A stretch of DNA of 64,000 nt, taken from positions 1-64,000 of the forward strand of contig NZ_JBBOPI010000002.1 of the NCBI RefSeq assembly GCF_038003525.1, written 5' to 3'. Source of the stretch: Solibacillus sp. FSL H8-0538. Its GTDB lineage: Bacteria; Bacillota; Bacilli; Bacillales_A; Planococcaceae. The notes beneath the pieces were generated by a model. That model was given only the letters and a program-made list of their open reading frames with translations, did no database searches and was not told the DNA's origin. Shown in pieces: positions 1 through 64,000 of the stretch. The position numbers were made by a program, and so were the translations under genes. Numbering within the stretch: the stretch's first letter is position 1; the number at the start of each line of letters is the position of its first letter.

Positions 1-20
1 ACATATTTTGGTGTAGAGCC
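1..20. mobile_element. Probable terminal inverted repeat of an insertion sequence lying to the left
   Basis: The first 20 bases end in TTTTGGTGTAGAGCC. The same 15 bases recur at 59111-59125, where they close a small element whose other end (58918-58932) is their inverted partner. This suggests that base 20 is the outer end of an ISL3-like element whose transposase lies outside the window. The family assignment is inference from the GGCTCTxx-type end; no transposase is visible here. Confidence 0.4.
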
Positions 21-131
21 ATTAAAAAATAGGTTTTTCTATGACTTAAATCTCTATTTCAACTATAATTATTCAATAATGCAAAAATTATTCATTTTTG
101 AAATATTCTAACAAAAGGGGGATATTTATAA

Positions 132-1916
132 ATGATTTGGAGATCAGCGTTAATAAAAACCCATAATTTTTTAATTATTTCAGATTATAGTGGCAACATT
201 CATGAGTGCATCCTTGGGGAAAAACCCATTTTCACAAATATTACATTCCCTCACTCTATGCGAGATTTGGAGGAACAACTGTTTATAGAAAGTATATTTG
301 AACATGTGAACACGTCGAATAAGCAGGTTTTCAAGCAAAAGACTTGGAACGGAAATCACGTTTTAACAACGGTATTTAAGGAACAAGACCTTTATTTATT
401 TGCATATACGATTCTAGATAAGCCGTTTAATAGCACATCTATGGCTTCAAAAGACACACCGTTACCAATCATCGCCACGAGTCCTGCCATGCAGCAAATC
501 GCCAATCGCCTATTGAAAACGAGTCAAACAAATGTAACCGTCCTGCTGCTGGGTGAATCCGGTGTCGGAAAAGAAATGGCGGCACGAACAATTCATACAT
601 CGGGACTGCGCAAAAATAAGCCCTTCGTTGCAATAAACTGTGGTGCAATACCTGAAAATTTAATTGAAACTGAATTATTTGGCTATGAATCAGGTGCCTT
701 TACAGGGGCGAAAAAAGGCGGATATGAGGGGTGTTTCCGCCAAGCAAATGGAGGCATTTTATTTTTAGACGAAATTGGAGAACTTCCATTAAATATGCAA
801 GTGAAGTTATTACGCGTCTTACAAGAACGCAGTGTTACACCGATTGGAAGCAGTGAAACGTATCCACTCGACATTCAAATTATTGCTGCAACGAATCAAA
901 ATTTAGAAAAACTCGTTGCTGACGGAAAATTTAGAGAGGACTTGTACTACAGGCTTAATATAGTGCCCATTCAAATTCCACCGTTGCGTGAACGGATTGA
1001 GGAAATTCCAGCGCTCGCACATTTTTTTACTGAAAAGTACAATGTGAAACATGGACAAAATGTAACTTTATCACCGGATGCCATTGACTATCTATGCATA
1101 CATGAGTGGCCAGGCAACGTACGTGAACTCGAAAATGTCATTGAACGGTTTGTCGTCTTATCTGAAACACCTATTGTTACTAGCGCACATTTAGAAATGC
1201 TACTTCAAGAAAAAGAGACTGAGCCAATACGTCCGATGTTCACGACGATTTATCGTCTTCAAGATGCAGTAGATTTAGTCGAGGAGGAACTTATCTTATT
1301 GGCGATGAAAAAATATGGGTCCGTTAAGCTTGCCTCTAGTGCGCTCGGTATTAGCCAGCCAACCATGAGTCGTAAGCTCAAGAAAATTCGCACACCACTC
1401 GAACAACCAAATAGCACGTTAGCCAAGCGTGCCGTGCTAGAAGAGCAGCTCAATAATCGACTACGCTCAGTTGCCGTTGTATCAGCCATTACGATTTCAA
1501 TCGAGACTGTGGGGAAAGCGATTGAGAACCTGTCTAATCTAGATGCTCATGCGGAGCTCTTGCGCCAATTAACAGCTATCCAGCAACAAGAAGGCGTCAT
1601 TCATTGGGTATTTATTTTCTATAAAAATAAGGAAAACAAGATTATCAATATTTCCGCCTGTGCAGATTTCGTTATTGAATTAGGAGCAGAATATACAGGG
1701 CCTCCGGAAATAATGGATGTGATCGAACAAGCGCTGAACGGCTCGGTTGGTATTACGCCAATTTATACCGATCAATATGGGGAATGGAAAACATGCTTCG
1801 CCCCTCTCTATAACCAAGAAGGTATCGTCATTGCCATTATTGGCTATGACTACAGCAAAGCATATATTAATAGTGAATTGCACCGACTAAGTCGAAAGTT
1901 AAATTTAATCTTATAA
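132..1916 (+). CDS. Sigma-54-dependent transcriptional activator with C-terminal sensor-like domain
   Basis: Activates RNA polymerase carrying sigma-54 by ATP hydrolysis. An N-terminal region of about 105 residues (PAS-like at best) is followed by an AAA+ domain at about 110-340. That domain has Walker A GESGVGKE (141-148), the sigma-54 contact loop GAFTGA (188-193), Walker B around D213 and an arginine-finger region. A Fis-type helix-turn-helix lies at about 395-420 (SALGISQPTMSRKLKK). Unusually, about 170 more residues follow the HTH. They resemble a Cache/PAS-type ligand sensor (FAPLYNQEGIVIAIIGYD) and have no membrane segment. No operon partner is visible downstream, so its target is probably to the left of the window or distant. 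Start ATG follows AAAGGGGGA. Family call is firm; the effector is unknown. Confidence 0.93.
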   Translation: MIWRSALIKTHNFLIISDYSGNIHECILGEKPIFTNITFPHSMRDLEEQLFIESIFEHVNTSNKQVFKQKTWNGNHVLTTVFKEQDLYLFAYTILDKPFNSTSMASKDTPLPIIATSPAMQQIANRLLKTSQTNVTVLLLGESGVGKEMAARTIHTSGLRKNKPFVAINCGAIPENLIETELFGYESGAFTGAKKGGYEGCFRQANGGILFLDEIGELPLNMQVKLLRVLQERSVTPIGSSETYPLDIQIIAATNQNLEKLVADGKFREDLYYRLNIVPIQIPPLRERIEEIPALAHFFTEKYNVKHGQNVTLSPDAIDYLCIHEWPGNVRELENVIERFVVLSETPIVTSAHLEMLLQEKETEPIRPMFTTIYRLQDAVDLVEEELILLAMKKYGSVKLASSALGISQPTMSRKLKKIRTPLEQPNSTLAKRAVLEEQLNNRLRSVAVVSAITISIETVGKAIENLSNLDAHAELLRQLTAIQQQEGVIHWVFIFYKNKENKIINISACADFVIELGAEYTGPPEIMDVIEQALNGSVGITPIYTDQYGEWKTCFAPLYNQEGIVIAIIGYDYSKAYINSELHRLSRKLNLIL

Positions 1917-2204
1917 TATAAAAGAAATCATTTTTAAGGAGTACAAGAAGTAGACAATATACCTAGCTATTCATTAAACATAGCGAAAGATCCCTGGGCC
2001 CACACAAGCGAGCCCCCTACAAACAAGAGATTACAGACTTTGATAAGTGTTCAGCCGATTAAACGTATTGAAAAATCCCCCTGCCGTTATCAAAAACTTA
2101 TATTAAATTGTAATTTTATACTATTAGTTATAACGGTAACTGGTAAACCTTTATTACTATAAGCACCAATTAAAATAAAATGAGCTCTCAGACGTATTTT
2201 AAGT

Positions 2205-2247
2205 AGCAAAAAAAGCAACCCTATTAGAAAGTTGCTTTTTTTCTCCT
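2205..2247. terminator. Hairpin terminator
   Basis: AAAAAAGCAAC and GTTGCTTTTTT flank a short loop, giving a stem with A and T tracts that could stop transcription in either direction. Its right half (from 2231) is also the left border of the segment duplicated at 5083. Confidence 0.6.
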
Positions 2248-2664
2248 CTTTTTCAAGAAAACTAGCATAAAACCACCCACAAAAAAATAGAGAAAAATAG
2301 AGAAGTAAATTTAGACGTGCCATAGAATAGAAAAGAGTAGCGTAGAAAAGAATAGAATAGAAAAGAATGGAAAAAATTTGCGCAGAATAGGCGTTGGAGG
2401 GTATGGAACAGACGATATCAATAGAGGAGCGTATACAAGAGGGACTTGCGAAGGATCCCTTATTTCAAGTCATTCAGGAAACAACAGCTGAGCAAAATTT
2501 TGGGTCCGAGCCGTATTTACTCGACCTGGTTGAAAAGGAGTACTATTCCACACCTGAAGTGGCGGGTTGGTTTGATGTCACCGATGCACAGTTGCGTTAC
2601 TACATTAAACCCTTCGAATCCTATGTATTTGAAGAGGCTGAAGACAGTCCAACGACATCAACTG
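2231..2664 (+). repeat. Segmental duplication, copy 1 (copy 2 at 5083-5517)
   Basis: About 435 bp is repeated nearly identically at 5083-5517. It covers the upstream region with runs of AGAATAGAAA-type repeats, the ribosome binding site and the first 87 codons of a MerR-like gene. Identity stops abruptly after the codons for SPTTST, where this copy runs into unrelated sequence. The two protein fragments differ at only 6 of 87 positions, so the duplication is fairly recent. Confidence 0.9.
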
Positions 2665-2723
2665 GCAGCGGGGAATTATGCGTATTAGTTATAATGTTAA
2701 CTGGTTTATCTCTATTAATATAA
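2403..2723 (+). pseudogene. Truncated MerR-like HTH gene (5' copy of the 5256 gene)
   Basis: Encodes the N-terminal 87 residues of the protein at 5256-6167, including the MerR-type helix-turn-helix (YYSTPEVAGWFDVTDAQLRY), then about 19 unrelated residues (GSGELCVLVIMLTGLSLLI). The second helical region and the long coiled coil are missing. ATG at 2403 was chosen because it matches the start of the intact paralogue; an in-frame TTG lies 9 bases upstream. It might still make a short DNA-binding protein that competes with the full-length one, but this is speculation. The novel tail is hydrophobic and probably arises from chance read-through. Confidence 0.75.
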
Positions 2724-2750
2724 AGATGTTTAAGATAACCAGTTAACATT
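2693..2750. terminator. Long inverted repeat, possible terminator
   Basis: Arms of 17-18 bases (left 2693-2710, right 2734-2750, one bulged base, core GTTAACTGGTT) flank a 23-base loop. It lies 64 bases past the stop of the exporter gene on the minus strand and also ends the truncated HTH gene. There is no T run, so a terminator role is uncertain. Part of the left arm region resembles 2121-2161. Confidence 0.5.
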
Positions 2751-2813
2751 GAAATCGAGTTGTCGGGGATGATGCCAGGACAGTCATTACTATTTTTATA
2801 TGATGGAACTTAG

Positions 2814-4547
2814 CTATTCAGATACAACTGATGTATGATTGGCATTTGTTTCCCGTTTCCTTAAAAGTAGTAAGGATAAACTAAATAAGCAAGCTAGAAT
2901 TAATCCACTAAAGAAAGCTTTACTCATCGCTTTTACTACATAAAAATTTGCATCCTTACGTAGATCATTTTGAATATCATTAATTTCATTTTCGAATGCA
3001 GTCATCTCAGTATTTATTTTTAACCTAATTTGTTCTTCTATAGCAGGGGTAATGGACGCTCCTGGAGGCAATTGTTTCAGTACCTCTTGTTTCTGTAGTA
3101 GAGTGACTCGTTCATAGATCTCTTTAGAAATTTCAAATCGTTCTAGTTCTCCACCGCCTTCAAAAAATGATTCTCTTCTGACTTCTAATTTTTCAATGGC
3201 TGCTGCTCTCACTTCAGTGGGAAGGCTTGCTTTTTCGAATTGTGATATTCCATCGTCTACAATTTCAACTGAAAATTGATTTAAAAAACTCATTGTTATT
3301 GAGACAAAAATCGATACACCTAGAGCGCCTCCCATATTTCTAGCTGTAGCAAAAATTCCCGATCCTAGCGACATATGCTCATCGGATACCGTTGCCGTAC
3401 AAACGGTTACACTTGTGACCATCAGGATACCGAGTCCCGTTCCTAATAAAGACATGATGAGAATTAAAGTCGAAATTTCCGTATTCGCACTTAACTTTAA
3501 CAATGGAATAAAGCTTGCGATTGTAAATAAATAACCAAAAAACATGGGAATTTGATAGCCAATTTTGTCCATTACTCGCCCGATAATAGGTGCTACGACA
3601 AGCATAACAGCAGATAATGGTGTGATGAGAAAAGAAGCTTGTAATGTACTATATCCTTTTACTTGAGTGAAGTAGATCGGTAAAAGAATTAATATCCCCA
3701 TCATTATCAAACCACCGAAAAAATTAGAAATTACTCCGCCTAAATATTCTTTATTCTTAAATATCGAAAAATCTACCAAAGGGAATTTCACTTGCGATTC
3801 AATAATGAAAAATAATAGTCCCGCTATTAAACTTATACAGAAATAACCATAAATGATCGTAGAATTCCACCCTAGCTTTTCTCCTTGTAAAATAGCATAG
3901 GTAAAAAAGTATAAAGCCACGCTTATAAACAAAACGCCCCAAATATCCAACTTAAGCGGTGCTTTAACATCCTTACGCCCTTTAAATACCCATAGAAGGA
4001 ATGGAAAAGAAACAATTATTATCGGAACATTAATATAGAAAATCCAACGCCAATCAATATATTCGGTCACTACTCCGCCTATACTTGGGCCAATAGCAAC
4101 TGCAAGCGCTCCAATTGCTCCCCAAATCCCCATTGCTAAACCTGTTTTTTCTTGTGGTACAGCCGTCCTAACAAGCATCATACTGGTCGGTATAATCATT
4201 GCTCCAGCGATCCCTTGCAAAACACGCGAAGCAATTAAAACCTCTACTGAAGGAGCTACCCCGCATAAAAAGGAACTTATCGCAAAAATTAGGACACCGA
4301 CTAAAAACAGCCTGATTCTCCCGAAAATATCTGCTAACTTTCCAACTGTTATTAAAAGAATGGCTAATGTAAGAACGAAGGAATTAATTATCCAAGAAGC
4401 TACATTAAGGTCTATCTTAAAATCATTCATTATAGTTGGTAGAGCAATATTAACAACTGTACTATCTAAAAAAACCAAAAAAAGCCCCAAGCTTACGGCA
4501 AATACTTGTTTCAATCCCCCATATTCAGAAATAGTAGTATTATTCAT
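2814..4547 (-). CDS. MFS drug efflux permease, DHA2 (EmrB/QacA) family
   Basis: A proton-driven multidrug exporter in the cytoplasmic membrane. The 577-residue protein has the expected pattern of about 14 membrane segments, with family signatures FLDSTVVNIALPTI near the N-terminus and GKLADIFGRIRLFLVG after the second segment. A hydrophilic loop of roughly 110-120 residues separates the last two segments (about 435-550), longer than in compact members. The start ATG follows AGAGAGGGA. No intact regulator is adjacent, although a 38-codon remnant lies upstream at 4595-4711. Substrate cannot be read from sequence. Confidence 0.93.
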   Translation of the reverse strand: MNNTTISEYGGLKQVFAVSLGLFLVFLDSTVVNIALPTIMNDFKIDLNVASWIINSFVLTLAILLITVGKLADIFGRIRLFLVGVLIFAISSFLCGVAPSVEVLIASRVLQGIAGAMIIPTSMMLVRTAVPQEKTGLAMGIWGAIGALAVAIGPSIGGVVTEYIDWRWIFYINVPIIIVSFPFLLWVFKGRKDVKAPLKLDIWGVLFISVALYFFTYAILQGEKLGWNSTIIYGYFCISLIAGLLFFIIESQVKFPLVDFSIFKNKEYLGGVISNFFGGLIMMGILILLPIYFTQVKGYSTLQASFLITPLSAVMLVVAPIIGRVMDKIGYQIPMFFGYLFTIASFIPLLKLSANTEISTLILIMSLLGTGLGILMVTSVTVCTATVSDEHMSLGSGIFATARNMGGALGVSIFVSITMSFLNQFSVEIVDDGISQFEKASLPTEVRAAAIEKLEVRRESFFEGGGELERFEISKEIYERVTLLQKQEVLKQLPPGASITPAIEEQIRLKINTEMTAFENEINDIQNDLRKDANFYVVKAMSKAFFSGLILACLFSLSLLLLRKRETNANHTSVVSE

Positions 4548-4594
4548 TTCAATCCCTCTCTTTTGTATTAAAATTTAAAGCTCATAAACTTTTA

Positions 4595-4711
4595 TCACAT
4601 GTTGTTAGTTTTTATTTCATCCGTCATATGGTCAGCACCCTCCTCTATAAATTTGATGAAAGAGGGGCCAAACTGTTGGTCATACACCCTCCCATCTCTT
4701 CCACACCACAT
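4595..4711 (-). pseudogene. Possible 3' remnant of a regulator gene
   Basis: A 38-codon reading frame upstream of, and co-oriented with, the exporter. It has protein-like composition (YDQQFGPSFIKFIEEGADHM) but no ribosome binding site and no beginning. Exporters of this class are often preceded by a TetR or MarR regulator, so this may be the surviving tail of one. Identity is unproven. Confidence 0.25.
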
Positions 4712-4860
4712 AATTGGTACGAATTAATAATGAAATGAGTACAATTTTTTTAAATGCACCATGTGAATGCTTGTGACGAATAATTAGTATCACTGCACCA
4801 GAAAACCTTTATATGAGCACATGTTCATTTATTATAATACATTTATTTCCACACAACGTC

Positions 4861-4898
4861 AATGGTGGAGTTAGCTTCGGAGCTAAACTCAACACCAA
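4861..4898. repeat. Imperfect palindrome
   Basis: GAGTTAGCT and AGCTAAACTC face each other across TCGG, extended by GGTG and CACC. It lies in about 700 bp between the exporter and the next gene that otherwise shows no gene beyond the remnant at 4595. A promoter, terminator or mobile-element role cannot be told from sequence. Confidence 0.35.
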
Positions 4899-5082
4899 AT
4901 GCGAATGGTCCATGTAGAAATCAAAAACTAGAGCTTACAATTCGGTGTCATGAAAGTGAATAGGTGTTAGCCTGAGCGCTATTAATTGAAACAGTCCCAT
5001 AGAATAAACAATTTTTCCTATGGGTTCTCAAACGTCATTTCCATCGGGATTTACGTGCAATCCAATCTCAATTCGCCTAAGA

Positions 5083-5517
5083 GTTGCTTTTTTTCTCCTC
5101 TTTTTCAAGAAAACTAGCATAAAACCACCCACAAAAGAATAGAGAAAAATAGAGAAGTAAATTTAGACACGCCATAGAATAGAAAAGAGTAGCGTAGAAA
5201 AGAATAGAATAGAAAAGAATGGAAAAAATTTGCGCAGAATAGGAGTGGGTAGGGTATGGAACTAACGATTTCAATAGAGGAGCGTATACAAGAGGTACTT
5301 GCGAAGGATCCCTTATTTCAAGTCATTCAGGAAACAACAGCTGAGCAAAATTTTTGGTCCGAGCCTTATTTACTTGAACTGGTTGAAAAGAAGTACTATT
5401 CCACACCTGAAGTGGCGGGATGGTTTGATGTCACCGATGCACAGTTGCGTTACTATATTAAACCTTTCGAGTCCTATTTATTTGAAGAGGCTGAAGACAG
5501 TCCAACGACATCCACGG
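5083..5517 (+). repeat. Segmental duplication, copy 2 (copy 1 at 2231-2664)
   Basis: Same unit as 2231-2664. Here the reading frame continues into a full gene, so this is the parental or intact form. At 5175-5232 the upstream part carries runs of AGAATAGAAA-like repeats, also seen as relics at 58765-58830 and 62328-62360. They could be operators for the encoded HTH protein. Confidence 0.9.
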
Positions 5518-6167
5518 TCATTCGTTTGGATTTTAAAGCTGTTTTAAAACTTCGGATGATTCTGTTGCTAAAGGATGAATACCGTGTAAAAGGGTTGAAA
5601 CGCCTTTTGAACATTAGTGACCATGGCCATATGGTTAGACAAAAGACCGTAGTCACAACTGAACTGGCCCCCCCTGATGATCTCGCACAAAGAGTCACTA
5701 TGCTGAGCCATATCATTACTCAAATGATGAACACCGGTCTTTTTCACATTGAGCAGGAGACCGAAAGCCAGCAGATGATCGTTTCATTAAACCAGGAGTT
5801 TCTCACACAACAAATTCAAGCGGTGCCTTCCGAAACTTCAGAAATTCTTGCAGAGATTACAGAAGATACCCAACAATTAAAATCGGAGAATGCTGCACTT
5901 AAGAAGCAGCTCGAGGAACTAAATCAAGATAATAAACAAGATATCGCCATTCTCATTAGAAGACGACACATCGAAAATGAAGTCGTCGCAACCTTACGTG
6001 ATGAAGCGCTGCGTACGTATACTGAAAACAACAGTACGCCCTTCTTTGCAAAACTTTTCCGTTCTTCGCAACTCGCAATGGAACAGGAGCGTTTCATATT
6101 AGATTACGTGCAGACCCACCTAAATGAACGTCTTGAAAAAGCCCTCTCTGATTATCATGAATCGTAA
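5256..6167 (+). CDS. MerR-like helix-turn-helix protein with C-terminal coiled coil
   Basis: A 303-residue predicted DNA-binding protein. A MerR-type HTH spans about residues 47-75 (STPEVAGWFDVTDAQLRYYI), followed by a second helical segment (VLKLRMILLLKDEYRVKGL). A coiled coil at about 205-245 is rich in E, K, Q and L, and a basic-aromatic motif TPFFAKLF lies near residue 268. The layout recalls plasmid-encoded KfrA/DUF3967-type proteins of Bacillus, but the exact family is not certain. Fragments of the same family occur at 2403, 7571, 41400, 42715, 46930 and 62440. A terminator follows directly. It may bind the A-rich repeats upstream of its own gene (inference). Confidence 0.75.
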   Translation: MELTISIEERIQEVLAKDPLFQVIQETTAEQNFWSEPYLLELVEKKYYSTPEVAGWFDVTDAQLRYYIKPFESYLFEEAEDSPTTSTVIRLDFKAVLKLRMILLLKDEYRVKGLKRLLNISDHGHMVRQKTVVTTELAPPDDLAQRVTMLSHIITQMMNTGLFHIEQETESQQMIVSLNQEFLTQQIQAVPSETSEILAEITEDTQQLKSENAALKKQLEELNQDNKQDIAILIRRRHIENEVVATLRDEALRTYTENNSTPFFAKLFRSSQLAMEQERFILDYVQTHLNERLEKALSDYHES

Positions 6168-6168
6168 A

Positions 6169-6198
6169 ATGCTTCCTTCTCAACAGGAAGCATTTTTT
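6169..6198 (+). terminator. Rho-independent terminator
   Basis: AAATGCTTCC and GGAAGCATTTTTT form a stem with a T run just after the stop of the HTH gene. Confidence 0.85.
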
Positions 6199-6309
6199 CT
6201 ATGGAATCTAGGTAAACATTCATATTATTAGCAGGATTTCGAAAAAGAGATAGAATTCTAAAACAATACAGCAGCTGATATACACTAGACAAGAATACGA
6301 CAAACAACG

Positions 6310-6338
6310 GCCCCCACAGATGTTGATTTGTAGGGGCT
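6310..6338. repeat. Hairpin of the CGTTGATTT-loop family
   Basis: GCCCCCACAGATGTTGATTT folds back on TGTAGGGGC. The same stem-loop type, with a TGTTGATTT or CGTTGATTT loop, occurs at 20223, 29084 and 41561, so this looks like a dispersed terminator-like repeat. Confidence 0.55.
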
Positions 6339-6408
6339 TCGCATTTTATCACTATAAAAGGGTTGGTTTAGAGTGAAAGGCAACCTACGCTGTTTTAAGA
6401 ATGTGTAG

Positions 6409-6921
6409 TCATTTAAAATGGTTTTCTCCCTCTGCTTCTTGAAATTGTAAATATCCTTCTTTTACTGAGTAAGCTACATAAAATTTATGTTTTCCAATGT
6501 CGACTATTTGAACAGCGTTAGCTTTCCTTGCGCTGTTTACGATAGTTGTAAACTGTTTTGTATTAATAGTAACACCCATAAGATTTAATAGTTTTCTAGA
6601 GGTCTCTAAAATGTCTTTATCTTTGGGATTAATAGCTATGATATCAATAAAATAACCACCCATCTTCTGAGATCTGACCGCTAATACAGAAGAGCTCCGA
6701 TCTTTATAAGCAAGAAAACGCCCTTCTTTGTCTTCAACATCACTGTCTACCTGCCATTTTGCCGTTGTTAATACTTTCTCCAATGACTCAAATGATTTTG
6801 TAGCGTGGATTTTTGTAGAAAGTGTTTCTTTTTTAGAGGCATTTGCTACTACGGTAGATGGGGCACTAAATATGAAAAACACCACTAAACTGACTAGTAA
6901 AATACTAAAAATCTTTCTCAT
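6409..6921 (-). CDS. Secreted protein of unknown function
   Basis: A 170-residue protein with a clear signal peptide: MRK, a hydrophobic core, then a likely cut after VVANA at about residue 28. ATG at 6921 is preferred over the upstream GTG/ATG because AAGGAG lies 8 bases before it. The mature part is alpha/beta in character with no catalytic motif I recognise. It is a lone gene flanked by intergenic repeats. It could be a Bacillus-specific exported protein; no function is proposed. Confidence 0.7.
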   Translation of the reverse strand: MRKIFSILLVSLVVFFIFSAPSTVVANASKKETLSTKIHATKSFESLEKVLTTAKWQVDSDVEDKEGRFLAYKDRSSSVLAVRSQKMGGYFIDIIAINPKDKDILETSRKLLNLMGVTINTKQFTTIVNSARKANAVQIVDIGKHKFYVAYSVKEGYLQFQEAEGENHFK

Positions 6922-7047
6922 GCACATCACTCCTTTTATTAAAATATGATACTAGTTAAAGGTCTTTTTTATTCCCTTAATCTACTTCAACACTTTCAAT
7001 AATAATCTATGAATAGCAAGAGGATTCCAACAGCGCCATCACAAAAC

Positions 7048-7161
7048 AAGCAGCATCACGTAATTCCTGGCAGATTGTCGACAAACACTCGACGAACTGA
7101 CCAACACCGCAGCTCAGCGAACAAGTCCATTTCGCTGAGTTGCTATTACGTCACGCTGCTT
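7048..7161. ncRNA. Candidate three-way-junction structured element
   Basis: A closing stem pairs 7048-7064 with 7145-7161 (15 of 17 pairs). Inside it are a small hairpin (GTCGA 7077-7081 with TCGAC 7089-7093) and a strong 13-pair hairpin (7109-7121 with 7131-7143, one G-U pair, 9-base loop). Bases 7146-7153 (TTACGTCA) can instead pair perfectly with 7194-7201 (TGACGTAA), so two folds compete. It could be a regulatory RNA or a plasmid or phage origin structure. No known class was recognised. Confidence 0.4.
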
Positions 7162-7213
7162 TTCATATGGCCTACTGCATTAAGAACAGTTGGTGACGTA
7201 AGATTCCATCCTT

Positions 7214-7259
7214 TTTCTACCTCGCAAAAGTGGAAATTTCTACTTTTGCGAGGTAGAAA
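7214..7259. repeat. 46-bp near-perfect palindrome
   Basis: Arms 7214-7231 and 7242-7259 are perfect 18-base inverted copies (core CTCGCAAAAGT). The 10-base centre is itself nearly self-complementary, giving one mismatch over the whole palindrome. There is no T tract. It could be a dimer operator, a cruciform or a mobile-element remnant. Confidence 0.7.
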
Positions 7260-7308
7260 TTTGTGTATTTAGTATATTGCAAACCGCTTCCTTCTCAGCA
7301 GCAAGCGA

Positions 7309-7690
7309 ATGAACCTCGAAATTGAAAGGGCTTTAGAACACGCCCAGCTGAATTAGAGGCGTGAACGTGAAATCATGCAGGACAGTATGAATGTTAAACG
7401 TGAGAAGGCCCTGGTAGAAGGAGAACGAGCGGATCAAGCGACGTTACAGGCTCAAAATGAGAAGTACAATGATAAACTCGCTGAGATGCATGCGGAAAAT
7501 GAGCGTATTCGAGGGAATTAACAAACACAACATCACAATCAAACAAACCGCATTAAACCGCCTGTAAAACCGAAAAAAGTTTCTATTCTTCGCCAAACTT
7601 TTCTATTCTTTTCAAATCCACGTGACAAAGCAACTTGATATTTCTGCCAATATCAAAAAGCATGGTGAACTCTACATTTCATTCAAGTAA
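7309..7690 (+). pseudogene. Decayed coiled-coil gene of the MerR/DUF3967-like family
   Basis: A heptad-rich reading frame from ATG 7309 (NLEIERALEHAQL, later VKREKALVEGERADQ) is broken by TAG at 7354 and TAA at 7519. In another frame, 7580-7690 encodes a tail containing LFFAKLFYSFQIH. That matches the TPFFAKLF motif of the intact protein at 5256 and the relic at 46930. A terminator follows. It is read as an inactivated paralogue with frameshifts. About 300 bp between this and the previous gene holds only the structured elements listed separately. Confidence 0.65.
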
Positions 7691-7696
7691 CCACTG

Positions 7697-7728
7697 CCCC
7701 TGCAACATTCAACTGTTTGCAGGGCTTT
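7697..7728 (+). terminator. Rho-independent terminator
   Basis: CCCTGCAA and TTTGCAGGG, followed by CTTTTT, sit 7 bases past the stop of the relic tail. This supports the relic having once been an expressed gene. Confidence 0.8.
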
Positions 7729-7949
7729 TTAATTTCGTTTCGAATAGGAAGTTTTAGCAGCAATTTAGCGAGGTAAGCGATTGATATTTATAAGTTTCTA
7801 CTGCTACTCCGGAAAAAAATTAGGTAAAAGAGGGATACAAATCCTGCATTTTTATTTCCTGTAAAAAGATAATGATCCATTTTTTAACAGAACCGAGTAT
7901 ATCTATTGATGTAAGCGCCCCCAAATTATTAAAAATTTTAATAACTATC

Positions 7950-7998
7950 TTGACTTTTTTGCTCATAGCTTTATAATTGCATTTGAGAATCATTTTCA
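7950..7998 (+). promoter_or_regulatory. SigmaA promoter with Fur box for the iron transporter
   Basis: TTGACT (7950-7955) and TATAAT (7972-7977) are separated by 16 bases. Directly downstream, TGAGAATCATTTTCA (7984-7998) matches the 7-1-7 Fur box TGATAATnATTATCA at 12 of 14 positions and would cover the transcription start. Repression by Fur under iron-replete conditions is expected. Confidence 0.85.
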
Positions 7999-8027
7999 AT
8001 AAACCATTTGGACAGGAGAAGTATATC

Positions 8028-9113
8028 GTGAAAAAATTATTTGCATTTTTAGTATTGAGTACTCTGTTATTATTAGCAGCATGCGGTGATAGTAGCTCTA
8101 AAACCCAAAAAGATTCAGAAGAAAAAACAGACAGCTCTAAAGAAGTATCAAAGGAAGAATCGAAGGAAGTAAATTTATATACAAGCCGTCATTATGATGT
8201 TGATGATGCATTATATAAAGAATTTGAAAAAGAAACAGGTATTAAAGTAAATGTCATTAAAGGTGAGCCAGATGAGTTACTAGAGCGCATTAAGCGTGAA
8301 GGTGATGCAACAAAGGCAGATCTATTTTTAACAGCTGACGTAGCCCGCCTGTTCCGTGCAAAAGAAGACGGACTTTTACAAGCTGTTTCAAGTGACACAC
8401 TTAGCAAGCAAGTACCAGAAAAATTCCAAGATACGGATCAAATGTGGTACGGTTTAACAAAGCGCGCACGTGTTATCGTTTACAATAAAGAAACAGTAAA
8501 ACCAGAAGAGCTTTCTACTTACGAAGCGTTAACAGAAGCACAATGGAAGAACCGTGTACTTATTCGCGGGGCTGAAAATGTCTACAACCAGTCATTACTT
8601 GCTTCATTTATCGAAATTAATGGCGAAGAAAAGGCGAAAGAGTGGGCAAGCGGTCTTGTAGCAAACTTCGCGCGTGATCCAGAGGGCGGGGATCGTGACC
8701 AAGCAAAAGCGATTACAGCTGGTATTGGTGACGTTGCCATTATGAACACATATTATTATGGACAAATGTTAAACTCTACTGACGCAGAAGAAGTAAAAGT
8801 CGCAGAGAGCTTAGGCGTATTTTTCCCTAACCAAGACACAACAGGTACACACGTAAATATTAGTGGTGCTGGTGTAATTAACACTTCAAAAAATAAAGAG
8901 AATGCAGTAAAATTATTAGAGTATTTATCTGCTCCTGCAGCACAAACTGTTTTTGCAGAGACAAACTTTGAATACCCAGTAAATCCAGAAGCAGCATCTT
9001 CAGAGCTACTGAAGTCATGGGGCGAATTTAAAGAGCAAGATATTCCACTTTCTACTTTAGGTGATCACAACTCAAAAGCAGTTATGATCTTCAATGAGGT
9101 AGGCTGGAAATAA
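8028..9113 (+). CDS. Ferric iron ABC transporter substrate-binding lipoprotein
   Basis: Captures Fe(III) outside the membrane for the permease encoded next. A lipoprotein signal ends in LLAAC (Cys19). The mature protein has the iron-binding class 1 solute-binding fold, with conserved blocks YTSRHYDVDDALY, ADLFLTADVARL, RARVIVYNK, and the tyrosine-rich iron-ligand stretch NTYYYGQM near residue 244. GTG at 8028 was chosen because GGACAGGAGAAG precedes it and it gives a correct lipoprotein leader; the longer ATG frame would start inside the Fur box. First gene of the three-gene operon behind the Fur-boxed promoter. Related to FbpA/FutA. Confidence 0.95.
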   Translation: MKKLFAFLVLSTLLLLAACGDSSSKTQKDSEEKTDSSKEVSKEESKEVNLYTSRHYDVDDALYKEFEKETGIKVNVIKGEPDELLERIKREGDATKADLFLTADVARLFRAKEDGLLQAVSSDTLSKQVPEKFQDTDQMWYGLTKRARVIVYNKETVKPEELSTYEALTEAQWKNRVLIRGAENVYNQSLLASFIEINGEEKAKEWASGLVANFARDPEGGDRDQAKAITAGIGDVAIMNTYYYGQMLNSTDAEEVKVAESLGVFFPNQDTTGTHVNISGAGVINTSKNKENAVKLLEYLSAPAAQTVFAETNFEYPVNPEAASSELLKSWGEFKEQDIPLSTLGDHNSKAVMIFNEVGWK

Positions 9114-9123
9114 TAAAAAGATA

Positions 9124-9156
9124 AAACCCTTGTTGCGTGATGCAGCAAGGGCTTTC
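9124..9156 (+). terminator. Intra-operon attenuating hairpin
   Basis: CCCTTG and CAAGGGC enclose an inner TTGC/GCAG pairing and are followed by a weak T-rich run. It sits between binding-protein and permease genes, where partial termination would yield excess binding protein, a common arrangement in such operons. Confidence 0.6.
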
Positions 9157-9183
9157 TTGCTATATATAGAGGGGTAAATCAAT

Positions 9184-10815
9184 ATGCGAAAGTTCTTTAG
9201 CAAAATGAATACATGGTCATTTTTGGCACTATGTATCATCCTATTTCTTGTCGGTCCCAATATTACCATTATTGAGGGGCTCTTTACGCCTGAAAACGAA
9301 AATTGGGCACATATTAAAGAATATATTTTAGCTGACTTTATTCGTGCATCATTTCTTCTAGTATTTTTTACAGGTATTTTAACGATTGTATTAGGTACAA
9401 GTCTTGCGTGGCTCATCGCTCAGTATGATTTTCCTTTGCGTAGCTTTTATAAATGGGCGCTTATTTTACCCTTATCGATTCCACCATTTATCGCAGCCTA
9501 TACGTATCACGGCATATTGAATTATACAGGTGTTGTTCAAACAACCTTACGAAACAAGCTAGATGTGAAAGTCAATGCGGCTTATTTCGATATTATGAAC
9601 ATGCCTGGTGCTATTTTTATTTATACGATGGTTTTGTTTCCCTATGTTTATACGATTGTGCGGGTATTTTTATCGCAGCAATCGGCAACATTAATCGAAA
9701 GTGCACGGATGCTTGGAAAAGGACCCTTCAAAATTTTCTTTCAAGTCGTAGTCCCGATATCCCGAGCGGCAATTGTGGGCGGAGCGAGCTTAGTTATTTT
9801 AGAGGTATTAAATGACTATGGGGTAGTAAAATATTTCGGTATTCAAACCTTTAGTACCGCCATTTTCCAAACGTGGTTTGCGTTAGGGGATATTGATTCC
9901 TCTTTAAAGCTAGCTGCCTCACTTATGGGATTTGTCATTATCATCTTAATTCTCGAGAAGGTGCTACGTGGGCGAAAGCAGTTTAGCTATGCTTCTACTA
10001 AGATTAGACCGTTAAAGCTCGTGACACTACGCGGTGGTAAGGCAGGTTTCGCAACATTCTATTGTACGATTATTTTCAGTTTGAGTTTTTTAATCCCAGT
10101 CATTCAGCTCATTGATTGGTTTATTTTAACATTTGGTCATATCCCATTCCAGGACTTCTTTATTTATGTGAAAAATTCGACCATCGTTGCAGCGATTAGT
10201 GCAACAATCATTATCGTATTCGCATTAATTGTCGGTAACTTTAATCGCCTTTTCCAAGGGCGTATCACAAAAGTATTGACTCGCCTATCGATTTTAGGCT
10301 ATTCGATTCCTGGGGCTGTTATCGCGGTTGCGATTGTCACAGCCTTTATTCAGCTAGACGAGTGGTTAACACCGCTTTATGTAAAGTTAGGGCTGGATTC
10401 CACCCTTGTACTGAGTGTCAGCCTCGTGATGCTGATTACGGCTTATTTAGTACGTTTCTTTGCAATTGGCTTTAACTCCATTGAGGCAGGCTACGAAAAA
10501 ATTGGGACGAATTTCCGGGATGCTTCCAGGCTTTTAGGTTCTGGCATTACAAAAACCTTTTTTAAGGTAGATGTTCCGATGATGAAAGGTGCGATTATTA
10601 GCGGCTTCATTTTAGTGTTTATTGATATTATGAAGGAAATTCCATTAACACTCATTTTGCGACCGTTTAATTTTGATACACTTGCGACGAAAGCCTTTCA
10701 ATATGCAAGTGATGAAAAAATCATGGAAGCCTCTCAAGCATCCTTATTTATTATTGTGATTAGTGCTATTGCGATTTTTATTTTTAATAAGCTACTGGAA
10801 AAGGAGCCAAGCTAA
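9184..10815 (+). CDS. Ferric iron ABC transporter permease (two fused permease modules)
   Basis: Forms the membrane channel for Fe(III) import. The 543 residues contain about 12 membrane helices. Two binding-protein-dependent transport permease modules are fused in tandem, each with an EAA-type loop contacting the ATPase (about IESARMLGKGPFKIFFQVVV in the first half and FRDASRLLGSGITKTFFKV in the second). This duplicated layout is typical of FbpB/SfuB iron permeases. It is followed by the ATPase gene with only 1 base between. Confidence 0.95.
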   Translation: MRKFFSKMNTWSFLALCIILFLVGPNITIIEGLFTPENENWAHIKEYILADFIRASFLLVFFTGILTIVLGTSLAWLIAQYDFPLRSFYKWALILPLSIPPFIAAYTYHGILNYTGVVQTTLRNKLDVKVNAAYFDIMNMPGAIFIYTMVLFPYVYTIVRVFLSQQSATLIESARMLGKGPFKIFFQVVVPISRAAIVGGASLVILEVLNDYGVVKYFGIQTFSTAIFQTWFALGDIDSSLKLAASLMGFVIIILILEKVLRGRKQFSYASTKIRPLKLVTLRGGKAGFATFYCTIIFSLSFLIPVIQLIDWFILTFGHIPFQDFFIYVKNSTIVAAISATIIIVFALIVGNFNRLFQGRITKVLTRLSILGYSIPGAVIAVAIVTAFIQLDEWLTPLYVKLGLDSTLVLSVSLVMLITAYLVRFFAIGFNSIEAGYEKIGTNFRDASRLLGSGITKTFFKVDVPMMKGAIISGFILVFIDIMKEIPLTLILRPFNFDTLATKAFQYASDEKIMEASQASLFIIVISAIAIFIFNKLLEKEPS

Positions 10816-10816
10816 C

Positions 10817-11521
10817 ATGTACTTATCTATTGAAAATTTATGCTTTTCATATCCTTCAGCAAAGGAAGATACCATCCAATCATTTACGCTAACAATTAAA
10901 AAGGGCGAGGTCATCTCAATCCTAGGCCGAAGCGGAAGCGGGAAAAGTACGATTTTGCGTATATTAGCAGGGCTAGAGTATGCAAGTAACGGCTCATTTT
11001 GCATAAATAATGAAGTGATTTTTGACAGTAAAACTTTTATTCAACCAGAAAAACGTGGGATTGGGATGGTGTTTCAAGATTATGCATTGTTCCCACATAT
11101 GACTGTCGGTAAGAATATTTTATTCGGTATATCCCATTTAGCTAAAGAAGATTGCCGTAAACGATTGAAAGAAGTGCTCGAGCTGGTGGAAATGGAGGAC
11201 TATGAACACAGATACCCTCATCAGTTAAGTGGCGGTCAGCAGCAACGTATTGCCATCGCAAGAGCACTTGCACCAAACCCTCGTTTACTCTTATTAGACG
11301 AGCCTTTTAGTAACTTAGATACCGAGCTTCAAGTAAAAATCCGAAAAGAATTACGTGATATTTTAAAGCGAGCAAACATTACATCGATTTTTGTTACGCA
11401 CGATGAAGACGATGCCCACGCGATCGCTGATTTTATCGTGAAATTAAACCGCGGAAGAATCGAGCAAATGGGAAATCCATGCGATATTTTAAAGGCCGAG
11501 ACAAAGATCGTCTTCTCCTAG
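10817..11521 (+). CDS. Ferric iron ABC transporter ATP-binding protein
   Basis: Hydrolyses ATP to drive the permease. Walker A GRSGSGKST, Q-loop, signature LSGGQQQR, Walker B LLLLDEP and the switch histidine (VTHDEDDA) are all present. The start at 10817 follows the permease stop by 1 base and has AAAAGGAGC upstream. The protein is 234 residues, lacking the C-terminal TOBE-like regulatory domain that makes many FbpC proteins about 350 residues. It is short but complete in the catalytic core. Confidence 0.93.
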   Translation: MYLSIENLCFSYPSAKEDTIQSFTLTIKKGEVISILGRSGSGKSTILRILAGLEYASNGSFCINNEVIFDSKTFIQPEKRGIGMVFQDYALFPHMTVGKNILFGISHLAKEDCRKRLKEVLELVEMEDYEHRYPHQLSGGQQQRIAIARALAPNPRLLLLDEPFSNLDTELQVKIRKELRDILKRANITSIFVTHDEDDAHAIADFIVKLNRGRIEQMGNPCDILKAETKIVFS

Positions 11522-11608
11522 TTTGGTGGCTGTTCAAAAAACGCCTGTAAAAATTCGCTGGCACTGAAAAACTTGCATTTTCAACCTGACAAATCTCTTT
11601 CCGTAAAA

Positions 11609-11654
11609 AAATAAGGCACTTCCTGTTCAAAATTGAACAGGAAGTGCCTTATTT
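11609..11654. terminator. Bidirectional terminator of the iron operon
   Basis: A perfect 22-base inverted repeat (11609-11630 and 11633-11654) with a 2-base loop, A tract before and TTTCTTTCTT after. The remaining 200 bp to the next gene holds another long-loop pair (CCCGCAG near 11719, CTGCGGGTTTT near 11761) and nothing else I recognise. Confidence 0.85.
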
Positions 11655-11860
11655 CTTTCTTCGTGTCAGACTAACAGTAAATATCGTTGTGACCCCTTGA
11701 ATTTCCATGCCAAATAGACCCGCAGCCAATGCCGTACGTTGAAAAAAGATTGATCAAACTGCGGGTTTTAATGGTTAATGAGTGCTTATTGTGGGAGTCG
11801 AATCTTTAAAAAAAGCCCATCCTTTGTTGAAGAACAGTTGCTGATCACACTCTATATACT

Positions 11861-12214
11861 TTAGCTCGCTATTGTAAAGCTTTTCTCATCCTCACTAATC
11901 GGCACATCCATCGTCGTCATTTTCTTTACAGATGCCCGTTTCAATGACTGCATGCAGTTAACCAAAAAGTAAATTTTCGATTCTTCCCCTTGTAATTCTG
12001 CTTCCACACTTCCATCTTCTAAATTTTTCACCCAACCCGTTAATTTCAGTCTTTCCGCAATACAAAATACTTCCAAGCGAAATCCTACTTTTTGGACTTT
12101 TCCAGAAAAAGTGACTTTTTTTCGGATTATCGAACTTGGCGGAAATGGCGGGATCTTCATACGATTGGCATGCCAAATAACATACCCATCCAATAATTTC
12201 GTGACCATACTCAT
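11861..12214 (-). CDS. Acylphosphatase-domain protein
   Basis: Would hydrolyse the carboxyl-phosphate bond of acyl phosphates. The acylphosphatase domain spans about residues 33-115, with the substrate loop GKVQKVGFR holding catalytic Arg46, and WVKNL with catalytic Asn64. About 30 residues precede it, making the protein 117 rather than the usual 90. The extension (VIWHANRMKIPPFPP) may be a real addition or an over-long start. Single gene. Confidence 0.85.
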   Translation of the reverse strand: MSMVTKLLDGYVIWHANRMKIPPFPPSSIIRKKVTFSGKVQKVGFRLEVFCIAERLKLTGWVKNLEDGSVEAELQGEESKIYFLVNCMQSLKRASVKKMTTMDVPISEDEKSFTIAS

Positions 12215-12344
12215 TCTTTAGCTTACTCCCTTATTTGACTATTAAGTATTCAGATTATTAACTCGTAAATATACTCTTCAATTAAACTGCCCTAATGGAA
12301 CGATTCGGCTGCCGAAAAAGTAATCATAACCCCAGTTAGTTGAA

Positions 12345-12887
12345 TCAATAAATCAAAATGTTATTTTTTAATAATGAGTAGATGTTTGTATCGTGAGCGA
12401 ACCCATTTTGATACATATAGTCTCGTAAAACTCCCTCTTTTTGAAAACCAATTTTAGTTAGTAAATTATTAGATGCTTCATTTTCTATAAAAACGACAGC
12501 ACCTATACGAGTTAAATCCATTGCAACAAATCCATATGAAAGTACTTTTGATAGCGCTTCTAAGGTATAGCCTTTCCTCCAATGGTCTGGATAAATTTCA
12601 TAACCTATTTCTGCCCGTTTATGTTTCGGAGACCAAGCGTTAAATCCAATTGATCCAATCATTCCTTTGATCCCTTTTATTTCAATTCCCCACCTGATGC
12701 CTCTTTTTTCATTGAAGTTTTTTGAAAAGAAATCAACGAATTTCTCTGCCTGTTTTAAATTCAGTATTGTTTCTTCTCCATAGAATCGAGTTACATTGTT
12801 GTTCGAAAAACAAGCAAAAATACATTGTGCATCGTCTTTTGTGATTTCCCTTAGCTTTAGTCTTTCGGTCTCTAACACTGGAAACAT
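12345..12887 (-). CDS. GNAT N-acetyltransferase (RimJ/RimL type)
   Basis: Transfers an acetyl group from acetyl-CoA to an unknown amine or protein N-terminus. It shows the family opening LETERLKLREIT, the IGYEIYPDHWRKGYTLEAL acetyl-CoA loop region, and the tail motif NEASNNLLTKIGFQKEGVLRDY. Length 180 is normal. AGGTGGAGATTAA precedes the ATG. One of three intact and one decayed GNAT genes in 12-25 kb. Confidence 0.92.
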   Translation of the reverse strand: MFPVLETERLKLREITKDDAQCIFACFSNNNVTRFYGEETILNLKQAEKFVDFFSKNFNEKRGIRWGIEIKGIKGMIGSIGFNAWSPKHKRAEIGYEIYPDHWRKGYTLEALSKVLSYGFVAMDLTRIGAVVFIENEASNNLLTKIGFQKEGVLRDYMYQNGFAHDTNIYSLLKNNILIY

Positions 12888-12925
12888 TTAATCTCCACCT
12901 CTTTTCAATTCACTAATTATTGATT

Positions 12926-13120
12926 CTATGAAAGTGGTGAAAATCCTTTAAAAATTGATCTCCGTATTGTATTAACCTGTGTCGGTAAGTTAAGAAGCGA
13001 CTGCTCTATGAAACAATCGTTCTCGTTAGCAAAATAAAAACTTCCCACATCACTATAAGTTAAAATAAATTCTTGAATAACCGAATTATCATTTTCGGTA
13101 TAAATATCAAAATATTCCAA
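12926..13120 (-). CDS. Short ORF of unknown function, possibly a gene fragment
   Basis: A 64-residue frame beginning with TTG (EYFDIYTENDNSVIQEF). Composition looks coding, but there is no convincing ribosome binding site, so it may be the 3' end of a decayed gene. No family recognised. Confidence 0.3.
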   Translation of the reverse strand: MEYFDIYTENDNSVIQEFILTYSDVGSFYFANENDCFIEQSLLNLPTQVNTIRRSIFKGFSPLS

Positions 13121-13269
13121 ATCAATTCAACTAAGATGCAATCTCCAATTTCAATTAGTAGATCTTTAAAAAAGCCGTCCTTACTTTTCTTTTTTTCTTT
13201 TTTCATCTTCAATTTACCTCTCCACAACTCAATTTCCCCTTAAAATCGATCTTCAATTTTCTACTGATT

Positions 13270-13301
13270 TAGCAAAAGAAGAGTCGGCTCTTGTTTTGCT
13301 A
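13270..13301. terminator. Hairpin, likely terminator
   Basis: TAGCAAAAGAAGAG and CTCTTGTTTTGCTA pair with one mismatch around a 4-base loop. Confidence 0.6.
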
Positions 13302-13380
13302 TCGCCCTCGATAGTTGAAGATGTTACATTAAATTTGAGAAACAATCCTATCGAACGTACTACCGTCTCTAAATATCCAT

Positions 13381-13578
13381 TTATCTAATCCAAACATCGT
13401 ATGCTCCTCTAATACTTAAAAACAAGTCGCCAATTATACCCACACAAAAGAAAATAAAATAATAACTCGCAATCGTGATTTCCTTATTAAACAGCTCTTT
13501 AAATGCCTGAATGAACAAATTGTTAAACTTAAACCAACTTAATATCCAACCGATTACTAGAAAACTAACAATCATCAT
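13381..13578 (-). CDS. Small two-helix membrane protein
   Basis: A 65-residue protein with two hydrophobic segments (about 3-20 and 37-58). ATG at 13578 is chosen because GAGGAGG lies 6 bases upstream. No family recognised; the strong ribosome binding site argues that it is real. Confidence 0.6.
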   Translation of the reverse strand: MMIVSFLVIGWILSWFKFNNLFIQAFKELFNKEITIASYYFIFFCVGIIGDLFLSIRGAYDVWIR

Positions 13579-13926
13579 TTCGTTTCCTCCTCTCAAAAAA
13601 GATGAGTGTCGTGTCTTCCTATTTAGAAGGACACCACTCGTCCAAGATCGTGCGAGTGGATGGGAAAGTTATATTTCCTTATCCATCAAAAAACCAACAA
13701 ATATGTTTTCTGTCAGTTCCATGTCTTAATTCCTAAAGACCATTGTTATAAACTAAATACCAACCATTTGAAAAAACAGTGATATGAAGATAAACGACCT
13801 CACTCAACTATCATTTTCCATAAAAAGCCTCTTCAAGTATTCTGCCCCTTTAGTTTAAGAATTTCAACTAAAATAGCGTTAATCCTTGGTGGATCAACGC
13901 GCTCCCTTCGTGAAATAAGAACTTCA

Positions 13927-14382
13927 CTACCAATCTGGTCCATCATTGCTACCACTGACTATGAGATTAAATGCATTGGAATCCAGATTGGTCTTTTCAA
14001 CGGATTCATAGAAAATTGATGTTACCTCTTCTTGTACGGATTCAGTTACTTCCTTATTTTCTAAGATATATTTCACCCGAATGTCCTCTTTTGAATAAAT
14101 TGCAAGCAACATATGAAATGTATAGCCTTTTTCTTCTAATTTCTTGTTTACTTGTTCAAAAAAGCCATGCTCTTGATAAAGTAGCGTTTGAATTTCCTCT
14201 ACTTCTTTTAATTTCCTTTCGTTTTCCGCTTGTATTTCAGGACTTAATGAATGGGGGCCTTCAAATGTTGCTTCTTTTGTTGCGGAGTTATTGATCAATA
14301 GAAAGGTAACAACACACGAAATGACAATGGTTCCGATTAAAGTGATTTTACCCGTTTTTATTCTATACACTCCCTTTTTCAC
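13927..14382 (-). CDS. Membrane-anchored protein of unknown function (paralogue of 23501-23944)
   Basis: A 151-residue protein with a short basic N-terminus, one hydrophobic anchor (about 13-30) and an extracellular helical then alpha/beta domain (QAENERKLKEVEEIQTLLYQ). It is closely similar along its length to the product of 23501-23944. The start is uncertain: GTG at 14382 opens the longest frame, while GTG at 14367 matches the paralogue start; neither has an ideally spaced ribosome binding site. Function unknown; the pair arose by segmental duplication. Confidence 0.7.
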   Translation of the reverse strand: MKKGVYRIKTGKITLIGTIVISCVVTFLLINNSATKEATFEGPHSLSPEIQAENERKLKEVEEIQTLLYQEHGFFEQVNKKLEEKGYTFHMLLAIYSKEDIRVKYILENKEVTESVQEEVTSIFYESVEKTNLDSNAFNLIVSGSNDGPDW

Positions 14383-14430
14383 TATAAATATATGACAGTG
14401 TAAAAGGGCTTAAACCACGTCAGTTATTGA

Positions 14431-14458
14431 TTGAACTAGCCTGCGCCGTTAGTACAAG
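14431..14458. repeat. REP-like palindrome
   Basis: TTGAACTAG...GCGCCGTTAGTACAAG, a degenerate member of the dispersed palindrome best seen at 51394-51428. Confidence 0.6.
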
Positions 14459-14495
14459 TAGTGCCTGCTCTAATTGAACACTCGCATCCCGATAG

Positions 14496-14745
14496 TCAAA
14501 AATTTTCTCTATAAAACACAATCATATGTTCTTCATTCCGACAAAAACCTAAAGAAGAATACAATTTTTCGGCTGATGACTTTGTAAAAACATGCAATTT
14601 CGAGCGGTCTTTCCGTGCGCAATTTCTTTTGACACAGTTTGCTCCTGCGTTGATCATATTAAGAAACTGTCATCCTAATCGCGTACGAAAAAATTCTGTA
14701 TTATCTTGTTTTTTATTAGAGCCTCGACGATTTCTGTTGTAAACT
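14496..14745 (-). pseudogene. Decayed GNAT acetyltransferase gene
   Basis: The last part (KSSAEKLYSSLGFCRNEEHM) matches the end of the intact GNAT at 24081-24581. Further upstream the frame reads RNRRGSN, the expected acetyl-CoA loop, but a TGA interrupts it just before QFLNMI. The start and first half are gone. It is part of duplicated copy A. Confidence 0.7.
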
Positions 14746-14880
14746 GCATCATAGGGAAGACCACTTTTTTAGAATTGGTTGTGGTGACTTAATTCTACCA
14801 AGAAAAGGTCTTCTTTTTTTGTCGCCTTATTCATTTACACAAAATTTTTTTTTACTCTACTTTTTCGGAGTGTAAAAACG

Positions 14881-14920
14881 ACAAAAGATGGTGACTTATC
14901 ATTGAGTCACCATCTTTTGT
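14881..14920 (-). terminator. Terminator after the Fic gene
   Basis: A perfect 16-base inverted repeat (ACAAAAGATGGTGACT and its complement) with an 8-base loop, 27 bases downstream of the Fic stop. Confidence 0.8.
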
Positions 14921-14946
14921 AGTATATTAAAATAATCAGAACCTAC

Positions 14947-15666
14947 TTAATCTGTATTGAAATCCGTTTTAAATGGCTTTTCTTCATATTTTGAAACATC
15001 GTATTGCCCAATTACTTGATAACTACTGGACGCTTCATCGTTTGGTTTGAATTTATTGAAATCAACTACATCTAATGCATCTTTCATCATATTCAATAAA
15101 TATTGTGGTTCTGGAGTTTCTTCTACTGCGGCAAGGACTAAGGCGTTTCGTAAATATCCTGCGTGTTGTGAGAGCAATTGAGCGTTAAAATCTAGACTAC
15201 TTGCTTCAGCAAAAAGCTTCATGAAAATGGAAACTGCTCGTGTATTTCCTTCTCGGTACGGATGAACCCGCCAAAGTTTAATCATAAATGTTGAAAAATC
15301 CTCTACCAGACGAGGATTAGAATAGTTCCATTGTCTGGATCTAGACCAACTGAAAACAGTTTTTAAATCAGAAATAATTTGATCTTTACCGCTATACACA
15401 ACAGATAATCCATTTAAAACACGTTCACTTTTAGAAATATTGACTGTGCGGAATTCCCCTGCCCATGAATATAGCTCATGAAAAAGAAAGTGATGAATCA
15501 ATTGTAGGCTTTCATATTTTTGAAAATCAATCTCATGGGTGATAGAAGAAATATCTACAATTCCCGCGATCAACAGCTGTGCTTCAACGTCAATTAATTG
15601 TTGTTCATTGCGAATATTTAATTTGTTGATTAAGATGTCTGTATTAGCATAAGTATATGGGTCCAT
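14947..15666 (-). CDS. Fic-domain AMP-transferase toxin
   Basis: Fic proteins transfer AMP from ATP to target proteins (gyrase and topoisomerase IV for bacterial VbhT-type toxins). The 239-residue protein has the active-site loop HPYREGNTR at 135-143, with catalytic His135 and the phosphate-binding E-G-N. The upstream flap region is YSWAGEFRTVNISKSE. It starts 3 bases after the antitoxin stop and has no good ribosome binding site of its own, so translational coupling is likely. The last glycine of the classic HPFxEGNGR motif is Thr, a variant common in Firmicutes Fic proteins. Confidence 0.93.
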   Translation of the reverse strand: MDPYTYANTDILINKLNIRNEQQLIDVEAQLLIAGIVDISSITHEIDFQKYESLQLIHHFLFHELYSWAGEFRTVNISKSERVLNGLSVVYSGKDQIISDLKTVFSWSRSRQWNYSNPRLVEDFSTFMIKLWRVHPYREGNTRAVSIFMKLFAEASSLDFNAQLLSQHAGYLRNALVLAAVEETPEPQYLLNMMKDALDVVDFNKFKPNDEASSSYQVIGQYDVSKYEEKPFKTDFNTD

Positions 15667-15669
15667 AAG

Positions 15670-15855
15670 TTACTGTGAAGCCCTTGTATATTTTTCAACA
15701 ATCGCTTGTTTTAATTGGCTGGATGAAACTTGGCCGTTTTCATATTGCTTTAAGAGGTTTTGTGTAAATGCACTCGGTTTTCCACCGTCAATGGCAGCCA
15801 TACCCACTGCAAATTGTACTTGCTTTTGACGTTCTAGACGTGAGTTTTCTTTCAT
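15670..15855 (-). CDS. VbhA-like antitoxin of the Fic pair
   Basis: A 61-residue protein with the layout of VbhA-type antitoxins: helix, GGKPS turn, then NLLKQYENGQVSSSQLKQAI. These proteins block the Fic ATP site with a helix bearing [ST]xxxE[GN]. At the matching place this protein reads MAAIDG (19-24), with Met for Ser/Thr and Asp for Glu. ATG at 15855 follows GAGGGG and gives a better start than the upstream GTG. Placed first in the operon, as is usual for antitoxins. Confidence 0.8.
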   Translation of the reverse strand: MKENSRLERQKQVQFAVGMAAIDGGKPSAFTQNLLKQYENGQVSSSQLKQAIVEKYTRASQ

Positions 15856-15875
15856 ATATAACACCCCTCGTTTAT

Positions 15876-15894
15876 TGATATATCTATTATATCA
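15876..15894 (-). promoter_or_regulatory. Promoter/operator of the Fic toxin-antitoxin operon
   Basis: TGATATA and TATATCA form an inverted repeat (spacing 5) that contains a TATAAT-like -10 on the minus strand, 21 bases before the antitoxin start. Autoregulation is inferred. Confidence 0.5.
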
Positions 15895-15941
15895 GCTTTT
15901 GCGTATCAGGAGATAGTGAGGTCTCTTCATAGACATACATG

Positions 15942-16029
15942 ATGAAATCCTTCCCCCGGTGATTCGTTCTCACATTCAAAGTTCGCTGTCTATGCAAAAG
16001 TTAGACCCTTAGCGAGCCACGAAAGCCCC
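15942..16029. repeat. Relic of the 3' end of a DUF4256 gene (repeat of 18359-18446)
   Basis: About 88 bp nearly identical to 18359-18446. The right end (16001-16029), read on the minus strand, is the last codons of a DUF4256 gene (GFRGSLRV, stop). The rest is the downstream flank. No other part of the gene is present. Confidence 0.75.
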
Positions 16030-16057
16030 AATCAATTGGTCAAATCGATAGAGTTCA

Positions 16058-16208
16058 TTGTTTCTATACCATCTCATCCATGAATTAATTTATGATCTAT
16101 TTTTAATCCCATATTTCATCGTGATTTGTTCATTTGTTAACTCACCTGTAATTTTCGCCTTTACTACTGCCCTTTTAATATCCGCTGCATCATTTGTTTT
16201 GCCCATGC
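16058..16208 (+). pseudogene. Membrane protein fragment (possible transporter tail)
   Basis: A hydrophobic stretch (VIFAFTTALLISAASFVLP) ending in MQKH looks like the last helix of an MFS-type transporter. The frame has no ribosome binding site, and beyond 16209 it runs through a repeat hairpin up to 16324. Read as a 3' remnant; identity uncertain. Confidence 0.3.
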
Positions 16209-16267
16209 AAAAACACCTTCGATTTTTATGTACGTATTTTCAACGTACGCCAATTAGAGATGTTTTA
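16209..16267. repeat. Dispersed hairpin with TACGTATTTTCAACGTA core
   Basis: AAAACACCT...GAGATGTTTT flanking a TACGTATTTTCAACGTA core is an inverted homologue of the hairpin at 31450-31505. Probably a terminator-like dispersed repeat. Confidence 0.6.
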
Positions 16268-16306
16268 TGGTATCTTATAAAATTAGGTTCGTCCAAGATG
16301 CTATTT

Positions 16307-16780
16307 TTACCAGACAGGTCTTAATCTAACTGATAATTTACCTTCATTTTCTTTATAAACAAATGTTGATAAATCTTCTTTTAACATTTGCATGCGTTCG
16401 GTGCCAATGTATTCCACCCAACGTGCCTCAATCTCAGTTAGTATCTTCTCTTTTGCTTTTACTACTAACCATCCACGTTCGGTCAAAACAATAATTTTCC
16501 CTCTCTTATCAGTGGGATGGGCTTTGCGCATGACATAACCACTTTTCTCAAGATAATCCACCATATTACTCACAGCTTGCTTTGTAATTCCTAAATATTC
16601 GGCTAGTTCGATTCCTGTTGCTCCATGGGGCGTGATGCATTTAAACATAAAACCATGTACAGGTCGAATATCCTCAAATCCCAATTTACTCAATCTGTCA
16701 TGTAGTTCATTAATCGATGTACTAAAAGATAAAGACAAAAGTGTTGTAAGATCCAACTCATTATCTACTTTATTATTCAT
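16307..16780 (-). CDS. MarR-family transcriptional regulator
   Basis: A 157-residue winged-helix repressor. The HTH is TGIELAEYLGITKQAVSNMVDYLEKSG split around residue 60, followed by the wing RKAHPTDKRGKIIVLTERG. Divergently transcribed from an unknown gene and an azoreductase gene, with two palindromes between them. It is likely to repress both itself and the azoreductase operon and to respond to electrophiles or quinones. The ligand is inferred from the context. Confidence 0.92.
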   Translation of the reverse strand: MNNKVDNELDLTTLLSLSFSTSINELHDRLSKLGFEDIRPVHGFMFKCITPHGATGIELAEYLGITKQAVSNMVDYLEKSGYVMRKAHPTDKRGKIIVLTERGWLVVKAKEKILTEIEARWVEYIGTERMQMLKEDLSTFVYKENEGKLSVRLRPVW

Positions 16781-16795
16781 ATTTACCTCCGTCGT

Positions 16796-16868
16796 ATATA
16801 GTCAACTTAGTTGACTATATGATAAATCTATTGTACTATGCGTAAAGTAGTCAATCAAGTTGACTATA
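16796..16868. promoter_or_regulatory. Two MarR operator palindromes
   Basis: ATATAGTCAAC/GTTGACTATAT (16796-16820, 11-3-11, perfect) and TAGTCAA/TTGACTA (16848-16866) share the same half-site. They lie between the divergent MarR and azoreductase operons and are about 50 bases apart. Confidence 0.85.
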
Positions 16869-16928
16869 TTTCTTGTGATTTTAAAAAAGCAGCTTCGATA
16901 AAACGAAGTTCAATTTGGAGGTTTCAAT

Positions 16929-17513
16929 ATGAATCACATTGTTAAAATAAGAGCAAGCGCATTTATTCCAATGGCTTGGACTGAACCAAAAAAAGATACT
17001 CAAACAGGAAACCTGATTCAATTCGAAGGTGACTCACGTGAATTTACACCCTATGCTGTCAACGCTATGCGTTCTAGAATTGAACAAGAAGTCGTTGTAG
17101 ATTTTTATAAAAAAGAAATTTTCACATATGCAAATACGGGCATCACAACAGAAAGAATCACAACTCCAGATGGGTCTGTTACTAAAAGAACAGGACAAGC
17201 TAGTACGGAACGTGTTTTGTGCACGGATATTGTATGGGGCGAGGATGACGTCACGTTTCAAATGAGTGCGAGTGCGAGCAACCCACTAAATGTATATGCA
17301 CCTCCCGCTGATTATCTATTAACTGTACATGTCAAAAAAGATGGTACTGGCGCTATTCACGGTGCACATGACGGATTCCCTTGTTATGAAATTTATAAGC
17401 AAGTAAATTTTGGGCCGTTTGAAGAAATTCATACACATGACTTTAGAAAAACTGGTGATACACCTGAAGCTCTAGGTGGAGATATGGAGTATAGTTTTAA
17501 TAAAATATTGTAA
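16929..17513 (+). CDS. DUF3238-like protein
   Basis: A 194-residue cytoplasmic protein opening KIRASAFIPMAWTEP, which I associate with DUF3238; no enzyme motif is evident. First gene of a likely operon with the azoreductase (57 bases between), under the divergent MarR palindromes. TTTGGAGG precedes the start. Function unknown; regulation with an azoreductase suggests a role in responding to toxic aromatic compounds. Confidence 0.6.
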   Translation: MNHIVKIRASAFIPMAWTEPKKDTQTGNLIQFEGDSREFTPYAVNAMRSRIEQEVVVDFYKKEIFTYANTGITTERITTPDGSVTKRTGQASTERVLCTDIVWGEDDVTFQMSASASNPLNVYAPPADYLLTVHVKKDGTGAIHGAHDGFPCYEIYKQVNFGPFEEIHTHDFRKTGDTPEALGGDMEYSFNKIL

Positions 17514-17570
17514 AGACAATAAGAAATCAAAATACCACAACATAAGAGTTAGCAACAGGAGGAAAAAAGA

Positions 17571-18197
17571 ATGACAACAGTTTTATTTGTAAAAGCAAAC
17601 AATCGCCCCGCCGAACAATCGGTAAGTGTGAAATTATATGAGGCCTTTTTAGCAAGCTATAAAGAATCTCATCCAGATGATACAGTGGTAGAACTGGATT
17701 TATACAATGAAGAATTGCCCTATGTAGGAGTAGATATGATTAACGGGACATTTAAGGCTAGTAGAGGATTGGATTTAACAGCAGAAGAAGCAAAAACAGT
17801 CGCAGTTGCTGATAAATATTTAGACCAGTTCCTTGCTGCTGATAAAGTTGTGTTTGGTTTCCCATTATGGAATTTAACAATCCCAGCGATACTACACACA
17901 TATATTGATTATTTAAACCGAGCAGGTAAAACATTTAAATATACGCCAGAAGGTCCAGTAGGTCTTATTGGAAATAAGAAAATTGCATTATTAAATGCAA
18001 GTGGCGGTGTATATTCTGAAGGACCAAAAGCTGAAGTAGAAATGGCTGTTAAATATGTGGCAAGTATGATGAGTTTCTTCGGCGTAAATGATATGGAGAA
18101 AATAGTGATTGAAGGTCACAATCAATTCCCAGATAAAACAGAAGAAATTATTTCGGCAGGGCTTGAAAAGGCTGTTAAAGTAGCAAGTACGTTCTAA
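17571..18197 (+). CDS. azoR: FMN-dependent NADH azoreductase
   Basis: Reduces azo bonds and quinones with NADH through a ping-pong FMN mechanism. The flavodoxin-like fold is shown by the N-terminal FMN phosphate loop, by the FGFPLWNLTIPAILHTYIDYLNRAGKTFKYTPEGPVGL segment split around residues 99-135 (FPLWN contacts FMN) and by the NASGG loop near 144. Length 208 is typical. AGGAGG upstream. Works with the MarR regulator encoded divergently. Confidence 0.95.
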   Translation: MTTVLFVKANNRPAEQSVSVKLYEAFLASYKESHPDDTVVELDLYNEELPYVGVDMINGTFKASRGLDLTAEEAKTVAVADKYLDQFLAADKVVFGFPLWNLTIPAILHTYIDYLNRAGKTFKYTPEGPVGLIGNKKIALLNASGGVYSEGPKAEVEMAVKYVASMMSFFGVNDMEKIVIEGHNQFPDKTEEIISAGLEKAVKVASTF

Positions 18198-18219
18198 ATT
18201 AACAAAACATTTCACACCT

Positions 18220-18266
18220 AAATACAGCAGTGCCAACACTTTTATAGCGTTGGCACTGCTGTATTT
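18220..18266. terminator. Terminator after azoR
   Basis: A perfect 18-base inverted repeat (AAATACAGCAGTGCCAAC and its complement), 23 bases past the stop. Confidence 0.85.
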
Positions 18267-18324
18267 TCGCATATCTCGCTCCTGTATGGTTAAAACTCAA
18301 TAAAAGCGTGCTTTTCATTCTCAT

Positions 18325-18352
18325 CTTATTGAACCTGTACCGATAGTTGAAG
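18325..18352. repeat. REP-like palindrome
   Basis: CTTATTGAACC...CGATAGTTGAAG, a degenerate member of the dispersed repeat family. Confidence 0.55.
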
Positions 18353-18358
18353 CATGAA

Positions 18359-18446
18359 ATGAAATCCTTCCCCTGGTGATTCGTTCTCACATTCAAAATT
18401 AGGTGTCTATGTAAAATTTAGACCCTTAGCGCGCCACGAAAGCCCC
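18359..18446. repeat. Downstream flank and 3' end of the DUF4256 gene (repeat of 15942-16029)
   Basis: The intact counterpart of the relic at 15942-16029. It spans the last 10 codons of the DUF4256 gene and about 59 bp past the stop. Confidence 0.75.
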
Positions 18447-18984
18447 TTGCAGCATAGTAGGAGTCTGCTCCATTGTGATATACAAAGACCGTGTCGTAGC
18501 GACGATCACAAAAGAGGGCCCCGCTGAGTTTTCTAATATTAGCCGGTGTTTGCACCCAGCTCGACGTTTTCAGATCGAAAGTTCCAAGTTGCTGCAGCTC
18601 CCGGTATTGTTCTTCCGTTAAAAGTTCAATCCCCATAGCTGTTGCCATATCAATCGCGTTATTTTCTGGTTTGTTTTTTTTCCTTGACTCCAGTGCTTCA
18701 CGGTCGTAACAAACACTTCTGCGATCTTTCGGACTTTCTGCTGAACAATCATAAAAAATGTATTCGCCCGTCTTTTTGTTATAGTCCACAACATCCGGTT
18801 CACCGCCAGTTCCTTCCATTTCATTGAGCGACCACAGTTTTTCAGTATTCCCTTCCAGCTTAGCTTGTACCGCAGCCCATTCAAGCTCTTCATGGCGGTT
18901 CATATTTTTCTCAAAACGGGCTTTCAGAGTGCTGAGTAGTTCCTCACGTTGTTCTGGTAACAACTCCTTATTACTCTTTGTCAT
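18418..18984 (-). CDS. DUF4256 family protein
   Basis: A 188-residue soluble protein. Conserved-looking blocks are WSLNEMEGTGGEPDVV, YIFYDCSAESPKDRRSVCYD and FVYHNGADSYYAARGFRG. I recognise it as the DUF4256 type found in Bacilli; no activity is known to me. ATG follows AGGGGGAAACGA. Stands alone between repeats. A separate relic of its last codons lies at 16001-16029, so the gene or its 3' end has been duplicated. Confidence 0.8.
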   Translation of the reverse strand: MTKSNKELLPEQREELLSTLKARFEKNMNRHEELEWAAVQAKLEGNTEKLWSLNEMEGTGGEPDVVDYNKKTGEYIFYDCSAESPKDRRSVCYDREALESRKKNKPENNAIDMATAMGIELLTEEQYRELQQLGTFDLKTSSWVQTPANIRKLSGALFCDRRYDTVFVYHNGADSYYAARGFRGALRV

Positions 18985-19025
18985 ATTCGTTTCCCCCTAT
19001 TATTTTTACTCCTATTGGTTTAAGG

Positions 19026-19047
19026 ACTAAACTGCATCGTTAGTACC
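19026..19047. repeat. REP-like repeat
   Basis: ACTAAACTGCATCGTTAGTACC, part of the dispersed family; shares its spacer with 20503-20532. Confidence 0.5.
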
Positions 19048-19099
19048 AGAAGCGATGACTCTAAATGAACAATCGCCACCGCTAGTTGAATAAAAACAG

Positions 19100-19388
19100 T
19101 TATAATATTATACCCTCAAAATTTCCAATCATTACTTGTTTCTCATTCTGATTTGTACATATGAAAGATGACACAATAGCTATTCTATTATTATCTTGCT
19201 TTTCATACTTCTCGATTGTTACTTTACATAGGATTTTATCTCCTGTGAAAACTGGTCTCAAAAACTCAAAGTTCATAGTACGAGCCAGTACATTGTTATC
19301 TCTGTCAACAACCTTGTATGACAAGTCTCTCCTGATCATCAGCAGTAGTATGGTGAATGCCTTCATCCCCCACTTTTATGGTATTCAC
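19100..19388 (-). pseudogene. Frameshifted hotdog-fold (MaoC/thioesterase-like) gene
   Basis: The front part, from GTG 19388 (NTIKVGDEGIHHTTADDQERLV), and the back part (MNFEFLRPVFTGDKILCKVTIEKYEKQ) are in different frames with a break near 19320. The back part looks like the second half of a hotdog fold, where the FxxPVxxGD motif is typical. The central catalytic segment is absent, so the gene is probably dead. Confidence 0.5.
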
Positions 19389-19610
19389 ATGTAACAATTC
19401 CTCTTAAAATTATTTACCTATAGTATATTATTGCAGGTTTATCTAAGTTTCTAACAAATCTGTTCCTTATTGAACTATCCTACTGATTATATACAATATC
19501 AGCAAAAAATATTGATGTGTTGCACTCTTTATCATTGTTTACAAGTATACGGTGATAACTATAAATACTTACTGTAGAAAATGCGTCTACAAAAATACAA
19601 AACTGCCCCA

Positions 19611-20111
19611 TTAGTAGAAATTGAAAAAGGCTGTCGCAACAGCAGTCCTGTACCCCTCCCAACCTCCAGCTTGTTGTTCGGTTTCTTCATAAAGTTTTTT
19701 CTCAAGACTAATAAAAGCGTCAGAGATATATCCATACGCTTTACCCCACGCTTCAATAATTTCATCTGTCGCAGCTTCACCAAGGACATCTCTTACTGCT
19801 TGAAGTAAAGTTTCACCTACAACTGGATATTGTTCAGATTTTATTCCGATGGCACGATGTTTCTGAGAAATTCTTTCAATAACTGGTTTATTAGCCTCCA
19901 GATTTGTAATATATTCTCCAGCGGCATAAACGGCATATCCCAAGGCTTCCTATTGGATACCTCTTTTTTGATTCGTTTGATTGAAGACGTTAAGTAAGTC
20001 CGGCGCTTTTTCAAATAATAATTCGTAAAATCTTTTTCCTATTTCTTTACTGTGGTCTTTTAAAACAGGGGCGGTTGATTGTACGATATTAATGGTTTTT
20101 TCATCAAGCAT
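19611..20111 (-). pseudogene. hmp: Truncated flavohemoglobin (globin domain only, with a stop codon)
   Basis: From ATG 20111 the frame reads LDEKTINIVQSTAPVLKDHS, the start of a flavohemoglobin (nitric oxide dioxygenase). Codon 54 (19950-19952) is TAG where glutamine is expected (KRGIQ-stop-EALGYAVYAAGEYI). It continues through the globin (SQKHRAIGIKSEQYPVVGE) and stops shortly after GGWEGYR. The FAD and NAD domains are gone. A good ribosome binding site (GGAGGG) remains upstream. It cannot make a working enzyme. Confidence 0.88.
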
Positions 20112-20222
20112 ATTAACATATCCCTCCATATAAATGATTTAACACATTCTATTACTTTGCCCAAATAAATCCACCCATATTCAGTAAGATCTTAGCTACA
20201 AGTTAAAGCCTCACTAATGGGA

Positions 20223-20260
20223 GAAAAGCCCTCACAAACATTGATTTGTGAGGGCTTTTC
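20223..20260. repeat. Hairpin of the CATTGA-loop family, terminator-like
   Basis: A perfect 16-base stem (GAAAAGCCCTCACAAA and complement). The hairpin plus about 85 bp to its right recurs at 29084-29200. Confidence 0.75.
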
Positions 20261-20502
20261 ATTTCACTTGTTGGATTGTAAAAAAGTTTGATTATTTTAG
20301 AAATCCTTGTTGCACTAAAGGGGCCGGTTAGTAAAAAAACGTCTCTACATTTGCTTTTATCCCATTAGACTCATAAATCCAATTGTTAAAATTATTGACA
20401 CAATAGAAATTAGGCACACAAATACAAATTGTTTAAAAGAAATCTTATTTAATTTACCATAGTGGTTTTATACAAGTTTGGTCGGTAGTGTAGTAGAACT
20501 TG

Positions 20503-20590
20503 TTCAACTAAACTGCATCGTCAGTTCAATAAGAAAAAGCCACCATTAAAGGCAGCCTCTTGCTGAACTAATGCACTCGTAAGTTCAATT
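20503..20590. repeat. Two REP-like palindromes flanking a shared spacer
   Basis: TTCAACTAA...CAGTTCAATAAG (20503-20532) and TGAACTAA...GTAAGTTCAATT (20564-20590) flank a segment with AAAGGCAGCC that is also present at 30675-30720. Together with 20112-20500 this gap shows only repeats and no gene. Confidence 0.7.
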
Positions 20591-20594
20591 AGGA

Positions 20595-21158
20595 TTACTT
20601 GGAATTTATGTAATAGATAAGATGGTCAGTCCACTCTTCATATTCATATATAAACCCTTTACGAACACATTCAAATTCCATACCCACACTCTCTGCTAAA
20701 TTTATTGAAGGTGCATTATCAACGTTTATATGCGCTTCAATCCGGTGAAACTGCAAGTCCTTAAAAGCAATATGGAGTGCTCCTATTACCGCTTCTTTTC
20801 CGTACCCTTTTCTCCAGTACTGATTATGAATTGTGTATCCAATTCTACCCCATTGAAAATTTTCTCTTGCTAATGTGGAGAAGTCTACCATTCCCAAATG
20901 TTTGCCATCATTTTTCCGAAAAATACCGAATACGTTAGCTGTATCACTTAACGCTAACATCTGGTGTTTCTTCACCAAATTATGAAACCATTCCTTAGTA
21001 CATTCACTCATATCAATTTTACCTATATCGTGTCTATGCTGAGAAGGAAATCTATTTTTAAACTCGCTAAGCCAATTTTGATAATCATCATTTTTTAATG
21101 GTCTTATTACTAATCTTTCTGTTTCTGAAAAAAAATCAAATGTTATTTCCTTCTTCAT
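20595..21158 (-). CDS. GNAT N-acetyltransferase (RimJ/RimL type)
   Basis: Acetyl-CoA-dependent transferase of unknown substrate. Opening FSETERLVIRPLKNDDY, acetyl-CoA loop region IGYTIHNQYWRKGYGKEAV, and closing INVDNAPSINLAESVGMEFE are all characteristic. About 187 residues. ATG at 21158 is preferred to the TTG one codon upstream, given AAGGGAAG before it. Confidence 0.92.
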   Translation of the reverse strand: MKKEITFDFFSETERLVIRPLKNDDYQNWLSEFKNRFPSQHRHDIGKIDMSECTKEWFHNLVKKHQMLALSDTANVFGIFRKNDGKHLGMVDFSTLARENFQWGRIGYTIHNQYWRKGYGKEAVIGALHIAFKDLQFHRIEAHINVDNAPSINLAESVGMEFECVRKGFIYEYEEWTDHLIYYINSK

Positions 21159-21278
21159 CAATGTGATATCTTCCCTTCTTTAACCCTTTTCTAGAACTAC
21201 TTGTATTACCTAAATGATTAAATGTATTAGCCATAAGACATCGCACTTTTCTTTTTCTTGGCAATATCAAATCAACTA

Positions 21279-22193
21279 CTAGATGTTCGCGATTATATTA
21301 TTTGATAAATCTACTACCATTTTTTGTACAAAAACCGCCGTACCTGTTATTGCTATCTGTAATTTTTGTACATTGTTAACGTGGACAATGACGCGTCCAT
21401 CTTTCTGCATTTCTTGTCCTTGTTCCACAACAAGTGAATATTTTGTTTTCTTATTGGGTTCCACATACGTTGCATAATATGCACCCATTACTCCTGAACC
21501 AGTCCCTGTGACAGCATCCTCAATTGTCCCTGAAAAGGGTGATGAAAAATGGCGAGCATGCATATTTGCATCAGGTGAAAATGCAGCATGCAAACTAAAT
21601 GGATGTACTGAAGACTTTGGCATTTCTTTTAATATTTTGGGAAAATCCTGATTACTAGGTTTCATTCGCTCGAAGGCATCTAAATTAGAAATAGGAATAC
21701 ATAATGTCCAAGTTCCTGTGCTGCCGTAAACAATTGGGAATTCGGGATCAATATCGTTTTCTTGTATACCAATTGACTTAGCTAACGCTGCTTTAGAACC
21801 ATGAAAAGGAATAAACAGAGGCTCAGCATGCTCCATTCGGATTTGATAGCTTCCATCCCTTTTTGTGACACCTATAGATAAAATGCCAGCGAGCGTTTCA
21901 ATTTGGTATATTTCTTTTTCAATGAGCTTGTTATTTTCCAATAATGCTACGATGCTAGCCATTGTTGCATGTCCACATAAAGGCATTTCATGTCCTGGCG
22001 TAAAATAACGAATTCGAAAATCGGCAATTTCTGATTTCACTGGAAATGCACACTCATTAAATCCGACTTTTTCTGCAATCTGTTGCATCATTTCCCCAGT
22101 TAATAAATCTGCATTTAACACAATCCCAGCCGGGTTGCCTTTACCTGGTACTTTTGTAAATGCATCATAGTGATAAACCTCAACTTTATTCAT
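21279..22193 (-). CDS. PhzF-family isomerase/epimerase-like protein
   Basis: Belongs to the PhzF/DapF-fold family. PhzF itself isomerises a phenazine precursor, but most bacterial relatives have unknown substrates. The 304-residue protein has the N-terminal AFTKVPGKGNPAGIV, the catalytic-acid motif FNECAFPV with Glu47, and the glycine-rich ligand loops PLCGHATMA and DAVTGTGSG. No phenazine genes lie nearby, so phenazine synthesis is unlikely. Confidence 0.92.
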   Translation of the reverse strand: MNKVEVYHYDAFTKVPGKGNPAGIVLNADLLTGEMMQQIAEKVGFNECAFPVKSEIADFRIRYFTPGHEMPLCGHATMASIVALLENNKLIEKEIYQIETLAGILSIGVTKRDGSYQIRMEHAEPLFIPFHGSKAALAKSIGIQENDIDPEFPIVYGSTGTWTLCIPISNLDAFERMKPSNQDFPKILKEMPKSSVHPFSLHAAFSPDANMHARHFSSPFSGTIEDAVTGTGSGVMGAYYATYVEPNKKTKYSLVVEQGQEMQKDGRVIVHVNNVQKLQIAITGTAVFVQKMVVDLSNNIIANI

Positions 22194-22335
22194 TAGATAA
22201 ACACTACCTTCTAAAGTAATTTTTACTGCTCCTTTAGTTGAACAAGAAAAAAAGAGCCATCTATGTAGCTCATTTATCTTTTACTTATGCACTCCGTTAG
22301 TGAAAGAAGATTTATTCTGATAAAGCTCTTATTTT

Positions 22336-23301
22336 TTATACTTTAAGTAAAACTTTCCCTTTATAATTACGACTTTCAATTAATTTATGTGCTTCAGCTG
22401 CATCTCTTAAATTAAATACTTGTGCTATCGGAAGCGAAATTTGTTTTGATTCAAAAAGTTCTATCACTTTTTCTGCAACTGGTGCCAATCGAACTGGATT
22501 ATGCTTTCTCGTTGTACCTAAGCTAAAACCCTTAATATTTCTACAGCTACTATGAACATCACTTGTTTTAAATATGCCTGCTTGTCCACTACTATTACCA
22601 AATTGTACGAGTGTCCCATATAATGCTAAGCAATCTAAACTCATGCTTGTTACATCGCCAGCAACTGAATCAAAGATAATATTTGCACCTTGATTATTTG
22701 TTTGCTTTAGGACTTCCTCTAAAAATGCTTCATAAGTGCAAACAACGTCAGCACCTAATTTTTTCACATAATTTACTTTATCCACACTACCTACAGTTCC
22801 AATAATTTTTTGAACTCCAGTTAATTTAGCTAATTGTACGAGCATCGAACCAACTCCGCCAGCAGCACTATGTACAACAATAGTATCGTTTTTTTGTATT
22901 TGTCCAATTTCATGTAAGAGCATATACGATAAGATTGATACAGTTGGCATTGCTGCAGCCTGTTCAAATGAAAGACTTTCTGGAATTTTAAAAACTAGTT
23001 TTTCGTGTGCAATAACATATTCTGCATATGAACCATCTTTAGGAAAAGCAATCACACGATCTCCTATTGAAAAAGGCGAATTGGTAGCAGTTTCTACAAT
23101 TGTCCCTGCGGCATCCAAACCCAATATTAACGGGAAATTCCCTTTTCCTTTATTACCAATACGTGTTTTAATATCAGCATAATTCACACTCGTAAATGCT
23201 ACTTTAATTAAACATTCTCCATCTCCTATTTTCGGTATTTCAACATCTGAGTACGAAAGTACACTTGCATCGCCAAATTTATTTTGGATTATAGCTTTCA
23301 T
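22336..23301 (-). CDS. Zinc-independent quinone oxidoreductase (MDR family)
   Basis: NADPH-dependent reductase of quinones or enones. The 321 residues have the GroES-like N-terminal half (LGLDAAGTIVETA, GDRVIAFPKDGSYAEY) and a Rossmann half with AAGGVGSMLVQLAKLTG. Cysteine ligands of the structural zinc found in alcohol dehydrogenases are absent, as expected for the zeta-crystallin/QOR type. Single gene. Confidence 0.93.
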   Translation of the reverse strand: MKAIIQNKFGDASVLSYSDVEIPKIGDGECLIKVAFTSVNYADIKTRIGNKGKGNFPLILGLDAAGTIVETATNSPFSIGDRVIAFPKDGSYAEYVIAHEKLVFKIPESLSFEQAAAMPTVSILSYMLLHEIGQIQKNDTIVVHSAAGGVGSMLVQLAKLTGVQKIIGTVGSVDKVNYVKKLGADVVCTYEAFLEEVLKQTNNQGANIIFDSVAGDVTSMSLDCLALYGTLVQFGNSSGQAGIFKTSDVHSSCRNIKGFSLGTTRKHNPVRLAPVAEKVIELFESKQISLPIAQVFNLRDAAEAHKLIESRNYKGKVLLKV

Positions 23302-23407
23302 TATTAATCCCCCCTCTTTTTATATACTTATATATCCAATTTTACCAATTATTATAGATAAGAGAAATCGAATAATTTTATGAAATTTTCTTATTTATTT
23401 CTTATAA

Positions 23408-23434
23408 CACTAACCGGCACCGTTAGTTTAAGAA
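23408..23434. repeat. REP-like palindrome at the edge of duplicated copy B
   Basis: CACTAACCGGCACCGTTAG followed by TTTAAGAA. It is followed by the hairpin AGCGTT...AACG seen also at 13873 and 25889. Confidence 0.6.
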
Positions 23435-23500
23435 TTCCAACTAATTTAGCGTTAAACCCTTGGTGGATCAACGTGCTCCGTTAGTGAAATAAGAACTTCA

Positions 23501-23944
23501 TTACCAATCTGGCCCTTCATTACTACCACCGACTTTAAGATTATATGAATTGGAATCCAGATTGGTATTTTCAACTAATTCATAGAAAATTGTTTTTACC
23601 TCTTCTTGTGCGGATTCAGTAACATCTTTATTTGCTAAGATATATTTCACCCGAATGTCATCTTTTGAATAAATTGCAAGCAACATATGAAATACATAGC
23701 CTTTTTCTTTCAATTTCTTGTTTACTTGTTCAAAAAAGCCATTCTCTTGATAAAGTAGCATTTGAATTTCCTCTACTTCTTTTCTCTTCTTTTCGTTTTC
23801 CGCTTGTATTTCAGGACTTATTGAATGGGGGGCTTCAGATGTTTCTTCTTTTGTTGAGGAGTTATTGATAAATAGAAAGGTAACAACGAATGAAATACCA
23901 ATGGTTCCGATTAAAGTGATTTTACCCTTTTTTATTCTGTACAC
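23501..23944 (-). CDS. Membrane-anchored protein of unknown function (paralogue of 13927-14382)
   Basis: A 147-residue protein with basic N-terminus, single anchor helix (about 8-26) and an outside domain rich in charged helices (IQAENEKKRKEVEEIQML) ending in GGSNEGPDW. It differs from its paralogue mostly by conservative changes, suggesting both were under selection after duplication. GTG start; AGGAA lies very close upstream, so the start is not secure. Function unknown. Confidence 0.7.
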   Translation of the reverse strand: MYRIKKGKITLIGTIGISFVVTFLFINNSSTKEETSEAPHSISPEIQAENEKKRKEVEEIQMLLYQENGFFEQVNKKLKEKGYVFHMLLAIYSKDDIRVKYILANKDVTESAQEEVKTIFYELVENTNLDSNSYNLKVGGSNEGPDW

Positions 23945-24028
23945 TTCCTTTCTTACTTAAAATATATGACTGTGTAAAAGGGCTTAAACCCACTTCAGTT
24001 ATTGCACTAAACTGCGCATTTAACACAA

Positions 24029-24059
24029 GAAGCGCTTGCTCTAATTGAGCAAGCGCTTC
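24029..24059. terminator. Perfect 13-bp hairpin
   Basis: GAAGCGCTTGCTC and its exact complement with a 5-base loop, 21 bases downstream of the GNAT gene at 24081 on the minus strand. Confidence 0.6.
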
Positions 24060-24080
24060 CCGATCGTCAAAAAATTTTCT

Positions 24081-24581
24081 CTATAAAAACAAAACCATAT
24101 GTTCTTCATCCCAATATTGTTCATTTAATTTTAACGCTTTTTCTTCTAAGCCATACCGACAAAAACCTAGAGAAGAATACAATTTTTCGGCTGTATGGTT
24201 GTTTGATACCACCGTTAAGTGAAGTTGTTCGAGTTCAAGTGATTTAGCCTTTTCGATAAGGTGTCGCATGAGTGTTTTTCCGATGCTTGATCCTCGATGA
24301 TTTTGTGACACATACATAGCTAAAATATTTGCCTTATGTCTAATTTTCAAAGGTTTTTCTACTTGTAATGTCCCTACACCGATTAGTTCTTCCCCATTAA
24401 ATACCCCGTATGTATAGCGACTTTCACTTTGAAGTGTTTGGGCGTATTTATTAATTGGATTCTCTTGATGTAACTCCTCTTCATACGTCATTAGAAACGC
24501 TTCCGGACTCTGTTTTAAGGCTTGTACTCTTAATTCCCAATAAGATTCTGCATCAGATGCCGTTAATAATCTAATGTTCAT
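24081..24581 (-). CDS. GNAT N-acetyltransferase
   Basis: A 166-residue acetyltransferase. The acetyl-CoA binding motif A is MYVSQNHRGSSIGKTLM, and motif B is NNHTAEKLYSSLGFCRYG. The substrate is unknown. It lies at the edge of duplicated copy B; its relic is at 14496-14745. Confidence 0.92.
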   Translation of the reverse strand: MNIRLLTASDAESYWELRVQALKQSPEAFLMTYEEELHQENPINKYAQTLQSESRYTYGVFNGEELIGVGTLQVEKPLKIRHKANILAMYVSQNHRGSSIGKTLMRHLIEKAKSLELEQLHLTVVSNNHTAEKLYSSLGFCRYGLEEKALKLNEQYWDEEHMVLFL

Positions 24582-24670
24582 TGTAACACTTCCCTATTTT
24601 CAGTTTATATTCAAACGTGATGACACTGGCATAGATCATTATACGAAAACATGACCGCATATAAAAATCA

Positions 24671-24706
24671 AAAAGCCACAGCATTAAATGAGCTCGTGGC
24701 TTTCTC
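24671..24706. terminator. Hairpin terminator
   Basis: AAAAGCCAC and GTGGCTTTCTCTT pair around a loop of about 16 bases. Confidence 0.6.
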
Positions 24707-24719
24707 TTATACCAAAATT

Positions 24720-24991
24720 TTATTCAACTTCATCGTTTTTATTAACCCCTACAGAAAGTGTCCCACTGAATGTAGCAGCTTACCCACTTCCAGATGCTAC
24801 AGCACTCTTTAATTTTAGATTGCCTCTATACTGTACTCTTCATAATAACGAGTCTCTGGTATGCTGCTGATACTTGGGTATTGCGCTGGAATTGCTTTGT
24901 CTTGATAAAGATCGAAACCATATGGAGTAATTATGTTGTTTATGGCAGCACTTGTTAGGCGAACAATGTTTATTCGCTCTCCCGTCTGCAT
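24720..24991 (-). pseudogene. Frameshifted small gene overlapping the end of 24970-25743
   Basis: ATG at 24991 opens 58 codons (QTGERINIVRLTSAAINN, PYGFDLYQDKAIPAQ). After the stop, coding-like sequence continues in another frame (LKSAVASGSG, one stop, AATFSGTLSVGVNKNDEVE) to TAA at 24720. It overlaps the upstream gene by 22 bases. It looks like a small protein of about 90 residues broken by a frameshift and a nonsense change. Family not recognised. Confidence 0.45.
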
Positions 24992-25743
24992 TGTATAAGG
25001 CTTTCTTTATCCGAAATACCTTTTCCGATCGTAACTTGAGTTATTTTAACACCATTTTCGGGCGTATCGGTGAGCGTGATATGGATTCTATCATAAGGAG
25101 CGTCACCATGATGTGCACTATAATTTAACGCACTAGCATGAACGATATGTCTTCTTGTATCGCCATTTTTTCTTTCAACTTTATCTATTTTGGGGCACAT
25201 GATAAAATCTGCGTACGTTTCGTCGAGGTAGGAAAAATATCGGGTATATAACGTTTCTTCCAGCAACTCATCTTTTGGTGCGCCAACACTTTCATATTTC
25301 CAGCCTACTAAGAGCCAATCATACAGCGCTAATGATTTCAATCGAACCTTTTTATTATTGCGGGTATATAGTACCTCACCATCTGCTATCGTGCAGGTTT
25401 TTACTTGGTTTTCGGCCACACAATTATAGGCAGGTTCAATAACCGCAACGTCCCCATTTTTCATTTTTAGTTTCATTATCGAGACGACGGGCGTTTTAGT
25501 TAACTCTAGCTCAATTGCTTCTTCGGAAGGACTTGCTGTATTTAGCCAGTTCACAACCTTATTAATGATTACTTCCTCATACCCATCATTTTCCTTAAAC
25601 GAACGAGTTTCTCCGTTTAAACGGTATACTTGGACATATAAAACATCCTCTTTTTTTAATTTTGGTTGACTATTCGCCTTTACTAATTGTATTGAGGAAA
25701 ATAATCCAACAATGACCATGACTAGTATGACTACCTTTCTCAA
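24970..25743 (-). CDS. Secreted protein with DUF3888-like region
   Basis: A 257-residue exported protein. The signal peptide ends near VKANS (about residue 24). The middle has a cysteine pair (YNCVAENQVKTCT). The C-terminal half (YADFIMCPKIDKVERKNG, RIHITLTDTPENGV) resembles DUF3888, a Bacillus domain of unknown role. A disulfide is possible outside the cell. Start ATG at 25743 is the expected signal-peptide start. No partner gene apart from the small frameshifted gene overlapping its 3' end. Confidence 0.65.
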   Translation of the reverse strand: MRKVVILVMVIVGLFSSIQLVKANSQPKLKKEDVLYVQVYRLNGETRSFKENDGYEEVIINKVVNWLNTASPSEEAIELELTKTPVVSIMKLKMKNGDVAVIEPAYNCVAENQVKTCTIADGEVLYTRNNKKVRLKSLALYDWLLVGWKYESVGAPKDELLEETLYTRYFSYLDETYADFIMCPKIDKVERKNGDTRRHIVHASALNYSAHHGDAPYDRIHITLTDTPENGVKITQVTIGKGISDKESLIQCRRESE

Positions 25744-25847
25744 GCATGACCGCCACCTCTAGATGTGTATTTTGTAGGTATCTTCCCCTTATAATAAAAA
25801 TAAATACTTAAAGAACTAAAAAGAACGTCATTCAATAGCCTTTCTTC

Positions 25848-25915
25848 TTGAACTATCTTGCTGCTTTAGTTCAGTTAGTTTGACCTAAAAAAGCGTTAAT
25901 CCTTGGTGGATCAAC
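25848..25915. repeat. REP-like palindrome plus AGCGTT hairpin
   Basis: TTGAACTATCTTGCTGCTTTAGTTCAG spans 25848-25874. It is followed by the AGCGTTAATCC / GGATCAACGC hairpin also found beside the two anchored-protein genes. Confidence 0.65.
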
Positions 25916-25957
25916 GCGCTGGAACATTGCAGATTACTTCGCGATGCGAGGCTACTA

Positions 25958-26665
25958 TTAACATCTTACATACTTGCGTTTAAAACCAATTCTTCCTTTC
26001 TCCACATCTTTTATAATACTTTCGTAAGCATTTAGGAAACCGCTTTTTTTCTTGTCCCGTTTGACTTCTACTGGACCTAATGCCTTTGCGGTCTCGACTG
26101 CCTTTTCATGGAGCGGCAAATAGGAAAGCCCCACCGTGTATAGAAAATTATTCATAGCGGATTTCGTTCGTTCTGGTGAATCGTGAATTGTATTTTTCAC
26201 AAGATCCAGCATAGTGGAAATCTTGCTTTCTGCAAATTCAACGTCTTGTCGATTTCCTAAAAGCCAACAGTAGCAACTCCAGCCCGCTGACATTCTCAGC
26301 TCTTCACCGCTTGCGATCCATTTATCCGCAACTTCTTGTGCAATATCGGACTCGGATAAAGTTACGGCCACTACAAAATTGGACAGCATATAAAAATACG
26401 CTGCATCCATCCAACGATCAAAATCTGATTCCGTCATGGCTTTTGGATCTGCAATAATGCCTGCGAAGTACATTGCGTCGTAGTTCCCTGTGGCATAAAG
26501 CGCTTCAGCTAAAGGTTGATTGATTTTTATTTTCTTGGCGATTGGCTTCATAGCGCCCGTACCCACGCCCCAAAGCGGCTCATGCGCACCATTGGATATG
26601 TATATTTTTTTCGTTCGTTCCTTGCCAAGAGCTTCAAGTTCCTGCATAACCATTTCTACATTCAT
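25958..26665 (-). CDS. DNA alkylation repair protein (AlkD-like HEAT repeats)
   Basis: A 235-residue all-helical protein of the AlkC/AlkD-like superfamily, which removes bulky or alkylated bases by wrapping DNA with HEAT-like repeats. Signs are the N-terminal MQELEALGKERTKKIY, then WGVGTGAMKPIAKKI and the repeated helix pairs with TESDFDRWMDAAYFYMLSNF split around 90-120. ATG at 26665 is chosen because AAGGAAG precedes it; a longer frame exists. Exact substrate not predictable. Confidence 0.85.
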   Translation of the reverse strand: MNVEMVMQELEALGKERTKKIYISNGAHEPLWGVGTGAMKPIAKKIKINQPLAEALYATGNYDAMYFAGIIADPKAMTESDFDRWMDAAYFYMLSNFVVAVTLSESDIAQEVADKWIASGEELRMSAGWSCYCWLLGNRQDVEFAESKISTMLDLVKNTIHDSPERTKSAMNNFLYTVGLSYLPLHEKAVETAKALGPVEVKRDKKKSGFLNAYESIIKDVEKGRIGFKRKYVRC

Positions 26666-26772
26666 CGTATAGCACTTCCTTTTTTCGAGTGTTTTCCCGC
26701 AAATATTTTGCCCATCCATTCCACCTCCATTATCCTATAAGCAACTACACTTTGTCACCAAAACGACCGTCT

Positions 26773-26862
26773 ATGGGCAGTAGTGAAGAATACAGTGAGG
26801 CACAAATTCAAGAAAAATTAGACTACCAGAAGCCAAAAGAATTTGGTCATCAAGTAGCCTAA
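26773..26862 (+). pseudogene. 3' tail of an IS3-family transposase
   Basis: About 29 codons ending EAQIQEKLDYQKPKEF, which resembles the C-terminal (R)IQxKLGYxSPxEF of IS3/IS150 OrfB. The DDE core is missing. The sequence after the stop (TGTGTGTCTCAAAT) may be the decayed right end. Confidence 0.5.
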
Positions 26863-26925
26863 AATAGTTGTTTTATGTGTGTCTCAAATCGTTATGTCAA
26901 TTCAACTCGTACAGGGGTTTCTTTT

Positions 26926-27414
26926 TTACGCAACGCTTACTATATCCACTAGTAGCTCATAACCAAAATAAAGTGACAGCATACATAGCACCGCAAAGAT
27001 GACCTTTTCGACTTTGCCACCTGTTTTAACTGTAAGTGGGAAACGCACCGCTATTTTTATAGGGAAAAATAACTTAACGCCCTTTTTGGTCCCCATATCG
27101 AGGATAAAATGACTGGCCATCCCAAGTAAAATCCCTATCGTTAATGACTTAAAAGGTACAAAAGCATCCATAAGTATCGCCATCAAAAATAAAAATAGCA
27201 AACTATGTGTAAAAGACCGATGCCCAAATAGCTTATTGACGATTTTTGAACTGATGGGAAACATCCGTCCAATTTTACTACCACCGTGGCATATATCCGG
27301 CAGCAATGCACCGACAACACCTGCCCCTAGTAATACGAGAGGGCTCTCGTTGGAAATTTGCGCAAAAGCAAGACTCGCTGTGATGCCTCCTACGATGTGT
27401 GTATTCCCTAGCAT
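26926..27414 (-). CDS. YdjM/YfhP-type metal-dependent membrane hydrolase
   Basis: A 162-residue polytopic membrane protein of the LexA-binding, inner-membrane-associated hydrolase family (DUF457). Metal-binding motifs are evident: THIVGG at the start, GALLPDICH, GHRSFTHSLL and SHFILDMGTKKGVKLFFP. About four membrane helices. The family is associated with phospholipase-C-like zinc sites, but activity in Bacillales is not established. Confidence 0.88.
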   Translation of the reverse strand: MLGNTHIVGGITASLAFAQISNESPLVLLGAGVVGALLPDICHGGSKIGRMFPISSKIVNKLFGHRSFTHSLLFLFLMAILMDAFVPFKSLTIGILLGMASHFILDMGTKKGVKLFFPIKIAVRFPLTVKTGGKVEKVIFAVLCMLSLYFGYELLVDIVSVA

Positions 27415-27590
27415 AGTCCCAAATTCTCCTTGCGTGTTGTTAAATTCTACTCTCCAAATTTAACACACTTCACTCAAAAAGAGAACACACATTCCAAACA
27501 TACGTTCACTTCACAGTTAGATTCACATACAAGTTGCCGTACTTACGCAAGGACTAAAGACGAAACGAGCTCCTATGTGATATCAAATAA

Positions 27591-27630
27591 AAAACGCCAT
27601 TTTGAATAAACATTAATCAAAATGGCGTTC
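27591..27630. terminator. Hairpin terminator
   Basis: AACGCCATTTTG and CAAAATGGCGTT pair around a 13-base loop between decayed elements. Confidence 0.7.
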
Positions 27631-27703
27631 ATCTAGCTAACGATAAACTGAAAATCTGGTTTATCAAACTGCTACTGAATCATGTAACTTCACCTGGATA
27701 GGA

Positions 27704-27946
27704 AGGTTCAATTATTTGGACAACGCGATCATCGAAAATTTCTTTGGCTTATTAAAATCCGAACTCCTCTACCTACAAGAATTTGAATCCATGGCGCATT
27801 TTGAACAGGAGCTCAAACACTACATTCACTATTGCAAACCCAAACGAATGAAGGAAAAATTAAAAGACCTAAGCCCGGTGGAATACCGAACTCAGGTCTT
27901 AGAAGCTACTTAACTGAATATGTCTAACTTTCTAGGGTCAGATCAA
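27704..27946 (+). mobile_element. Remnant of an IS3-family insertion sequence
   Basis: A frame ending at 27913 encodes the end of an IS3 OrfB transposase: [20 protein letters not shown] contains the last part of the DDE domain (the catalytic Glu in IENFF), followed by [20 protein letters not shown]. The first two catalytic Asp residues are missing. The stretch to 27946 (TGTCTAACTTTCTAGGG) is a likely right terminal repeat. Confidence 0.75.
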
Positions 27947-27965
27947 AATCTAACCAGTTTTTTCA

Positions 27966-28307
27966 TTATGAATTATTCGTTGTTTTTTCAAAGTCACATA
28001 ACTCGATCCATCTTACAATAGACAGAATCACTTCCTGGAATGCTAAGCCGTTGGGTGTTAACTCGTATTCTACTTTTTTTATTGATGAATCAAGGAATTT
28101 TTTATTGATTAAGCCTGCATCTACAAGCTCATTTAAGCGCTCTGTTAGTAAACGATCCGAAATTCCAGGGATGGTCGCGTGAATTTCGTGATACCTTTTT
28201 GGCCCTGGTACTAATGTATAAATAATCATGCCCATCCAGCGCTTCCCGATAAATTCAATCGCTTGATGATAGCTGCTACAGATATGTGTGCAATTCGATT
28301 GAGTCAT
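27966..28307 (-). CDS. HxlR-family transcriptional regulator
   Basis: A 113-residue winged-helix protein of the HxlR/YodB type, which in Bacillus senses quinones and diamide through a conserved N-terminal cysteine. Cys6 and Cys10 lie in SNCTHICSSY, followed by FIGKRWMGMIIYTLVPGPKRY and the recognition region GISDRLLTERLNELVDAGL. Divergent from a nitroreductase gene with two inverted repeats between, as in the yodB/azoR-type and hxlR/nitroreductase pairs. Confidence 0.93.
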   Translation of the reverse strand: MTQSNCTHICSSYHQAIEFIGKRWMGMIIYTLVPGPKRYHEIHATIPGISDRLLTERLNELVDAGLINKKFLDSSIKKVEYELTPNGLAFQEVILSIVRWIELCDFEKTTNNS

Positions 28308-28366
28308 ATCCTAACCTCCCGCCTGTGAATTCATTTTCCTCTATTGTAACATATCCGATTTTTTAT

Positions 28367-28422
28367 TTGACGCACAAACTTACTAATGGTAAGATTCGAT
28401 TTATAAACTTACCTTTAGTAAG
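28367..28422 (+). promoter_or_regulatory. Nitroreductase promoter with two HxlR operators
   Basis: TTGACG (28367-28372) and TAAGAT (28390-28395) are spaced by 17. Two inverted repeats, CTTACTAATGGTAAG (28379-28393) and CTTACCTTTAGTAAG (28408-28422), overlap the -10 and the start region, centred 29 bases apart. AAGGAGG precedes the ATG. Confidence 0.85.
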
Positions 28423-28441
28423 GTATAAGGAGGAAAAAACC

Positions 28442-29068
28442 ATGTCAACAGCAACTCAAGATTTATATACAATTATGCACGAAAGAAAATCCGTTCGTAA
28501 ATACGATCCTACTTTTAAAATGACTCAAGCAGAACTTGAAGAAATCCTTACAGAAGCAACAAGTGCACCCTCTTCAAGTAACCTACAACCTTGGAGATTC
28601 CTTGTGATTCAAGATGACGCGACAAAAAAAGAACTTCGTGCGATCGCGAACAATCAAGAACAAATTGAAACATCTTCAGCCGTTATTGCCGTTATTGGTG
28701 ATGCTGAAATGTATAAAAACGTAGAAAAAATCTACACACAAAATGTAGTTGAAGGTCATATGGGGGAAGAACAGAAAAATATTATGGTTAGCAATACGAA
28801 CCATATGTACCCTCACGCTCCATTAGAAGTTAGACAGAACATCGCCTCTTTTGACGCGGGTCTCATTTCAATGCAACTTCTGCTGATTGCCAAAGAAAAA
28901 GGCTTTGATACAGTAACAATGGGCGGATTTGATAAAGTGAAATTTACTGAGCGATTCGCATTACCTGAGAATCAATTCCCGATCGTACTCATCGCGATTG
29001 GTAAAGCAGCTTCACCAGCATTTGGCTCATCTCGTCTACCATTAGAAGACATTGCTCGTTTTATCTAA
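28442..29068 (+). CDS. Nitroreductase family protein
   Basis: FMN-dependent NAD(P)H oxidoreductase for nitro compounds or quinones. The 208 residues show the FMN-binding ERKSVRKYDPTFKM and APSSSNLQPWRFLVIQD, then ASFDAGLISMQLLLIAKEKG and the end FPIVLIAIGKA. ATG at 28442 has a strong AAGGAGG; the longer frame would include the regulator promoter. Controlled by the divergent HxlR regulator through the two operators. Confidence 0.94.
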   Translation: MSTATQDLYTIMHERKSVRKYDPTFKMTQAELEEILTEATSAPSSSNLQPWRFLVIQDDATKKELRAIANNQEQIETSSAVIAVIGDAEMYKNVEKIYTQNVVEGHMGEEQKNIMVSNTNHMYPHAPLEVRQNIASFDAGLISMQLLLIAKEKGFDTVTMGGFDKVKFTERFALPENQFPIVLIAIGKAASPAFGSSRLPLEDIARFI

Positions 29069-29083
29069 ATCGTAAGCACATAC

Positions 29084-29200
29084 AAAAGCCCTCACAAACG
29101 TTGATTTGTGAGGGTTTTCCGCTTCATTTATTGGATTGTAAGGAAAGTTGATTATCTTTGAAAACCTTGTTGCTCCAAAGCACCTGTTCGTTGAGTAAAA
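29084..29200. repeat. Hairpin plus flank repeated from 20223
   Basis: AAAAGCCCTCACAAA...TTTGTGAGGGTTTT (29084-29118) and the roughly 80 bp after it match 20223-20340. The hairpin probably terminates the nitroreductase transcript. Confidence 0.75.
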
Positions 29201-29215
29201 AAAAGCATCTCTCTT

Positions 29216-29893
29216 TTACTTAATAAATACTTCAGTTACCCAACCAAAATAAAGATTTATACCATTTAATTTTATTGGACCAACAATTTCATCCTGCTTA
29301 GGGGATAAGTGAAAAAGTTTGACAAACTCAGTAAAATCCTCAAACCACTTTGCTGTCTCACTAAAAGAATGAACAAGCATAAGTGAATTATTAGCATTTA
29401 CTTTCCTAGCTTCAAGTAGTGCGGATGCAGCCCTATGTAATAACTGATATCTTATATTTTTTACTGAATCCTCATCTAACCCTAGTAATTTAAGTAAATA
29501 CTCCAATCTTTTTCTTTTACCGTCACTCGGGTTGTCACCTAACCAGGACTCCACAGTTTCTCCAAAGGGTTCTGATACTTTTCCTTCTACCATAATCGTT
29601 AAAAGCTCGTTACTTGCCTTTGCAAGTACATAAAGATCATTTTGTGAACTTGCGTTTCCTCCAGGTAAAGCAACCTTGTATTCGGGAAATCCATACAATA
29701 CTTCTACATCGTTAAACAATGTTAACTTACTCTTTTTAAATACTTTGTCAACACAATTTGGTAAATTGCTAGCGTTTTCCCAACAATCCGCTAATTCAAA
29801 AGCAGAATAGCCTTTTTTCCACTGTTTCTCAGGGTTTGAAAGGAAATCTCTCCATGATATTGCTCCTTCTGACGGTACAAAGAATCTGCCCAT
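29216..29893 (-). CDS. Predicted nuclease-like protein (DUF6946-type)
   Basis: A 225-residue soluble protein. The central segment SSQNDLYVLAKASNELLTIMVEGKVSE, split around residues 82-108, has the acid-then-ExK pattern of PD-(D/E)XK nucleases: D near 86 and E-G-K near 104. I associate the overall sequence with DUF6946, whose activity is not known to me. ATG at 29893 follows GGAGTGGGAG. Could be a restriction-like or housekeeping protein; no methylase partner is adjacent. Confidence 0.6.
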   Translation of the reverse strand: MGRFFVPSEGAISWRDFLSNPEKQWKKGYSAFELADCWENASNLPNCVDKVFKKSKLTLFNDVEVLYGFPEYKVALPGGNASSQNDLYVLAKASNELLTIMVEGKVSEPFGETVESWLGDNPSDGKRKRLEYLLKLLGLDEDSVKNIRYQLLHRAASALLEARKVNANNSLMLVHSFSETAKWFEDFTEFVKLFHLSPKQDEIVGPIKLNGINLYFGWVTEVFIK

Positions 29894-29981
29894 TCTCCCA
29901 CTCCTTCATCAAGATTATTTTCCCTATACATAAAGTCACCTTCACTATAAATAAATTTTACCATAAAAAACCATTCCTTGA

Positions 29982-30012
29982 TTGAACTACCTTGCACCAT
30001 TAGTTCAATAAG
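29982..30012. repeat. REP-like palindrome
   Basis: TTGAACTAC...CATTAGTTCAATAAG, a good member of the dispersed family. Confidence 0.7.
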
Positions 30013-30124
30013 AAAAACGACTTGACTCTACATCGCTAGGTAGAATTCAGTCAAATTTTCAATGCTTACTTTAAGGAGTGAATCTTTAATTAAAGCACCC
30101 CGTTTGTTTATTTAGCTTGATAGG

Positions 30125-30490
30125 TTATTCATTGGAAAGATCATCAATCGCTTGAACAGCTAGTTCCAGCGCTTTAATTCTTCTTTCTAAAAGCGTTCTT
30201 TGGGGACTACCAGCCTTTGACTTAGCATAAATATTCTCAATTGATGGAAATAAACCAGTAAGAACATTGCGAGCTTCTGCTAATTCTTCATGGGTGTGAT
30301 GACGGGGTCTTTGATTCCAGACGTTTTCTAGCATGGCTAAGCCGATGCAAACAGCTTTGAGTCGTTTCTTTACTAAGGTAGTATTTGCGCCTTTCTCAGT
30401 CATCTGGGATAAGGCATTTTCGAGTTTACTGATTGTCGATTGGAAAGATTTTATTGATTCCAATTGATCTACATTTGATACGTTCTCCAT
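30125..30490 (-). CDS. Small helical protein of unknown function
   Basis: A 121-residue, almost entirely helical protein with two similar-looking halves: STISKLENALSQMTEKGANT then VKKRLKAVCIGLAMLENVW; and TGLFPSIENIYAKSKAGSPQ then LERRIKALELAVQAIDDL. This suggests an internal duplication of a helical hairpin. No membrane segment or catalytic motif. The ribosome binding site is weak (ATAGGATAG). Family not recognised. Confidence 0.6.
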   Translation of the reverse strand: MENVSNVDQLESIKSFQSTISKLENALSQMTEKGANTTLVKKRLKAVCIGLAMLENVWNQRPRHHTHEELAEARNVLTGLFPSIENIYAKSKAGSPQRTLLERRIKALELAVQAIDDLSNE

Positions 30491-30658
30491 AATAAGTACT
30501 ATCCTATCTTCGTTTCTGAATTATGTTGTTCGATATTTGATAAAATCGTTAAGAAGCTGATTTCATTCGCAATATTTTAACATAAATACCCAACTCTTTT
30601 TGATTGGGATTCTCAACCATCTGGCTCATTTTTGACACAAGTTAAATATTATTCTTCC

Positions 30659-30720
30659 GCTAATGTGCTCGTTAGTCCAATAAGAAAAAGCTACCCCTTA
30701 AAGGCAGCCGATTGTTTAAC
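30659..30720. repeat. REP-like repeat with shared AAAGGCAGCC spacer
   Basis: GCTAATGTGCTCGTTAGTCC with AATAAGAAAAAGCTACC, homologous to 20520-20560. Confidence 0.6.
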
Positions 30721-30732
30721 TAAAGAACTACA

Positions 30733-31365
30733 CTATATTGAACACTCAAATACAAGAAATGAACTTCCTTCTCCATATCCATTAATAACTTCATGGAGAA
30801 CAATTTTATCAAATCCATTAGTCTTAAGAATTTTTTTAAATTCACCTGATTCATAAAGACGAATAGGGAAATCCATTATTTCTGTTTTCTCTATTTGCCC
30901 GCTTTTAACTAATTGATATTTCAATTTTGTATTTAACATCTTACTTGCTTGGTCATAATTGACTTTCTTGTATTCAACAATCTCGTTGTTATCAAGGTAA
31001 TGTCTATTCGTTTCAATCCAATCAGAAATATCGTTAACTGTACCTGTGTCTGTCATAACAGTTAATAGTAATTTCCCATCTTCTTTTAAAATAGTTTTCA
31101 TGTTAGCAAGACTATCTTTCGCTAATTCATCTGGCAATAGTGAAAAAGAACCGAATGGTATCATAATTAAATCATAATTTTTGTCGCCTTTAAATTCTTC
31201 TATTTTCCCATAAGAAACATCAGGTTTAAGGTTTAATTTCTGACCTTTTAGTTTACATACTCGCAGCATTTCTTCTGAAATATCAAATCCCTTAATATCG
31301 ATTCCTTTTTGCATAAAAGGAATCAGCATTCTACCGTTTCCACACATAGGTTCTAACACTTTCAT
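30733..31365 (-). CDS. SAM-dependent methyltransferase, 5' frameshifted
   Basis: Class I methyltransferase core of 210 residues: motif I is LEPMCGNGRMLIPF, then motif II-like KGFDISEEMLRV and YDLIMIPFGSFSLLP. Motif I lies right at the start, so the usual 30-50 N-terminal residues are missing. They are found upstream in another frame (FVEGKELEFF). A run of 7 T at about 31391-31397 would restore the frame if it were 8. Thus it is either a truncated protein, a recent loss or a phase-variable tract. Substrate unknown. Confidence 0.75.
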   Translation of the reverse strand: MKVLEPMCGNGRMLIPFMQKGIDIKGFDISEEMLRVCKLKGQKLNLKPDVSYGKIEEFKGDKNYDLIMIPFGSFSLLPDELAKDSLANMKTILKEDGKLLLTVMTDTGTVNDISDWIETNRHYLDNNEIVEYKKVNYDQASKMLNTKLKYQLVKSGQIEKTEIMDFPIRLYESGEFKKILKTNGFDKIVLHEVINGYGEGSSFLVFECSI

Positions 31366-31449
31366 CTTTTTGTCTTTTACAAAAGATAAAAAAACTCAAG
31401 TTCTTTCCCTTCTACAAAATTGGACTAACATAATTTTATAAGACAACAC

Positions 31450-31505
31450 AAAACACCTCTGATTCGGGTACGTTGAAAATACGTACACCTAATCAGAGGT
31501 GTTTT
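31450..31505. terminator. Long hairpin with TACGTTGAAAATACGTA core
   Basis: AAAACACCTCTGATT and its exact complement surround a second stem GGGTACGT/ACGTACACC. Inverted homologue at 16209-16267. Confidence 0.75.
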
Positions 31506-31606
31506 AGCATGGGCAAACAAATGATTCAGCGGATAGTAAATGAGCAGTAGTAAAAGCGCGAATGACAGGTGCAGTTAACAACAGAAGAAATGATTCACTA
31601 CAGCTC

Positions 31607-32782
31607 TTAGCCACGAACCTGTTCAGGTGACGATCCCATATTTAAGATTATATTAAAGCAAGTCCCTTTATTTTCATTATCGATCACCGTAATCGACCCG
31701 TTATGCTTTTTGATAATGCTGTCAACCGTTGCAAGACCAAGGCCTATACCACCCATTTGACGGGAGCGTGATTTGTCAACACGATAAAAAGGTTCAAATA
31801 TATTCTTTTTTTCTTTTTCGGCAATCCCGATGCCTGTATCTTTAATTTTGATTGAAACCTGTTCCTTACTCAATCTATTTACAACCACCTCAACTGCCCC
31901 ACCATCAATATTGTACTTAATGCCGTTTTCGACAAGGTTGTAAAAAGCACGATACAATAAGTCCGTGTTCCCCAAAACAACGCTATTATCACACGCTAAA
32001 GCCAGCGAAACCTGCTTATCTTTAGCGATGTGAGAAAGCTCTGCAATAATATCCTCGAAAATATCCTTTACGCAAATGCTGCTTTGCTCAAGATTATCAT
32101 CCATATTCGTCATATCTAAAAGGCTAGCGACGAGCCCTCTCAAGCGCTTCGTCTGCTTTTCAATCACCGCAATAAGCGCATCATATTCCTCGTTTGTATG
32201 GTTTTTTTTCTTCTTAAATACATCCACCTTTGTTTGTAACACAGCAAGAGGTGTTCGAAGCTCGTGGGCAGCACTGGCGGAGAATCTTTGTTGCATCATA
32301 AACGAATTAGCCAGCTGATCCGTCATTGCATTAAATGTGACCGTAAGCTCTGCTATTTCATCCTTTGAAGGCGGTACGGATAAGGTTTCAGCTAAATTTT
32401 GCACATTCATGTTTTTTACTTGTCCGTTTAGCGTGTGAAGCGGTTTTAATGCCTTGCCCGAGAGATAGTAGGTTAGAAATCCCCCGCTCACAATGACTAA
32501 CAGCATATACATAATGCTTTCCATTGTAAAATCCATTCTTGCTTTTTCGGCATCCTCTGAAGGAATGGGAGCGGTCATGCTACTTGACGCTGAGGGAGCG
32601 CTTTCATGAGCCCATCCTTCTTCGCCAACCTCTAGTGCAGGTAATACGGCGGTTGCATCAATTCTTGTCGCCATTCTTGCAGCAGAAAAATTAAGTATGA
32701 GGGTAAGGCCTACACAACAAACCGTTAAAAGAGTAACGGTCATCACAGTAAGTCGCCACCGAATGGGCATTTTTTCAAGCAT
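31607..32782 (-). CDS. Sensor histidine kinase
   Basis: Membrane kinase that phosphorylates the regulator encoded just upstream. Two membrane segments (about 10-33 and 88-110) frame a roughly 55-residue outside loop, followed by HAMP, the H-box FSASAAHELRTPLAVLQT, the N-box NLVENGIKYN, and the G-boxes DTGIGI and GGIGLGLATV. ATG at 32782 is chosen because GGTGGGG precedes it; it overlaps the end of the regulator gene by 8 bases. Context suggests that it senses a peptide or antibiotic handled by the divergent ABC genes. Confidence 0.94.
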   Translation of the reverse strand: MLEKMPIRWRLTVMTVTLLTVCCVGLTLILNFSAARMATRIDATAVLPALEVGEEGWAHESAPSASSSMTAPIPSEDAEKARMDFTMESIMYMLLVIVSGGFLTYYLSGKALKPLHTLNGQVKNMNVQNLAETLSVPPSKDEIAELTVTFNAMTDQLANSFMMQQRFSASAAHELRTPLAVLQTKVDVFKKKKNHTNEEYDALIAVIEKQTKRLRGLVASLLDMTNMDDNLEQSSICVKDIFEDIIAELSHIAKDKQVSLALACDNSVVLGNTDLLYRAFYNLVENGIKYNIDGGAVEVVVNRLSKEQVSIKIKDTGIGIAEKEKKNIFEPFYRVDKSRSRQMGGIGLGLATVDSIIKKHNGSITVIDNENKGTCFNIILNMGSSPEQVRG

Positions 32783-33464
32783 GTACATCCCCACCCTTTT
32801 CTAATAAAAAGTAACCTTCGCCGATTTTCGTACCGATTGGGTCATAGTTTAACACCGCTTTTAGCTTCTTGCGGAGCGTTGCAATATGAACCCGAATCGC
32901 ACCACTAAAGCTATCCGCATGCTGATCCCAAACATGTTCAATCAGTTCTTCTTGGCTAACCACTCGCTCTTTGTTTAGCAAAAGGTATTCAAGCAAGGCA
33001 AATTCTTTTTTTGTCAGTGCTAGTTCATTTTCGTTAACGATGACAATACGCTTTGATAAATCCACTGTAATTGCACCGCAGAAAAGCGTCGTCCTTTCTT
33101 GCACAAACTTTCGCCTTAACAAATTTCGTATTCTGGCTTCCAACTCGGCAAAATCAAATGGCTTCGCCAAATAATCATTTGCCCCGATGTCTAAGCCTTT
33201 CACTTTGTCATGAACACTACTTCTCGCACTGAGAATGAGTACCTTTAATTCCGACTTTTCATCACGTATCTTTTCTAACACCTCTAATCCATCCATTTTC
33301 GGGAGGTTTAAGTCAAGTACAACCAAATCGTAATTTATTTCATATAAAAGCTCGTAAGCCGTTTCACCGTTGTCACACGTATCCACTGCATACCCATCTA
33401 TTCTAAGCCCATCTGCCATCGCTTCCTGCAAATCAAGCTCGTCTTCTACAATCAGAATTCTCAT
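32775..33464 (-). CDS. OmpR-family response regulator
   Basis: A 229-residue regulator: receiver domain with acidic pocket VEDE, phospho-acceptor Asp51 (VVLDLNLPKMDG) and the conserved K in LAKPFD, then a winged-helix DNA-binding domain (TKKEFALLEYLLLNKERVVS, RVHIATLRKKL). AAGAGGTGATTTTGGG lies before ATG. Divergent from the ABC genes; likely binds the TTAAC repeats in the shared intergenic region. Confidence 0.95.
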   Translation of the reverse strand: MRILIVEDELDLQEAMADGLRIDGYAVDTCDNGETAYELLYEINYDLVVLDLNLPKMDGLEVLEKIRDEKSELKVLILSARSSVHDKVKGLDIGANDYLAKPFDFAELEARIRNLLRRKFVQERTTLFCGAITVDLSKRIVIVNENELALTKKEFALLEYLLLNKERVVSQEELIEHVWDQHADSFSGAIRVHIATLRKKLKAVLNYDPIGTKIGEGYFLLEKGGDVHA

Positions 33465-33501
33465 CCCAAAATCACCTCTTTTTCTATTGTACTGTAAGTA
33501 T

Positions 33502-33575
33502 GTGTTAAATCTATGTTAAGCATTTAACACGAAGAAAATCCCTTAACAGGGGTTTAACATCGTTTTTTATACAAT
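33502..33575 (+). promoter_or_regulatory. Response-regulator sites and promoter of the ABC operon
   Basis: TTAACA repeats at 33543-33548 and 33554-33559 are 11 bases apart, one helix turn, as expected for OmpR-type dimers. They sit just upstream of a -10 TACAAT (33570-33575) that lacks a good -35. An inverted repeat GTGTTAAAT/ATTTAACAC (33502-33530) is nearer the regulator gene and may serve autoregulation. Confidence 0.65.
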
Positions 33576-33603
33576 GGTGACACAAGTTTAGGAGGAACAA
33601 AAA

Positions 33604-34980
33604 ATGTATATTTTAAAAAACGCAACAAAGAACATTAAAAGAAACAAAGGAAGAAACCTTTTAGTCGGTACGGTATTGGTCATTATCGCGATCACTTGTG
33701 TCATTTCATTGGTCATTAACAGTGCAACAAGTAGTATCCTAACCGATTATAAAAATCAATTTGGTAGTGAAATCAATGTTGAGCTGGATTATTCAAAACT
33801 TTACGAAGATGGAATGACCACAGATGTTCCCGAAGTAACGATAGATCAGCTTAAAAAATACGCAGATTCCGACTATGTAAAAGACCACTACTTTTATTTA
33901 GAAGCGCCTGCTGTATCAAAAATCAAGGCCCTAAATCAACAGGAGGATGCAGCACTGCAAGGTAGCGGAAATGCTGAAGGTGGAGCTCCTGATATTGGCC
34001 CTCCAAATTTAAAAGTAATTGGAAGCTCGTCCTATGAGTTGTTTGAAGAATTTAAAAAAGGCGAACGCAAAATAATAGCGGGCAAAATATTTGAAAAAGA
34101 TAATGACATTGTAATCAGTGAAGATTTGGCCCAGCAAAACAGGTTAAAAGTGGGTGATGCCATTACCGTTCGTTCAATGGCCGATGTGAATAAAGATGTC
34201 AGCCTTACAATCACAGGTATTTTTAAAGACCTAACAACAGACAACATGGGCGACTATGCTTTTAAAGATCCATATATGACACGAAAAAATGAAATCTTAA
34301 CGACTTACGAAACAGCAACAGGACTTGTAGGAAAAGAAGCAAGTACAATGTCACGTATTAAGTATTTCTTAAACTCCCCCGATGATTTAGATGCTTTTAC
34401 TACGGAAGCTCAAGGAAAAGGTCTAAGTGAGTATTACTCATTAACAAATAACGAATATCTGTATAAACAGATTGCAGGACCGGTTGAAAGCGTGCAAAAG
34501 ATAAGCACCGTTTTCTTACTCGTAGTGCTTAGTTTAGGTGGCATTATTCTGATTCTACTTAATCTTATTGCTCTTAGAGAACGCAAATATGAAATTGGTG
34601 TTTTAAGAGCGATCGGAATGAAAAAATTCCAGGTTATTAAATCCTTATTATATGAATCAATTCTTGTCACAATGGTTGCGGTTACTATCGGACTTGGCGT
34701 GGGGAGCCTTACAGCACAGCCTATATCAGATCAACTTCTTGCCGACCAAATTGAGCAGAGACAAGAGCAAATGGAAAATATGGGTGGGAATTTAGGCGGC
34801 TCCAATGCAGCTATGCCTAATACAGATGAAATCATTAACTCATTAAATGTTCAATTAGATGCAAGCGTTATTGTAGGGATGCTCCTTATTGGTGGCTTGC
34901 TTGTCATCATCTCAAGTGCAATGTCACTTGTGTATATCACGAAATATGAGCCTATAAAAATTCTGTCAGAAAGAAATTAA
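33604..34980 (+). CDS. MacB/FtsX-type ABC exporter permease
   Basis: A 458-residue permease with one N-terminal membrane helix (about 17-40), a large outside MacB-like domain and three C-terminal helices. The first of these begins near FLLVVLSLGGIILILLNLIA and is followed by the FtsX coupling loop RERKYEIGVLRAIGM. Pairs with the ATPase encoded 13 bases downstream. TAGGAGGAAC precedes ATG. Likely exports or extracts peptides or lipophilic drugs from the membrane. Confidence 0.93.
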   Translation: MYILKNATKNIKRNKGRNLLVGTVLVIIAITCVISLVINSATSSILTDYKNQFGSEINVELDYSKLYEDGMTTDVPEVTIDQLKKYADSDYVKDHYFYLEAPAVSKIKALNQQEDAALQGSGNAEGGAPDIGPPNLKVIGSSSYELFEEFKKGERKIIAGKIFEKDNDIVISEDLAQQNRLKVGDAITVRSMADVNKDVSLTITGIFKDLTTDNMGDYAFKDPYMTRKNEILTTYETATGLVGKEASTMSRIKYFLNSPDDLDAFTTEAQGKGLSEYYSLTNNEYLYKQIAGPVESVQKISTVFLLVVLSLGGIILILLNLIALRERKYEIGVLRAIGMKKFQVIKSLLYESILVTMVAVTIGLGVGSLTAQPISDQLLADQIEQRQEQMENMGGNLGGSNAAMPNTDEIINSLNVQLDASVIVGMLLIGGLLVIISSAMSLVYITKYEPIKILSERN

Positions 34981-34993
34981 GGAGAAAATGAAC

Positions 34994-35665
34994 ATGAGTG
35001 TATTAGCAGTAAACAACCTGTCTTATGTGTATGACGGCACTAAAAAGAAAGTTCTTAATAAGATCAAGATCGAATTTGAGGAGAAAAAAACTTATGCCAT
35101 CGTCGGCAAATCAGGCTCCGGTAAAACGACTCTTTTAGCTTTGCTTTCGGGACTTGACCTCTGTAAAGAGGGCGAAATCCTTTATAACGGTGAGAATATA
35201 AAAACCATTGATCGTGATCACTACCGTTCAAATAAAATCGGTGTTATTTTTCAAAGCTATAATTTGCTTACCAATGCTACAGCCCTTGAAAACATTATGC
35301 TCTCCATTGACATTAGCGGGATTAAAGTAGCCAATAAAAAAGAATATGCTTATTCCTTATTGCAAAGTGTCGGGATTGATCAAGAAACGGCCGATCGAAA
35401 GGTATTAAAATTAAGCGGTGGTGAACAACAGCGCATTGGGATTGCACGAGCTTTATCTCACAATCCTGACATTCTCATTGCAGACGAGCCCACAGGAAAC
35501 TTAGATACCGAAACGGAAGAAAGCATTATGAAAATACTCACTGCCCTTTCCGAAAATGAAAATAAGTGCGTCATCATTGTCACTCACTCCAAAAAGGTGG
35601 CAGATTACGCAAATGAAATTTGGGGCATTTCAAATGGCAATCTATCGCTTGTGAAGAAAAACTAA
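34994..35665 (+). CDS. ABC transporter ATP-binding protein (MacB/LolD type)
   Basis: ATPase of 223 residues for the preceding permease. Walker A GKSGSGKTT, signature LSGGEQQR, Walker B ILIADEPTGNLD and the switch HSKK are present. The second of two close in-frame ATGs (34994) has the better distance (9 bases) from AAGGAG. Part of the divergent operon controlled by the two-component system. Confidence 0.94.
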   Translation: MSVLAVNNLSYVYDGTKKKVLNKIKIEFEEKKTYAIVGKSGSGKTTLLALLSGLDLCKEGEILYNGENIKTIDRDHYRSNKIGVIFQSYNLLTNATALENIMLSIDISGIKVANKKEYAYSLLQSVGIDQETADRKVLKLSGGEQQRIGIARALSHNPDILIADEPTGNLDTETEESIMKILTALSENENKCVIIVTHSKKVADYANEIWGISNGNLSLVKKN

Positions 35666-35691
35666 ATTAGAGCAAGGAAGGAACTAAACTA

Positions 35692-37635
35692 ATGTTTGAA
35701 CTTAAAAATGTATCCAAACAATATAACGGCGAATTCGCTTTGGATAATATTTCCCTTACAATGGGAAAAGGACTGAATTTTATCGTCGGTGCTTCAGGTA
35801 GTGGTAAAACGACACTTTTGAAAATCATTAGTGGGATGGAACAAGATTTTGATGGCGAAGTTTACTATTGCGGTAAGCGCATTAAAGAATTAACGTCCAA
35901 TGAAAAAAGCTATTTTTACAACAATATTTTCGGCTTTGTTTGGCAGGATTTTAATCTGCTCGAAGATTCATCGGTTTTAGACAATGTGTTGTTGCCACAG
36001 TACTTAAAAAAGAAGAAAAATCAAAAGAACGCTGAAATGATTTTAAAAGACCTCGAAATAATTGACCTTGCGCATCAAAAAGTGAAATATCTTTCGGGTG
36101 GTCAAAAACAGCGTGTTGCTATCGCCAGAGAGCTTATGAAAGATCCACAGGTTATTATTGCGGATGAACCAACTAGTGCATTGGATGAAAAAACTGCAAA
36201 AACAACAATGGATATTCTGAAAGCGATTTCTAAAAACAGGACAGTCATCATTGTCACCCACGATACCAAGTTGATTGATCATAAATCAAGGGTTTTAGAC
36301 TTGGATGAGGGAGAAACGATTGCATCCCCACAAGAAATTGTAACTATAAAAGAAAGTCCTAAATACGGTGAAAGTCCTCGCTTATCGATCAAAAACGCTT
36401 TCTCACTCACGAAATCGAATGTCAAAAGGAAATTTAGCCGATTTTTAGTATCAACTCTTTCCCTAATGGTTGCAGGTACATTGTTGCTGACAACTGGCAA
36501 TGGGACAATCGAGGACAGTAGTCAAGGTGATTTTGACAAGCTGATTGATACTTATGGCGAAGGACTTAAAGATATAAGTATCATTGGCAGTTTTATGAGC
36601 GCTGAAGGTGCAAGCGATAATCAAGGAGAAACGCCGAACGCTGATGTTACACAGGATATTGGTGGTTTATATGATCACTATGTAGGGGATGAGCGCGTTG
36701 ATTTTACTGCTTTTTTACAAGCGTTTGATACTATCAAAATCACTGTTAGCGGCACAGAATATCAAATACAAGGAACAGGTACTGCTCCGTCGATCAATAC
36801 GTTAGTAGCAGGAAAAATGCCGACAGGTAAAGACAACGAGATTGTTGTTCCAGAAAATTTTGTTAAAACATTGGGCATATCAAACGAGCAAGCAATCGGC
36901 AAAGAAATTGATTTTAGCAGTGGTATTTACAATTGGGACACAGGTGAGCCTGTTTTAAAAGACGCATCCATTACCGCAACAATCGTAGGTGTTGCAGATA
37001 ATACTGTCTATTATGAATATGAAGGGGAAATGACAGCGTTTACCGTTGATGACTCTTTCTTCTTCAGCAAAGCTGCACTTGACGATTTGAGAGGACAAGC
37101 AGGAATTGAACATAACCCAATGAATTTTCTTATTCGAGCAAAGACGCCTACTGATATGATTGCCATTAAAGACGAACTTAACGCAAATGGCATTGTACCT
37201 CTTGGCAGATTTGAGCTAGTTGAAGATATTGTTAGATTAAATGAGCAAACAACCGAACAGTCCAACTCCGCCAGTATGTTCATAGGAATTTTGTCTGTCG
37301 TTATGGTTATTGCGATTTCCCTTATCACAGGTTTTATGAGAAGAAGAGAATTTGCAATTTATAAAGTCAGTGGCTTTACCAATACTCATTTGAGTCTGCT
37401 TAACTTGACCGAAAAAATAACAGAATTCATGACAGCAAGTTTGTTACTGCTTATTACATCACCGCTGATCAATATGGCTACGAAAGGCTTGTTCAGCGCA
37501 AGTATGCTAAATTCTAAGATGTTGTTTTCGGGCGTGCTATTGATTGCTTTAGTAGGCGTTGTTGCTTACTTTACAACGGCAATCGCCATCCTAAAGACGA
37601 ATACAACCACAGCTTTGAAGACAGGTGACCGATAG
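35692..37635 (+). CDS. Fused ABC ATPase-FtsX permease 1
   Basis: A 647-residue fusion. Residues about 1-220 form an ATPase (Walker A GASGSGKTT, signature LSGGQKQR, Walker B VIIADEPTSALD). After a linker and a membrane helix near 245-265 comes a long outside domain. Three helices and an FtsX loop (RRREFAIYKVSGF) end the protein. Such fusions are usual in Gram-positive peptide-resistance exporters. Its stop overlaps the next start by one base, so it may pair with that second fusion as a heterodimer. Confidence 0.92.
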   Translation: MFELKNVSKQYNGEFALDNISLTMGKGLNFIVGASGSGKTTLLKIISGMEQDFDGEVYYCGKRIKELTSNEKSYFYNNIFGFVWQDFNLLEDSSVLDNVLLPQYLKKKKNQKNAEMILKDLEIIDLAHQKVKYLSGGQKQRVAIARELMKDPQVIIADEPTSALDEKTAKTTMDILKAISKNRTVIIVTHDTKLIDHKSRVLDLDEGETIASPQEIVTIKESPKYGESPRLSIKNAFSLTKSNVKRKFSRFLVSTLSLMVAGTLLLTTGNGTIEDSSQGDFDKLIDTYGEGLKDISIIGSFMSAEGASDNQGETPNADVTQDIGGLYDHYVGDERVDFTAFLQAFDTIKITVSGTEYQIQGTGTAPSINTLVAGKMPTGKDNEIVVPENFVKTLGISNEQAIGKEIDFSSGIYNWDTGEPVLKDASITATIVGVADNTVYYEYEGEMTAFTVDDSFFFSKAALDDLRGQAGIEHNPMNFLIRAKTPTDMIAIKDELNANGIVPLGRFELVEDIVRLNEQTTEQSNSASMFIGILSVVMVIAISLITGFMRRREFAIYKVSGFTNTHLSLLNLTEKITEFMTASLLLLITSPLINMATKGLFSASMLNSKMLFSGVLLIALVGVVAYFTTAIAILKTNTTTALKTGDR

Positions 37636-39431
37636 TGATACAGATCAATAACCTTTCAAAGCGATATGATCATTCTCTTATTCTCGATGATACAAGTTTT
37701 ACCTTTCCGAGCAAAGGACTTGTTTGCCTTTTAGGGGCATCGGGTTCCGGGAAAAGCACGCTGCTTAACATGGTTGCCGGCTTCGACAGCGATTACAGCG
37801 GTGATATTACGGTTTGGGGTACTTCAATCAGCAAAATGAATGCCGATGAATTGTGTGCGTATCGCAGAGAAAATATCGGGTTTATCTTTCAAAACTACCA
37901 TCTTTTAAGCGGATATACCGTTCTTGAAAACATCTTGCTTTCTTGTGAGCTAAATACTGCAAGTGAAGAAGAAAATAGTGAAAATGCCAAAGAACTGCTA
38001 AATAAACTGGGCTTATCACAAAAGACTGATGAAAAAATCGAAAATCTTTCGGGTGGTCAAAAGCAACGAGTGGCGATTGCAAGAGCGTTGATTAGTAATC
38101 CTCGTATCATCTTGGCGGATGAGCCGACAGGAGCATTAGACCGTAAGAACTCGAATGAAATTATGGAACTTTTAAAAGAGATTTCAAAAGACCGTTTGGT
38201 GATTGTCATTACGCATGATCAAAAGATTTGTAGCTTGGCAGATGAAGTCATTCACATTGAAAACGGCAAAATGATTGCTAAAGAGACCGACATTCAACCA
38301 GCTCTTACTAGTAATAATAAACTCAGTATCAATAACCCGATTAAAATAGCTGCGTTCAAGCGAGGGCTTAAGAACTTCAAAGTGAATATTACACGCTATA
38401 TGGCTGTCAGTTTGGCAATTTCCATTGGTATCCTTGTATTTATGTTGTCTTTATCTTCTGGGAATATAATGGACAAGAATATTTCGGATTTTCAAGATAA
38501 AAACACTGCCTTTAACAACGGTTATATTAAAGGTGAGGATGATGGAACAGTTATTGACTTGTTGAAATCCGATGAGCGTATCGAAAATGTGTATTATCAA
38601 TACAAAATAACGGATGTAACGTTAAAGTTGGGCGATAAAACGGAAGCTTTAGCAGAAAAATACCCAATGGCAAAGGCTACTGAAAAGATGTCATATGGTG
38701 CTATGCCCAAAATAGGTAAAAAGGAAATAGCACTTAGTCCGAGCCTCGCTAAAAAATTTGAAAATGATATTAGTAGTTTGATTGGTAAAGAAGTTACCTT
38801 AAATTATGCGGGTCAAGAATACACGCTTACGATAAGCGGTATTTTCAATGCAGGGTACGATGATTTCTTTGTAAGCTCCTATATCGAACAGGAATTTTAC
38901 CAAAATGTGAAAAACGAAAAAAACTACTCAATCAGTTATGATGTAAAGAACTTTGAAGATATTGTGCCAGTTAGTCAAATGCTTACTGATAAAAAAGTCG
39001 ACAGTAAAACTGCAGCCAAAGAAGTAGAAGTTTTGCAAAATACATTTAACAATCTTAGCCGTTTGTTCTTAATCGTTTCTATTTTAATCTTAGCAATTGG
39101 TTTGTTGATCAGTACCGTATTACTGATCAAACTGCAAAATTCAAGATACAAGGAAATAGGGCTGCTGTCCGCTTTGGGCTTTAATAAAGGTACCATACGG
39201 AAAATAATTATCAGTGAAAATTTACTTTTAGCAGCCATGTCAGCTATTTCTCAAGCTGTCCTCATTGGCTGTACGTATTTAGTCGGCCTGATTTTCAATT
39301 GGGCTTTGATCATCACCCCATTCCAAATCGTACTATCAATCCTTTCCACAGGTGTTGTTGTTATTGGAATGAGCATGATCGCGAGCCACAAGTTAATTCA
39401 GACAGAGCCTGCTGTCGCGTTGAGAAAGTAA
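37635..39431 (+). CDS. Fused ABC ATPase-FtsX permease 2
   Basis: A 598-residue fusion with the same order: ATPase (GASGSGKST, LSGGQKQR, ILADEPTGALD), helix at about 255-275, outside domain, and three C-terminal helices with loop KLQNSRYKEIGLLSALGF. GTG start overlaps the preceding stop. The two fusions are diverged paralogues rather than a recent duplication. A terminator follows. Confidence 0.92.
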   Translation: MIQINNLSKRYDHSLILDDTSFTFPSKGLVCLLGASGSGKSTLLNMVAGFDSDYSGDITVWGTSISKMNADELCAYRRENIGFIFQNYHLLSGYTVLENILLSCELNTASEEENSENAKELLNKLGLSQKTDEKIENLSGGQKQRVAIARALISNPRIILADEPTGALDRKNSNEIMELLKEISKDRLVIVITHDQKICSLADEVIHIENGKMIAKETDIQPALTSNNKLSINNPIKIAAFKRGLKNFKVNITRYMAVSLAISIGILVFMLSLSSGNIMDKNISDFQDKNTAFNNGYIKGEDDGTVIDLLKSDERIENVYYQYKITDVTLKLGDKTEALAEKYPMAKATEKMSYGAMPKIGKKEIALSPSLAKKFENDISSLIGKEVTLNYAGQEYTLTISGIFNAGYDDFFVSSYIEQEFYQNVKNEKNYSISYDVKNFEDIVPVSQMLTDKKVDSKTAAKEVEVLQNTFNNLSRLFLIVSILILAIGLLISTVLLIKLQNSRYKEIGLLSALGFNKGTIRKIIISENLLLAAMSAISQAVLIGCTYLVGLIFNWALIITPFQIVLSILSTGVVVIGMSMIASHKLIQTEPAVALRK

Positions 39432-39445
39432 GATAGTTCATGATG

Positions 39446-39475
39446 TAGTGCCCACATATTTTTCCGTGGGCACTA
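39446..39475 (+). terminator. Terminator closing the ABC fusion operon
   Basis: TAGTGCCCAC and GTGGGCACTA pair around a 10-base loop, then TTT. It separates the four-gene operon from the next ABC pair. Confidence 0.75.
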
Positions 39476-39610
39476 TTTGCATTTACGCTACTTTAATCAA
39501 AGCTCCACGGCGAAATAATTACAGAATTACTTCAACTGTAATCATTTGTTCATCTTCAGTTCAGATAGGCCCTGTATTCTATGAGTATCAACAGATTGGA
39601 GGGGTTAATT

Positions 39611-40645
39611 ATGAACCTCGCTTGGAAAGATATTAAGAAAAATAAAGTAAAATTTTTGATTTTAGGTTCCATTGTATTTCTCGTTAGTTTACTAACTTTT
39701 ATTATTTCTGGTTTGGCAAATGGCTTATCACAAGACAATGCTGCCCTCATTAAAGATTTACCCGAAGGACAATTTTATATGAGTGCAGACGCAGATGAAA
39801 CATATACTCTGTCAAGAATCGATCGTAGTATCCAAGATGAACTATTAACCAATCAAAAGGATGCTGTCGCGTTCTCAATTCAAATGGGCTTTGTAAATGA
39901 TGCGTCGGATAAGCAGCAAGGCGTAGCTTTTGTGACCTCTACTGATTCAAAGTTATTTGAAAATGTGAAACCTGGGGAAATACTATTAGATAGCTCATTG
40001 AAGGAAGCAGGTATAAAAGTAGGCGATACCTTAACGAACAATCAATTTAGTGGCGAGTTTGTTGTAAAGGGCTTTGTCGATCAAAAGAAATACAGTCATG
40101 CCCCTGTTGCTTATATTAGTATGGAGGATTACAAAGAAATGTACCGCGTGGAAGCAATGCAACTTGTTTTCGTGCCGGATGGGGATGTTTCACATGAAAT
40201 TGATGGATTACAGTCATTTTCTACTAAAGAGTTCCTAGGTACAAACCCAAGTTATAGCGCAGAACAGATGTCTTTAAATATGATTATTTGGTTTTTAGTC
40301 GTCATTAGTGGCATGTTGTTTGCAATCTTCTTCTACATGATGAACGTTCAAAAAATTGGGTTATACGGTATTTTAAAAGCAATTGGGTTAAAAACAAGTA
40401 CGTTATTCAAAATGATTTGGACGCAAATGCTGGTTATTACCGTCATTTCACTGATTCTGTCGGTTACACTCAGTCAAGTTTTCAATATGATTGCACCAAA
40501 AGGAATGCCTTTTAGTTTAACCTTTGAAACAACGACGCAATTGTCCATCGTTTTCTTAGTTATCGGATTTATCGGCGCGACACTCTCAGGTATACAAATC
40601 AAAAAAATCGAACCATTACAAGCGATACAGCAAGGAGAGGCTTAA
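39611..40645 (+). CDS. FtsX-type ABC permease
   Basis: A 344-residue permease: N-terminal NLAWKDIKKNKVKFLILGSIVFL, outside domain about 40-230, then three helices with the coupling loop NVQKIGLYGILKAIGLKTS. ATG at 39611 follows GGAGGGG; the longer frame has no good site. One base separates it from the ATPase gene. Similar to small LolCE/DevC-like exporters of unknown substrate. Confidence 0.92.
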   Translation: MNLAWKDIKKNKVKFLILGSIVFLVSLLTFIISGLANGLSQDNAALIKDLPEGQFYMSADADETYTLSRIDRSIQDELLTNQKDAVAFSIQMGFVNDASDKQQGVAFVTSTDSKLFENVKPGEILLDSSLKEAGIKVGDTLTNNQFSGEFVVKGFVDQKKYSHAPVAYISMEDYKEMYRVEAMQLVFVPDGDVSHEIDGLQSFSTKEFLGTNPSYSAEQMSLNMIIWFLVVISGMLFAIFFYMMNVQKIGLYGILKAIGLKTSTLFKMIWTQMLVITVISLILSVTLSQVFNMIAPKGMPFSLTFETTTQLSIVFLVIGFIGATLSGIQIKKIEPLQAIQQGEA

Positions 40646-40646
40646 T

Positions 40647-41333
40647 ATGACGCTATTTACAATTGATAATGTTCGAAAAACGTTTACGAACGGAGAAGTA
40701 TCGGAAGAAATACTAAAAGGAATCAACCTTACCCTTAGAGAAGGTGAAATTACCGCATTAGTGGGTGCATCAGGCTCTGGTAAAAGTACACTCCTTACAA
40801 TCGCTGCGGGACTTCAACCGTCATCCGATGGGCAAGTTCGATTCGAAGGCAATAATATGACTGCCATGAGTGCAGAGCAAGTTCGAAAAGTACGCGCAAG
40901 TAAATTTGGCTTTGTTTTTCAATTTGCACACCTGGTTCCTTTCCTTACTGTAGAAGAACAACTACTGCTAATGCTAGACGTTTCTGAATCGAAATTAAAG
41001 AAACACGAAAAAAACAAGGAAGTGAATCGCATCCTCCAATTAGTTGGAATGGACCATCGAAAACAGGCCTACCCTTCTTCATTGTCAGGTGGGGAGAAAC
41101 AACGGGTGGCTATTGCCCGCGCAATAATTCATAAACCGAAAGTTCTTTTCGCCGATGAACCCACGGCAAGTTTAGATTCCAAGCGCTCGAAAGATGTGAT
41201 GATGTTGATCAGAGATTTAACGAAAACACTAAACATTACTACGCTAATGGTGACACATGATGAAGAAATGCTCTCTTATGCGGATCAAATCATCAAAATG
41301 AGCGATGGTCTAATTGTGCAAAATGTAGATTAA
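40647..41333 (+). CDS. ABC transporter ATP-binding protein (LolD/DevA type)
   Basis: A 228-residue ATPase partner of the preceding permease. Walker A GASGSGKST, Q-loop FVFQFAHLVPFL, signature LSGGEKQR, Walker B VLFADEPTASLD and switch THDEE are all present. Followed by a terminator. Probably a separate two-gene operon placed next to the two-component-linked exporters. Confidence 0.94.
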   Translation: MTLFTIDNVRKTFTNGEVSEEILKGINLTLREGEITALVGASGSGKSTLLTIAAGLQPSSDGQVRFEGNNMTAMSAEQVRKVRASKFGFVFQFAHLVPFLTVEEQLLLMLDVSESKLKKHEKNKEVNRILQLVGMDHRKQAYPSSLSGGEKQRVAIARAIIHKPKVLFADEPTASLDSKRSKDVMMLIRDLTKTLNITTLMVTHDEEMLSYADQIIKMSDGLIVQNVD

Positions 41334-41362
41334 ATCCTACACTTCAATCTAACATTTCGAAC

Positions 41363-41393
41363 TACCACAGCCTTTTGGGTTGTGGTTTTTTTG
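41363..41393 (+). terminator. Rho-independent terminator
   Basis: ACCACAGCC and GGGTTGTGGTTTTTTT form a stem with a T run 30 bases past the ATPase stop. Confidence 0.9.
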
Positions 41394-41399
41394 CGGATA

Positions 41400-41470
41400 A
41401 AAATGGTGCCATTCTTCTCAAAAACTTTTCCATTCTGCGCAAACCGCAATCGAAAAGAAACCGTATTTCG
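41400..41470 (+). repeat. Relic of the 3' end of the MerR-like coiled-coil family
   Basis: GCCATTCTTCTCAAAAACTT and TTCCATTCTGCGCAAACCGC match the DNA that encodes PFFxKLFxSxQ in the gene at 5256 and the relic at 46930. No frame is open. Confidence 0.6.
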
Positions 41471-41560
41471 TTGCCTCTATGCTCGTGATGAACGCTTTTC
41501 TGAGCAGCGTAATTCAACCAAGCGTATCCAAATCTTTTAGAAGCGTACATAAACACAATG

Positions 41561-41589
41561 AAGCCCCCTAAACGTTAATTTAGGGGGCC
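41561..41589. terminator. Hairpin of the CGTTAATTT-loop family
   Basis: AAGCCCCCTAAA and TTTAGGGGGC pair, 46 bases past the Abi gene stop on the minus strand. Confidence 0.65.
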
Positions 41590-41634
41590 TATCCATTTCA
41601 TCTATAATCGGTGGTTAATAAAATTAAATAGATG

Positions 41635-42594
41635 TTATATTAATTCGTTCCATTTGTCCACTAATCCCATTTCTAACAGAATAGCGTCGAAACTAATGGA
41701 ATTAAACTTAGGTGAGTAAGTACAAATTATCTTAGTAATATTTTTAATCATTTTCTGATGTTCCTTTTTAGGCAATACGAGTTTCAAAAAGGATAGTACC
41801 GTAAAAATATTCCCTTTATCTAGTAAATGAATTCCAAGAGATAAGGCTTTGGCGATATCCGCAGAAGGAGCAGGCTTATGTAATTTGAAATTATAAAGAC
41901 GCTCTTCGTGAGCACATACATTTCTAAAATACGTTACAGTTTTCAAAGTGCTTTCTAACATATCCGGTGTATAGTGAATTACGTTCCCATAATCGCGTTT
42001 ATAAGAAATAGCAAAATCTTTAGCGATGGTATTCTGTAGCGAGTTGTCGAGGCAACTGTAGAAATACTGCATGTTTCCAATTGTCAAATAGTTTACTAGC
42101 ACCCACAAAGGTACACCATCATGTTTGTCCAAATAATGCGCAATCGATCCTTTTTTCTTTCCATTTTTTGAAATAGTATTTGAGATGGTGGAAATTAAAC
42201 TTAAAACGTCTTTTAATTTAGTTTGATGGCGCGTATAGTTTTTTAAAATTAAATACGCATGTGGTTCTTTGTATTTTTCAGAAAAACGATAGGCAATTTT
42301 TGATTTTATATTAGATTCAAATTTTAAAAGGTATTCTAATAGAGTATTTCTCAAATCTCTATCGAAACTATATAATTCATAGATTTCTTCAAATGTAGCA
42401 TTAGGTATGTAAGTTTCGGGTATTTTATTTTTCGCTATCGCATCCTTTACTAAAAAAAAGTCCTTGTAGCCGTTTATTACAGCATAATAGCTTTCATTTT
42501 CAAGGATACGTAACGCTTTAGAGCCATTGTTTATTTTAAGACCCCTAGCTCTTAAAATTGCTAATTGTTGGCGATGAGTTTTAAATGGTTTCAA
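41635..42594 (-). CDS. Abi_2-family (AbiD/F) abortive infection protein
   Basis: A 319-residue protein of the Abi_2 family that aborts phage infection. The N-terminal KTHRQQLAILRARGLKI and LRILENESYYAVINGYKDFF are the family openers. RNVCAH near residue 222-227 fits the Rx4-6H site of HEPN ribonucleases, so RNA cleavage is the likely activity. The upstream spacing is short and AGGGGTG precedes the start region. A lone defence gene; flanked by relics of the MerR-like family on both sides. Confidence 0.88.
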   Translation of the reverse strand: MKPFKTHRQQLAILRARGLKINNGSKALRILENESYYAVINGYKDFFLVKDAIAKNKIPETYIPNATFEEIYELYSFDRDLRNTLLEYLLKFESNIKSKIAYRFSEKYKEPHAYLILKNYTRHQTKLKDVLSLISTISNTISKNGKKKGSIAHYLDKHDGVPLWVLVNYLTIGNMQYFYSCLDNSLQNTIAKDFAISYKRDYGNVIHYTPDMLESTLKTVTYFRNVCAHEERLYNFKLHKPAPSADIAKALSLGIHLLDKGNIFTVLSFLKLVLPKKEHQKMIKNITKIICTYSPKFNSISFDAILLEMGLVDKWNELI

Positions 42595-42714
42595 TTTATT
42601 AATTCACCCCTAAACAGAAAAATGGCCCATACCTCGTAAGGAAATGGACCGGATCGGTAAGATCATTATAGTATATGTAAAATGCATTATCAAGATACTG
42701 ACAAAATAATAAAC

Positions 42715-42778
42715 GTACTATCCCACACTGGAAGTGGAGGTTGGTTTGATGTCACCGATGGACAGTTACGTTTATAAA
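42715..42778 (+). repeat. Relic of the HTH part of the MerR-like family
   Basis: GTTGGTTTGATGTCACCGAT and nearby bases match the DNA for GWFDVTDAQLRY in the genes at 2403 and 5256, with frameshifts. Only about 60 bp survive. Confidence 0.8.
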
Positions 42779-42783
42779 TAACC

Positions 42784-43716
42784 ATGTTAAAAAATACGCA
42801 AGAGGTGATTCATATTAGAGAATTTCTAACAATTAATCATAATAAGATTGAGGTTTTTCAAAAAGGAACAAATGGTACGCCAATCATTATCCTTACAGGG
42901 ATGGGTTGCTCATTTGATGAGTGGTACGATGTTACGGAGTCATTAAGTAAATCAAATCGAGTAGTACTGTTTCATAGACCTGGGCTAGGTGCGAGTGAAA
43001 TTCGACAGGAAGTCCGTAATACACAGGCGGTCGTAAACGAATTAAATGAGTTGATGCTTCTACTTGGCATACTTGAACCCGTGATAGTAGTTGGTCATTC
43101 CTATGGTGGTTTATGTACCCAGCATTTTGTGAAAGTGCATCCTAGAAAGGTGGCAGGAATCGTATTAGTAGATTCAACTTCTGTTGACTTAAAGGTCTTA
43201 GACGAGTTGGATATACCCGTTTTGAATGGAGGTTCAACTGATGAGGTTTGGGCGGAAAAATGTGGTTCTTATTCTTTAATGACACAGGAAGAATTAAGAA
43301 AAATCATTAATCCCACGCTTACAATAAAACAAAAACAATTCCCTTTGGATGTCCAACAACGTTTACTAGATTTCCAGATTAATCCTCATTTATACAAAGC
43401 AATGCATTCTGAAATTACCAACTGGAAGAAAGACGCAGATACGATCAAGAACCTAGGGGAATTTCCTAATGTACCTTTAATTGTAATTGGTCGTGATAAA
43501 GAACATACCATTAGGTTAGGCACGGAGGATGGCTTACCAGAGGCGGAGTTACGGTTATTTGAAGAAACATGGCAAGAACTAATTACGGACCAAGTAAAGC
43601 TTTCTCAAAATAGTAAATTGATAGTAGCGAAAGATGCAAGTCATTCCATACATATGGATAGACCAGATATTTTGATTGAATCAATAACTTGCCTGGTTAA
43701 CGATCCTTCCTTCTAA
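42784..43716 (+). CDS. Alpha/beta hydrolase
   Basis: A 310-residue hydrolase with nucleophile elbow GHSYGG (Ser near 111), oxyanion region TGMGCSFDEW, acid region near IVIGRDKEH, and catalytic His in DASHSIHMDRP near 290. The ATG at 42784 has no ribosome binding site and abuts the MerR-family relic. A better AGAGGTG at about 42801 points to a start a few codons later, where only ATT is available. The start is therefore uncertain. Ester or amide substrate unknown. Confidence 0.85.
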   Translation: MLKNTQEVIHIREFLTINHNKIEVFQKGTNGTPIIILTGMGCSFDEWYDVTESLSKSNRVVLFHRPGLGASEIRQEVRNTQAVVNELNELMLLLGILEPVIVVGHSYGGLCTQHFVKVHPRKVAGIVLVDSTSVDLKVLDELDIPVLNGGSTDEVWAEKCGSYSLMTQEELRKIINPTLTIKQKQFPLDVQQRLLDFQINPHLYKAMHSEITNWKKDADTIKNLGEFPNVPLIVIGRDKEHTIRLGTEDGLPEAELRLFEETWQELITDQVKLSQNSKLIVAKDASHSIHMDRPDILIESITCLVNDPSF

Positions 43717-43920
43717 TTGCATCTATGGTCGTTGTTTCTAGTACAGCTCATCCATTCTTTGAAGTATCGTCTAGTGCAGTATATGGTAAAATGAGGAGAA
43801 TTTTTAGGAGCCATTGATATACCAACATTTATAGAGGGAGGAATTTAAAAACGAGAAAAATCCCATTCTAGGACAGCCATATTAGTAAAATAAGCTTTAG
43901 CTACTCCAACAAAAATAGCG

Positions 43921-44145
43921 CCATCTTTCATTGCTAACATGTTGAAGGGTATTTCTGCTGGAAAATTATTTATTGAATTTCCAGCACTTATATCCACATG
44001 CGGGAAAGGTCGTTTATGGGCAAATAGCTTTTACCTAGAAATGATTGGTGCAATTTCAGAAGATGCGATTGAAACGTTTCTTCTAAAGAAGGGAAAGGTG
44101 AATAGACGACTGAATCTTTTTTATTATCAAATCCGTACATGTTAG
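43921..44145 (+). pseudogene. Remnant of an IS200/IS605 TnpA transposase
   Basis: A frame containing MLKGISAGKLFIEFPAL, then LWANSFYLEMIGAISEDAI, matches the second half of Y1 HUH transposases (KGxSARxLFxxFP, WSxSYYVGTVGxxSE). The N-terminal half with the HUH motif is absent. The interval 43717-43920 shows nothing else I recognise. Confidence 0.7.
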
Positions 44146-44172
44146 AAACAGTGAAAAGGAGTTTTGATTTTT

Positions 44173-44619
44173 TTGACTAAGACAAAAAATGTTTTACTTG
44201 GTGTTACAACAACTGCACTTACGCTTGTTTTAGCCGGGTGTAATTCGACGAACAATTATTCGAATAATAATCAATATTCGAATGGTAGCATCCCCCCTCA
44301 ACCTACAGATGCTAGTTGTCGGAATTGGGATTGGGATTCCGATGATGGCTTGTGGGAATGTGATGACCAAAATTCAAGTCATTTCGGGCATTATTATTAT
44401 GGTGGGAGTTATTACAGATCGGTGAATGGCTTGCTAAATAGCGCTGCTGGCAACAGTTATCGAAATAGTTCCCCCGCCTTCAATAAAGGCACTGGTACTA
44501 CCTCAACGCCTTCTTATTCAAATAGTGGCACTTCTAACAATAGCAGTCAAAGCTCATCTTTCGGGTCTACAAAATCAAGTTCAGGTTTTGGGAGCGGCTC
44601 ATCTAGTAGCGGTAGTTGA
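44173..44619 (+). CDS. YgiB/DUF1190-like lipoprotein
   Basis: Lipoprotein signal with lipobox VLAGC, then an Asn- and Ser-rich region, a cysteine pair (SCRNWDWDSDDGLWEC), Tyr/Gly stretch and a Ser/Gly-rich low-complexity tail. TTG at 44173 is preferred because it lies 11 bases after AAGGAG; another TTG is only 2 bases away. The C-terminal Ser/Gly tail and operon position resemble YgiB/YjfM lipoproteins of E. coli, which precede an ATP-grasp ligase. The similarity is by layout and composition, not proven homology. Confidence 0.65.
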   Translation: MTKTKNVLLGVTTTALTLVLAGCNSTNNYSNNNQYSNGSIPPQPTDASCRNWDWDSDDGLWECDDQNSSHFGHYYYGGSYYRSVNGLLNSAAGNSYRNSSPAFNKGTGTTSTPSYSNSGTSNNSSQSSSFGSTKSSSGFGSGSSSSGS

Positions 44620-44646
44620 GCTAATTTAATTTAAAGGAGAATAATT

Positions 44647-45045
44647 GTGAATTTATATCTTAATTTTTTAGCTTATCTTGGTGTAGGCGTTGGGTTATTA
44701 GTAATTGGTATGTTGTTATTTGCACTTAGCACACCAAAAATTAATGAATTCAAATTAATTGCAGAAAAAAATGTATCAGCTTCGTTATTACTAGGCGGTA
44801 AAGTCTTAGGGTTAGCCTTTGTACTTGGTTCTGCTGCGGAATATTCTGTTTCGATTATGGATATGGTTGTTTGGGGCTTGATTGGCATGCTGGCACAGGT
44901 TATTGTATTTTTCTTAGCGGAAGTTATAACGATTCGCTTTAGCATTCAAAAAGCAATTGAAGAAGATAACCGTGCAATTGGCACACTTTTAATGACACTT
45001 TCATTAGCAGTAGGCTGGATTGTGGCGAAGTGTCTTACTTATTAA
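44647..45045 (+). CDS. DUF350 membrane protein (YjfL-like)
   Basis: A 132-residue protein with four predicted membrane helices arranged as two similar pairs, as is typical of DUF350 (YjfL). GTG start with AAAGGAGA 7 bases upstream. It lies between the lipoprotein and the ligase genes, an arrangement also found around yjfL in enterobacteria. Role unknown; probably a membrane partner of the amide-forming pathway. Confidence 0.85.
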   Translation: MNLYLNFLAYLGVGVGLLVIGMLLFALSTPKINEFKLIAEKNVSASLLLGGKVLGLAFVLGSAAEYSVSIMDMVVWGLIGMLAQVIVFFLAEVITIRFSIQKAIEEDNRAIGTLLMTLSLAVGWIVAKCLTY

Positions 45046-45068
45046 TTGATTGATTGAGGTGAGATGTT

Positions 45069-45524
45069 TTGGGAAAATTGATTTATTACATAGATAAAGG
45101 GAACGGAAACTTTGAGCCCTTTGTTGAATATTCAAGTGAACATGTAGGCGCCGATGAATTTTATGCCCGCCAACTTTGTACATATTTCATCTACCGAGGG
45201 ACTCAATATGAACGTACGTCGAATGAGATGGAAAACGGACATAATGTGATTGTTGTTAAAGAACTTGGCCGTAACTTACCTGGTGAGCATGAGCGTAGTT
45301 ATCATGGAGAAGGGATTCACCTTGAATTCCGCAGCCCGAATGAAAAAGAAAACTATCGTTTAATTTCACGAATGCCCTGCAATACCCATTTTGATGTTAT
45401 GCATTATTTATTAAAAGATATTGTAGACATTCCAATGGTTGGTCAAATGCTCGTAACGTCGAATGAAATCGACGAAGATCGAGGCGCTTATGTTCTTTAT
45501 GTAACCGATTTAGAAGGGGCTTAA
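45069..45524 (+). CDS. Conserved-looking protein of the ATP-grasp operon
   Basis: A 151-residue soluble protein, TTG start with GAGGTGAGA before it. Segments include YIDKGNGNFEPFVEYSSEH, GEGIHLEFRSP and VTSNEIDEDRGAYVLYVT. No family recognised. It is 2 bases from the ligase gene, so it is very likely part of the same pathway, perhaps playing the role of YjfK/YjfI-type partner proteins. Confidence 0.7.
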   Translation: MGKLIYYIDKGNGNFEPFVEYSSEHVGADEFYARQLCTYFIYRGTQYERTSNEMENGHNVIVVKELGRNLPGEHERSYHGEGIHLEFRSPNEKENYRLISRMPCNTHFDVMHYLLKDIVDIPMVGQMLVTSNEIDEDRGAYVLYVTDLEGA

Positions 45525-45526
45525 TC

Positions 45527-46738
45527 ATGTATCAGACGAAACGACAACAATTTTACGATACGATTGAGGGCTTTTGGGCGAACCTTTACGATGAAGAATA
45601 TGCACTCTATGATATTAAGTATATGACAGCAGAAGAAGTCGCTCATGTTCGCCTTGCTAGTGAGCGAATTGGCGCGATCTATTTCAAAACGGTTACTTTG
45701 CTACGTAATGTTCCCGATGAAACCTTACTTGAAATGGGTTATCCAAAGGAAACGCTCTCTTTTATTCGCTTGCAGACTTTACCGGTGCCAAGTGTTATTT
45801 CCCGATTAGACCTTATTCCTTACAAGGGCAGTTACAAATGTATCGAAATCAATTCAGATACACCCACTTTTATTAAAGAGTTGTTTTCCGTAAATGCTGC
45901 GGTATGCGCTGAATTTAATGCTAGTAATCCTAATGAACAGATGGATGAATTATTGAAAAGGGCAGTACAAACGAGCTTGAAAGTAAGTTCTGGTCAGCCA
46001 GATCCACATATTGTTTTTACGGCTCATGAAGCTAATGTAGAAGACTATAATACTGTTTTATATTTGATGGAAGGGATACCAAATGCTACGTTTACGCCAC
46101 TTCACCAGCTCAAAATTCGCCAAGGTGTGGGGCTCTTTGATGAAAACGATAAACAAATTGATATTTTATATCGCCAAACGTTTCCTATTGAGAACTTAAT
46201 CCAGGACACGGACGCAGAAGGTAATGCAATTGGATTGTGGTTGTTAGAGTTAGTCGAGCAGAAGAAATTAGTCATTCTAAATCCACCTGAAGCCTTTTTA
46301 CTTCAAAATAAAGCGGTGCAAGCTATCATATGGGGCTTGCACGAAGAAAAAAATCCTTTCTTTACGAGTATTGAGCATGAATGGATTGATGAATATTTCC
46401 TTCCTACATATTTTGAAGCAATTCCATTTATTGAGCAGAATATTTCATACGTTAAAAAGCCATCGTTTGGACGAGAAGGCGATACGGTTGAAATCTTTAA
46501 TGGCTCCGGTAATTTACTGTTAGAGGATAATCAGAAGTCGTATCGTCAATACACGCCAATCTATCAGCGCTTTATTGAACAACCCAAAACGCAATTCCAG
46601 AGTAACAAGGGCGTTCAACACGGACAATTGCTTATAGGTAGCTTTTTGTTGAATGGCAAGGCGGGGGCGATAGGGTATCGCGTAGGCGGTCAAATTACAA
46701 ATAACCTTTCGTATTATTTGCCATTAGGAATAAAGTAA
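45527..46738 (+). CDS. Glutathionylspermidine synthase-like ATP-grasp ligase (YjfC/YgiC-like)
   Basis: A 403-residue ATP-grasp amide ligase of the Gsp synthetase-like family. Signs are the YKCIEINSDTPTF substrate/Mg region, NPPEAFLLQNKAVQAIIWGL, and the ATP-binding KKPSFGREGDTVEIF near residue 308. It lacks the amidase half of true bifunctional Gsp synthetase. Bacilli do not make glutathione, so it probably joins another acid to an amine. Last gene of the operon with lipoprotein, DUF350 and an unknown protein. Confidence 0.9.
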   Translation: MYQTKRQQFYDTIEGFWANLYDEEYALYDIKYMTAEEVAHVRLASERIGAIYFKTVTLLRNVPDETLLEMGYPKETLSFIRLQTLPVPSVISRLDLIPYKGSYKCIEINSDTPTFIKELFSVNAAVCAEFNASNPNEQMDELLKRAVQTSLKVSSGQPDPHIVFTAHEANVEDYNTVLYLMEGIPNATFTPLHQLKIRQGVGLFDENDKQIDILYRQTFPIENLIQDTDAEGNAIGLWLLELVEQKKLVILNPPEAFLLQNKAVQAIIWGLHEEKNPFFTSIEHEWIDEYFLPTYFEAIPFIEQNISYVKKPSFGREGDTVEIFNGSGNLLLEDNQKSYRQYTPIYQRFIEQPKTQFQSNKGVQHGQLLIGSFLLNGKAGAIGYRVGGQITNNLSYYLPLGIK

Positions 46739-46801
46739 AAAGTAAGCTCGAACCGAGAAATTATTCTTAGTTCGGGCTTTCTGTATACGTTGGTTTGTGC
46801 A

Positions 46802-46925
46802 TTATTTTCTTGGTAAATTCACTTCAAATATTGTGCCAACGTTCAATTTGCTGGCCACACTTATCGTGCCTTTGTGTTTTTCAACCATTGTTTTCACGAT
46901 TGATAAGCCTAACCTTTCTCCACCA
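46802..46925 (-). pseudogene. 3' tail of a histidine kinase gene
   Basis: On the minus strand this reads GGERLGLSIVKTMVEKHKG then TISV, SKLNVGTIFEVNLPRK and a stop: the G2 box and end of a kinase ATPase domain. All else is gone. It is joined head to head with the next relic. Confidence 0.8.
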
Positions 46926-46929
46926 ACAA

Positions 46930-47199
46930 AACAATACATTTCTTACCGAATCTTTGCAAGAAGTAGAAAAGTTTTTAGGGCTAACGGAACAGCCGGTGCA
47001 GAAAAACAAGGCATTAACAGCAAAAATAGAAGAGATCCTCATACCATTAAAAAAAGATATCGCCCCTACTATCAGCGGAAAACACATTGAACAAGCACCA
47101 TATATTGCTAGAAAACCAACCTTGGCGAAAGATGCAGCAAAAAAAACGTTGCCATTCTTCGGAAAACTTTTCTATTCTGCGCAAATCGAAATGGAATAG
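46930..47199 (+). pseudogene. 3' part of a MerR-like coiled-coil gene
   Basis: Reads NNTFLTESLQEVEKFLGLTE, then KNKALTAKIEEILIPLKK and the family tail TLPFFGKLFYSAQIEME, then a stop. It is homologous to the end of the gene at 5256. No start or HTH. Confidence 0.75.
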
Positions 47200-47363
47200 G
47201 ATTTAACGACGCTAGATTTCCATATAAGGAGGCTTTATGTACTGGTCCTCAACACAATCCATGGTCTGACACGTCTTCGCTTAATTTTAATTTTATTGAT
47301 TTCATCGAGGTATAGGTGTAAGTTTTAACAAGGAATAAAAGGTAATTTATTCAAAATAAAGAA

Positions 47364-47694
47364 ATACAGACCCAAATGGAATATGAGTCATGTGAAGGTA
47401 TCATCCAGTATCTCGATGAAGGGATTGAAGAAATGAAGTTGGAAACATTACTGTATTATTATCTACTTACAATCATAAACAAGAAAAAGTATTTGAAGGT
47501 GACTTGTCGGTATTGATTAAGCGATGAGGATTTATTAAAAGTAGGTGAAAATAATCTACTAATAACTCCAATCACGAATTATGGGTTAGAGTATTTTCTT
47601 AATTTTATGTTTAGGTTGGTTCTTATTCCACTAGCGGGTGCATTACTGGAACAACAGAAATGCTATTCTTATTGTGCTAACAAAGAAAATTAAT
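47364..47694 (+). pseudogene. Frameshifted gene fragment of unknown family
   Basis: QTQMEYESCEGIIQYLDEGI then MKLETLLYYYLLTIINKKK in one frame; VFEGDLSVLIKR in the second; and DEDLLKVGENNLLITPITNY then GLEYFLNFMF in the third, ending at TAA 47694. The order suggests one decayed gene with two frameshifts. Bases 47200-47363 show nothing more. Confidence 0.45.
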
Positions 47695-47798
47695 GAAAGG
47701 AGAACAAGAAGTTGTCAGTACTAATAAGCCACTTGTCTTCTCTTTCAATGTTGTATTACTGATGATAAAATATCAAACAAGTAAAATAGCTATTCAAA

Positions 47799-48245
47799 CT
47801 ATAACAGTTTTACCGGTACACATATTTCGCAATAATGGTTGTTTACCATATCCTCAGTATATCTTTCCAAAATGGGTTTGTTATCAATTTGATATCCACT
47901 TATTTGTAGAGCAGAAAAAATATGAGCATATGCTTTTTGAATCTCTTCGGCTGTATGTTTGACTTCATAAATAAGGTATTTTCCACCAGCAAGTTCACCT
48001 TCACAAATTGAATCATCCAGTTGATAATCCTCTGAAATCACAATACAAGCATCAAATCTACAGTTTTCAGGCAGTGTTGTCTCAGGGTTATCTTGTTGAA
48101 TTGCAAGTATCATTGCCGAAAGATTTTTCTCTTTTACCCAATTTTTTAACTTCTCCATTACTTCAATATTTGCAGAACCATACGGACCAACTCGTCGCAC
48201 GTAAGCCAAGCGATAGTTAGGGAGTGTTTCAACTTTAAACTTCAT
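47799..48245 (-). CDS. GyrI-like small-molecule binding protein
   Basis: A 148-residue stand-alone effector-binding domain of the GyrI/SbmC/BmrR-C type. Signs are VETLPNYRLAYVRRVGPYG at the start, CRFDACIVISEDYQLDDS in the middle and GGKYLIYEVKHTAEEI. Such proteins bind or hydrolyse small toxic molecules. ATG at 48245 is chosen because GAAAGGAAAA lies upstream; the longer frame is likely spurious. Confidence 0.88.
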   Translation of the reverse strand: MKFKVETLPNYRLAYVRRVGPYGSANIEVMEKLKNWVKEKNLSAMILAIQQDNPETTLPENCRFDACIVISEDYQLDDSICEGELAGGKYLIYEVKHTAEEIQKAYAHIFSALQISGYQIDNKPILERYTEDMVNNHYCEICVPVKLL

Positions 48246-48367
48246 ACATTCTTTTTTCCTTTCTTCATTTGAATTTGTTTGGTACATTTCGAATGTAACA
48301 TGCTTAAAAAATATAGACACTTTATTTTTTAAAAATTTATAATTACCCTTATTTAACTAACGAGGTC

Positions 48368-48456
48368 TTATCTACAGTACATTTGTCCACAGCTTTAATA
48401 ATATTCAATTATACAAAAATAGCGTATTTACTATCTTCAAAGCCTATTTATCTACA
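48368..48456. other. Three DnaA-box-like sequences
   Basis: TTATCTACA (48368-48376 and 48448-48456) and TTGTCCACA (48383-48391) each differ by one base from the DnaA box TTATCCACA, all on the same strand, in an AT-rich gap of about 490 bp with no gene. Could be a titration site, an old origin or chance. Confidence 0.35.
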
Positions 48457-48736
48457 GTCATTATTTATAGTATTTAACGTACACAACGTTAGGACTGTAC
48501 ATCGAGGGGGTAGGTATAATAGGCTCTTTTGCCATATGAAACAACGGCTTCCGCTTTTCCTGGTTGAACATGCCCACAGAGGGTCCATGTCAAGTTCTAT
48601 ACCACATAAATTCGCACACATTTACACAAAGATAAGAGTGCTATTCTAGCAGCACGATTACTGCCAATACTGTAAATATGGAGCAGGTTAGTTGAAGGAT
48701 ATGGTAAGATGAAAAAAAGATTTTAGGAGGAATAAA

Positions 48737-49042
48737 ATGGTTACATGCTATTTGAAGTATGTCATTGATCCTTATAAAGTAAATGAATTTGAAGAATACG
48801 GTAAAATGTGGATTCCACTTGTAAATAAATTAGGTGGTACACATCATGGCTATTTTCTGCCACATGAGGGTGCGAATAATATTGCGTATGCCTTATTCAC
48901 TTTCCCGAGTTTAACAGCATACGAAGAGTACCGAGTGAAAATGGCATTGGATGAAGAATGTCAAGCAGCATTTAAATTTGCCGAAGAAACTAAATGTATT
49001 TTAAGTTATGAGCGAAGCTTTATGCGCCCTGTATTTAAGTGA
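48737..49042 (+). CDS. NIPSNAP-family protein
   Basis: A 101-residue ferredoxin-like dimeric barrel protein. MVTCYLKYVIDPYKVNEFEE then YGKMWIPLVNKLGGTHHGYF is characteristic of NIPSNAP proteins. TTTAGGAGGA precedes ATG. Function in bacteria is unclear. The 230 bp that follow show no gene. Confidence 0.88.
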   Translation: MVTCYLKYVIDPYKVNEFEEYGKMWIPLVNKLGGTHHGYFLPHEGANNIAYALFTFPSLTAYEEYRVKMALDEECQAAFKFAEETKCILSYERSFMRPVFK

Positions 49043-49274
49043 CTCTACGAGAACGCTGAAAATACTTTAATCATCCATTGGAAAGCTAACGGATGCATGG
49101 TTCCGAGATCTTTTTCTTTGCAAATTAGTCACAGAAGCTCTCTATAACGATTCAAGCCGGTTCTACTTTACACAACATCAATTAATACCTTATTATAAAT
49201 CAATTGCAGAACTTGAGAATGATCATTCTTGACTATCAGCTGCTGCACGAGAAATTAGTGAGAGGTGTTCCTTG

Positions 49275-49868
49275 ATGACAAATAGTAAAATGAATCCTAA
49301 GGTAGATGCATTTTTAAGTAAAGCGACAAAGTGGAAAGAAGAATATGAGCAGCTGAGAAATATCGTTTTCGACTGTGAGCTGACCGAAGAATTTAAGTGG
49401 ATGCATCCTTGTTACACGTTTGAGACAAAAAACATCTTGTTAATACATGGATTTAAAGAATACTGTGCCCTTCTGTTTCACAAAGGTGCCTTGTTACAGG
49501 ATACGCATGGCATTCTAATCCAACAAACAGAAAATGTACAGGCAGCACGCCAAATTCGGTTCACCAATGCTCAAGAAATCGTTGAAATGGAGACGATTTT
49601 GAAAGCCTATATTATTGAAGCCATTGAAGTTGAAAAAGCCGGTTTAGAAGTGAGTTTTAAAAAGAATACAGATATCATAATTCCGGAAGAACTTCAAACG
49701 AAATTCGATGAAATCCCCGCCTTGAAAACGGCTTTTGAAGCCTTGACACCGGGAAGACAAAGAGCATATATTCTTTATTTTTCGGGGGCTAAACAATCCA
49801 AAACCCGAGCGTCCAGGGTTGAAAAATATATACAGCCAATTCTCAATGGAATGGGCTTAAATGATTAG
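49275..49868 (+). CDS. YdeI/DUF1801-type protein
   Basis: A 197-residue protein with an N-terminal DUF1801 (YdhG-like) domain (MNPKVDAFLSKATKWKEEYEQ split over 5-26; WMHPCYTFETKNILLIHGF) and a C-terminal YdeI/OmpD-associated segment (FEALTPGRQRAYILYFSGAK, SRVEKYIQPIL). In B. subtilis such proteins are linked to stress and iron effects, but the biochemistry is not known. ATG at 49275, just after TTG, follows GAGGTGTTCC. Confidence 0.9.
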   Translation: MTNSKMNPKVDAFLSKATKWKEEYEQLRNIVFDCELTEEFKWMHPCYTFETKNILLIHGFKEYCALLFHKGALLQDTHGILIQQTENVQAARQIRFTNAQEIVEMETILKAYIIEAIEVEKAGLEVSFKKNTDIIIPEELQTKFDEIPALKTAFEALTPGRQRAYILYFSGAKQSKTRASRVEKYIQPILNGMGLND

Positions 49869-49892
49869 TCTATTCGATGCGATTAGAAAGAC

Positions 49893-49921
49893 ACATCTCG
49901 CCCAAAATAGGGCGAGATGCC
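49893..49921. terminator. Hairpin after the YdeI-like gene
   Basis: CATCTCGCCC and GGGCGAGATG pair around a 7-base loop; no T run. The remaining gap to 50323 holds a second hairpin near 50073-50103 and REP-like repeats. Confidence 0.5.
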
Positions 49922-50149
49922 GTCCTTACTTATCTACAAATAAATCAATCAAATTCCAAGAGATTCCCTCACGTTACGTGCATTCTAAATTCCAGTTTGG
50001 ATCGCAAGTAACACTCGTTGTTGATTTGAAATAAAGTTTGATCGTTTATAAAAAAGATTAATAATAATCCCCTCTTTCGTTATTCTTTGAGGTGATTTTT
50101 TATTGGTTAATTATGTTAAAGTAGATGTTTATCTTGTGATGAAATGTAC

Positions 50150-50222
50150 TTAAACTAACGGGTACTTTAGTTGAAGATCATCTTACTGCTTATGCTACTC
50201 TTTCTTATTGAACTAATGGGGA
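50150..50222. repeat. REP-like palindromes
   Basis: TTAAACTAACGGGTACTTTA with GTTGAAG (50150-50176) and a half copy CTTATTGAACTAATGGG ending at 50220. Confidence 0.65.
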
Positions 50223-50323
50223 AGGATCTGTTTTCATTCATTGTTGATTTTTGACCAAAGAAAAGACCGCACATGATATGAGCGGTAAATCGAACTATCA
50301 TTATCCTTTGTTGAAGTAAACTA

Positions 50324-51106
50324 TCATCCAATAAATTGGATTAGTAGCTGGTTGAACTTGTCACGTTCTTCATAGAAAGGAGCATGGCCGCTGTATTGAA
50401 ATGGGACGAGCTGTGAATTTCTTATTAATTTGTTTGTTTCTTGTGCATTTTTAAAAGGAACAACTTTATCATGTATGCCGTGAATAATTAGCGTAGGGAC
50501 TAATATTTTGCCAAGATCATTGTACACATTCTCATCTCTTAATGACATCATGACCGCAGCAGTCGACCAACCCGCAGCTTGTAAGCCTAGCTGAAAGAAC
50601 CAATCAGATAATGGCACAGTAATATACTGGAAGAAGAAAGTGTCCGTTAGTCCCAGCAACATATTAGGACGATCATTAAGTGTTTCTGTAATGAACGTAT
50701 TTGCTACTTCTTCTTGTACACTAGACGGAGATTGAGCGTCTATTAGGACAAGTTTTGAAACGCCATAACCTTTATATCGAGCCATATATCGAATTGAGAT
50801 CGCGCCTCCTGTGGAGTGTCCAGCTAGTGTGAAGTCTTTTAACTGCAACGCCTCTACTACTGCATGGATATCATCTGCCAATCTGTCAAAACTGTAGCCA
50901 TTGAATGGTTTATCCGAATTACCGAAACCCCTCCAGTCAATCCCTATACATCGATATCCCATTGCTGGAAGAACATTAAACTGATATTCAAACTGCTTAT
51001 GGTTTAATGGCCAACCGTGTATAAATAGAATGGTTTTATTTCCCTCCTGGTTTACATCCTCTACATATATTCTTACACCAGGTTCCACTGTAACAAAGTA
51101 TCCTAT
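50324..51106 (-). CDS. Alpha/beta hydrolase with probable ATA start
   Basis: Esterase/haloperoxidase-like hydrolase: oxyanion FIHGWPLNH, nucleophile GHSTGG, acid in HGIHDKVVPF and His in YSGHAPFYEE. A good GGAGGG lies 6 bases before an in-frame ATA (51104-51106) that begins IGYFVTVEPGVRIYVED. Relatives typically start MGYxVxVE, so ATG appears to have changed to ATA. The next possible start is GTG at 51088, which has no ribosome binding site. Translation may be weak; the protein body (254 residues from GTG) is intact. Confidence 0.85.
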   Translation of the reverse strand: MGYFVTVEPGVRIYVEDVNQEGNKTILFIHGWPLNHKQFEYQFNVLPAMGYRCIGIDWRGFGNSDKPFNGYSFDRLADDIHAVVEALQLKDFTLAGHSTGGAISIRYMARYKGYGVSKLVLIDAQSPSSVQEEVANTFITETLNDRPNMLLGLTDTFFFQYITVPLSDWFFQLGLQAAGWSTAAVMMSLRDENVYNDLGKILVPTLIIHGIHDKVVPFKNAQETNKLIRNSQLVPFQYSGHAPFYEERDKFNQLLIQFIG

Positions 51107-51157
51107 GTTGTTCCCTCCGTTTAATTATAGTGTTTTAATAATAAGATACTCGACTAG

Positions 51158-51379
51158 GGGAACATAGGTGAAAATCTAGCCGAAACGATAACACAATTAA
51201 TTTCAGAGAAATACTGCGAACCAACGAACGATGCTAAACAACTAATTAAGTTGAGAGATTATGTTTTTAATATAATAAACAACAAGGGTGAATATAAATC
51301 ACTTCCAGAGTCCAAAGGTGGGTACTTTATAGTTATTAAACAAACGGAGACTTTACTTAAAGATCATTGGATTGCATAA
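51158..51379 (+). pseudogene. Gene fragment without a start
   Basis: A 73-codon open stretch after TAG, reading NLAETITQLISEKYCEPTN, then LIKLRDYVFNIINNKGEYK and KGGYFIVIKQTETLL. Coding-like, but no ATG/GTG/TTG start with a ribosome binding site. Probably a 3' fragment of an unknown gene. Confidence 0.4.
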
Positions 51380-51393
51380 GCAACTCTTATTTT

Positions 51394-51428
51394 CTTTATT
51401 GAACTAACGGGCAGGTTAGTTCAATAAG
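51394..51428. repeat. Best copy of the REP-like palindrome
   Basis: TTATTGAACTAAC (51396-51408) and GTTAGTTCAATAA (51415-51427) are perfect 13-base inverted arms around GGGCAG. Confidence 0.85.
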
Positions 51429-51479
51429 TATAACGAATATATGTAAGTACGAAAAACATTAGATGGTAGGAGGGTTTGT

Positions 51480-51959
51480 TTGAAAAAATTCCGTGGAAAA
51501 AGGCGATATTTTCGTAATTTATCGAGAGAAGTTGCATTAGAAACCTGTAATTTACAATTTGATAAAGATGCGTGGTTTGACTTATGGCATAACCATCTCG
51601 ATTTTTTTGGATATGGAAATCATAGTCTGAGGATACGAAGAAAGCACATTCAGGCACATATAGCTTTATATAAAAATATATTAAAAAGGCTTGAAACCTT
51701 TGAAAAACCTTACCAATCTTGGGTTCATATTAACGATGAGGACGCTGGTGTTGATGCAGTTTTTATTCATACGCCAAATCCAAACGAAGATAATTTCCCT
51801 CTTAAAGTAGAAAATTTGAACTGGAATTGCACAATCCCAACTGTTTTCCAAGATTTAATTAATACAAAAGAATTTATTGTCGGACAATATAAATCTCAAT
51901 CTGAAGGTGGTTACATTATCCAGTCAAAAACTCAGGGAAATAGAATGAATTCTTATTGA
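51480..51959 (+). CDS. Protein of unknown function ending in a REP-like repeat
   Basis: A 159-residue, Trp/His-rich soluble protein (DAWFDLWHNHLDFFGYGNHS; VHINDEDAGVDAVFIHTPNP). TTG start with GGAGGG 6 bases before. Family not recognised. The last codons and the TGA stop lie within a REP-like repeat (51952-51985), so the C-terminus may have been replaced by repeat insertion. Flanked on both sides by copies of the repeat. Confidence 0.65.
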   Translation: MKKFRGKRRYFRNLSREVALETCNLQFDKDAWFDLWHNHLDFFGYGNHSLRIRRKHIQAHIALYKNILKRLETFEKPYQSWVHINDEDAGVDAVFIHTPNPNEDNFPLKVENLNWNCTIPTVFQDLINTKEFIVGQYKSQSEGGYIIQSKTQGNRMNSY

Positions 51960-51985
51960 ACTAACGGGGGCTTTAGTTGAAGAAG
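51952..51985. repeat. REP-like palindrome providing a stop codon
   Basis: CTTATTGAACTAACGG, then GGGCTTTAGTTGAAGAAG. The TGA at 51957-51959 is the stop of the preceding gene. Confidence 0.75.
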
Positions 51986-52159
51986 GCTCATTTAATTAAT
52001 CAAACTTTATTCTAAAGCTACACTCGTTCAACTAATTTGGCTGTTTTCGGAAAGATTGTTGCTAGTGGCTTAGTTACTTTATTCAACGAAAGCCCCTAGT
52101 AGCGCTTGTAGTAGTGTAAATTAAATACAAAATTTAAAGTAATCTATTACGTGAAATGA

Positions 52160-52192
52160 AAAAACACCTGTTTCTAAAAAAGGAACAGGTGT
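52160..52192. terminator. Hairpin terminator
   Basis: ACACCTGTT and AACAGGTGT pair around a loop of about 12 bases, in the 350 bp between the unknown gene and scoB. A second short hairpin (ATCGAAAG/CTTTCGAT) lies near 52241-52259. Confidence 0.6.
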
Positions 52193-52307
52193 AGAAAAAT
52201 AAGGTGCTATTTCACAATTTTTAATGGAACAAGGACTTTAGTATCGAAAGACCTTTCGATTTTAGCTATCCAGCTGGTTCCGTTTTCTTAGCCTACTGTA
52301 TGGCCAT

Positions 52308-52952
52308 TTATGATGTGACCTTCATACGAAGTGGGATCTTTAGTCTCTCTTGCAATTCTTCAAAAGACAAATCGCCAGTAATTTCTTCTACGATGACTTC
52401 TCCCTCTTCAAAAGCGAATACAGCATATTCGGTTACAAGTAATTCAATGCGTCGAATACCACTTGTTGGATAGGATAATTCCTGCACAATTTTTGGTTCT
52501 CCGTCTTTCGTAAATAAGGTGGCAGCACCAATCACTTTTTTAGCACCCACAACTAAATCCATGGCACCGCCTACACCTAAAATCGGTTGTCCGGGAACGG
52601 CCCAGTTTGCTATTTCACCTAGTGGATTCACTTGTAAAATGCCAAGTACGGCTACATCAATATGGCCCCCACGAATCATGGCAAAGGAATCGGCACTATT
52701 AAAGAACGATGCACCCGCAGAAATAGTAATCGCCTCTTTACCCGCCGATATTAAATCGGCATCCACTTGATCTTCTGCTGGTGGCGGGCCCATCCCAAGT
52801 AATCCGTTTTCAGATTGCAAATATACTTCTTTTCCTTCTATATAAGAAGTGACTAATGTCGGAATTCCAACACCTAGATTGACAACTTGCCCCTCTTCTA
52901 ATTCTTGTGCGATACGTCTCGCGATAAGCGCACGAACATCAAGCTTTGACAT
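52308..52952 (-). CDS. scoB: 3-oxoacid CoA-transferase subunit B
   Basis: With subunit A, moves CoA from succinyl-CoA (or acetyl-CoA) to acetoacetate. The 214-residue protein has the catalytic Glu in SENGLLGMGP, the GVGGAMDLVVGAKKVI loop and the terminal ELLVTEYAVFAFE. ATG at 52952 follows AAGGAAGGTG and overlaps the end of scoA by 14 bases. Second gene of the scoAB operon, divergent from the TetR regulator. Confidence 0.95.
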   Translation of the reverse strand: MSKLDVRALIARRIAQELEEGQVVNLGVGIPTLVTSYIEGKEVYLQSENGLLGMGPPPAEDQVDADLISAGKEAITISAGASFFNSADSFAMIRGGHIDVAVLGILQVNPLGEIANWAVPGQPILGVGGAMDLVVGAKKVIGAATLFTKDGEPKIVQELSYPTSGIRRIELLVTEYAVFAFEEGEVIVEEITGDLSFEELQERLKIPLRMKVTS

Positions 52953-53628
52953 ATCGTTCACCTTCCTTTGTATAGTTTGTTTGGACGATATAATCAACGT
53001 AAACATGCGGTGTGACAATAACTTCTGGGTCTAACTCCCCTACTTCTAAAATTTCATCTACTTCTGCAATGACAATGCTTGCAGCGGTAGCCATCATGGG
53101 ATTAAAATTACGTGCAGTCGTATGATAGGTTAAATTCCCTAAACGGTCGGCTGTTTTCGCTCGAATGATCGCAACGTCCCCTTGTATTGCTTTTTCAAAG
53201 ATATAACGTTCCCCGTCAATTTCCCGTTCTTCTTTCCCTTTTGCTAATTCTGTCCCTACCGCTGTTTTCGTATAAAACCCACCAATTCCAGCACCACCAC
53301 AACGTAACGCTTCAGCTAATGTTCCTTGTGGTAACAACTCAATTTCAAGCTTTCCTTCTGACCAAGCAATGACCGCTTCACGATTCATCGTAAAAAATGA
53401 CCCAATCGCTTTCTCAATCTGCCCCTGAATAAATAATTTGTGCAATCCAACCCCATGATCCCCTAAGTTATTACTAACAATATGTAATCTTTTCACATCT
53501 ATTTCTGCAATCTGATCGATTACTGTTAGTGGTGAACCTGATATCCCAAATCCACCTGCTAAAATTTTTTGGTTATCTTTAAATACATCCTTCAGTTCTG
53601 AAACACATTGAACAATTTTATTTTTCAT
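52939..53628 (-). CDS. scoA: 3-oxoacid CoA-transferase subunit A
   Basis: The 229-residue A subunit shows the CoA-binding GGFGISGSPLTVIDQI region, NNLGDHGVGL, and GAGIGGFYTKTAVGTELAKG. ATG at 53628 follows AAGGGGCC. Activates acetoacetate to acetoacetyl-CoA, which the thiolase encoded 700 bases to the right then splits. The promoter must lie in the 90 bp shared with the TetR gene. Confidence 0.95.
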   Translation of the reverse strand: MKNKIVQCVSELKDVFKDNQKILAGGFGISGSPLTVIDQIAEIDVKRLHIVSNNLGDHGVGLHKLFIQGQIEKAIGSFFTMNREAVIAWSEGKLEIELLPQGTLAEALRCGGAGIGGFYTKTAVGTELAKGKEEREIDGERYIFEKAIQGDVAIIRAKTADRLGNLTYHTTARNFNPMMATAASIVIAEVDEILEVGELDPEVIVTPHVYVDYIVQTNYTKEGERYVKA

Positions 53629-53718
53629 ATAGATGGCCCCTTTCAGTAACAATACTAGGATTCGGTCTAATTTTATTCTAAACTATACATACAATCATTT
53701 TCGGGAGGCAGAAAATAT

Positions 53719-54315
53719 ATGGTTAATAGAGAAAGAAAACAACAAAGAGGAGACGAAAAGAAAGAGCTCATCGCAAAAGAAGCATTGAAATTATTTAAAG
53801 AAAAAGGCTATAAAAAAGTAACTGTAGATGAAATCGTAAAAGTGTGTAACACATCAAAAGGGTCATTTTATCATCATTACAATTCGAAAACAGATATATT
53901 AAACGAACATTTCGCTATTGCAGATAAATACTATGAAAAAATGTATGCTACGTTACCAACGGATGTATCCGCTAAAGAACGAATGCAACTTTTCTTACAT
54001 AACATGTATATCTATCTAGAAAAAACATTTAGTCATGAATTTTTGGCAATCATTTATTCAACATCCCTAGAAAGTGAAACACACTTATATTTCCGTAATC
54101 CCAAACGTAAGTTATTTATTCTTTTGGAAGAATTATTAGCTGCAATTTTAAAAGAAAATCCAGGTTCTTCTGATTTAACATTACATGAATTGAAGCAAGC
54201 ACTGACTCAAGTGGTCATGGGAACGATCTATTTCTGGTGTACTTTACTAAATGATTTATCATTGCATGAAAGTGCCAAAGGGCCAATTAATCACTTTTTA
54301 AATGGCTTTCATTAA
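53719..54315 (+). CDS. TetR/AcrR-family regulator of the ketone-body cluster
   Basis: A 198-residue repressor with N-terminal HTH (ALKLFKEKGYKKVTVDEIVK then CNTSKGSFYHHYNSKTDIL) and a helical ligand domain. GGGAGGC precedes ATG. Sits between and against two catabolic operons, so it probably represses scoAB and perhaps the gntP-hbd-bdhA-thiolase operon, responding to an acyl-CoA or ketone body. No clear palindrome was seen in the 90 bp upstream. Confidence 0.9.
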   Translation: MVNRERKQQRGDEKKELIAKEALKLFKEKGYKKVTVDEIVKVCNTSKGSFYHHYNSKTDILNEHFAIADKYYEKMYATLPTDVSAKERMQLFLHNMYIYLEKTFSHEFLAIIYSTSLESETHLYFRNPKRKLFILLEELLAAILKENPGSSDLTLHELKQALTQVVMGTIYFWCTLLNDLSLHESAKGPINHFLNGFH

Positions 54316-54324
54316 ATAACGGTG

Positions 54325-54346
54325 GGGCTGTCTACAATGACAGCCC
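54325..54346. terminator. Convergent terminator
   Basis: GGGCTGTC and GACAGCCC pair between the TetR gene and the thiolase gene that face each other. Confidence 0.75.
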
Positions 54347-54358
54347 TATGGACTATTT

Positions 54359-55531
54359 TTAGACTCTTTCTAGTAAAATTGCGATACCTTGACCGCCACC
54401 AATACATAATGACGCAATCCCATAGCGCGCATTTCTTTCATGTAATTCTAATGCTAAAGAATATGAAATACGTGCTCCACTTGCACCAACAGGGTGACCA
54501 AGTGCAACTGCCCCGCCATTTACATTCACTTTTTCCGCAGGCACACCTAATTCTTTCAAAATAGCTAAAGACTGTGCAGCAAAGGCTTCATTAAATTCAA
54601 ATAAATCAATCTCATCGAGTGTTAAGCCTGCTTTTTCCACTACTTGACGCGTAGCCGGTACAGGTCCAATTCCCATGATATTAGGATCTACACCAGCAAC
54701 AGCATAGGCAACAATTTTGGCAAGTGGCTTTACATTACGAGCTTTTACCGCTTCTTCACTCATCACAACAACAGCTGCTGCTCCGTCATTAATACCTGAA
54801 GCATTTGCTGCGGTTACTGTACCACCTTTTTGGAAACTTGGTTTTAATTGTGCAATTTTTTCTGGATCTAATTGAGGTCGAATATGCTCGTCTTTATCTA
54901 AAACGAAAACATTCCCTTTACGATCCCTTACTTCAACGCCAATAATCTCTTTTGCAAAGCGCCCGCGTTCTACAGCGTCAGATGCTTTTTTATGTGACGC
55001 GATTGCAAATGCGTCTTGTTCTTCACGAGAAATATGATATTGTTCTGCAAGGTTTTCAGCTGTTACGCCCATGCCACAGCCAATATAGTTATCTGTTAAT
55101 GTACCCCATAGCATATCATCCATTTGTGGTACTTTATTTGGCGAACCAAAACGTGTATCACGTAAGATCCGAGGTGCTTGTGACATATTTTCTGTACCAC
55201 CAGCAACAATAATGTCTGCGTCACCAAGTAAGATTGATTGCACACCCGATACAATCGCCTGCATCCCAGAACCACATAAACGGTTTACGGTTAGAGCACG
55301 CGATTCATTTTTTAAGCCACTAGATAAGCCAATATGACGCGCTAAATAAGCCGAATTGGCAGACGTATGAATGATATTCCCAATAATAATCTCATCGACT
55401 TCTTCTGGATCTAGATTTGAGCGCTTTAAGGCTTCTTTTACCGTCGCTACTGCTAAATCACGATCCGAAACATCCTTAAAAATCCCCCCAAAACTACCAA
55501 ACGCTGTACGTGCACCTTCTACGATATAGGC
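54359..55531 (-). CDS. Acetyl-CoA acetyltransferase (thiolase)
   Basis: Splits acetoacetyl-CoA into two acetyl-CoA. The 390-residue protein has nucleophile Cys87 (NRLCGSGMQA), GHPVGASGAR with catalytic His, and CIGGGQGIA with the second Cys. ATG at 55531 follows GGGGGAGAAAATA; the longer frame is unlikely. Last gene of the gntP-hbd-bdhA-thiolase operon (34 bases after bdhA). Confidence 0.95.
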   Translation of the reverse strand, partial: AYIVEGARTAFGSFGGIFKDVSDRDLAVATVKEALKRSNLDPEEVDEIIIGNIIHTSANSAYLARHIGLSSGLKNESRALTVNRLCGSGMQAIVSGVQSILLGDADIIVAGGTENMSQAPRILRDTRFGSPNKVPQMDDMLWGTLTDNYIGCGMGVTAENLAEQYHISREEQDAFAIASHKKASDAVERGRFAKEIIGVEVRDRKGNVFVLDKDEHIRPQLDPEKIAQLKPSFQKGGTVTAANASGINDGAAAVVVMSEEAVKARNVKPLAKIVAYAVAGVDPNIMGIGPVPATRQVVEKAGLTLDEIDLFEFNEAFAAQSLAILKELGVPAEKVNVNGGAVALGHPVGASGARISYSLALELHERNARYGIASLCIGGGQGIAILLERV

Positions 55532-55565
55532 CATATTATTTTCTCCCCCATTTTCTTTACATTTC

Positions 55566-56321
55566 TTACATACCACCCGCTACTTTAATATGCTCCATCG
55601 TAATTGCTTTTGCTGCCTCTGATGCTAAGAAGACGACTGTATCAGCAATTTCTTCCGCCTCGATAAAGCGATTCATAGCTTGACGAGGATATACGATGCG
55701 ATTTAATGCTTCGACTTCTGTTAAGCCTTCTGATTCATGTAAGTCTTCCAGTTGTTTCACAAGTAATGGTGTTTTTACAGCTCCTGGGCAAACCGCATTC
55801 ACTGTAATACCGTAGCTTGCACCTTCAATCCCTGTAACATCTGTTAAGCCAATTACGCCATGTTTCGCTGCAACGTAAGCTGCTTTTTCAGGTGAAGCTG
55901 TCTTCCCATGAACAGAAGAAATATTGATAATACGACCGTATCGTGCTTCTTTCATATGCGGGAATACATGTTTTGTCATGAGGAATACACCTGTAAGCAT
56001 GACATCGATTAAAAGCTGCCATTTTTCTAACGGGAAATCTTCTACTTTATCACGGTGTTGCAAACCGGCATTGTTAACTAATACATCGATTTTTCCTTTT
56101 TCCGCAATAATACGTGAAATACCATTGGCCACCGACTCTTCACTACGAACATCTACAACAAAACCGCTTGTCTGACTGCCATAGTTGTTTACAGCATCAT
56201 CAATACGATTTTGATCTAAATCAAGTAAATAAACAAAATCACCTTGTGCAATGAATTTCTCGACCATTGCAGAACCTAACCCACCTGTTGCCCCTGTCAC
56301 TACTACTACTTTTTGTGTCAT
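55566..56321 (-). CDS. bdhA: 3-hydroxybutyrate dehydrogenase (SDR)
   Basis: NAD-dependent oxidation of D-3-hydroxybutyrate to acetoacetate. Classic short-chain dehydrogenase: TGATGGLG cofactor loop, NNAG, catalytic Ser in NISSVHG, YVAAK (Tyr and Lys), and AVCPGAVKTPL typical of 3-hydroxybutyrate dehydrogenases. The C-terminus AITMEHIKVAGGM departs from the usual VDGGWT ending. Overlaps the preceding gene by 4 bases (ATGA). Confidence 0.9.
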   Translation of the reverse strand: MTQKVVVVTGATGGLGSAMVEKFIAQGDFVYLLDLDQNRIDDAVNNYGSQTSGFVVDVRSEESVANGISRIIAEKGKIDVLVNNAGLQHRDKVEDFPLEKWQLLIDVMLTGVFLMTKHVFPHMKEARYGRIINISSVHGKTASPEKAAYVAAKHGVIGLTDVTGIEGASYGITVNAVCPGAVKTPLLVKQLEDLHESEGLTEVEALNRIVYPRQAMNRFIEAEEIADTVVFLASEAAKAITMEHIKVAGGM

Positions 56322-57271
56322 ACATGTTCCTCCTTATAATGCGTTGTAAGTAAATGTTTCAGTAATTCTTTATCTCTTTGTAAGACCAGCTCATCAAATC
56401 CTTTGCCTGGGTATTCAAAGAACCCTTTACCCGTTTTCACGCCATATGCTTGCTCATTTACTAAATCTTTTATTACAGAGAACGGTCGTACAGAAGATTC
56501 AATTTCTCCTTGTAAGTTTCCTAATACTTTATCCCAAATATCTAAGCCACCAAAATCGATTATTTTTAGTAAACCGCTTGTTGCATACCTAAAACCGGGT
56601 CCATCCAAAATTGTTTTTTCCAAATCCTCTTTTGTGACAACACCATCTTCTAAAAGGGATAATGCCTCACGAGTTAATGCTACTTGAATACGATTTGCTA
56701 CAAGGCCTGCTACCTCTTTATGAACAATAATTGGTGTTTTCCCGATGGACTCGAACAATGTATGTACCTTTCTTAAAACACCTTGTTCGGTTTCTGGTAG
56801 TTCTAACAACTCAACTAACGGCACGATTTGCGCTGGATTAAAGAAATGCGTTAAAATTACTCGGTTTTTCATTCTTGTTAATTTTTCTGTAATTTCAGAT
56901 AATTTAAGACTCGAAGTATTGGACGCTAAAATGGCATCACTTTTCACGAGTGTATCTAGTTGTGCAAAAATATCTTGTTTCACTTCAATCCGTTCAATCA
57001 CACTTTCGATAATTAAATCTGTTTCTTTAAAACTATCGAGTGTACTTGTCCACTTAATTTGATTAAATGCTTGTTGCTTTGATAATTGAAGCGGAAACTG
57101 TGCTTTCTCAAATAAATCATAATACGCATTAAATTTTTCTTTCGCAAATTCTAATTGATCCTCTGACACATCGTAAATTACTGTGTCATACCCATGAATA
57201 GCGAAGTAAAAACCAATACCAAACCCCATTGTTCCTGAACCTAAAACACCCACTTGTTTCAATGTACTCAT
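56318..57271 (-). CDS. hbd: 3-hydroxyacyl-CoA dehydrogenase (3-hydroxybutyryl-CoA type)
   Basis: Oxidises L-3-hydroxyacyl-CoA with NAD. The 317 residues have GSGTMGFGIGFYFAIHGY, ASNTSSLKLSEI, THFFNPAQIVPLVE (catalytic His) and a helical C-terminal domain (NRIQVALTREALSLLEDGV, GKGFFEYPGKG). Placed between the permease and bdhA genes, it would deal with the L-isomer or CoA-activated substrate. Confidence 0.93.
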   Translation of the reverse strand: MSTLKQVGVLGSGTMGFGIGFYFAIHGYDTVIYDVSEDQLEFAKEKFNAYYDLFEKAQFPLQLSKQQAFNQIKWTSTLDSFKETDLIIESVIERIEVKQDIFAQLDTLVKSDAILASNTSSLKLSEITEKLTRMKNRVILTHFFNPAQIVPLVELLELPETEQGVLRKVHTLFESIGKTPIIVHKEVAGLVANRIQVALTREALSLLEDGVVTKEDLEKTILDGPGFRYATSGLLKIIDFGGLDIWDKVLGNLQGEIESSVRPFSVIKDLVNEQAYGVKTGKGFFEYPGKGFDELVLQRDKELLKHLLTTHYKEEHV

Positions 57272-57276
57272 CTCCC

Positions 57277-58590
57277 TTAGTAGAACATAATCGCTACTAT
57301 TAACGCTGGAATTGCAGCAAGGACTGGTCCAACAACGGCTACAAAAAATACATGTTTATATGCATCTTTATGCGTCAATCCAGTTACTACTAAAGTGGTA
57401 ATAACAGCACCATTATGAGGTAAAGCATCTAAACCGCCCGATGCAATGGCTGCTACACGGTGAAATGCTTCAGGATTTACACCAAGTTTTAAGTATGTGT
57501 CTGTCAGTGTTTCCATCGCAATCCCTAAACCACCTGAACTTGATCCTGTAATACCCGCTAATAATGTTGTCGCAATATATAATGAAATTAAAGGATTCCC
57601 CGGAATATTTGTTATCATATCTTGGAATATTGTGAAACCAGCTGTCACAGCAATAACTGCGCCATAACCAACATCTGCTGACGTATTAATAATTGGTAAA
57701 ACAGCATTTGTTGCCCCGATATTAATTGACTCTCTCTTTTTCTCAATGAATTTCCAAAATACAACCATTGCTACTAAACAAGTAATCATCAATGTGTAAA
57801 GTACTTCTAACTTAAACGCATTTAATAACACAATTAATAACACTGGTGGAATCAAACTAACAACCATATTTGGTAAAACCTTCTCGGCATATTTATCCAC
57901 AAGAAGTTTTGGATCATCAGATTTTTCAAGATTTTTCATATTTGCATAGGTTTCATTACGCTTCTCTGATTTTTTCAACGCATAACTCATATACCAAATA
58001 TTAAATACAAGTAAAGTAATCGCTGCCACTACACCAATCCATGCCCCCGAAGAAACGGTTGTCCCTAAATATTTTATTGGAATGATGTTTTGAATTGCCG
58101 GTGTACCAGGAACCATCGTCATTGTGAATGTCGCAACACCTGTGAAATACGCTGCGATAAATAAATGCCAAGGAATATCCAGTTCTCGGAAAATTGGTTT
58201 TGCAATTGGTAAAATCGCAAATACTACTACAAATAAACTGACTCCCCCATACGTTAAGAACGCACATACAAACATAATACTGATTAATGCACGTAATTTA
58301 CTGTTACGACCTAATAATTTTAATAAACCGTGTGCAATTGTACGTGCAGCGCCGGAATCATCCATAAACTTTCCGAACATCGCTGCAAATAAGAAAATCA
58401 AGAAATAATTCTTCACATAATTAGTAAAACCAGTCATATACGCAGTTTGAAAAGTTTCTAAAATCGGTAAGTTATTGCTTACGATGACAAATAAACTGAC
58501 AATTGGTGCAATAATAACAATGGTAAAACCTCTCATTGCTAACACAACAAGAATGATTAAAGAAATCACGATCGTCAATAAACTCCACAT
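57277..58590 (-). CDS. GntP-family permease, probably for 3-hydroxybutyrate
   Basis: A 437-residue polytopic carrier of the gluconate permease (GntP) family, with about 12 helices and the family-typical SGGLDALPHNGAVITTL and GSSSGGLGIAMETL. ATG at 58590 follows AAAAGGAGGGC; the longer frame is not supported. As first gene of a ketone-body operon, the likely substrate is 3-hydroxybutyrate or acetoacetate (inference from context). Confidence 0.9.
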   Translation of the reverse strand: MWSLLTIVISLIILVVLAMRGFTIVIIAPIVSLFVIVSNNLPILETFQTAYMTGFTNYVKNYFLIFLFAAMFGKFMDDSGAARTIAHGLLKLLGRNSKLRALISIMFVCAFLTYGGVSLFVVVFAILPIAKPIFRELDIPWHLFIAAYFTGVATFTMTMVPGTPAIQNIIPIKYLGTTVSSGAWIGVVAAITLLVFNIWYMSYALKKSEKRNETYANMKNLEKSDDPKLLVDKYAEKVLPNMVVSLIPPVLLIVLLNAFKLEVLYTLMITCLVAMVVFWKFIEKKRESINIGATNAVLPIINTSADVGYGAVIAVTAGFTIFQDMITNIPGNPLISLYIATTLLAGITGSSSGGLGIAMETLTDTYLKLGVNPEAFHRVAAIASGGLDALPHNGAVITTLVVTGLTHKDAYKHVFFVAVVGPVLAAIPALIVAIMFY

Positions 58591-58759
58591 ACTTACGCCC
58601 TCCTTTTCTCTAAAACAGACTGTAGTTTGTTTCTTTGATTTTACAACACAAAAATTCCCAAGTAAATACCCAAATGAGAATTTTTGCAACCTATTGTAGA
58701 AATTTGCGACACGAGCAACAAGCATCTAACATAACCATCTAGCTTACTACCACTTGCAA

Positions 58760-58840
58760 ATGCATAGAAATCAATAGAAAAGGGTACAAATAAATAGAAA
58801 AGAATAGAAAAGTTTAGCGCAGAGTTAAATAGAGTGGGCA
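58760..58840. repeat. Relic of the A-rich upstream repeats of the MerR-like family
   Basis: Repeated AATAGAAAAG units (AATAGAAAAGAATAGAAAAG, then TTTAGCGCAGAG) match the 5' flanks at 2320-2395 and 5170-5245. No HTH frame follows. Confidence 0.6.
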
Positions 58841-58917
58841 AAACAAGCGTTACAGCGAGGCAAATAGGACAAAATTAAAACAATGGGCTGAGCCAAAAAC
58901 AGCAACTAAAAAAAAAA

Positions 58918-59125
58918 GGGTCTATACCAAAACATGTCCTGTACTTTAAAAGAAAGTGTACTACTTTATAGGCACATGGAACGGAAGGCGGCGACTCCTG
59001 CGGGAAAAGCGTGAGCCTTGAGACCCCGCACGAAGCGAAGCGGAGGAGGAGGCTCAAGCCACGCCCGCGGAAAGCGACCGCCTGGAGTGGAATGTGCTGT
59101 CAAGTTCAGATTTTGGTGTAGAGCC
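58918..59125. mobile_element. MITE-like element with a GC-rich Bacillales palindrome inside
   Basis: Bounded by imperfect 15-base inverted ends (58918-58932 and 59111-59125, 13 of 15 match). The right end equals bases 6-20 of the window. The core (about 58980-59095) is the GC-rich palindrome seen in many Bacillales genomes (GGCGACTCCTGCGGGAAAAG ... CCGCGGAAAGCGACCGCC), which can fold into a long hairpin. It carries no gene. Flanks are A-rich. Confidence 0.65.
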
Positions 59126-59196
59126 TAAAAATACATACAAATAAAGGGCCAGTGAAAATGTAAAAAATCCCTAAATTGAATAGGTTACAGTTACAG

Positions 59197-59225
59197 AGCA
59201 TTTCTTTGTAATGAGAAATGCTTTT
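59197..59225. terminator. Hairpin terminator
   Basis: AGCATTTCT and AGAAATGCT pair around 8 bases, followed by TTTTTAT. Confidence 0.7.
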
Positions 59226-59356
59226 TATCTTTGTCTAAAATTAAAAGTATAATTATTTAACGATAAGAATATAATCAAAAAGAATAATAATTTATTGTAA
59301 AACGATAAATTATGTACTACAATCAAATCAACCAAAACTAAGTGAGGTGTTTTTTT

Positions 59357-59833
59357 ATGAAACAAGGTTCAACACTCTTTTTAAAGATAGCTGTTTTTCT
59401 GATGGGACTCCCAGTTCTTGCTTTGAGCCTATTTGGGTTGACTTGGTTAACTAAAAATCCAGTAAATCCAGAATATGCCCATATCCTATACCCCATTTTA
59501 ATAAGTATGTATGTATCCGTGATCCCGTTTTTCGTTGCATTGTATCAGGCATTTAAACTGTTAAGCTATATTGACAAGAACGAAGCTTTCTCGGCGTTGT
59601 CTGTTCAAGCTCTTAAGGTGATCAAACGCTGCGCAATGACAATCAGTGGGTTGTATGCGTTAGCTATGCCATTTGTTTTTCTCGTAGCAGATCTAGACGA
59701 TGCCCCAGGTCTCATCATAGTTGGAATGGTTCCTATCTTTGCTTCCATGGTCATCGCCGTATTCGCTGCTGTTCTTCAAAGACTTTTACGAGAAGCGATA
59801 GATATAAAATCGGAAAATGACTTAATCGTCTGA
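59357..59833 (+). CDS. DUF2975 membrane protein
   Basis: A 158-residue protein with four membrane helices (about 10-30, 45-68, 92-115, 122-145). KLLSYIDKNEAFSALSVQALKVIKR, split around residues 66-91, is the DUF2975 signature. ATG at 59357 follows AGTGAGGTG. It forms an operon with the XRE regulator 10 bases downstream, the usual pairing of this family. Confidence 0.88.
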   Translation: MKQGSTLFLKIAVFLMGLPVLALSLFGLTWLTKNPVNPEYAHILYPILISMYVSVIPFFVALYQAFKLLSYIDKNEAFSALSVQALKVIKRCAMTISGLYALAMPFVFLVADLDDAPGLIIVGMVPIFASMVIAVFAAVLQRLLREAIDIKSENDLIV

Positions 59834-59843
59834 GGTGATAACA

Positions 59844-60059
59844 ATGGCAATTATAATCAATATTGATGTGATGCTGGCTAAACGGAAAATGAGCGTAACA
59901 GAACTTTCGGAGCGAGTTGGCATCACGATGGCTAATCTTTCGATATTAAAAAACGGGAAGGCAAAAGCGATTCGATTCTCAACTTTAGAGGCGATCTGTA
60001 AGGCTTTAGACTGTCAGCCTGGAGATATTTTAGAATACAAACCTGACGAAGAAAGTTAA
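59844..60059 (+). CDS. XRE/YozG-like transcriptional regulator
   Basis: A 71-residue Cro/C1-type HTH protein (MSVTELSERVGITMANLSIL, then NGKAKAIRFSTLEAICKALD and PGDILEY). ATG at 59844 lies 6 bases after GAGGTG. It is nearly always found with a DUF2975 partner; the pair probably regulates its own operon. Confidence 0.92.
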   Translation: MAIIINIDVMLAKRKMSVTELSERVGITMANLSILKNGKAKAIRFSTLEAICKALDCQPGDILEYKPDEES

Positions 60060-60107
60060 ACATTGTGGAAGAAACTTACTATAACAATTATTAGGGGAGG
60101 TATAACT

Positions 60108-61355
60108 ATGGACATTAACAACTTGATTATTGAAAATATTACTAACCCTCATGAGCTGGAGAAAATGTATAGAAAAGACCCGAAAGCTTTTAAAAAGTCA
60201 CTCTCACACGCATGGGAACAAAATCCTGATTCTCAGGTTCTTGGTGTTTGGTATGAAAGATTGCATTTCAAGGAGACGGCATATATAGAAAAATCCCCCT
60301 TGCTTCAAAAAGGTTTCTTATTCATGGGCATTTTAGCCATTCTGGCCGGGATAAGCACCAGGATCATTTTCCATTATGTCGAACAGGAAGCAATTGCTCC
60401 AATTAACCTGGCTTTTGGAATAATTCCCTTTATTGCTGCCTATTTTGTTTACAATAATACTCCGAAAAAAAGTATTATTTATTCCCTTGCAGCGTTGTTC
60501 CTAATTTCCGGGTTTTATCTTAATATGCTGCCTTTAAATTATAAAGACAGTATTATCCTTGCTTATTTACACCTTCCCATATTCTTATGGGTATTGGTAG
60601 GGCTTGCATTTACAGGAAATGAATATTCAAAAGGCAGTACAAGATTAGCCTATATTAAATTTAATTTGGAATATGGTATTCTCTACGCCAGCATGGCAGT
60701 GAGCGGAATGGTACTAGCAGCATTAACCATGCAGTTATTTAGCATTGTTGGCTTGGATATTGAAGACTTTTATTTTAGTAATGTCGTTTTATTTGGTGCT
60801 GCCGCTCTCGCTATTGTGGCTACCTACCTGGTGTCAATGAATCTTAAACTTGCTAAGAATATTACACCCTATATCGCTAAAATTTTTAGTCCTCTTGTCC
60901 TGGCCACTTTGTTGGTCTATCTTATAACGGTAATTTGGGTCGGAAAAAATCCATTCTTGGACCGCAATTTCTTGATCGCCTTCAACGGAATACTCCTTGG
61001 TGTCTTGGCCGTTACCATATTTTCAATTACCGAAAGCGGCACAGATGAGAAAAAGAACATTTCTGATTATATAAATTTTGCCCTAATTGTTCTGGCGCTT
61101 ATCATTGACAGTGTGGCTTTGTCAGCCATCGTGTTCAGACTTTCTTCTTATGGGATTACGCCTAATAGACTGGCTGTTTTAGGAGTAAACATACTGATCT
61201 GGGCAAATCTAATTTGGATTATGCTCTCCTATATGCGTTTTCTACAAAACAAATCCGGACCTTCAACTATCCAAGATGCCGTTACTAAGTATTTGCCGGT
61301 CTACGGACTTTGGGCGGCTTTCGTTACATTTACTTTTCCTTTCATTTTTAATTAG
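60108..61355 (+). CDS. Polytopic membrane protein, DUF4153-like
   Basis: A 415-residue protein: a soluble N-terminal region of about 75 residues (NPHELEKMYRKDPKAFKKSL, HAWEQNPDSQVLGVWYERL) followed by about 10-11 membrane helices. ATG at 60108 follows GGGGAGG. Similar in layout to DUF4153 proteins. Third gene of the DUF2975/XRE operon. No transport or enzyme motif recognised. The 300 bp after it contain a weak hairpin (GTTTCATG/CATGAAAC, 61542-61579) and a REP-like repeat. Confidence 0.75.
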   Translation: MDINNLIIENITNPHELEKMYRKDPKAFKKSLSHAWEQNPDSQVLGVWYERLHFKETAYIEKSPLLQKGFLFMGILAILAGISTRIIFHYVEQEAIAPINLAFGIIPFIAAYFVYNNTPKKSIIYSLAALFLISGFYLNMLPLNYKDSIILAYLHLPIFLWVLVGLAFTGNEYSKGSTRLAYIKFNLEYGILYASMAVSGMVLAALTMQLFSIVGLDIEDFYFSNVVLFGAAALAIVATYLVSMNLKLAKNITPYIAKIFSPLVLATLLVYLITVIWVGKNPFLDRNFLIAFNGILLGVLAVTIFSITESGTDEKKNISDYINFALIVLALIIDSVALSAIVFRLSSYGITPNRLAVLGVNILIWANLIWIMLSYMRFLQNKSGPSTIQDAVTKYLPVYGLWAAFVTFTFPFIFN

Positions 61356-61646
61356 AAAGGCTTTATTAATGTAACGAAGAGCTAATCTTCTAGAACGTAT
61401 AAAATCCTTAGAGCCGATAGTATGCAGCTTTTTATAAAGAATTGTATAGTTTTAGCTTATTTTCATTACTAAAGTTAAAAAGAGGGTAATCAAACTAGAA
61501 GTTATAATATATTGTTGCAACTGGATTCTTTAAAATATGTCCAGTTTCATGTGCCCCACGAAAAAGGACTTCATGAAACGTATTTGATACGCTACACTTG
61601 CAGGTTTTGAGTTTGATTTAGATTAATTGTGAAAAGATGTACTTTA

Positions 61647-61673
61647 CACTAAAGAGGACTTTAGTTGAAGAAG
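61647..61673. repeat. REP-like palindrome
   Basis: CACTAAAGAGGACTTTAGTT then GAAGAAG. Confidence 0.5.
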
Positions 61674-61732
61674 ATAATGGGAGTTTGTATGTCGCATTTG
61701 GCACATAAGGCGAAGCAAGGAAGGAGATTATT

Positions 61733-61960
61733 ATGTACTGGAATTATAGAGTTGTGGAATTTATCAATAAACAGAACAAACCTTACTTTGAGATATGCGA
61801 AGTTCATTATGATGAAAACGATAAGCCTCATATGTGGGGTGAAATAATGCCTGCCGAATCATTAGATGAATTAAAAGATGATTACGAGTATATGCGTAAA
61901 GCATTTGAAAGTCCTGTATTGAAAGTAGTTGATGATAAATTAGTACAAGTGACAGAATAA
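61733..61960 (+). CDS. Small acidic protein of unknown function
   Basis: A 75-residue protein (YWNYRVVEFINKQNKPYFEI, VHYDENDKPHMWGE, LDELKDDYEYMRKAFESPVL) with a strong AGGAAGGAG 7 bases before ATG. Compact alpha/beta pattern, no family name known to me. Flanked by REP-like repeats on both sides. Confidence 0.75.
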   Translation: MYWNYRVVEFINKQNKPYFEICEVHYDENDKPHMWGEIMPAESLDELKDDYEYMRKAFESPVLKVVDDKLVQVTE

Positions 61961-61999
61961 TGTAGCAGTACGAATATAATGTGTATAAAAGATAAGGTA

Positions 62000-62083
62000 C
62001 TTATACAACTAACGGGTAGCTTTAGTTCAACAAGGTAAATAAGAAAAGTCGATTCCTAAATGTCATAGGAAATCGATTTTCTT
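62000..62083. repeat. REP-like palindrome followed by a hairpin
   Basis: CTTATACAACTAACGGG, then TAGCTTTAGTTCAACAAG (62000-62034). Next, AAGTCGATTCC and GGAAATCGATTTTC pair (62046-62083), a likely terminator. Bases 62090-62320 show only AT-rich sequence. Confidence 0.65.
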
Positions 62084-62327
62084 TATGGATTGAAACTGCT
62101 TATCGTTGGAATTCCACATTGAACTAAACTTTGATTTGAGAACTAGTGAATAGTTTTTCACCTCTCTTCACCCGCAAGCCCACCAAATTACGGTTTGGTA
62201 ATAGGTTCTTCCTCGCGTATATGTATATACGAATATATGAATATATCTAATCATTCAAGACACTTTTTCCTTTTATAAGGCACTACCTGTAGTTAGGGCT
62301 AAACGGCTTATTTTAGGGAGTTGTCGA

Positions 62328-62372
62328 AGAAAAGAATAGAAAAGAATAGCGCAGAAGAATGTTTTTGATGCT
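62328..62372. repeat. Relic of the upstream repeats of the MerR-like family
   Basis: GAAAAGAATAGAAAAGAATA then GCGCAGAAG, matching the flank at 5200-5240. Confidence 0.6.
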
Positions 62373-62439
62373 TAGAGGAGATCTCTATGCCCATTTACTA
62401 TCCCAGCACCAGGAGATTGTTTTGGTTTCATAGGTAGGA

Positions 62440-62492
62440 AAGTTATCCATTCTTCTCGACCAAAAACGTTTCCATTCTGCGCAAATCGAAAT
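62440..62492. repeat. Relic of the 3' end of the MerR-like family
   Basis: CCATTCTTCTCGACC then CGTTTCCATTCTGCGCAAAT, homologous to 41410-41460 and 47150-47195. Confidence 0.65.
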
Positions 62493-62495
62493 TGC

Positions 62496-62528
62496 AAAAA
62501 CACGGGGGCAACTAACCCCCGTGCTGAA
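62496..62528 (-). terminator. Terminator of dsdA
   Basis: CACGGGGG (62501-62508) and CCCCCGTG (62516-62523). On the minus strand the stem is followed by TTTTTG. Confidence 0.9.
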
Positions 62529-63890
62529 TTACCTTTGATTCTCTAACGAAAAATTCAATCCTTTTTGATAATATTCCTTCTTCATTTCTTCCGGAACCAT
62601 ATTTCCACCAGTCCCCCAAATAATGTGTGTACCTTTACTCATTTTTTCTGTTAAATTATGCTTCAGTAAATACTCGGTGCCTTCTTTCCCTAATTTAATC
62701 GGGCCAATCATGCCTGCTAGTGCTGAAGGTTCTAAATGAATCCCCTCTGTATCAACTAGTTCCTTTAATAACTTATACAATTGTTCATCGCTAACCGTAT
62801 AATTCCCACTTAGAAACGGCTCTATCGTTTTACCAACAAATCCAGATGGTCTTCCTACAGCAAGTCCATCAGCGTCTGTTACATTATCAAGACCTATATC
62901 TTGAACAGAAATTTTATCATGAAGGCCTGTCATTAACCCAAGTAACATACATGGCGAGTGGGTAGGTTCTGCAAAGAAACAGTGAACATGGTCTTGATAC
63001 AATAACTTCAAACCAAAAGCGATCCCGCCAGGACCACCGCCTACACCACATGGAAGGTAAACAAACAATGGATGATCTTCATCAACTGTTATCTCTAACT
63101 CTTCTAATTGTTTTTCTAACCGAGATGCGGCTACTGTGTATCCTAAAAATAGATCATGGGAATTTTCATCATCTACAAAATAACATGCAGGATCCCCATC
63201 TGCTTGGCGTCGGCCTTCCTCTACGGCTTTACTATAATCAGATTCATATTCAATTACAGTCACATTTTTGCTGCGGAGTAAGTCTTTTTTCCATTGTTTT
63301 GCATCCGCCGACATATGCACGGTCACATTAAAACCTAACTTTGCACTCATGATGCCAATACTAAGTCCTAAATTTCCAGTCGAGCCTACTGCGATGGAAT
63401 AGTGAGCGAAGAATGTTCGAAACCGATCACTCGCTAAAATGGAATAGTCATCTTGAATCGTCAACAATTGATGTTGAAGCGCTAATTCTTCTGCATGTTT
63501 TAGCACTTCATAAATCCCGCCTCTTGCTTTTATAGACCCGGATATCGGAAGGTGACTATCACACTTAAGCAATAATTCACCTACTATCGGTTGTTGATAC
63601 TCCTGCTCTAAGGATTGTTTCATGGAAGGAATACGCACTAAAGGAGATTCGATTATCCCATTCATCTTTTTTGTTTCAGGAAATACTTTAGCAATATATG
63701 GAGCAAAGCGTTTTAACCTTTCCTCTGCATCCTTTACATCATCTTGACTAAGGGGGGATTTTTTAATTCCTTTTTCAAACTGTTCAATATTAGGATTTAA
63801 CCACAATACTTCCTTCATCGAAGTGAGTTTGTCTAGTAAAGGATACTGTTCTTTCCATGTTTTTAGATCTCTGAATTCAAGCTCGTTCAC
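62529..63890 (-). CDS. dsdA: D-serine ammonia-lyase (D-serine dehydratase)
   Basis: PLP enzyme that turns D-serine into pyruvate and ammonia. Schiff-base lysine in [13 protein letters not shown], phosphate-binding [11 protein letters not shown], and [19 protein letters not shown] are diagnostic. GTG at 63890 is chosen because AGGAGG lies 9 bases before it; the upstream ATGs would place this site inside the gene. The 453 residues match the family. No dsdC or dsdX neighbour is seen in the window. Confidence 0.95.
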
Positions 63891-63954
63891 GTTGATCGTC
63901 CTCCTCATTGATGTCATTCTAGTCATTCAAAAAGCAAAATATAAATTAACAAAC

Positions 63955-63971
63955 GTTAAATTAAATTTAAC
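63955..63971 (-). promoter_or_regulatory. Palindrome upstream of dsdA
   Basis: GTTAAATT-A-AATTTAAC, perfect 8-1-8, about 65 bases before the dsdA start; a possible operator. Confidence 0.4.
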
Positions 63972-64000
63972 ATACACATTTTTAATTGTTAAGTATTATT

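Follow-up and report, generated by a model that had tools for sequence, protein, structure and literature searches.

What does an ATP-grasp ligase of the glutathionylspermidine (Gsp) synthetase type join together in a bacterium that should lack glutathione? The question is raised by four co-directional open reading frames (ORFs) on the + strand at positions 44173-46738 of the window, the 64,000-nucleotide stretch of Solibacillus sp. FSL H8-0538 analyzed here. They follow one another in the order lipoprotein, DUF350 membrane protein, g3 and ATP-grasp ligase, with the features below.

44173..44619, + strand: lipoprotein precursor, 148 aa; TTG start, lipobox LAGC, Ser/Gly/Asn-rich
44584..44616, + strand: candidate ligase substrate, the C-terminal tail GFGSGSSSSGS (GFG, then 8 residues)
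44647..45045, + strand: DUF350 membrane protein (YjfL family), 132 aa; PF03994, E 2.4e-34
45069..45524, + strand: g3, 151 aa, two tandem repeats; no Pfam family and, by eye, no signal peptide
45069..45275, + strand: g3 repeat 1 (residues ~1-69), from hhalign of the two halves of g3
45312..45521, + strand: g3 repeat 2 (residues ~82-151), from the same hhalign comparison; bears an S-x-E-x-DED-R motif
45527..46738, + strand: ATP-grasp acid--amine ligase (GSP_synth family; predicted activity), 403 aa; PF03738, E 8.5e-49

An earlier note on this DNA had described the four genes as tightly spaced, which the intergenic gaps of 27, 23 and 2 bases bear out, and its identification of the DUF350 protein and the Gsp synthetase-like ligase agrees with the Pfam scores (118.7 bits against a cut-off of 26 for PF03994, 167.1 bits against 29.3 for PF03738). 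The first gene, taken there for a lipoprotein of the YgiB/YjfM type, does carry a lipobox (...LTLVLAGC), whereas no Pfam family matches it at E<=1, and hence it is not a DUF1190 (PF06693) protein by Pfam; its TTG start was chosen because homologues begin M-x-K-T-K-K. The enterobacterial gene order that the note had read into the locus did not hold. In E. coli K-12 the order is yjfI-yjfJ-yjfK-yjfL (DUF350)-yjfM (lipoprotein)-yjfC (ligase), while the lipoprotein comes first in the cluster studied here, and ygiB-ygiC has no DUF350 gene. The neighborhood survey that the note had called for showed the gene set to recur in relatives, in two gene orders: a lipoprotein accompanies the ligase at 17 of 21 related loci, DUF350 at 17 and g3 at 16, a co-occurrence that exceeds chance.

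The module type is already known. The E. coli yjfIJKLMC operon shares with the window a DUF350 protein, a lipoprotein and a PF03738 ligase, and YjfM ends SRGGYG...GG, resembling the GxG tail of the window lipoprotein; unlike the cluster studied here, this operon contains DUF2170, PspA and DUF2491 genes and lacks g3. A scan of eight proteins flanking the cluster (39581-51088) revealed neither CesT/Tir (DUF2170) nor PspA. E. coli ygiB-ygiC likewise combines a lipoprotein (YgiB, ending RGGFG...MGG) with a ligase, but without g3, and YgiB belongs to DUF1190. Moreover, the accessible part of Ravi 2024 (PMC11237479) describes ATP-grasp/DUF350/lipoprotein/K+ channel operons, including variants without the CesT/Tir-PspA pair, and therefore the suggestion of an undescribed system is not supported for the locus as a whole. 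The neighborhoods given there match the present module in ligase, DUF350 protein, lipoprotein and, in some relatives, K+ channel; some variants carry DUF4247/DUF2617 or band-7, whereas the window lipoprotein and g3 have no DUF4247/DUF2617 match. What is new here, judging by the sequences compared, is a tail at a near-fixed distance from the carboxyl end that is common to many of the lipoproteins next to these ligases. The neighborhood section of PMC11237479 mentions neither a common C-terminal tail nor a family matching g3, and the tail is not mentioned in those titles and abstract openings that were listed for the YgiB/YgiC/YjfL/YjfM, DUF1190 and spermidine-ligase literature.

The third gene, left unassigned in the earlier note and proposed there as the possible mark of a Gram-positive version, has no Pfam family at E<=1, and 17 homologues gave merely three single-member Pfam matches (best E 0.055), none of them to DUF4247/DUF2617. 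Its two halves align to each other, indicating an internal duplication. Among 398 sampled genomes g3 occurs in five, in each case adjoining the ligase; on this sampling it does mark the Bacillota version of the module. A scan of viral_contigs returned 60 pattern matches and no relative. An AlphaFold model from five sequences reached a pLDDT of 64.8, and the best PDB comparison (Z 6.5, protein L) covered one half only and was too weak to name a fold.

The residues that we take, by comparison with Gsp synthetase, to be active-site positions (R93, D95, E107, N109, K311, R316, E317 and R385) are present in the window ligase and in 69-73 of 73 ligases, and D111 in 63 of 73. YgiC and YjfC, its best PDB matches, reportedly have peptide-spermidine ligase activity. 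In a midpoint-rooted tree of the 73 ligases, the window ligase falls in a clade other than that of YgiC and YjfC; its top PDB match is 7uk8 (YgiC, E 3.6e-12). Tail-positive tips make up 56 of 62 in the two main clades and 3 of 11 outside them. A structure model of the ligase (pLDDT 57.6) was set aside.

Lipoproteins adjoining the ligase have a Ser/Gly-rich tail, nearly devoid of Asp/Glu and often ending in Gly-Gly; this GxG tail, present in the window lipoprotein, is a feature proposed in the present analysis and not one of Pfam's. In 50 of 55 cases, 6-12 residues separate G-(F/W/Y/I/L)-G from the carboxyl end. Gly-Gly termini are found in 38 of 59 tails, compared with 0 of 224 host contig ORFs, and Ser termini in 17 of 59; the window lipoprotein itself ends GS, not GG. 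No D/E occurs in the last 10 residues of 58 of the 59 tails versus 79 of the 224 contig ORFs, a depletion that is partly built in because composition belongs to the tail rule. A graspetide-like side-chain ring on the tail was considered and is unlikely, since the tails hold almost no Asp/Glu. The tail occurs both on DUF1190 proteins and on proteins without a Pfam match. A lipoprotein profile search of 61 relatives yielded 13 matches; the 18 genomes with the ligase account for 11 of these (7 of the 18 had no match). The other two, in G042 (E 1.4e-5) and G028 (E 9.1e-4), lack both ligase and tail and may be unrelated lipoproteins caught through their signal peptides.

Applied to 75 ligase loci, the tail rule was positive at 59, from five phyla and phages: 28 of 32 in set A, 28 of 38 in set B and 3 of 3 phages, with L028 and L060 negative; these counts are not independent, because many loci are kin. 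Sets A and B, which hold most loci, had already been inspected when the rule was framed; it was then kept fixed for the phages, where it gave 3 positives in 18 coding sequences checked. L060, on a Leptolyngbya plasmid, is negative although its upstream protein ends RVSGMGSSRSGGASS. An earlier literal motif scored lower (22 of 32 in set A, 10 of 38 in set B).

From these features we infer a reaction, its substrates, an order of events and roles for the DUF350 protein and g3. Close to the earlier note's suggestion of a polyamine attached to a surface or membrane component, we favor the reading that the operon makes a lipoprotein displayed at the surface and that the ligase caps the carboxyl end of this lipoprotein with a polyamine, a tentative proposal standing a little below an even chance. 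The ligase would activate the carboxylate at the end of the lipoprotein tail, through the acyl phosphate intermediate expected of the ATP-grasp family, and would then couple it to a polyamine through one of the latter's amines. The polyamine would probably be the triamine that the host's carboxyspermidine-type route supplies, and the GxG motif 6-12 residues before the end is the putative recognition site. Capping would take place in the cytoplasm, before export, lipidation and retention of the capped lipoprotein at the membrane; there the DUF350 protein, joined in some relatives by a K+ channel, may act with it in an envelope response. In Bacillota, g3 could be a cytoplasmic adaptor presenting the precursor to the ligase. 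Related chemistry is known. Gss, also of the ATP-grasp ligase family, joins spermidine to the C-terminal Gly carboxylate of a peptide, but its substrate is a free tripeptide and it has an amidase domain. A precedent is SUMO, which, according to the accessible part of PMC12270671, is joined to spermidine through its C-terminal Gly-Gly carboxylate with ATP (+127.147 Da), as in the proposed reaction, although that system is eukaryotic and involves E1/E2 enzymes and a ubiquitin-like protein.

With slightly more reserve, we suggest that bacteria and phages may share a widespread C-terminal protein modification in which a dedicated ATP-grasp ligase, be it YgiC, YjfC or a relative from Bacillota, attaches a polyamine to the G-(F/W/Y/I/L)-G-x(6-12)-COOH end of one partner lipoprotein, g3 being an extra adaptor in Bacillota. 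The accessible parts of the literature name no natural substrate of YgiC and YjfC; if the suggestion is right, it would supply one, give a function to many 'glutathionylspermidine synthase family' genes of bacteria and phages, and add the capping of protein ends at the cell surface to the roles of polyamines.

Linkage to the ligase and a common tail do not prove a substrate. Somewhat unlikely, in our judgement, is that the ligase turns an ordinary small peptide into a free peptide-polyamine conjugate for polyamine storage or stress, and that the lipoprotein is an envelope component of its own in the same operon, its tail binding the DUF350 protein, some other envelope protein or the cell wall. 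Gsp synthetase acts on free glutathione, which speaks for such a product, as does topology: ATP is inside the cell and the finished tail would be outside, a point against capping. Three loci (L033, L100 and L028) also count against capping, as they have the ligase and no tail protein was found at them. Names that fit a free product are in use as well: YgiC and YjfC are labeled peptide--spermidine ligases in the E. coli K-12 RefSeq record and termed peptidylpolyamine synthetases in the accessible part of PMC12568646. Against a free product, the ligase neighbors have the tail rather than the body in common across phyla. Nor would the tail serve DUF350 alone, because the smallest unit seen is lipoprotein plus ligase, as in E. 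coli ygiBC and in several plasmid pairs for which no adjoining DUF350 gene is listed.

The capping reading could also be right about the tail and wrong about the polyamine, the partner being an amino acid, an amino sugar, phosphatidylethanolamine or a cell-wall amine, but this seems improbable. A polyamine is a possible partner because NspC, an enzyme of a triamine route, is encoded in the host genome (519.5 bits against a cut-off of 409); the adjoining gene is carboxynorspermidine-synthase-like (393 bits, below its own cut-off of 800). In addition, phage Motura encodes in a row homospermidine synthase, tail lipoprotein, ligase, a small gene and DUF350, and AdoMet-decarboxylase-linked variants appear in the accessible part of PMC11237479. 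The peptide--spermidine ligase annotation of the E. coli relatives points to a polyamine as well. Two observations support a different amine and weigh against a polyamine cap: AdoMet decarboxylase and spermidine synthase were not found in the host, and the presence of a triamine route does not follow that of the ligase, 17 of 18 relatives with the ligase and 39 of 43 without it having one, so that polyamine-route co-occurrence is uninformative.

We regard it as quite improbable that the tail is unconnected with the ligase and is simply the low-complexity sequence common in lipoproteins rich in Ser and Gly. The rule does use composition, yet it was positive for 0 of 97 decoy genes and for 1 of 224 host contig ORFs, that one being the window lipoprotein; the narrow spacing to the end also argues against mere composition, as does mean identity across 15 Bacillota lipoproteins, which is higher in the tail (0.685) than in the body (0.446). 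The core G[FWYIL]G alone, within 900 bases, matched at 25 of 32 and 29 of 38 loci versus 9 of 194 and 5 of 83 distant ORFs, some matches being plainly other proteins, and missed the window lipoprotein because it lies further off. Within 1,700 bases it matched at 29 of 32 and 31 of 38 loci, but also in 9 of 441 contig ORFs. Other lipobox-like background ORFs had no core motif (0 of 13 and 0 of 1), but 14 ORFs are too small a sample to speak for lipoproteins in general.

True Gsp synthesis, as by E. coli gss, shares the family PF03738 and is otherwise hardly credible, since the ligase scores 28.2 bits against a cut-off of 882 for the Gsp synthetase/amidase model NF007801 (profile positions 251-577 of 619), and glutathione is an unlikely partner because the 99.96% complete host genome has no gamma-glutamylcysteine ligase of the PF04262 type searched for and has BshC (bacillithiol). 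The expectations of the earlier note that the host should lack glutathione and that the ligase has another partner gain support from these results and from the YgiC/YjfC matches.

A promoter/terminator scan showed no excess above shuffled sequences. The locus lies on the second contig of the host (191,584 bases), on which no tRNA genes and, at the lengths tried, no terminal overlap were found, and comparison of known plasmids with positions 40000-64000 of the window gave small matches only.

The operon consists of four + strand genes spanning 44173-46738, separated by gaps of 27, 23 and 2 bases, in a window that corresponds to bases 1-64,000 of the second contig (191,584 bases) of a 99.96% complete, 3.93 Mb genome:

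Gene 1, + strand: lipoprotein precursor, 148 aa
Gene 2, + strand: DUF350 protein
Gene 3 (g3), + strand: protein without a Pfam family
Gene 4, + strand: ATP-grasp ligase, PF03738

An Abi_2 family (abortive-infection-like) gene lies upstream on the - strand (41635-42594), and directly past the ligase, also on the - strand (approximately 46800-46920), a stretch (LGLSIVKTMVEKHKGTISVASKLNVGTIFEVNLPRK) resembles, by eye, the C-terminal part of a histidine kinase.

The available part of Ravi 2024 (PMC11237479) describes ligase neighbourhoods that contain DUF350, a K+ channel and a DUF1190 lipoprotein, which it calls metal-chelating, as well as variants without PspA. The suggestion of an earlier note that the operon is a candidate for an undescribed system is therefore not supported for the module as a whole, which is known from these neighbourhoods; the window holds a Bacillota version of it, with g3 as the one new gene family. 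PMC10948618 links biofilm formation to bac, a Pseudomonas operon whose first genes are of the DUF2170 and PspA-like kinds. The ligase was found in 18 of 61 relatives (the host's own genome counted), and in a phylum-wide sample of 398 genomes PF03738 matched in 42 (34 above the cut-off). Five of these 398 genomes carry g3, in every case 69-743 bases from the ligase match. Among 71 loci picked by their ligase, g3 was detected at E<=1e-42 in 21, with marginal matches (E 0.0015-0.0081) in four others (L069-L072), and among 21 related loci (L020-L040) g3 was present in 16 and the lipoprotein and DUF350 in 17 each. The closest relatives of the window have the order lipoprotein-DUF350-g3-ligase, and other loci have g3-lipoprotein-ligase-DUF350. 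Of 31 loci, 30 had the ligase placed automatically, and 7 of these 30 have a K+ channel-like gene at most about 6 kb away; the three members scanned matched potassium-channel models, all under the cut-offs. At L021 and L066, a different exported-looking protein precedes the ligase, yet ends SSKSGFGG, and both loci also have a K+ channel-like gene and another lipoprotein-like gene. The ligase lies within long ORFs (822-943 aa) at L036, L076, L077 and L078, and three genomes (G050, G149 and G365) have two PF03738 matches at such loci, a tandem or fused form. A rhomboid protease gene (L090:475-1029) sits within a yjf-type operon on Pseudomonas plasmid pQBR103.

In genome_contigs, four relatives of the ligase were found, the nearest named one being from Solibacillus faecavium (65% identical); the best relatives of solved structure are E. 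coli YgiC (7uk8, E 3.6e-12) and YjfC (7uk6, E 5.7e-8). The positions that are catalytic or metal/phosphate-binding in Gsp synthetase are shared by the window ligase, each being present in 63-73 of 73 ligases. The Gsp synthetase/amidase model scores 28.2 bits on it, far under the cut-off of 882. YgiC is listed as lacking Gsp synthetase activity in a table entry of PMC12506659 citing Sui 2012. A midpoint-rooted tree of the 73 ligases contains one clade of 20 tips (YgiC, YjfC and other Pseudomonadota, actinobacterial, Deinococcus and phage members), one of 42 tips that is mostly Bacillota and includes the window, and 11 tips outside both, two of which (L084 and L085) adjoin a gene resembling glutamate--cysteine ligase by eye.

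Reading locus by locus, we repeatedly saw the same C-terminal end in ligase-adjoining genes. The window lipoprotein has SSGFGSGSSSSGS and relatives have SSGFGSGSKSFGG; of the E. coli proteins, YjfM has SRGGYGRSSSARGHWGG and YgiB has RGGFG...SSRSMGG. Plasmid-borne examples occur in Vibrio, Rhizobium, Sulfitobacter, Pseudomonas, Arthrobacter, Asticcacaulis, Acinetobacter, Roseomonas, Trichormus and several Bacillota, and a Deinococcus plasmid has GGL-T in place of GxG. A literal motif noted prior to reading locus set B was found in 22/32 loci of set A, 10/38 of set B and 1/441 contig ORFs (24/32, 20/38 and 1/441 with Arg/Trp allowed). A broader rule, written post hoc with both sets already inspected, requires [GSAQT]G[FWYILV][GST] within the last 35 residues, at least 70% small/basic residues and at least 35% Gly+Ser in the last 20, and a position on the same strand at most 1,700 bases away. 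It identified tails at 28/32 loci of set A, 28/38 of set B and near 0/97 decoy genes, and 1/224 ORFs on the host contig, the window lipoprotein. The frozen rule was positive at all three phage loci obtained later, with one protein apiece among 18 CDS, and gave no tail at L028 and L060, two loci missing from both sets, bringing the total to 59/75 loci. Tail-positive tips amount to 56/62 within the two main ligase clades and 3/11 outside. Four of the six in-clade misses (L040, L059, L102 and L105) have a visible tail that failed solely through Lys before GxG; in L033 and L100 none was visible by eye. Ligase-adjoining tail proteins on two actinobacterial plasmids (L094:2501-2998 and L095:2376-2879) are annotated 'tRNA-dihydrouridine synthase', a likely misannotation, since the former had no Pfam match on scan.

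G[FWYIL]G occurs in 55 of the 59 tails, 6-12 residues from the end in 50 of the 55. The last residue is Gly in 41 and Ser in 17, and the last ten residues are free of Asp/Glu in 58 (the rule itself is biased against these residues), compared with 12.6% Asp/Glu in the bodies of the same proteins. Among 15 Bacillota lipoproteins, likeness is 0.685 over 14 tail columns vs 0.446 over 73 body columns. Such narrow spacing, with no other carboxylate nearby, fits what a ligase amidating a C-terminal carboxylate would need. We propose that the ligase may amidate the lipoprotein's C-terminal carboxylate, with a polyamine as the amine joined. Similarly, the Gly-Gly end of eukaryotic SUMO is joined to spermidine, according to the accessible part of PMC12270671, and 38/59 tails end in GG (0/224 contig ORFs). 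The chance that lipoprotein tail and polyamine are the true substrates seems slightly short of even, an estimate that stayed the same after the loci were recounted. If the tail pattern survives a blind survey, a vague 'polyamine pathway' would become a specific reaction that is cheap to test.

The amine is suggested to be a polyamine by a closely spaced cassette of Achromobacter phage Motura:

L108:596-4189: homospermidine synthase - tail lipoprotein - ligase - small gene - DUF350

Its lipoprotein is DUF1190-like (20.9 bits; cut-off 22), and the synthase-ligase pair is read as potential for glutathionylhomospermidine in the part of the PNAS virosphere paper (PMC9992855) available. Further tail lipoproteins lie near the ligase at phage loci L107:1066-3367 and L109:1154-3334, and T4-like Aeromonas phages, an Ochrobactrum phage and large Bacillus phages carry the ligase (hits H120-H124; 44 phage records). 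PF04262, to which E. coli GshA and GshF belong, is absent from the host genome, and the host therefore lacks a PF04262-type first step to glutathione; BshC was found. The host genome has no match to AdoMet decarboxylase or the spermidine synthase family. NspC scored above its cut-off and adjoins a carboxynorspermidine-synthase-like gene that is under its own:

L048:27-2349, host contig 1: carboxynorspermidine-synthase-like gene, then NspC

Because of this pair, the host can probably make a triamine through a carboxyspermidine-type route. AdoMet decarboxylase or NspC was above cut-off in 56/61 genomes (17/18 with the ligase and 39/43 without), which is neutral on a polyamine substrate.

We regard g3 as a putative cytoplasmic adaptor. 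A profile alignment of its two halves scores 55 (E 4e-11), whereas 100 column shuffles reached 15.6 at best, and g3 is therefore an internal duplication. A low-confidence five-sequence model suggests a beta-beta-alpha-beta-beta order per half. Ten columns, including S131, E133, D135, E136, R138 and Y144, are invariant across 17 g3 sequences.
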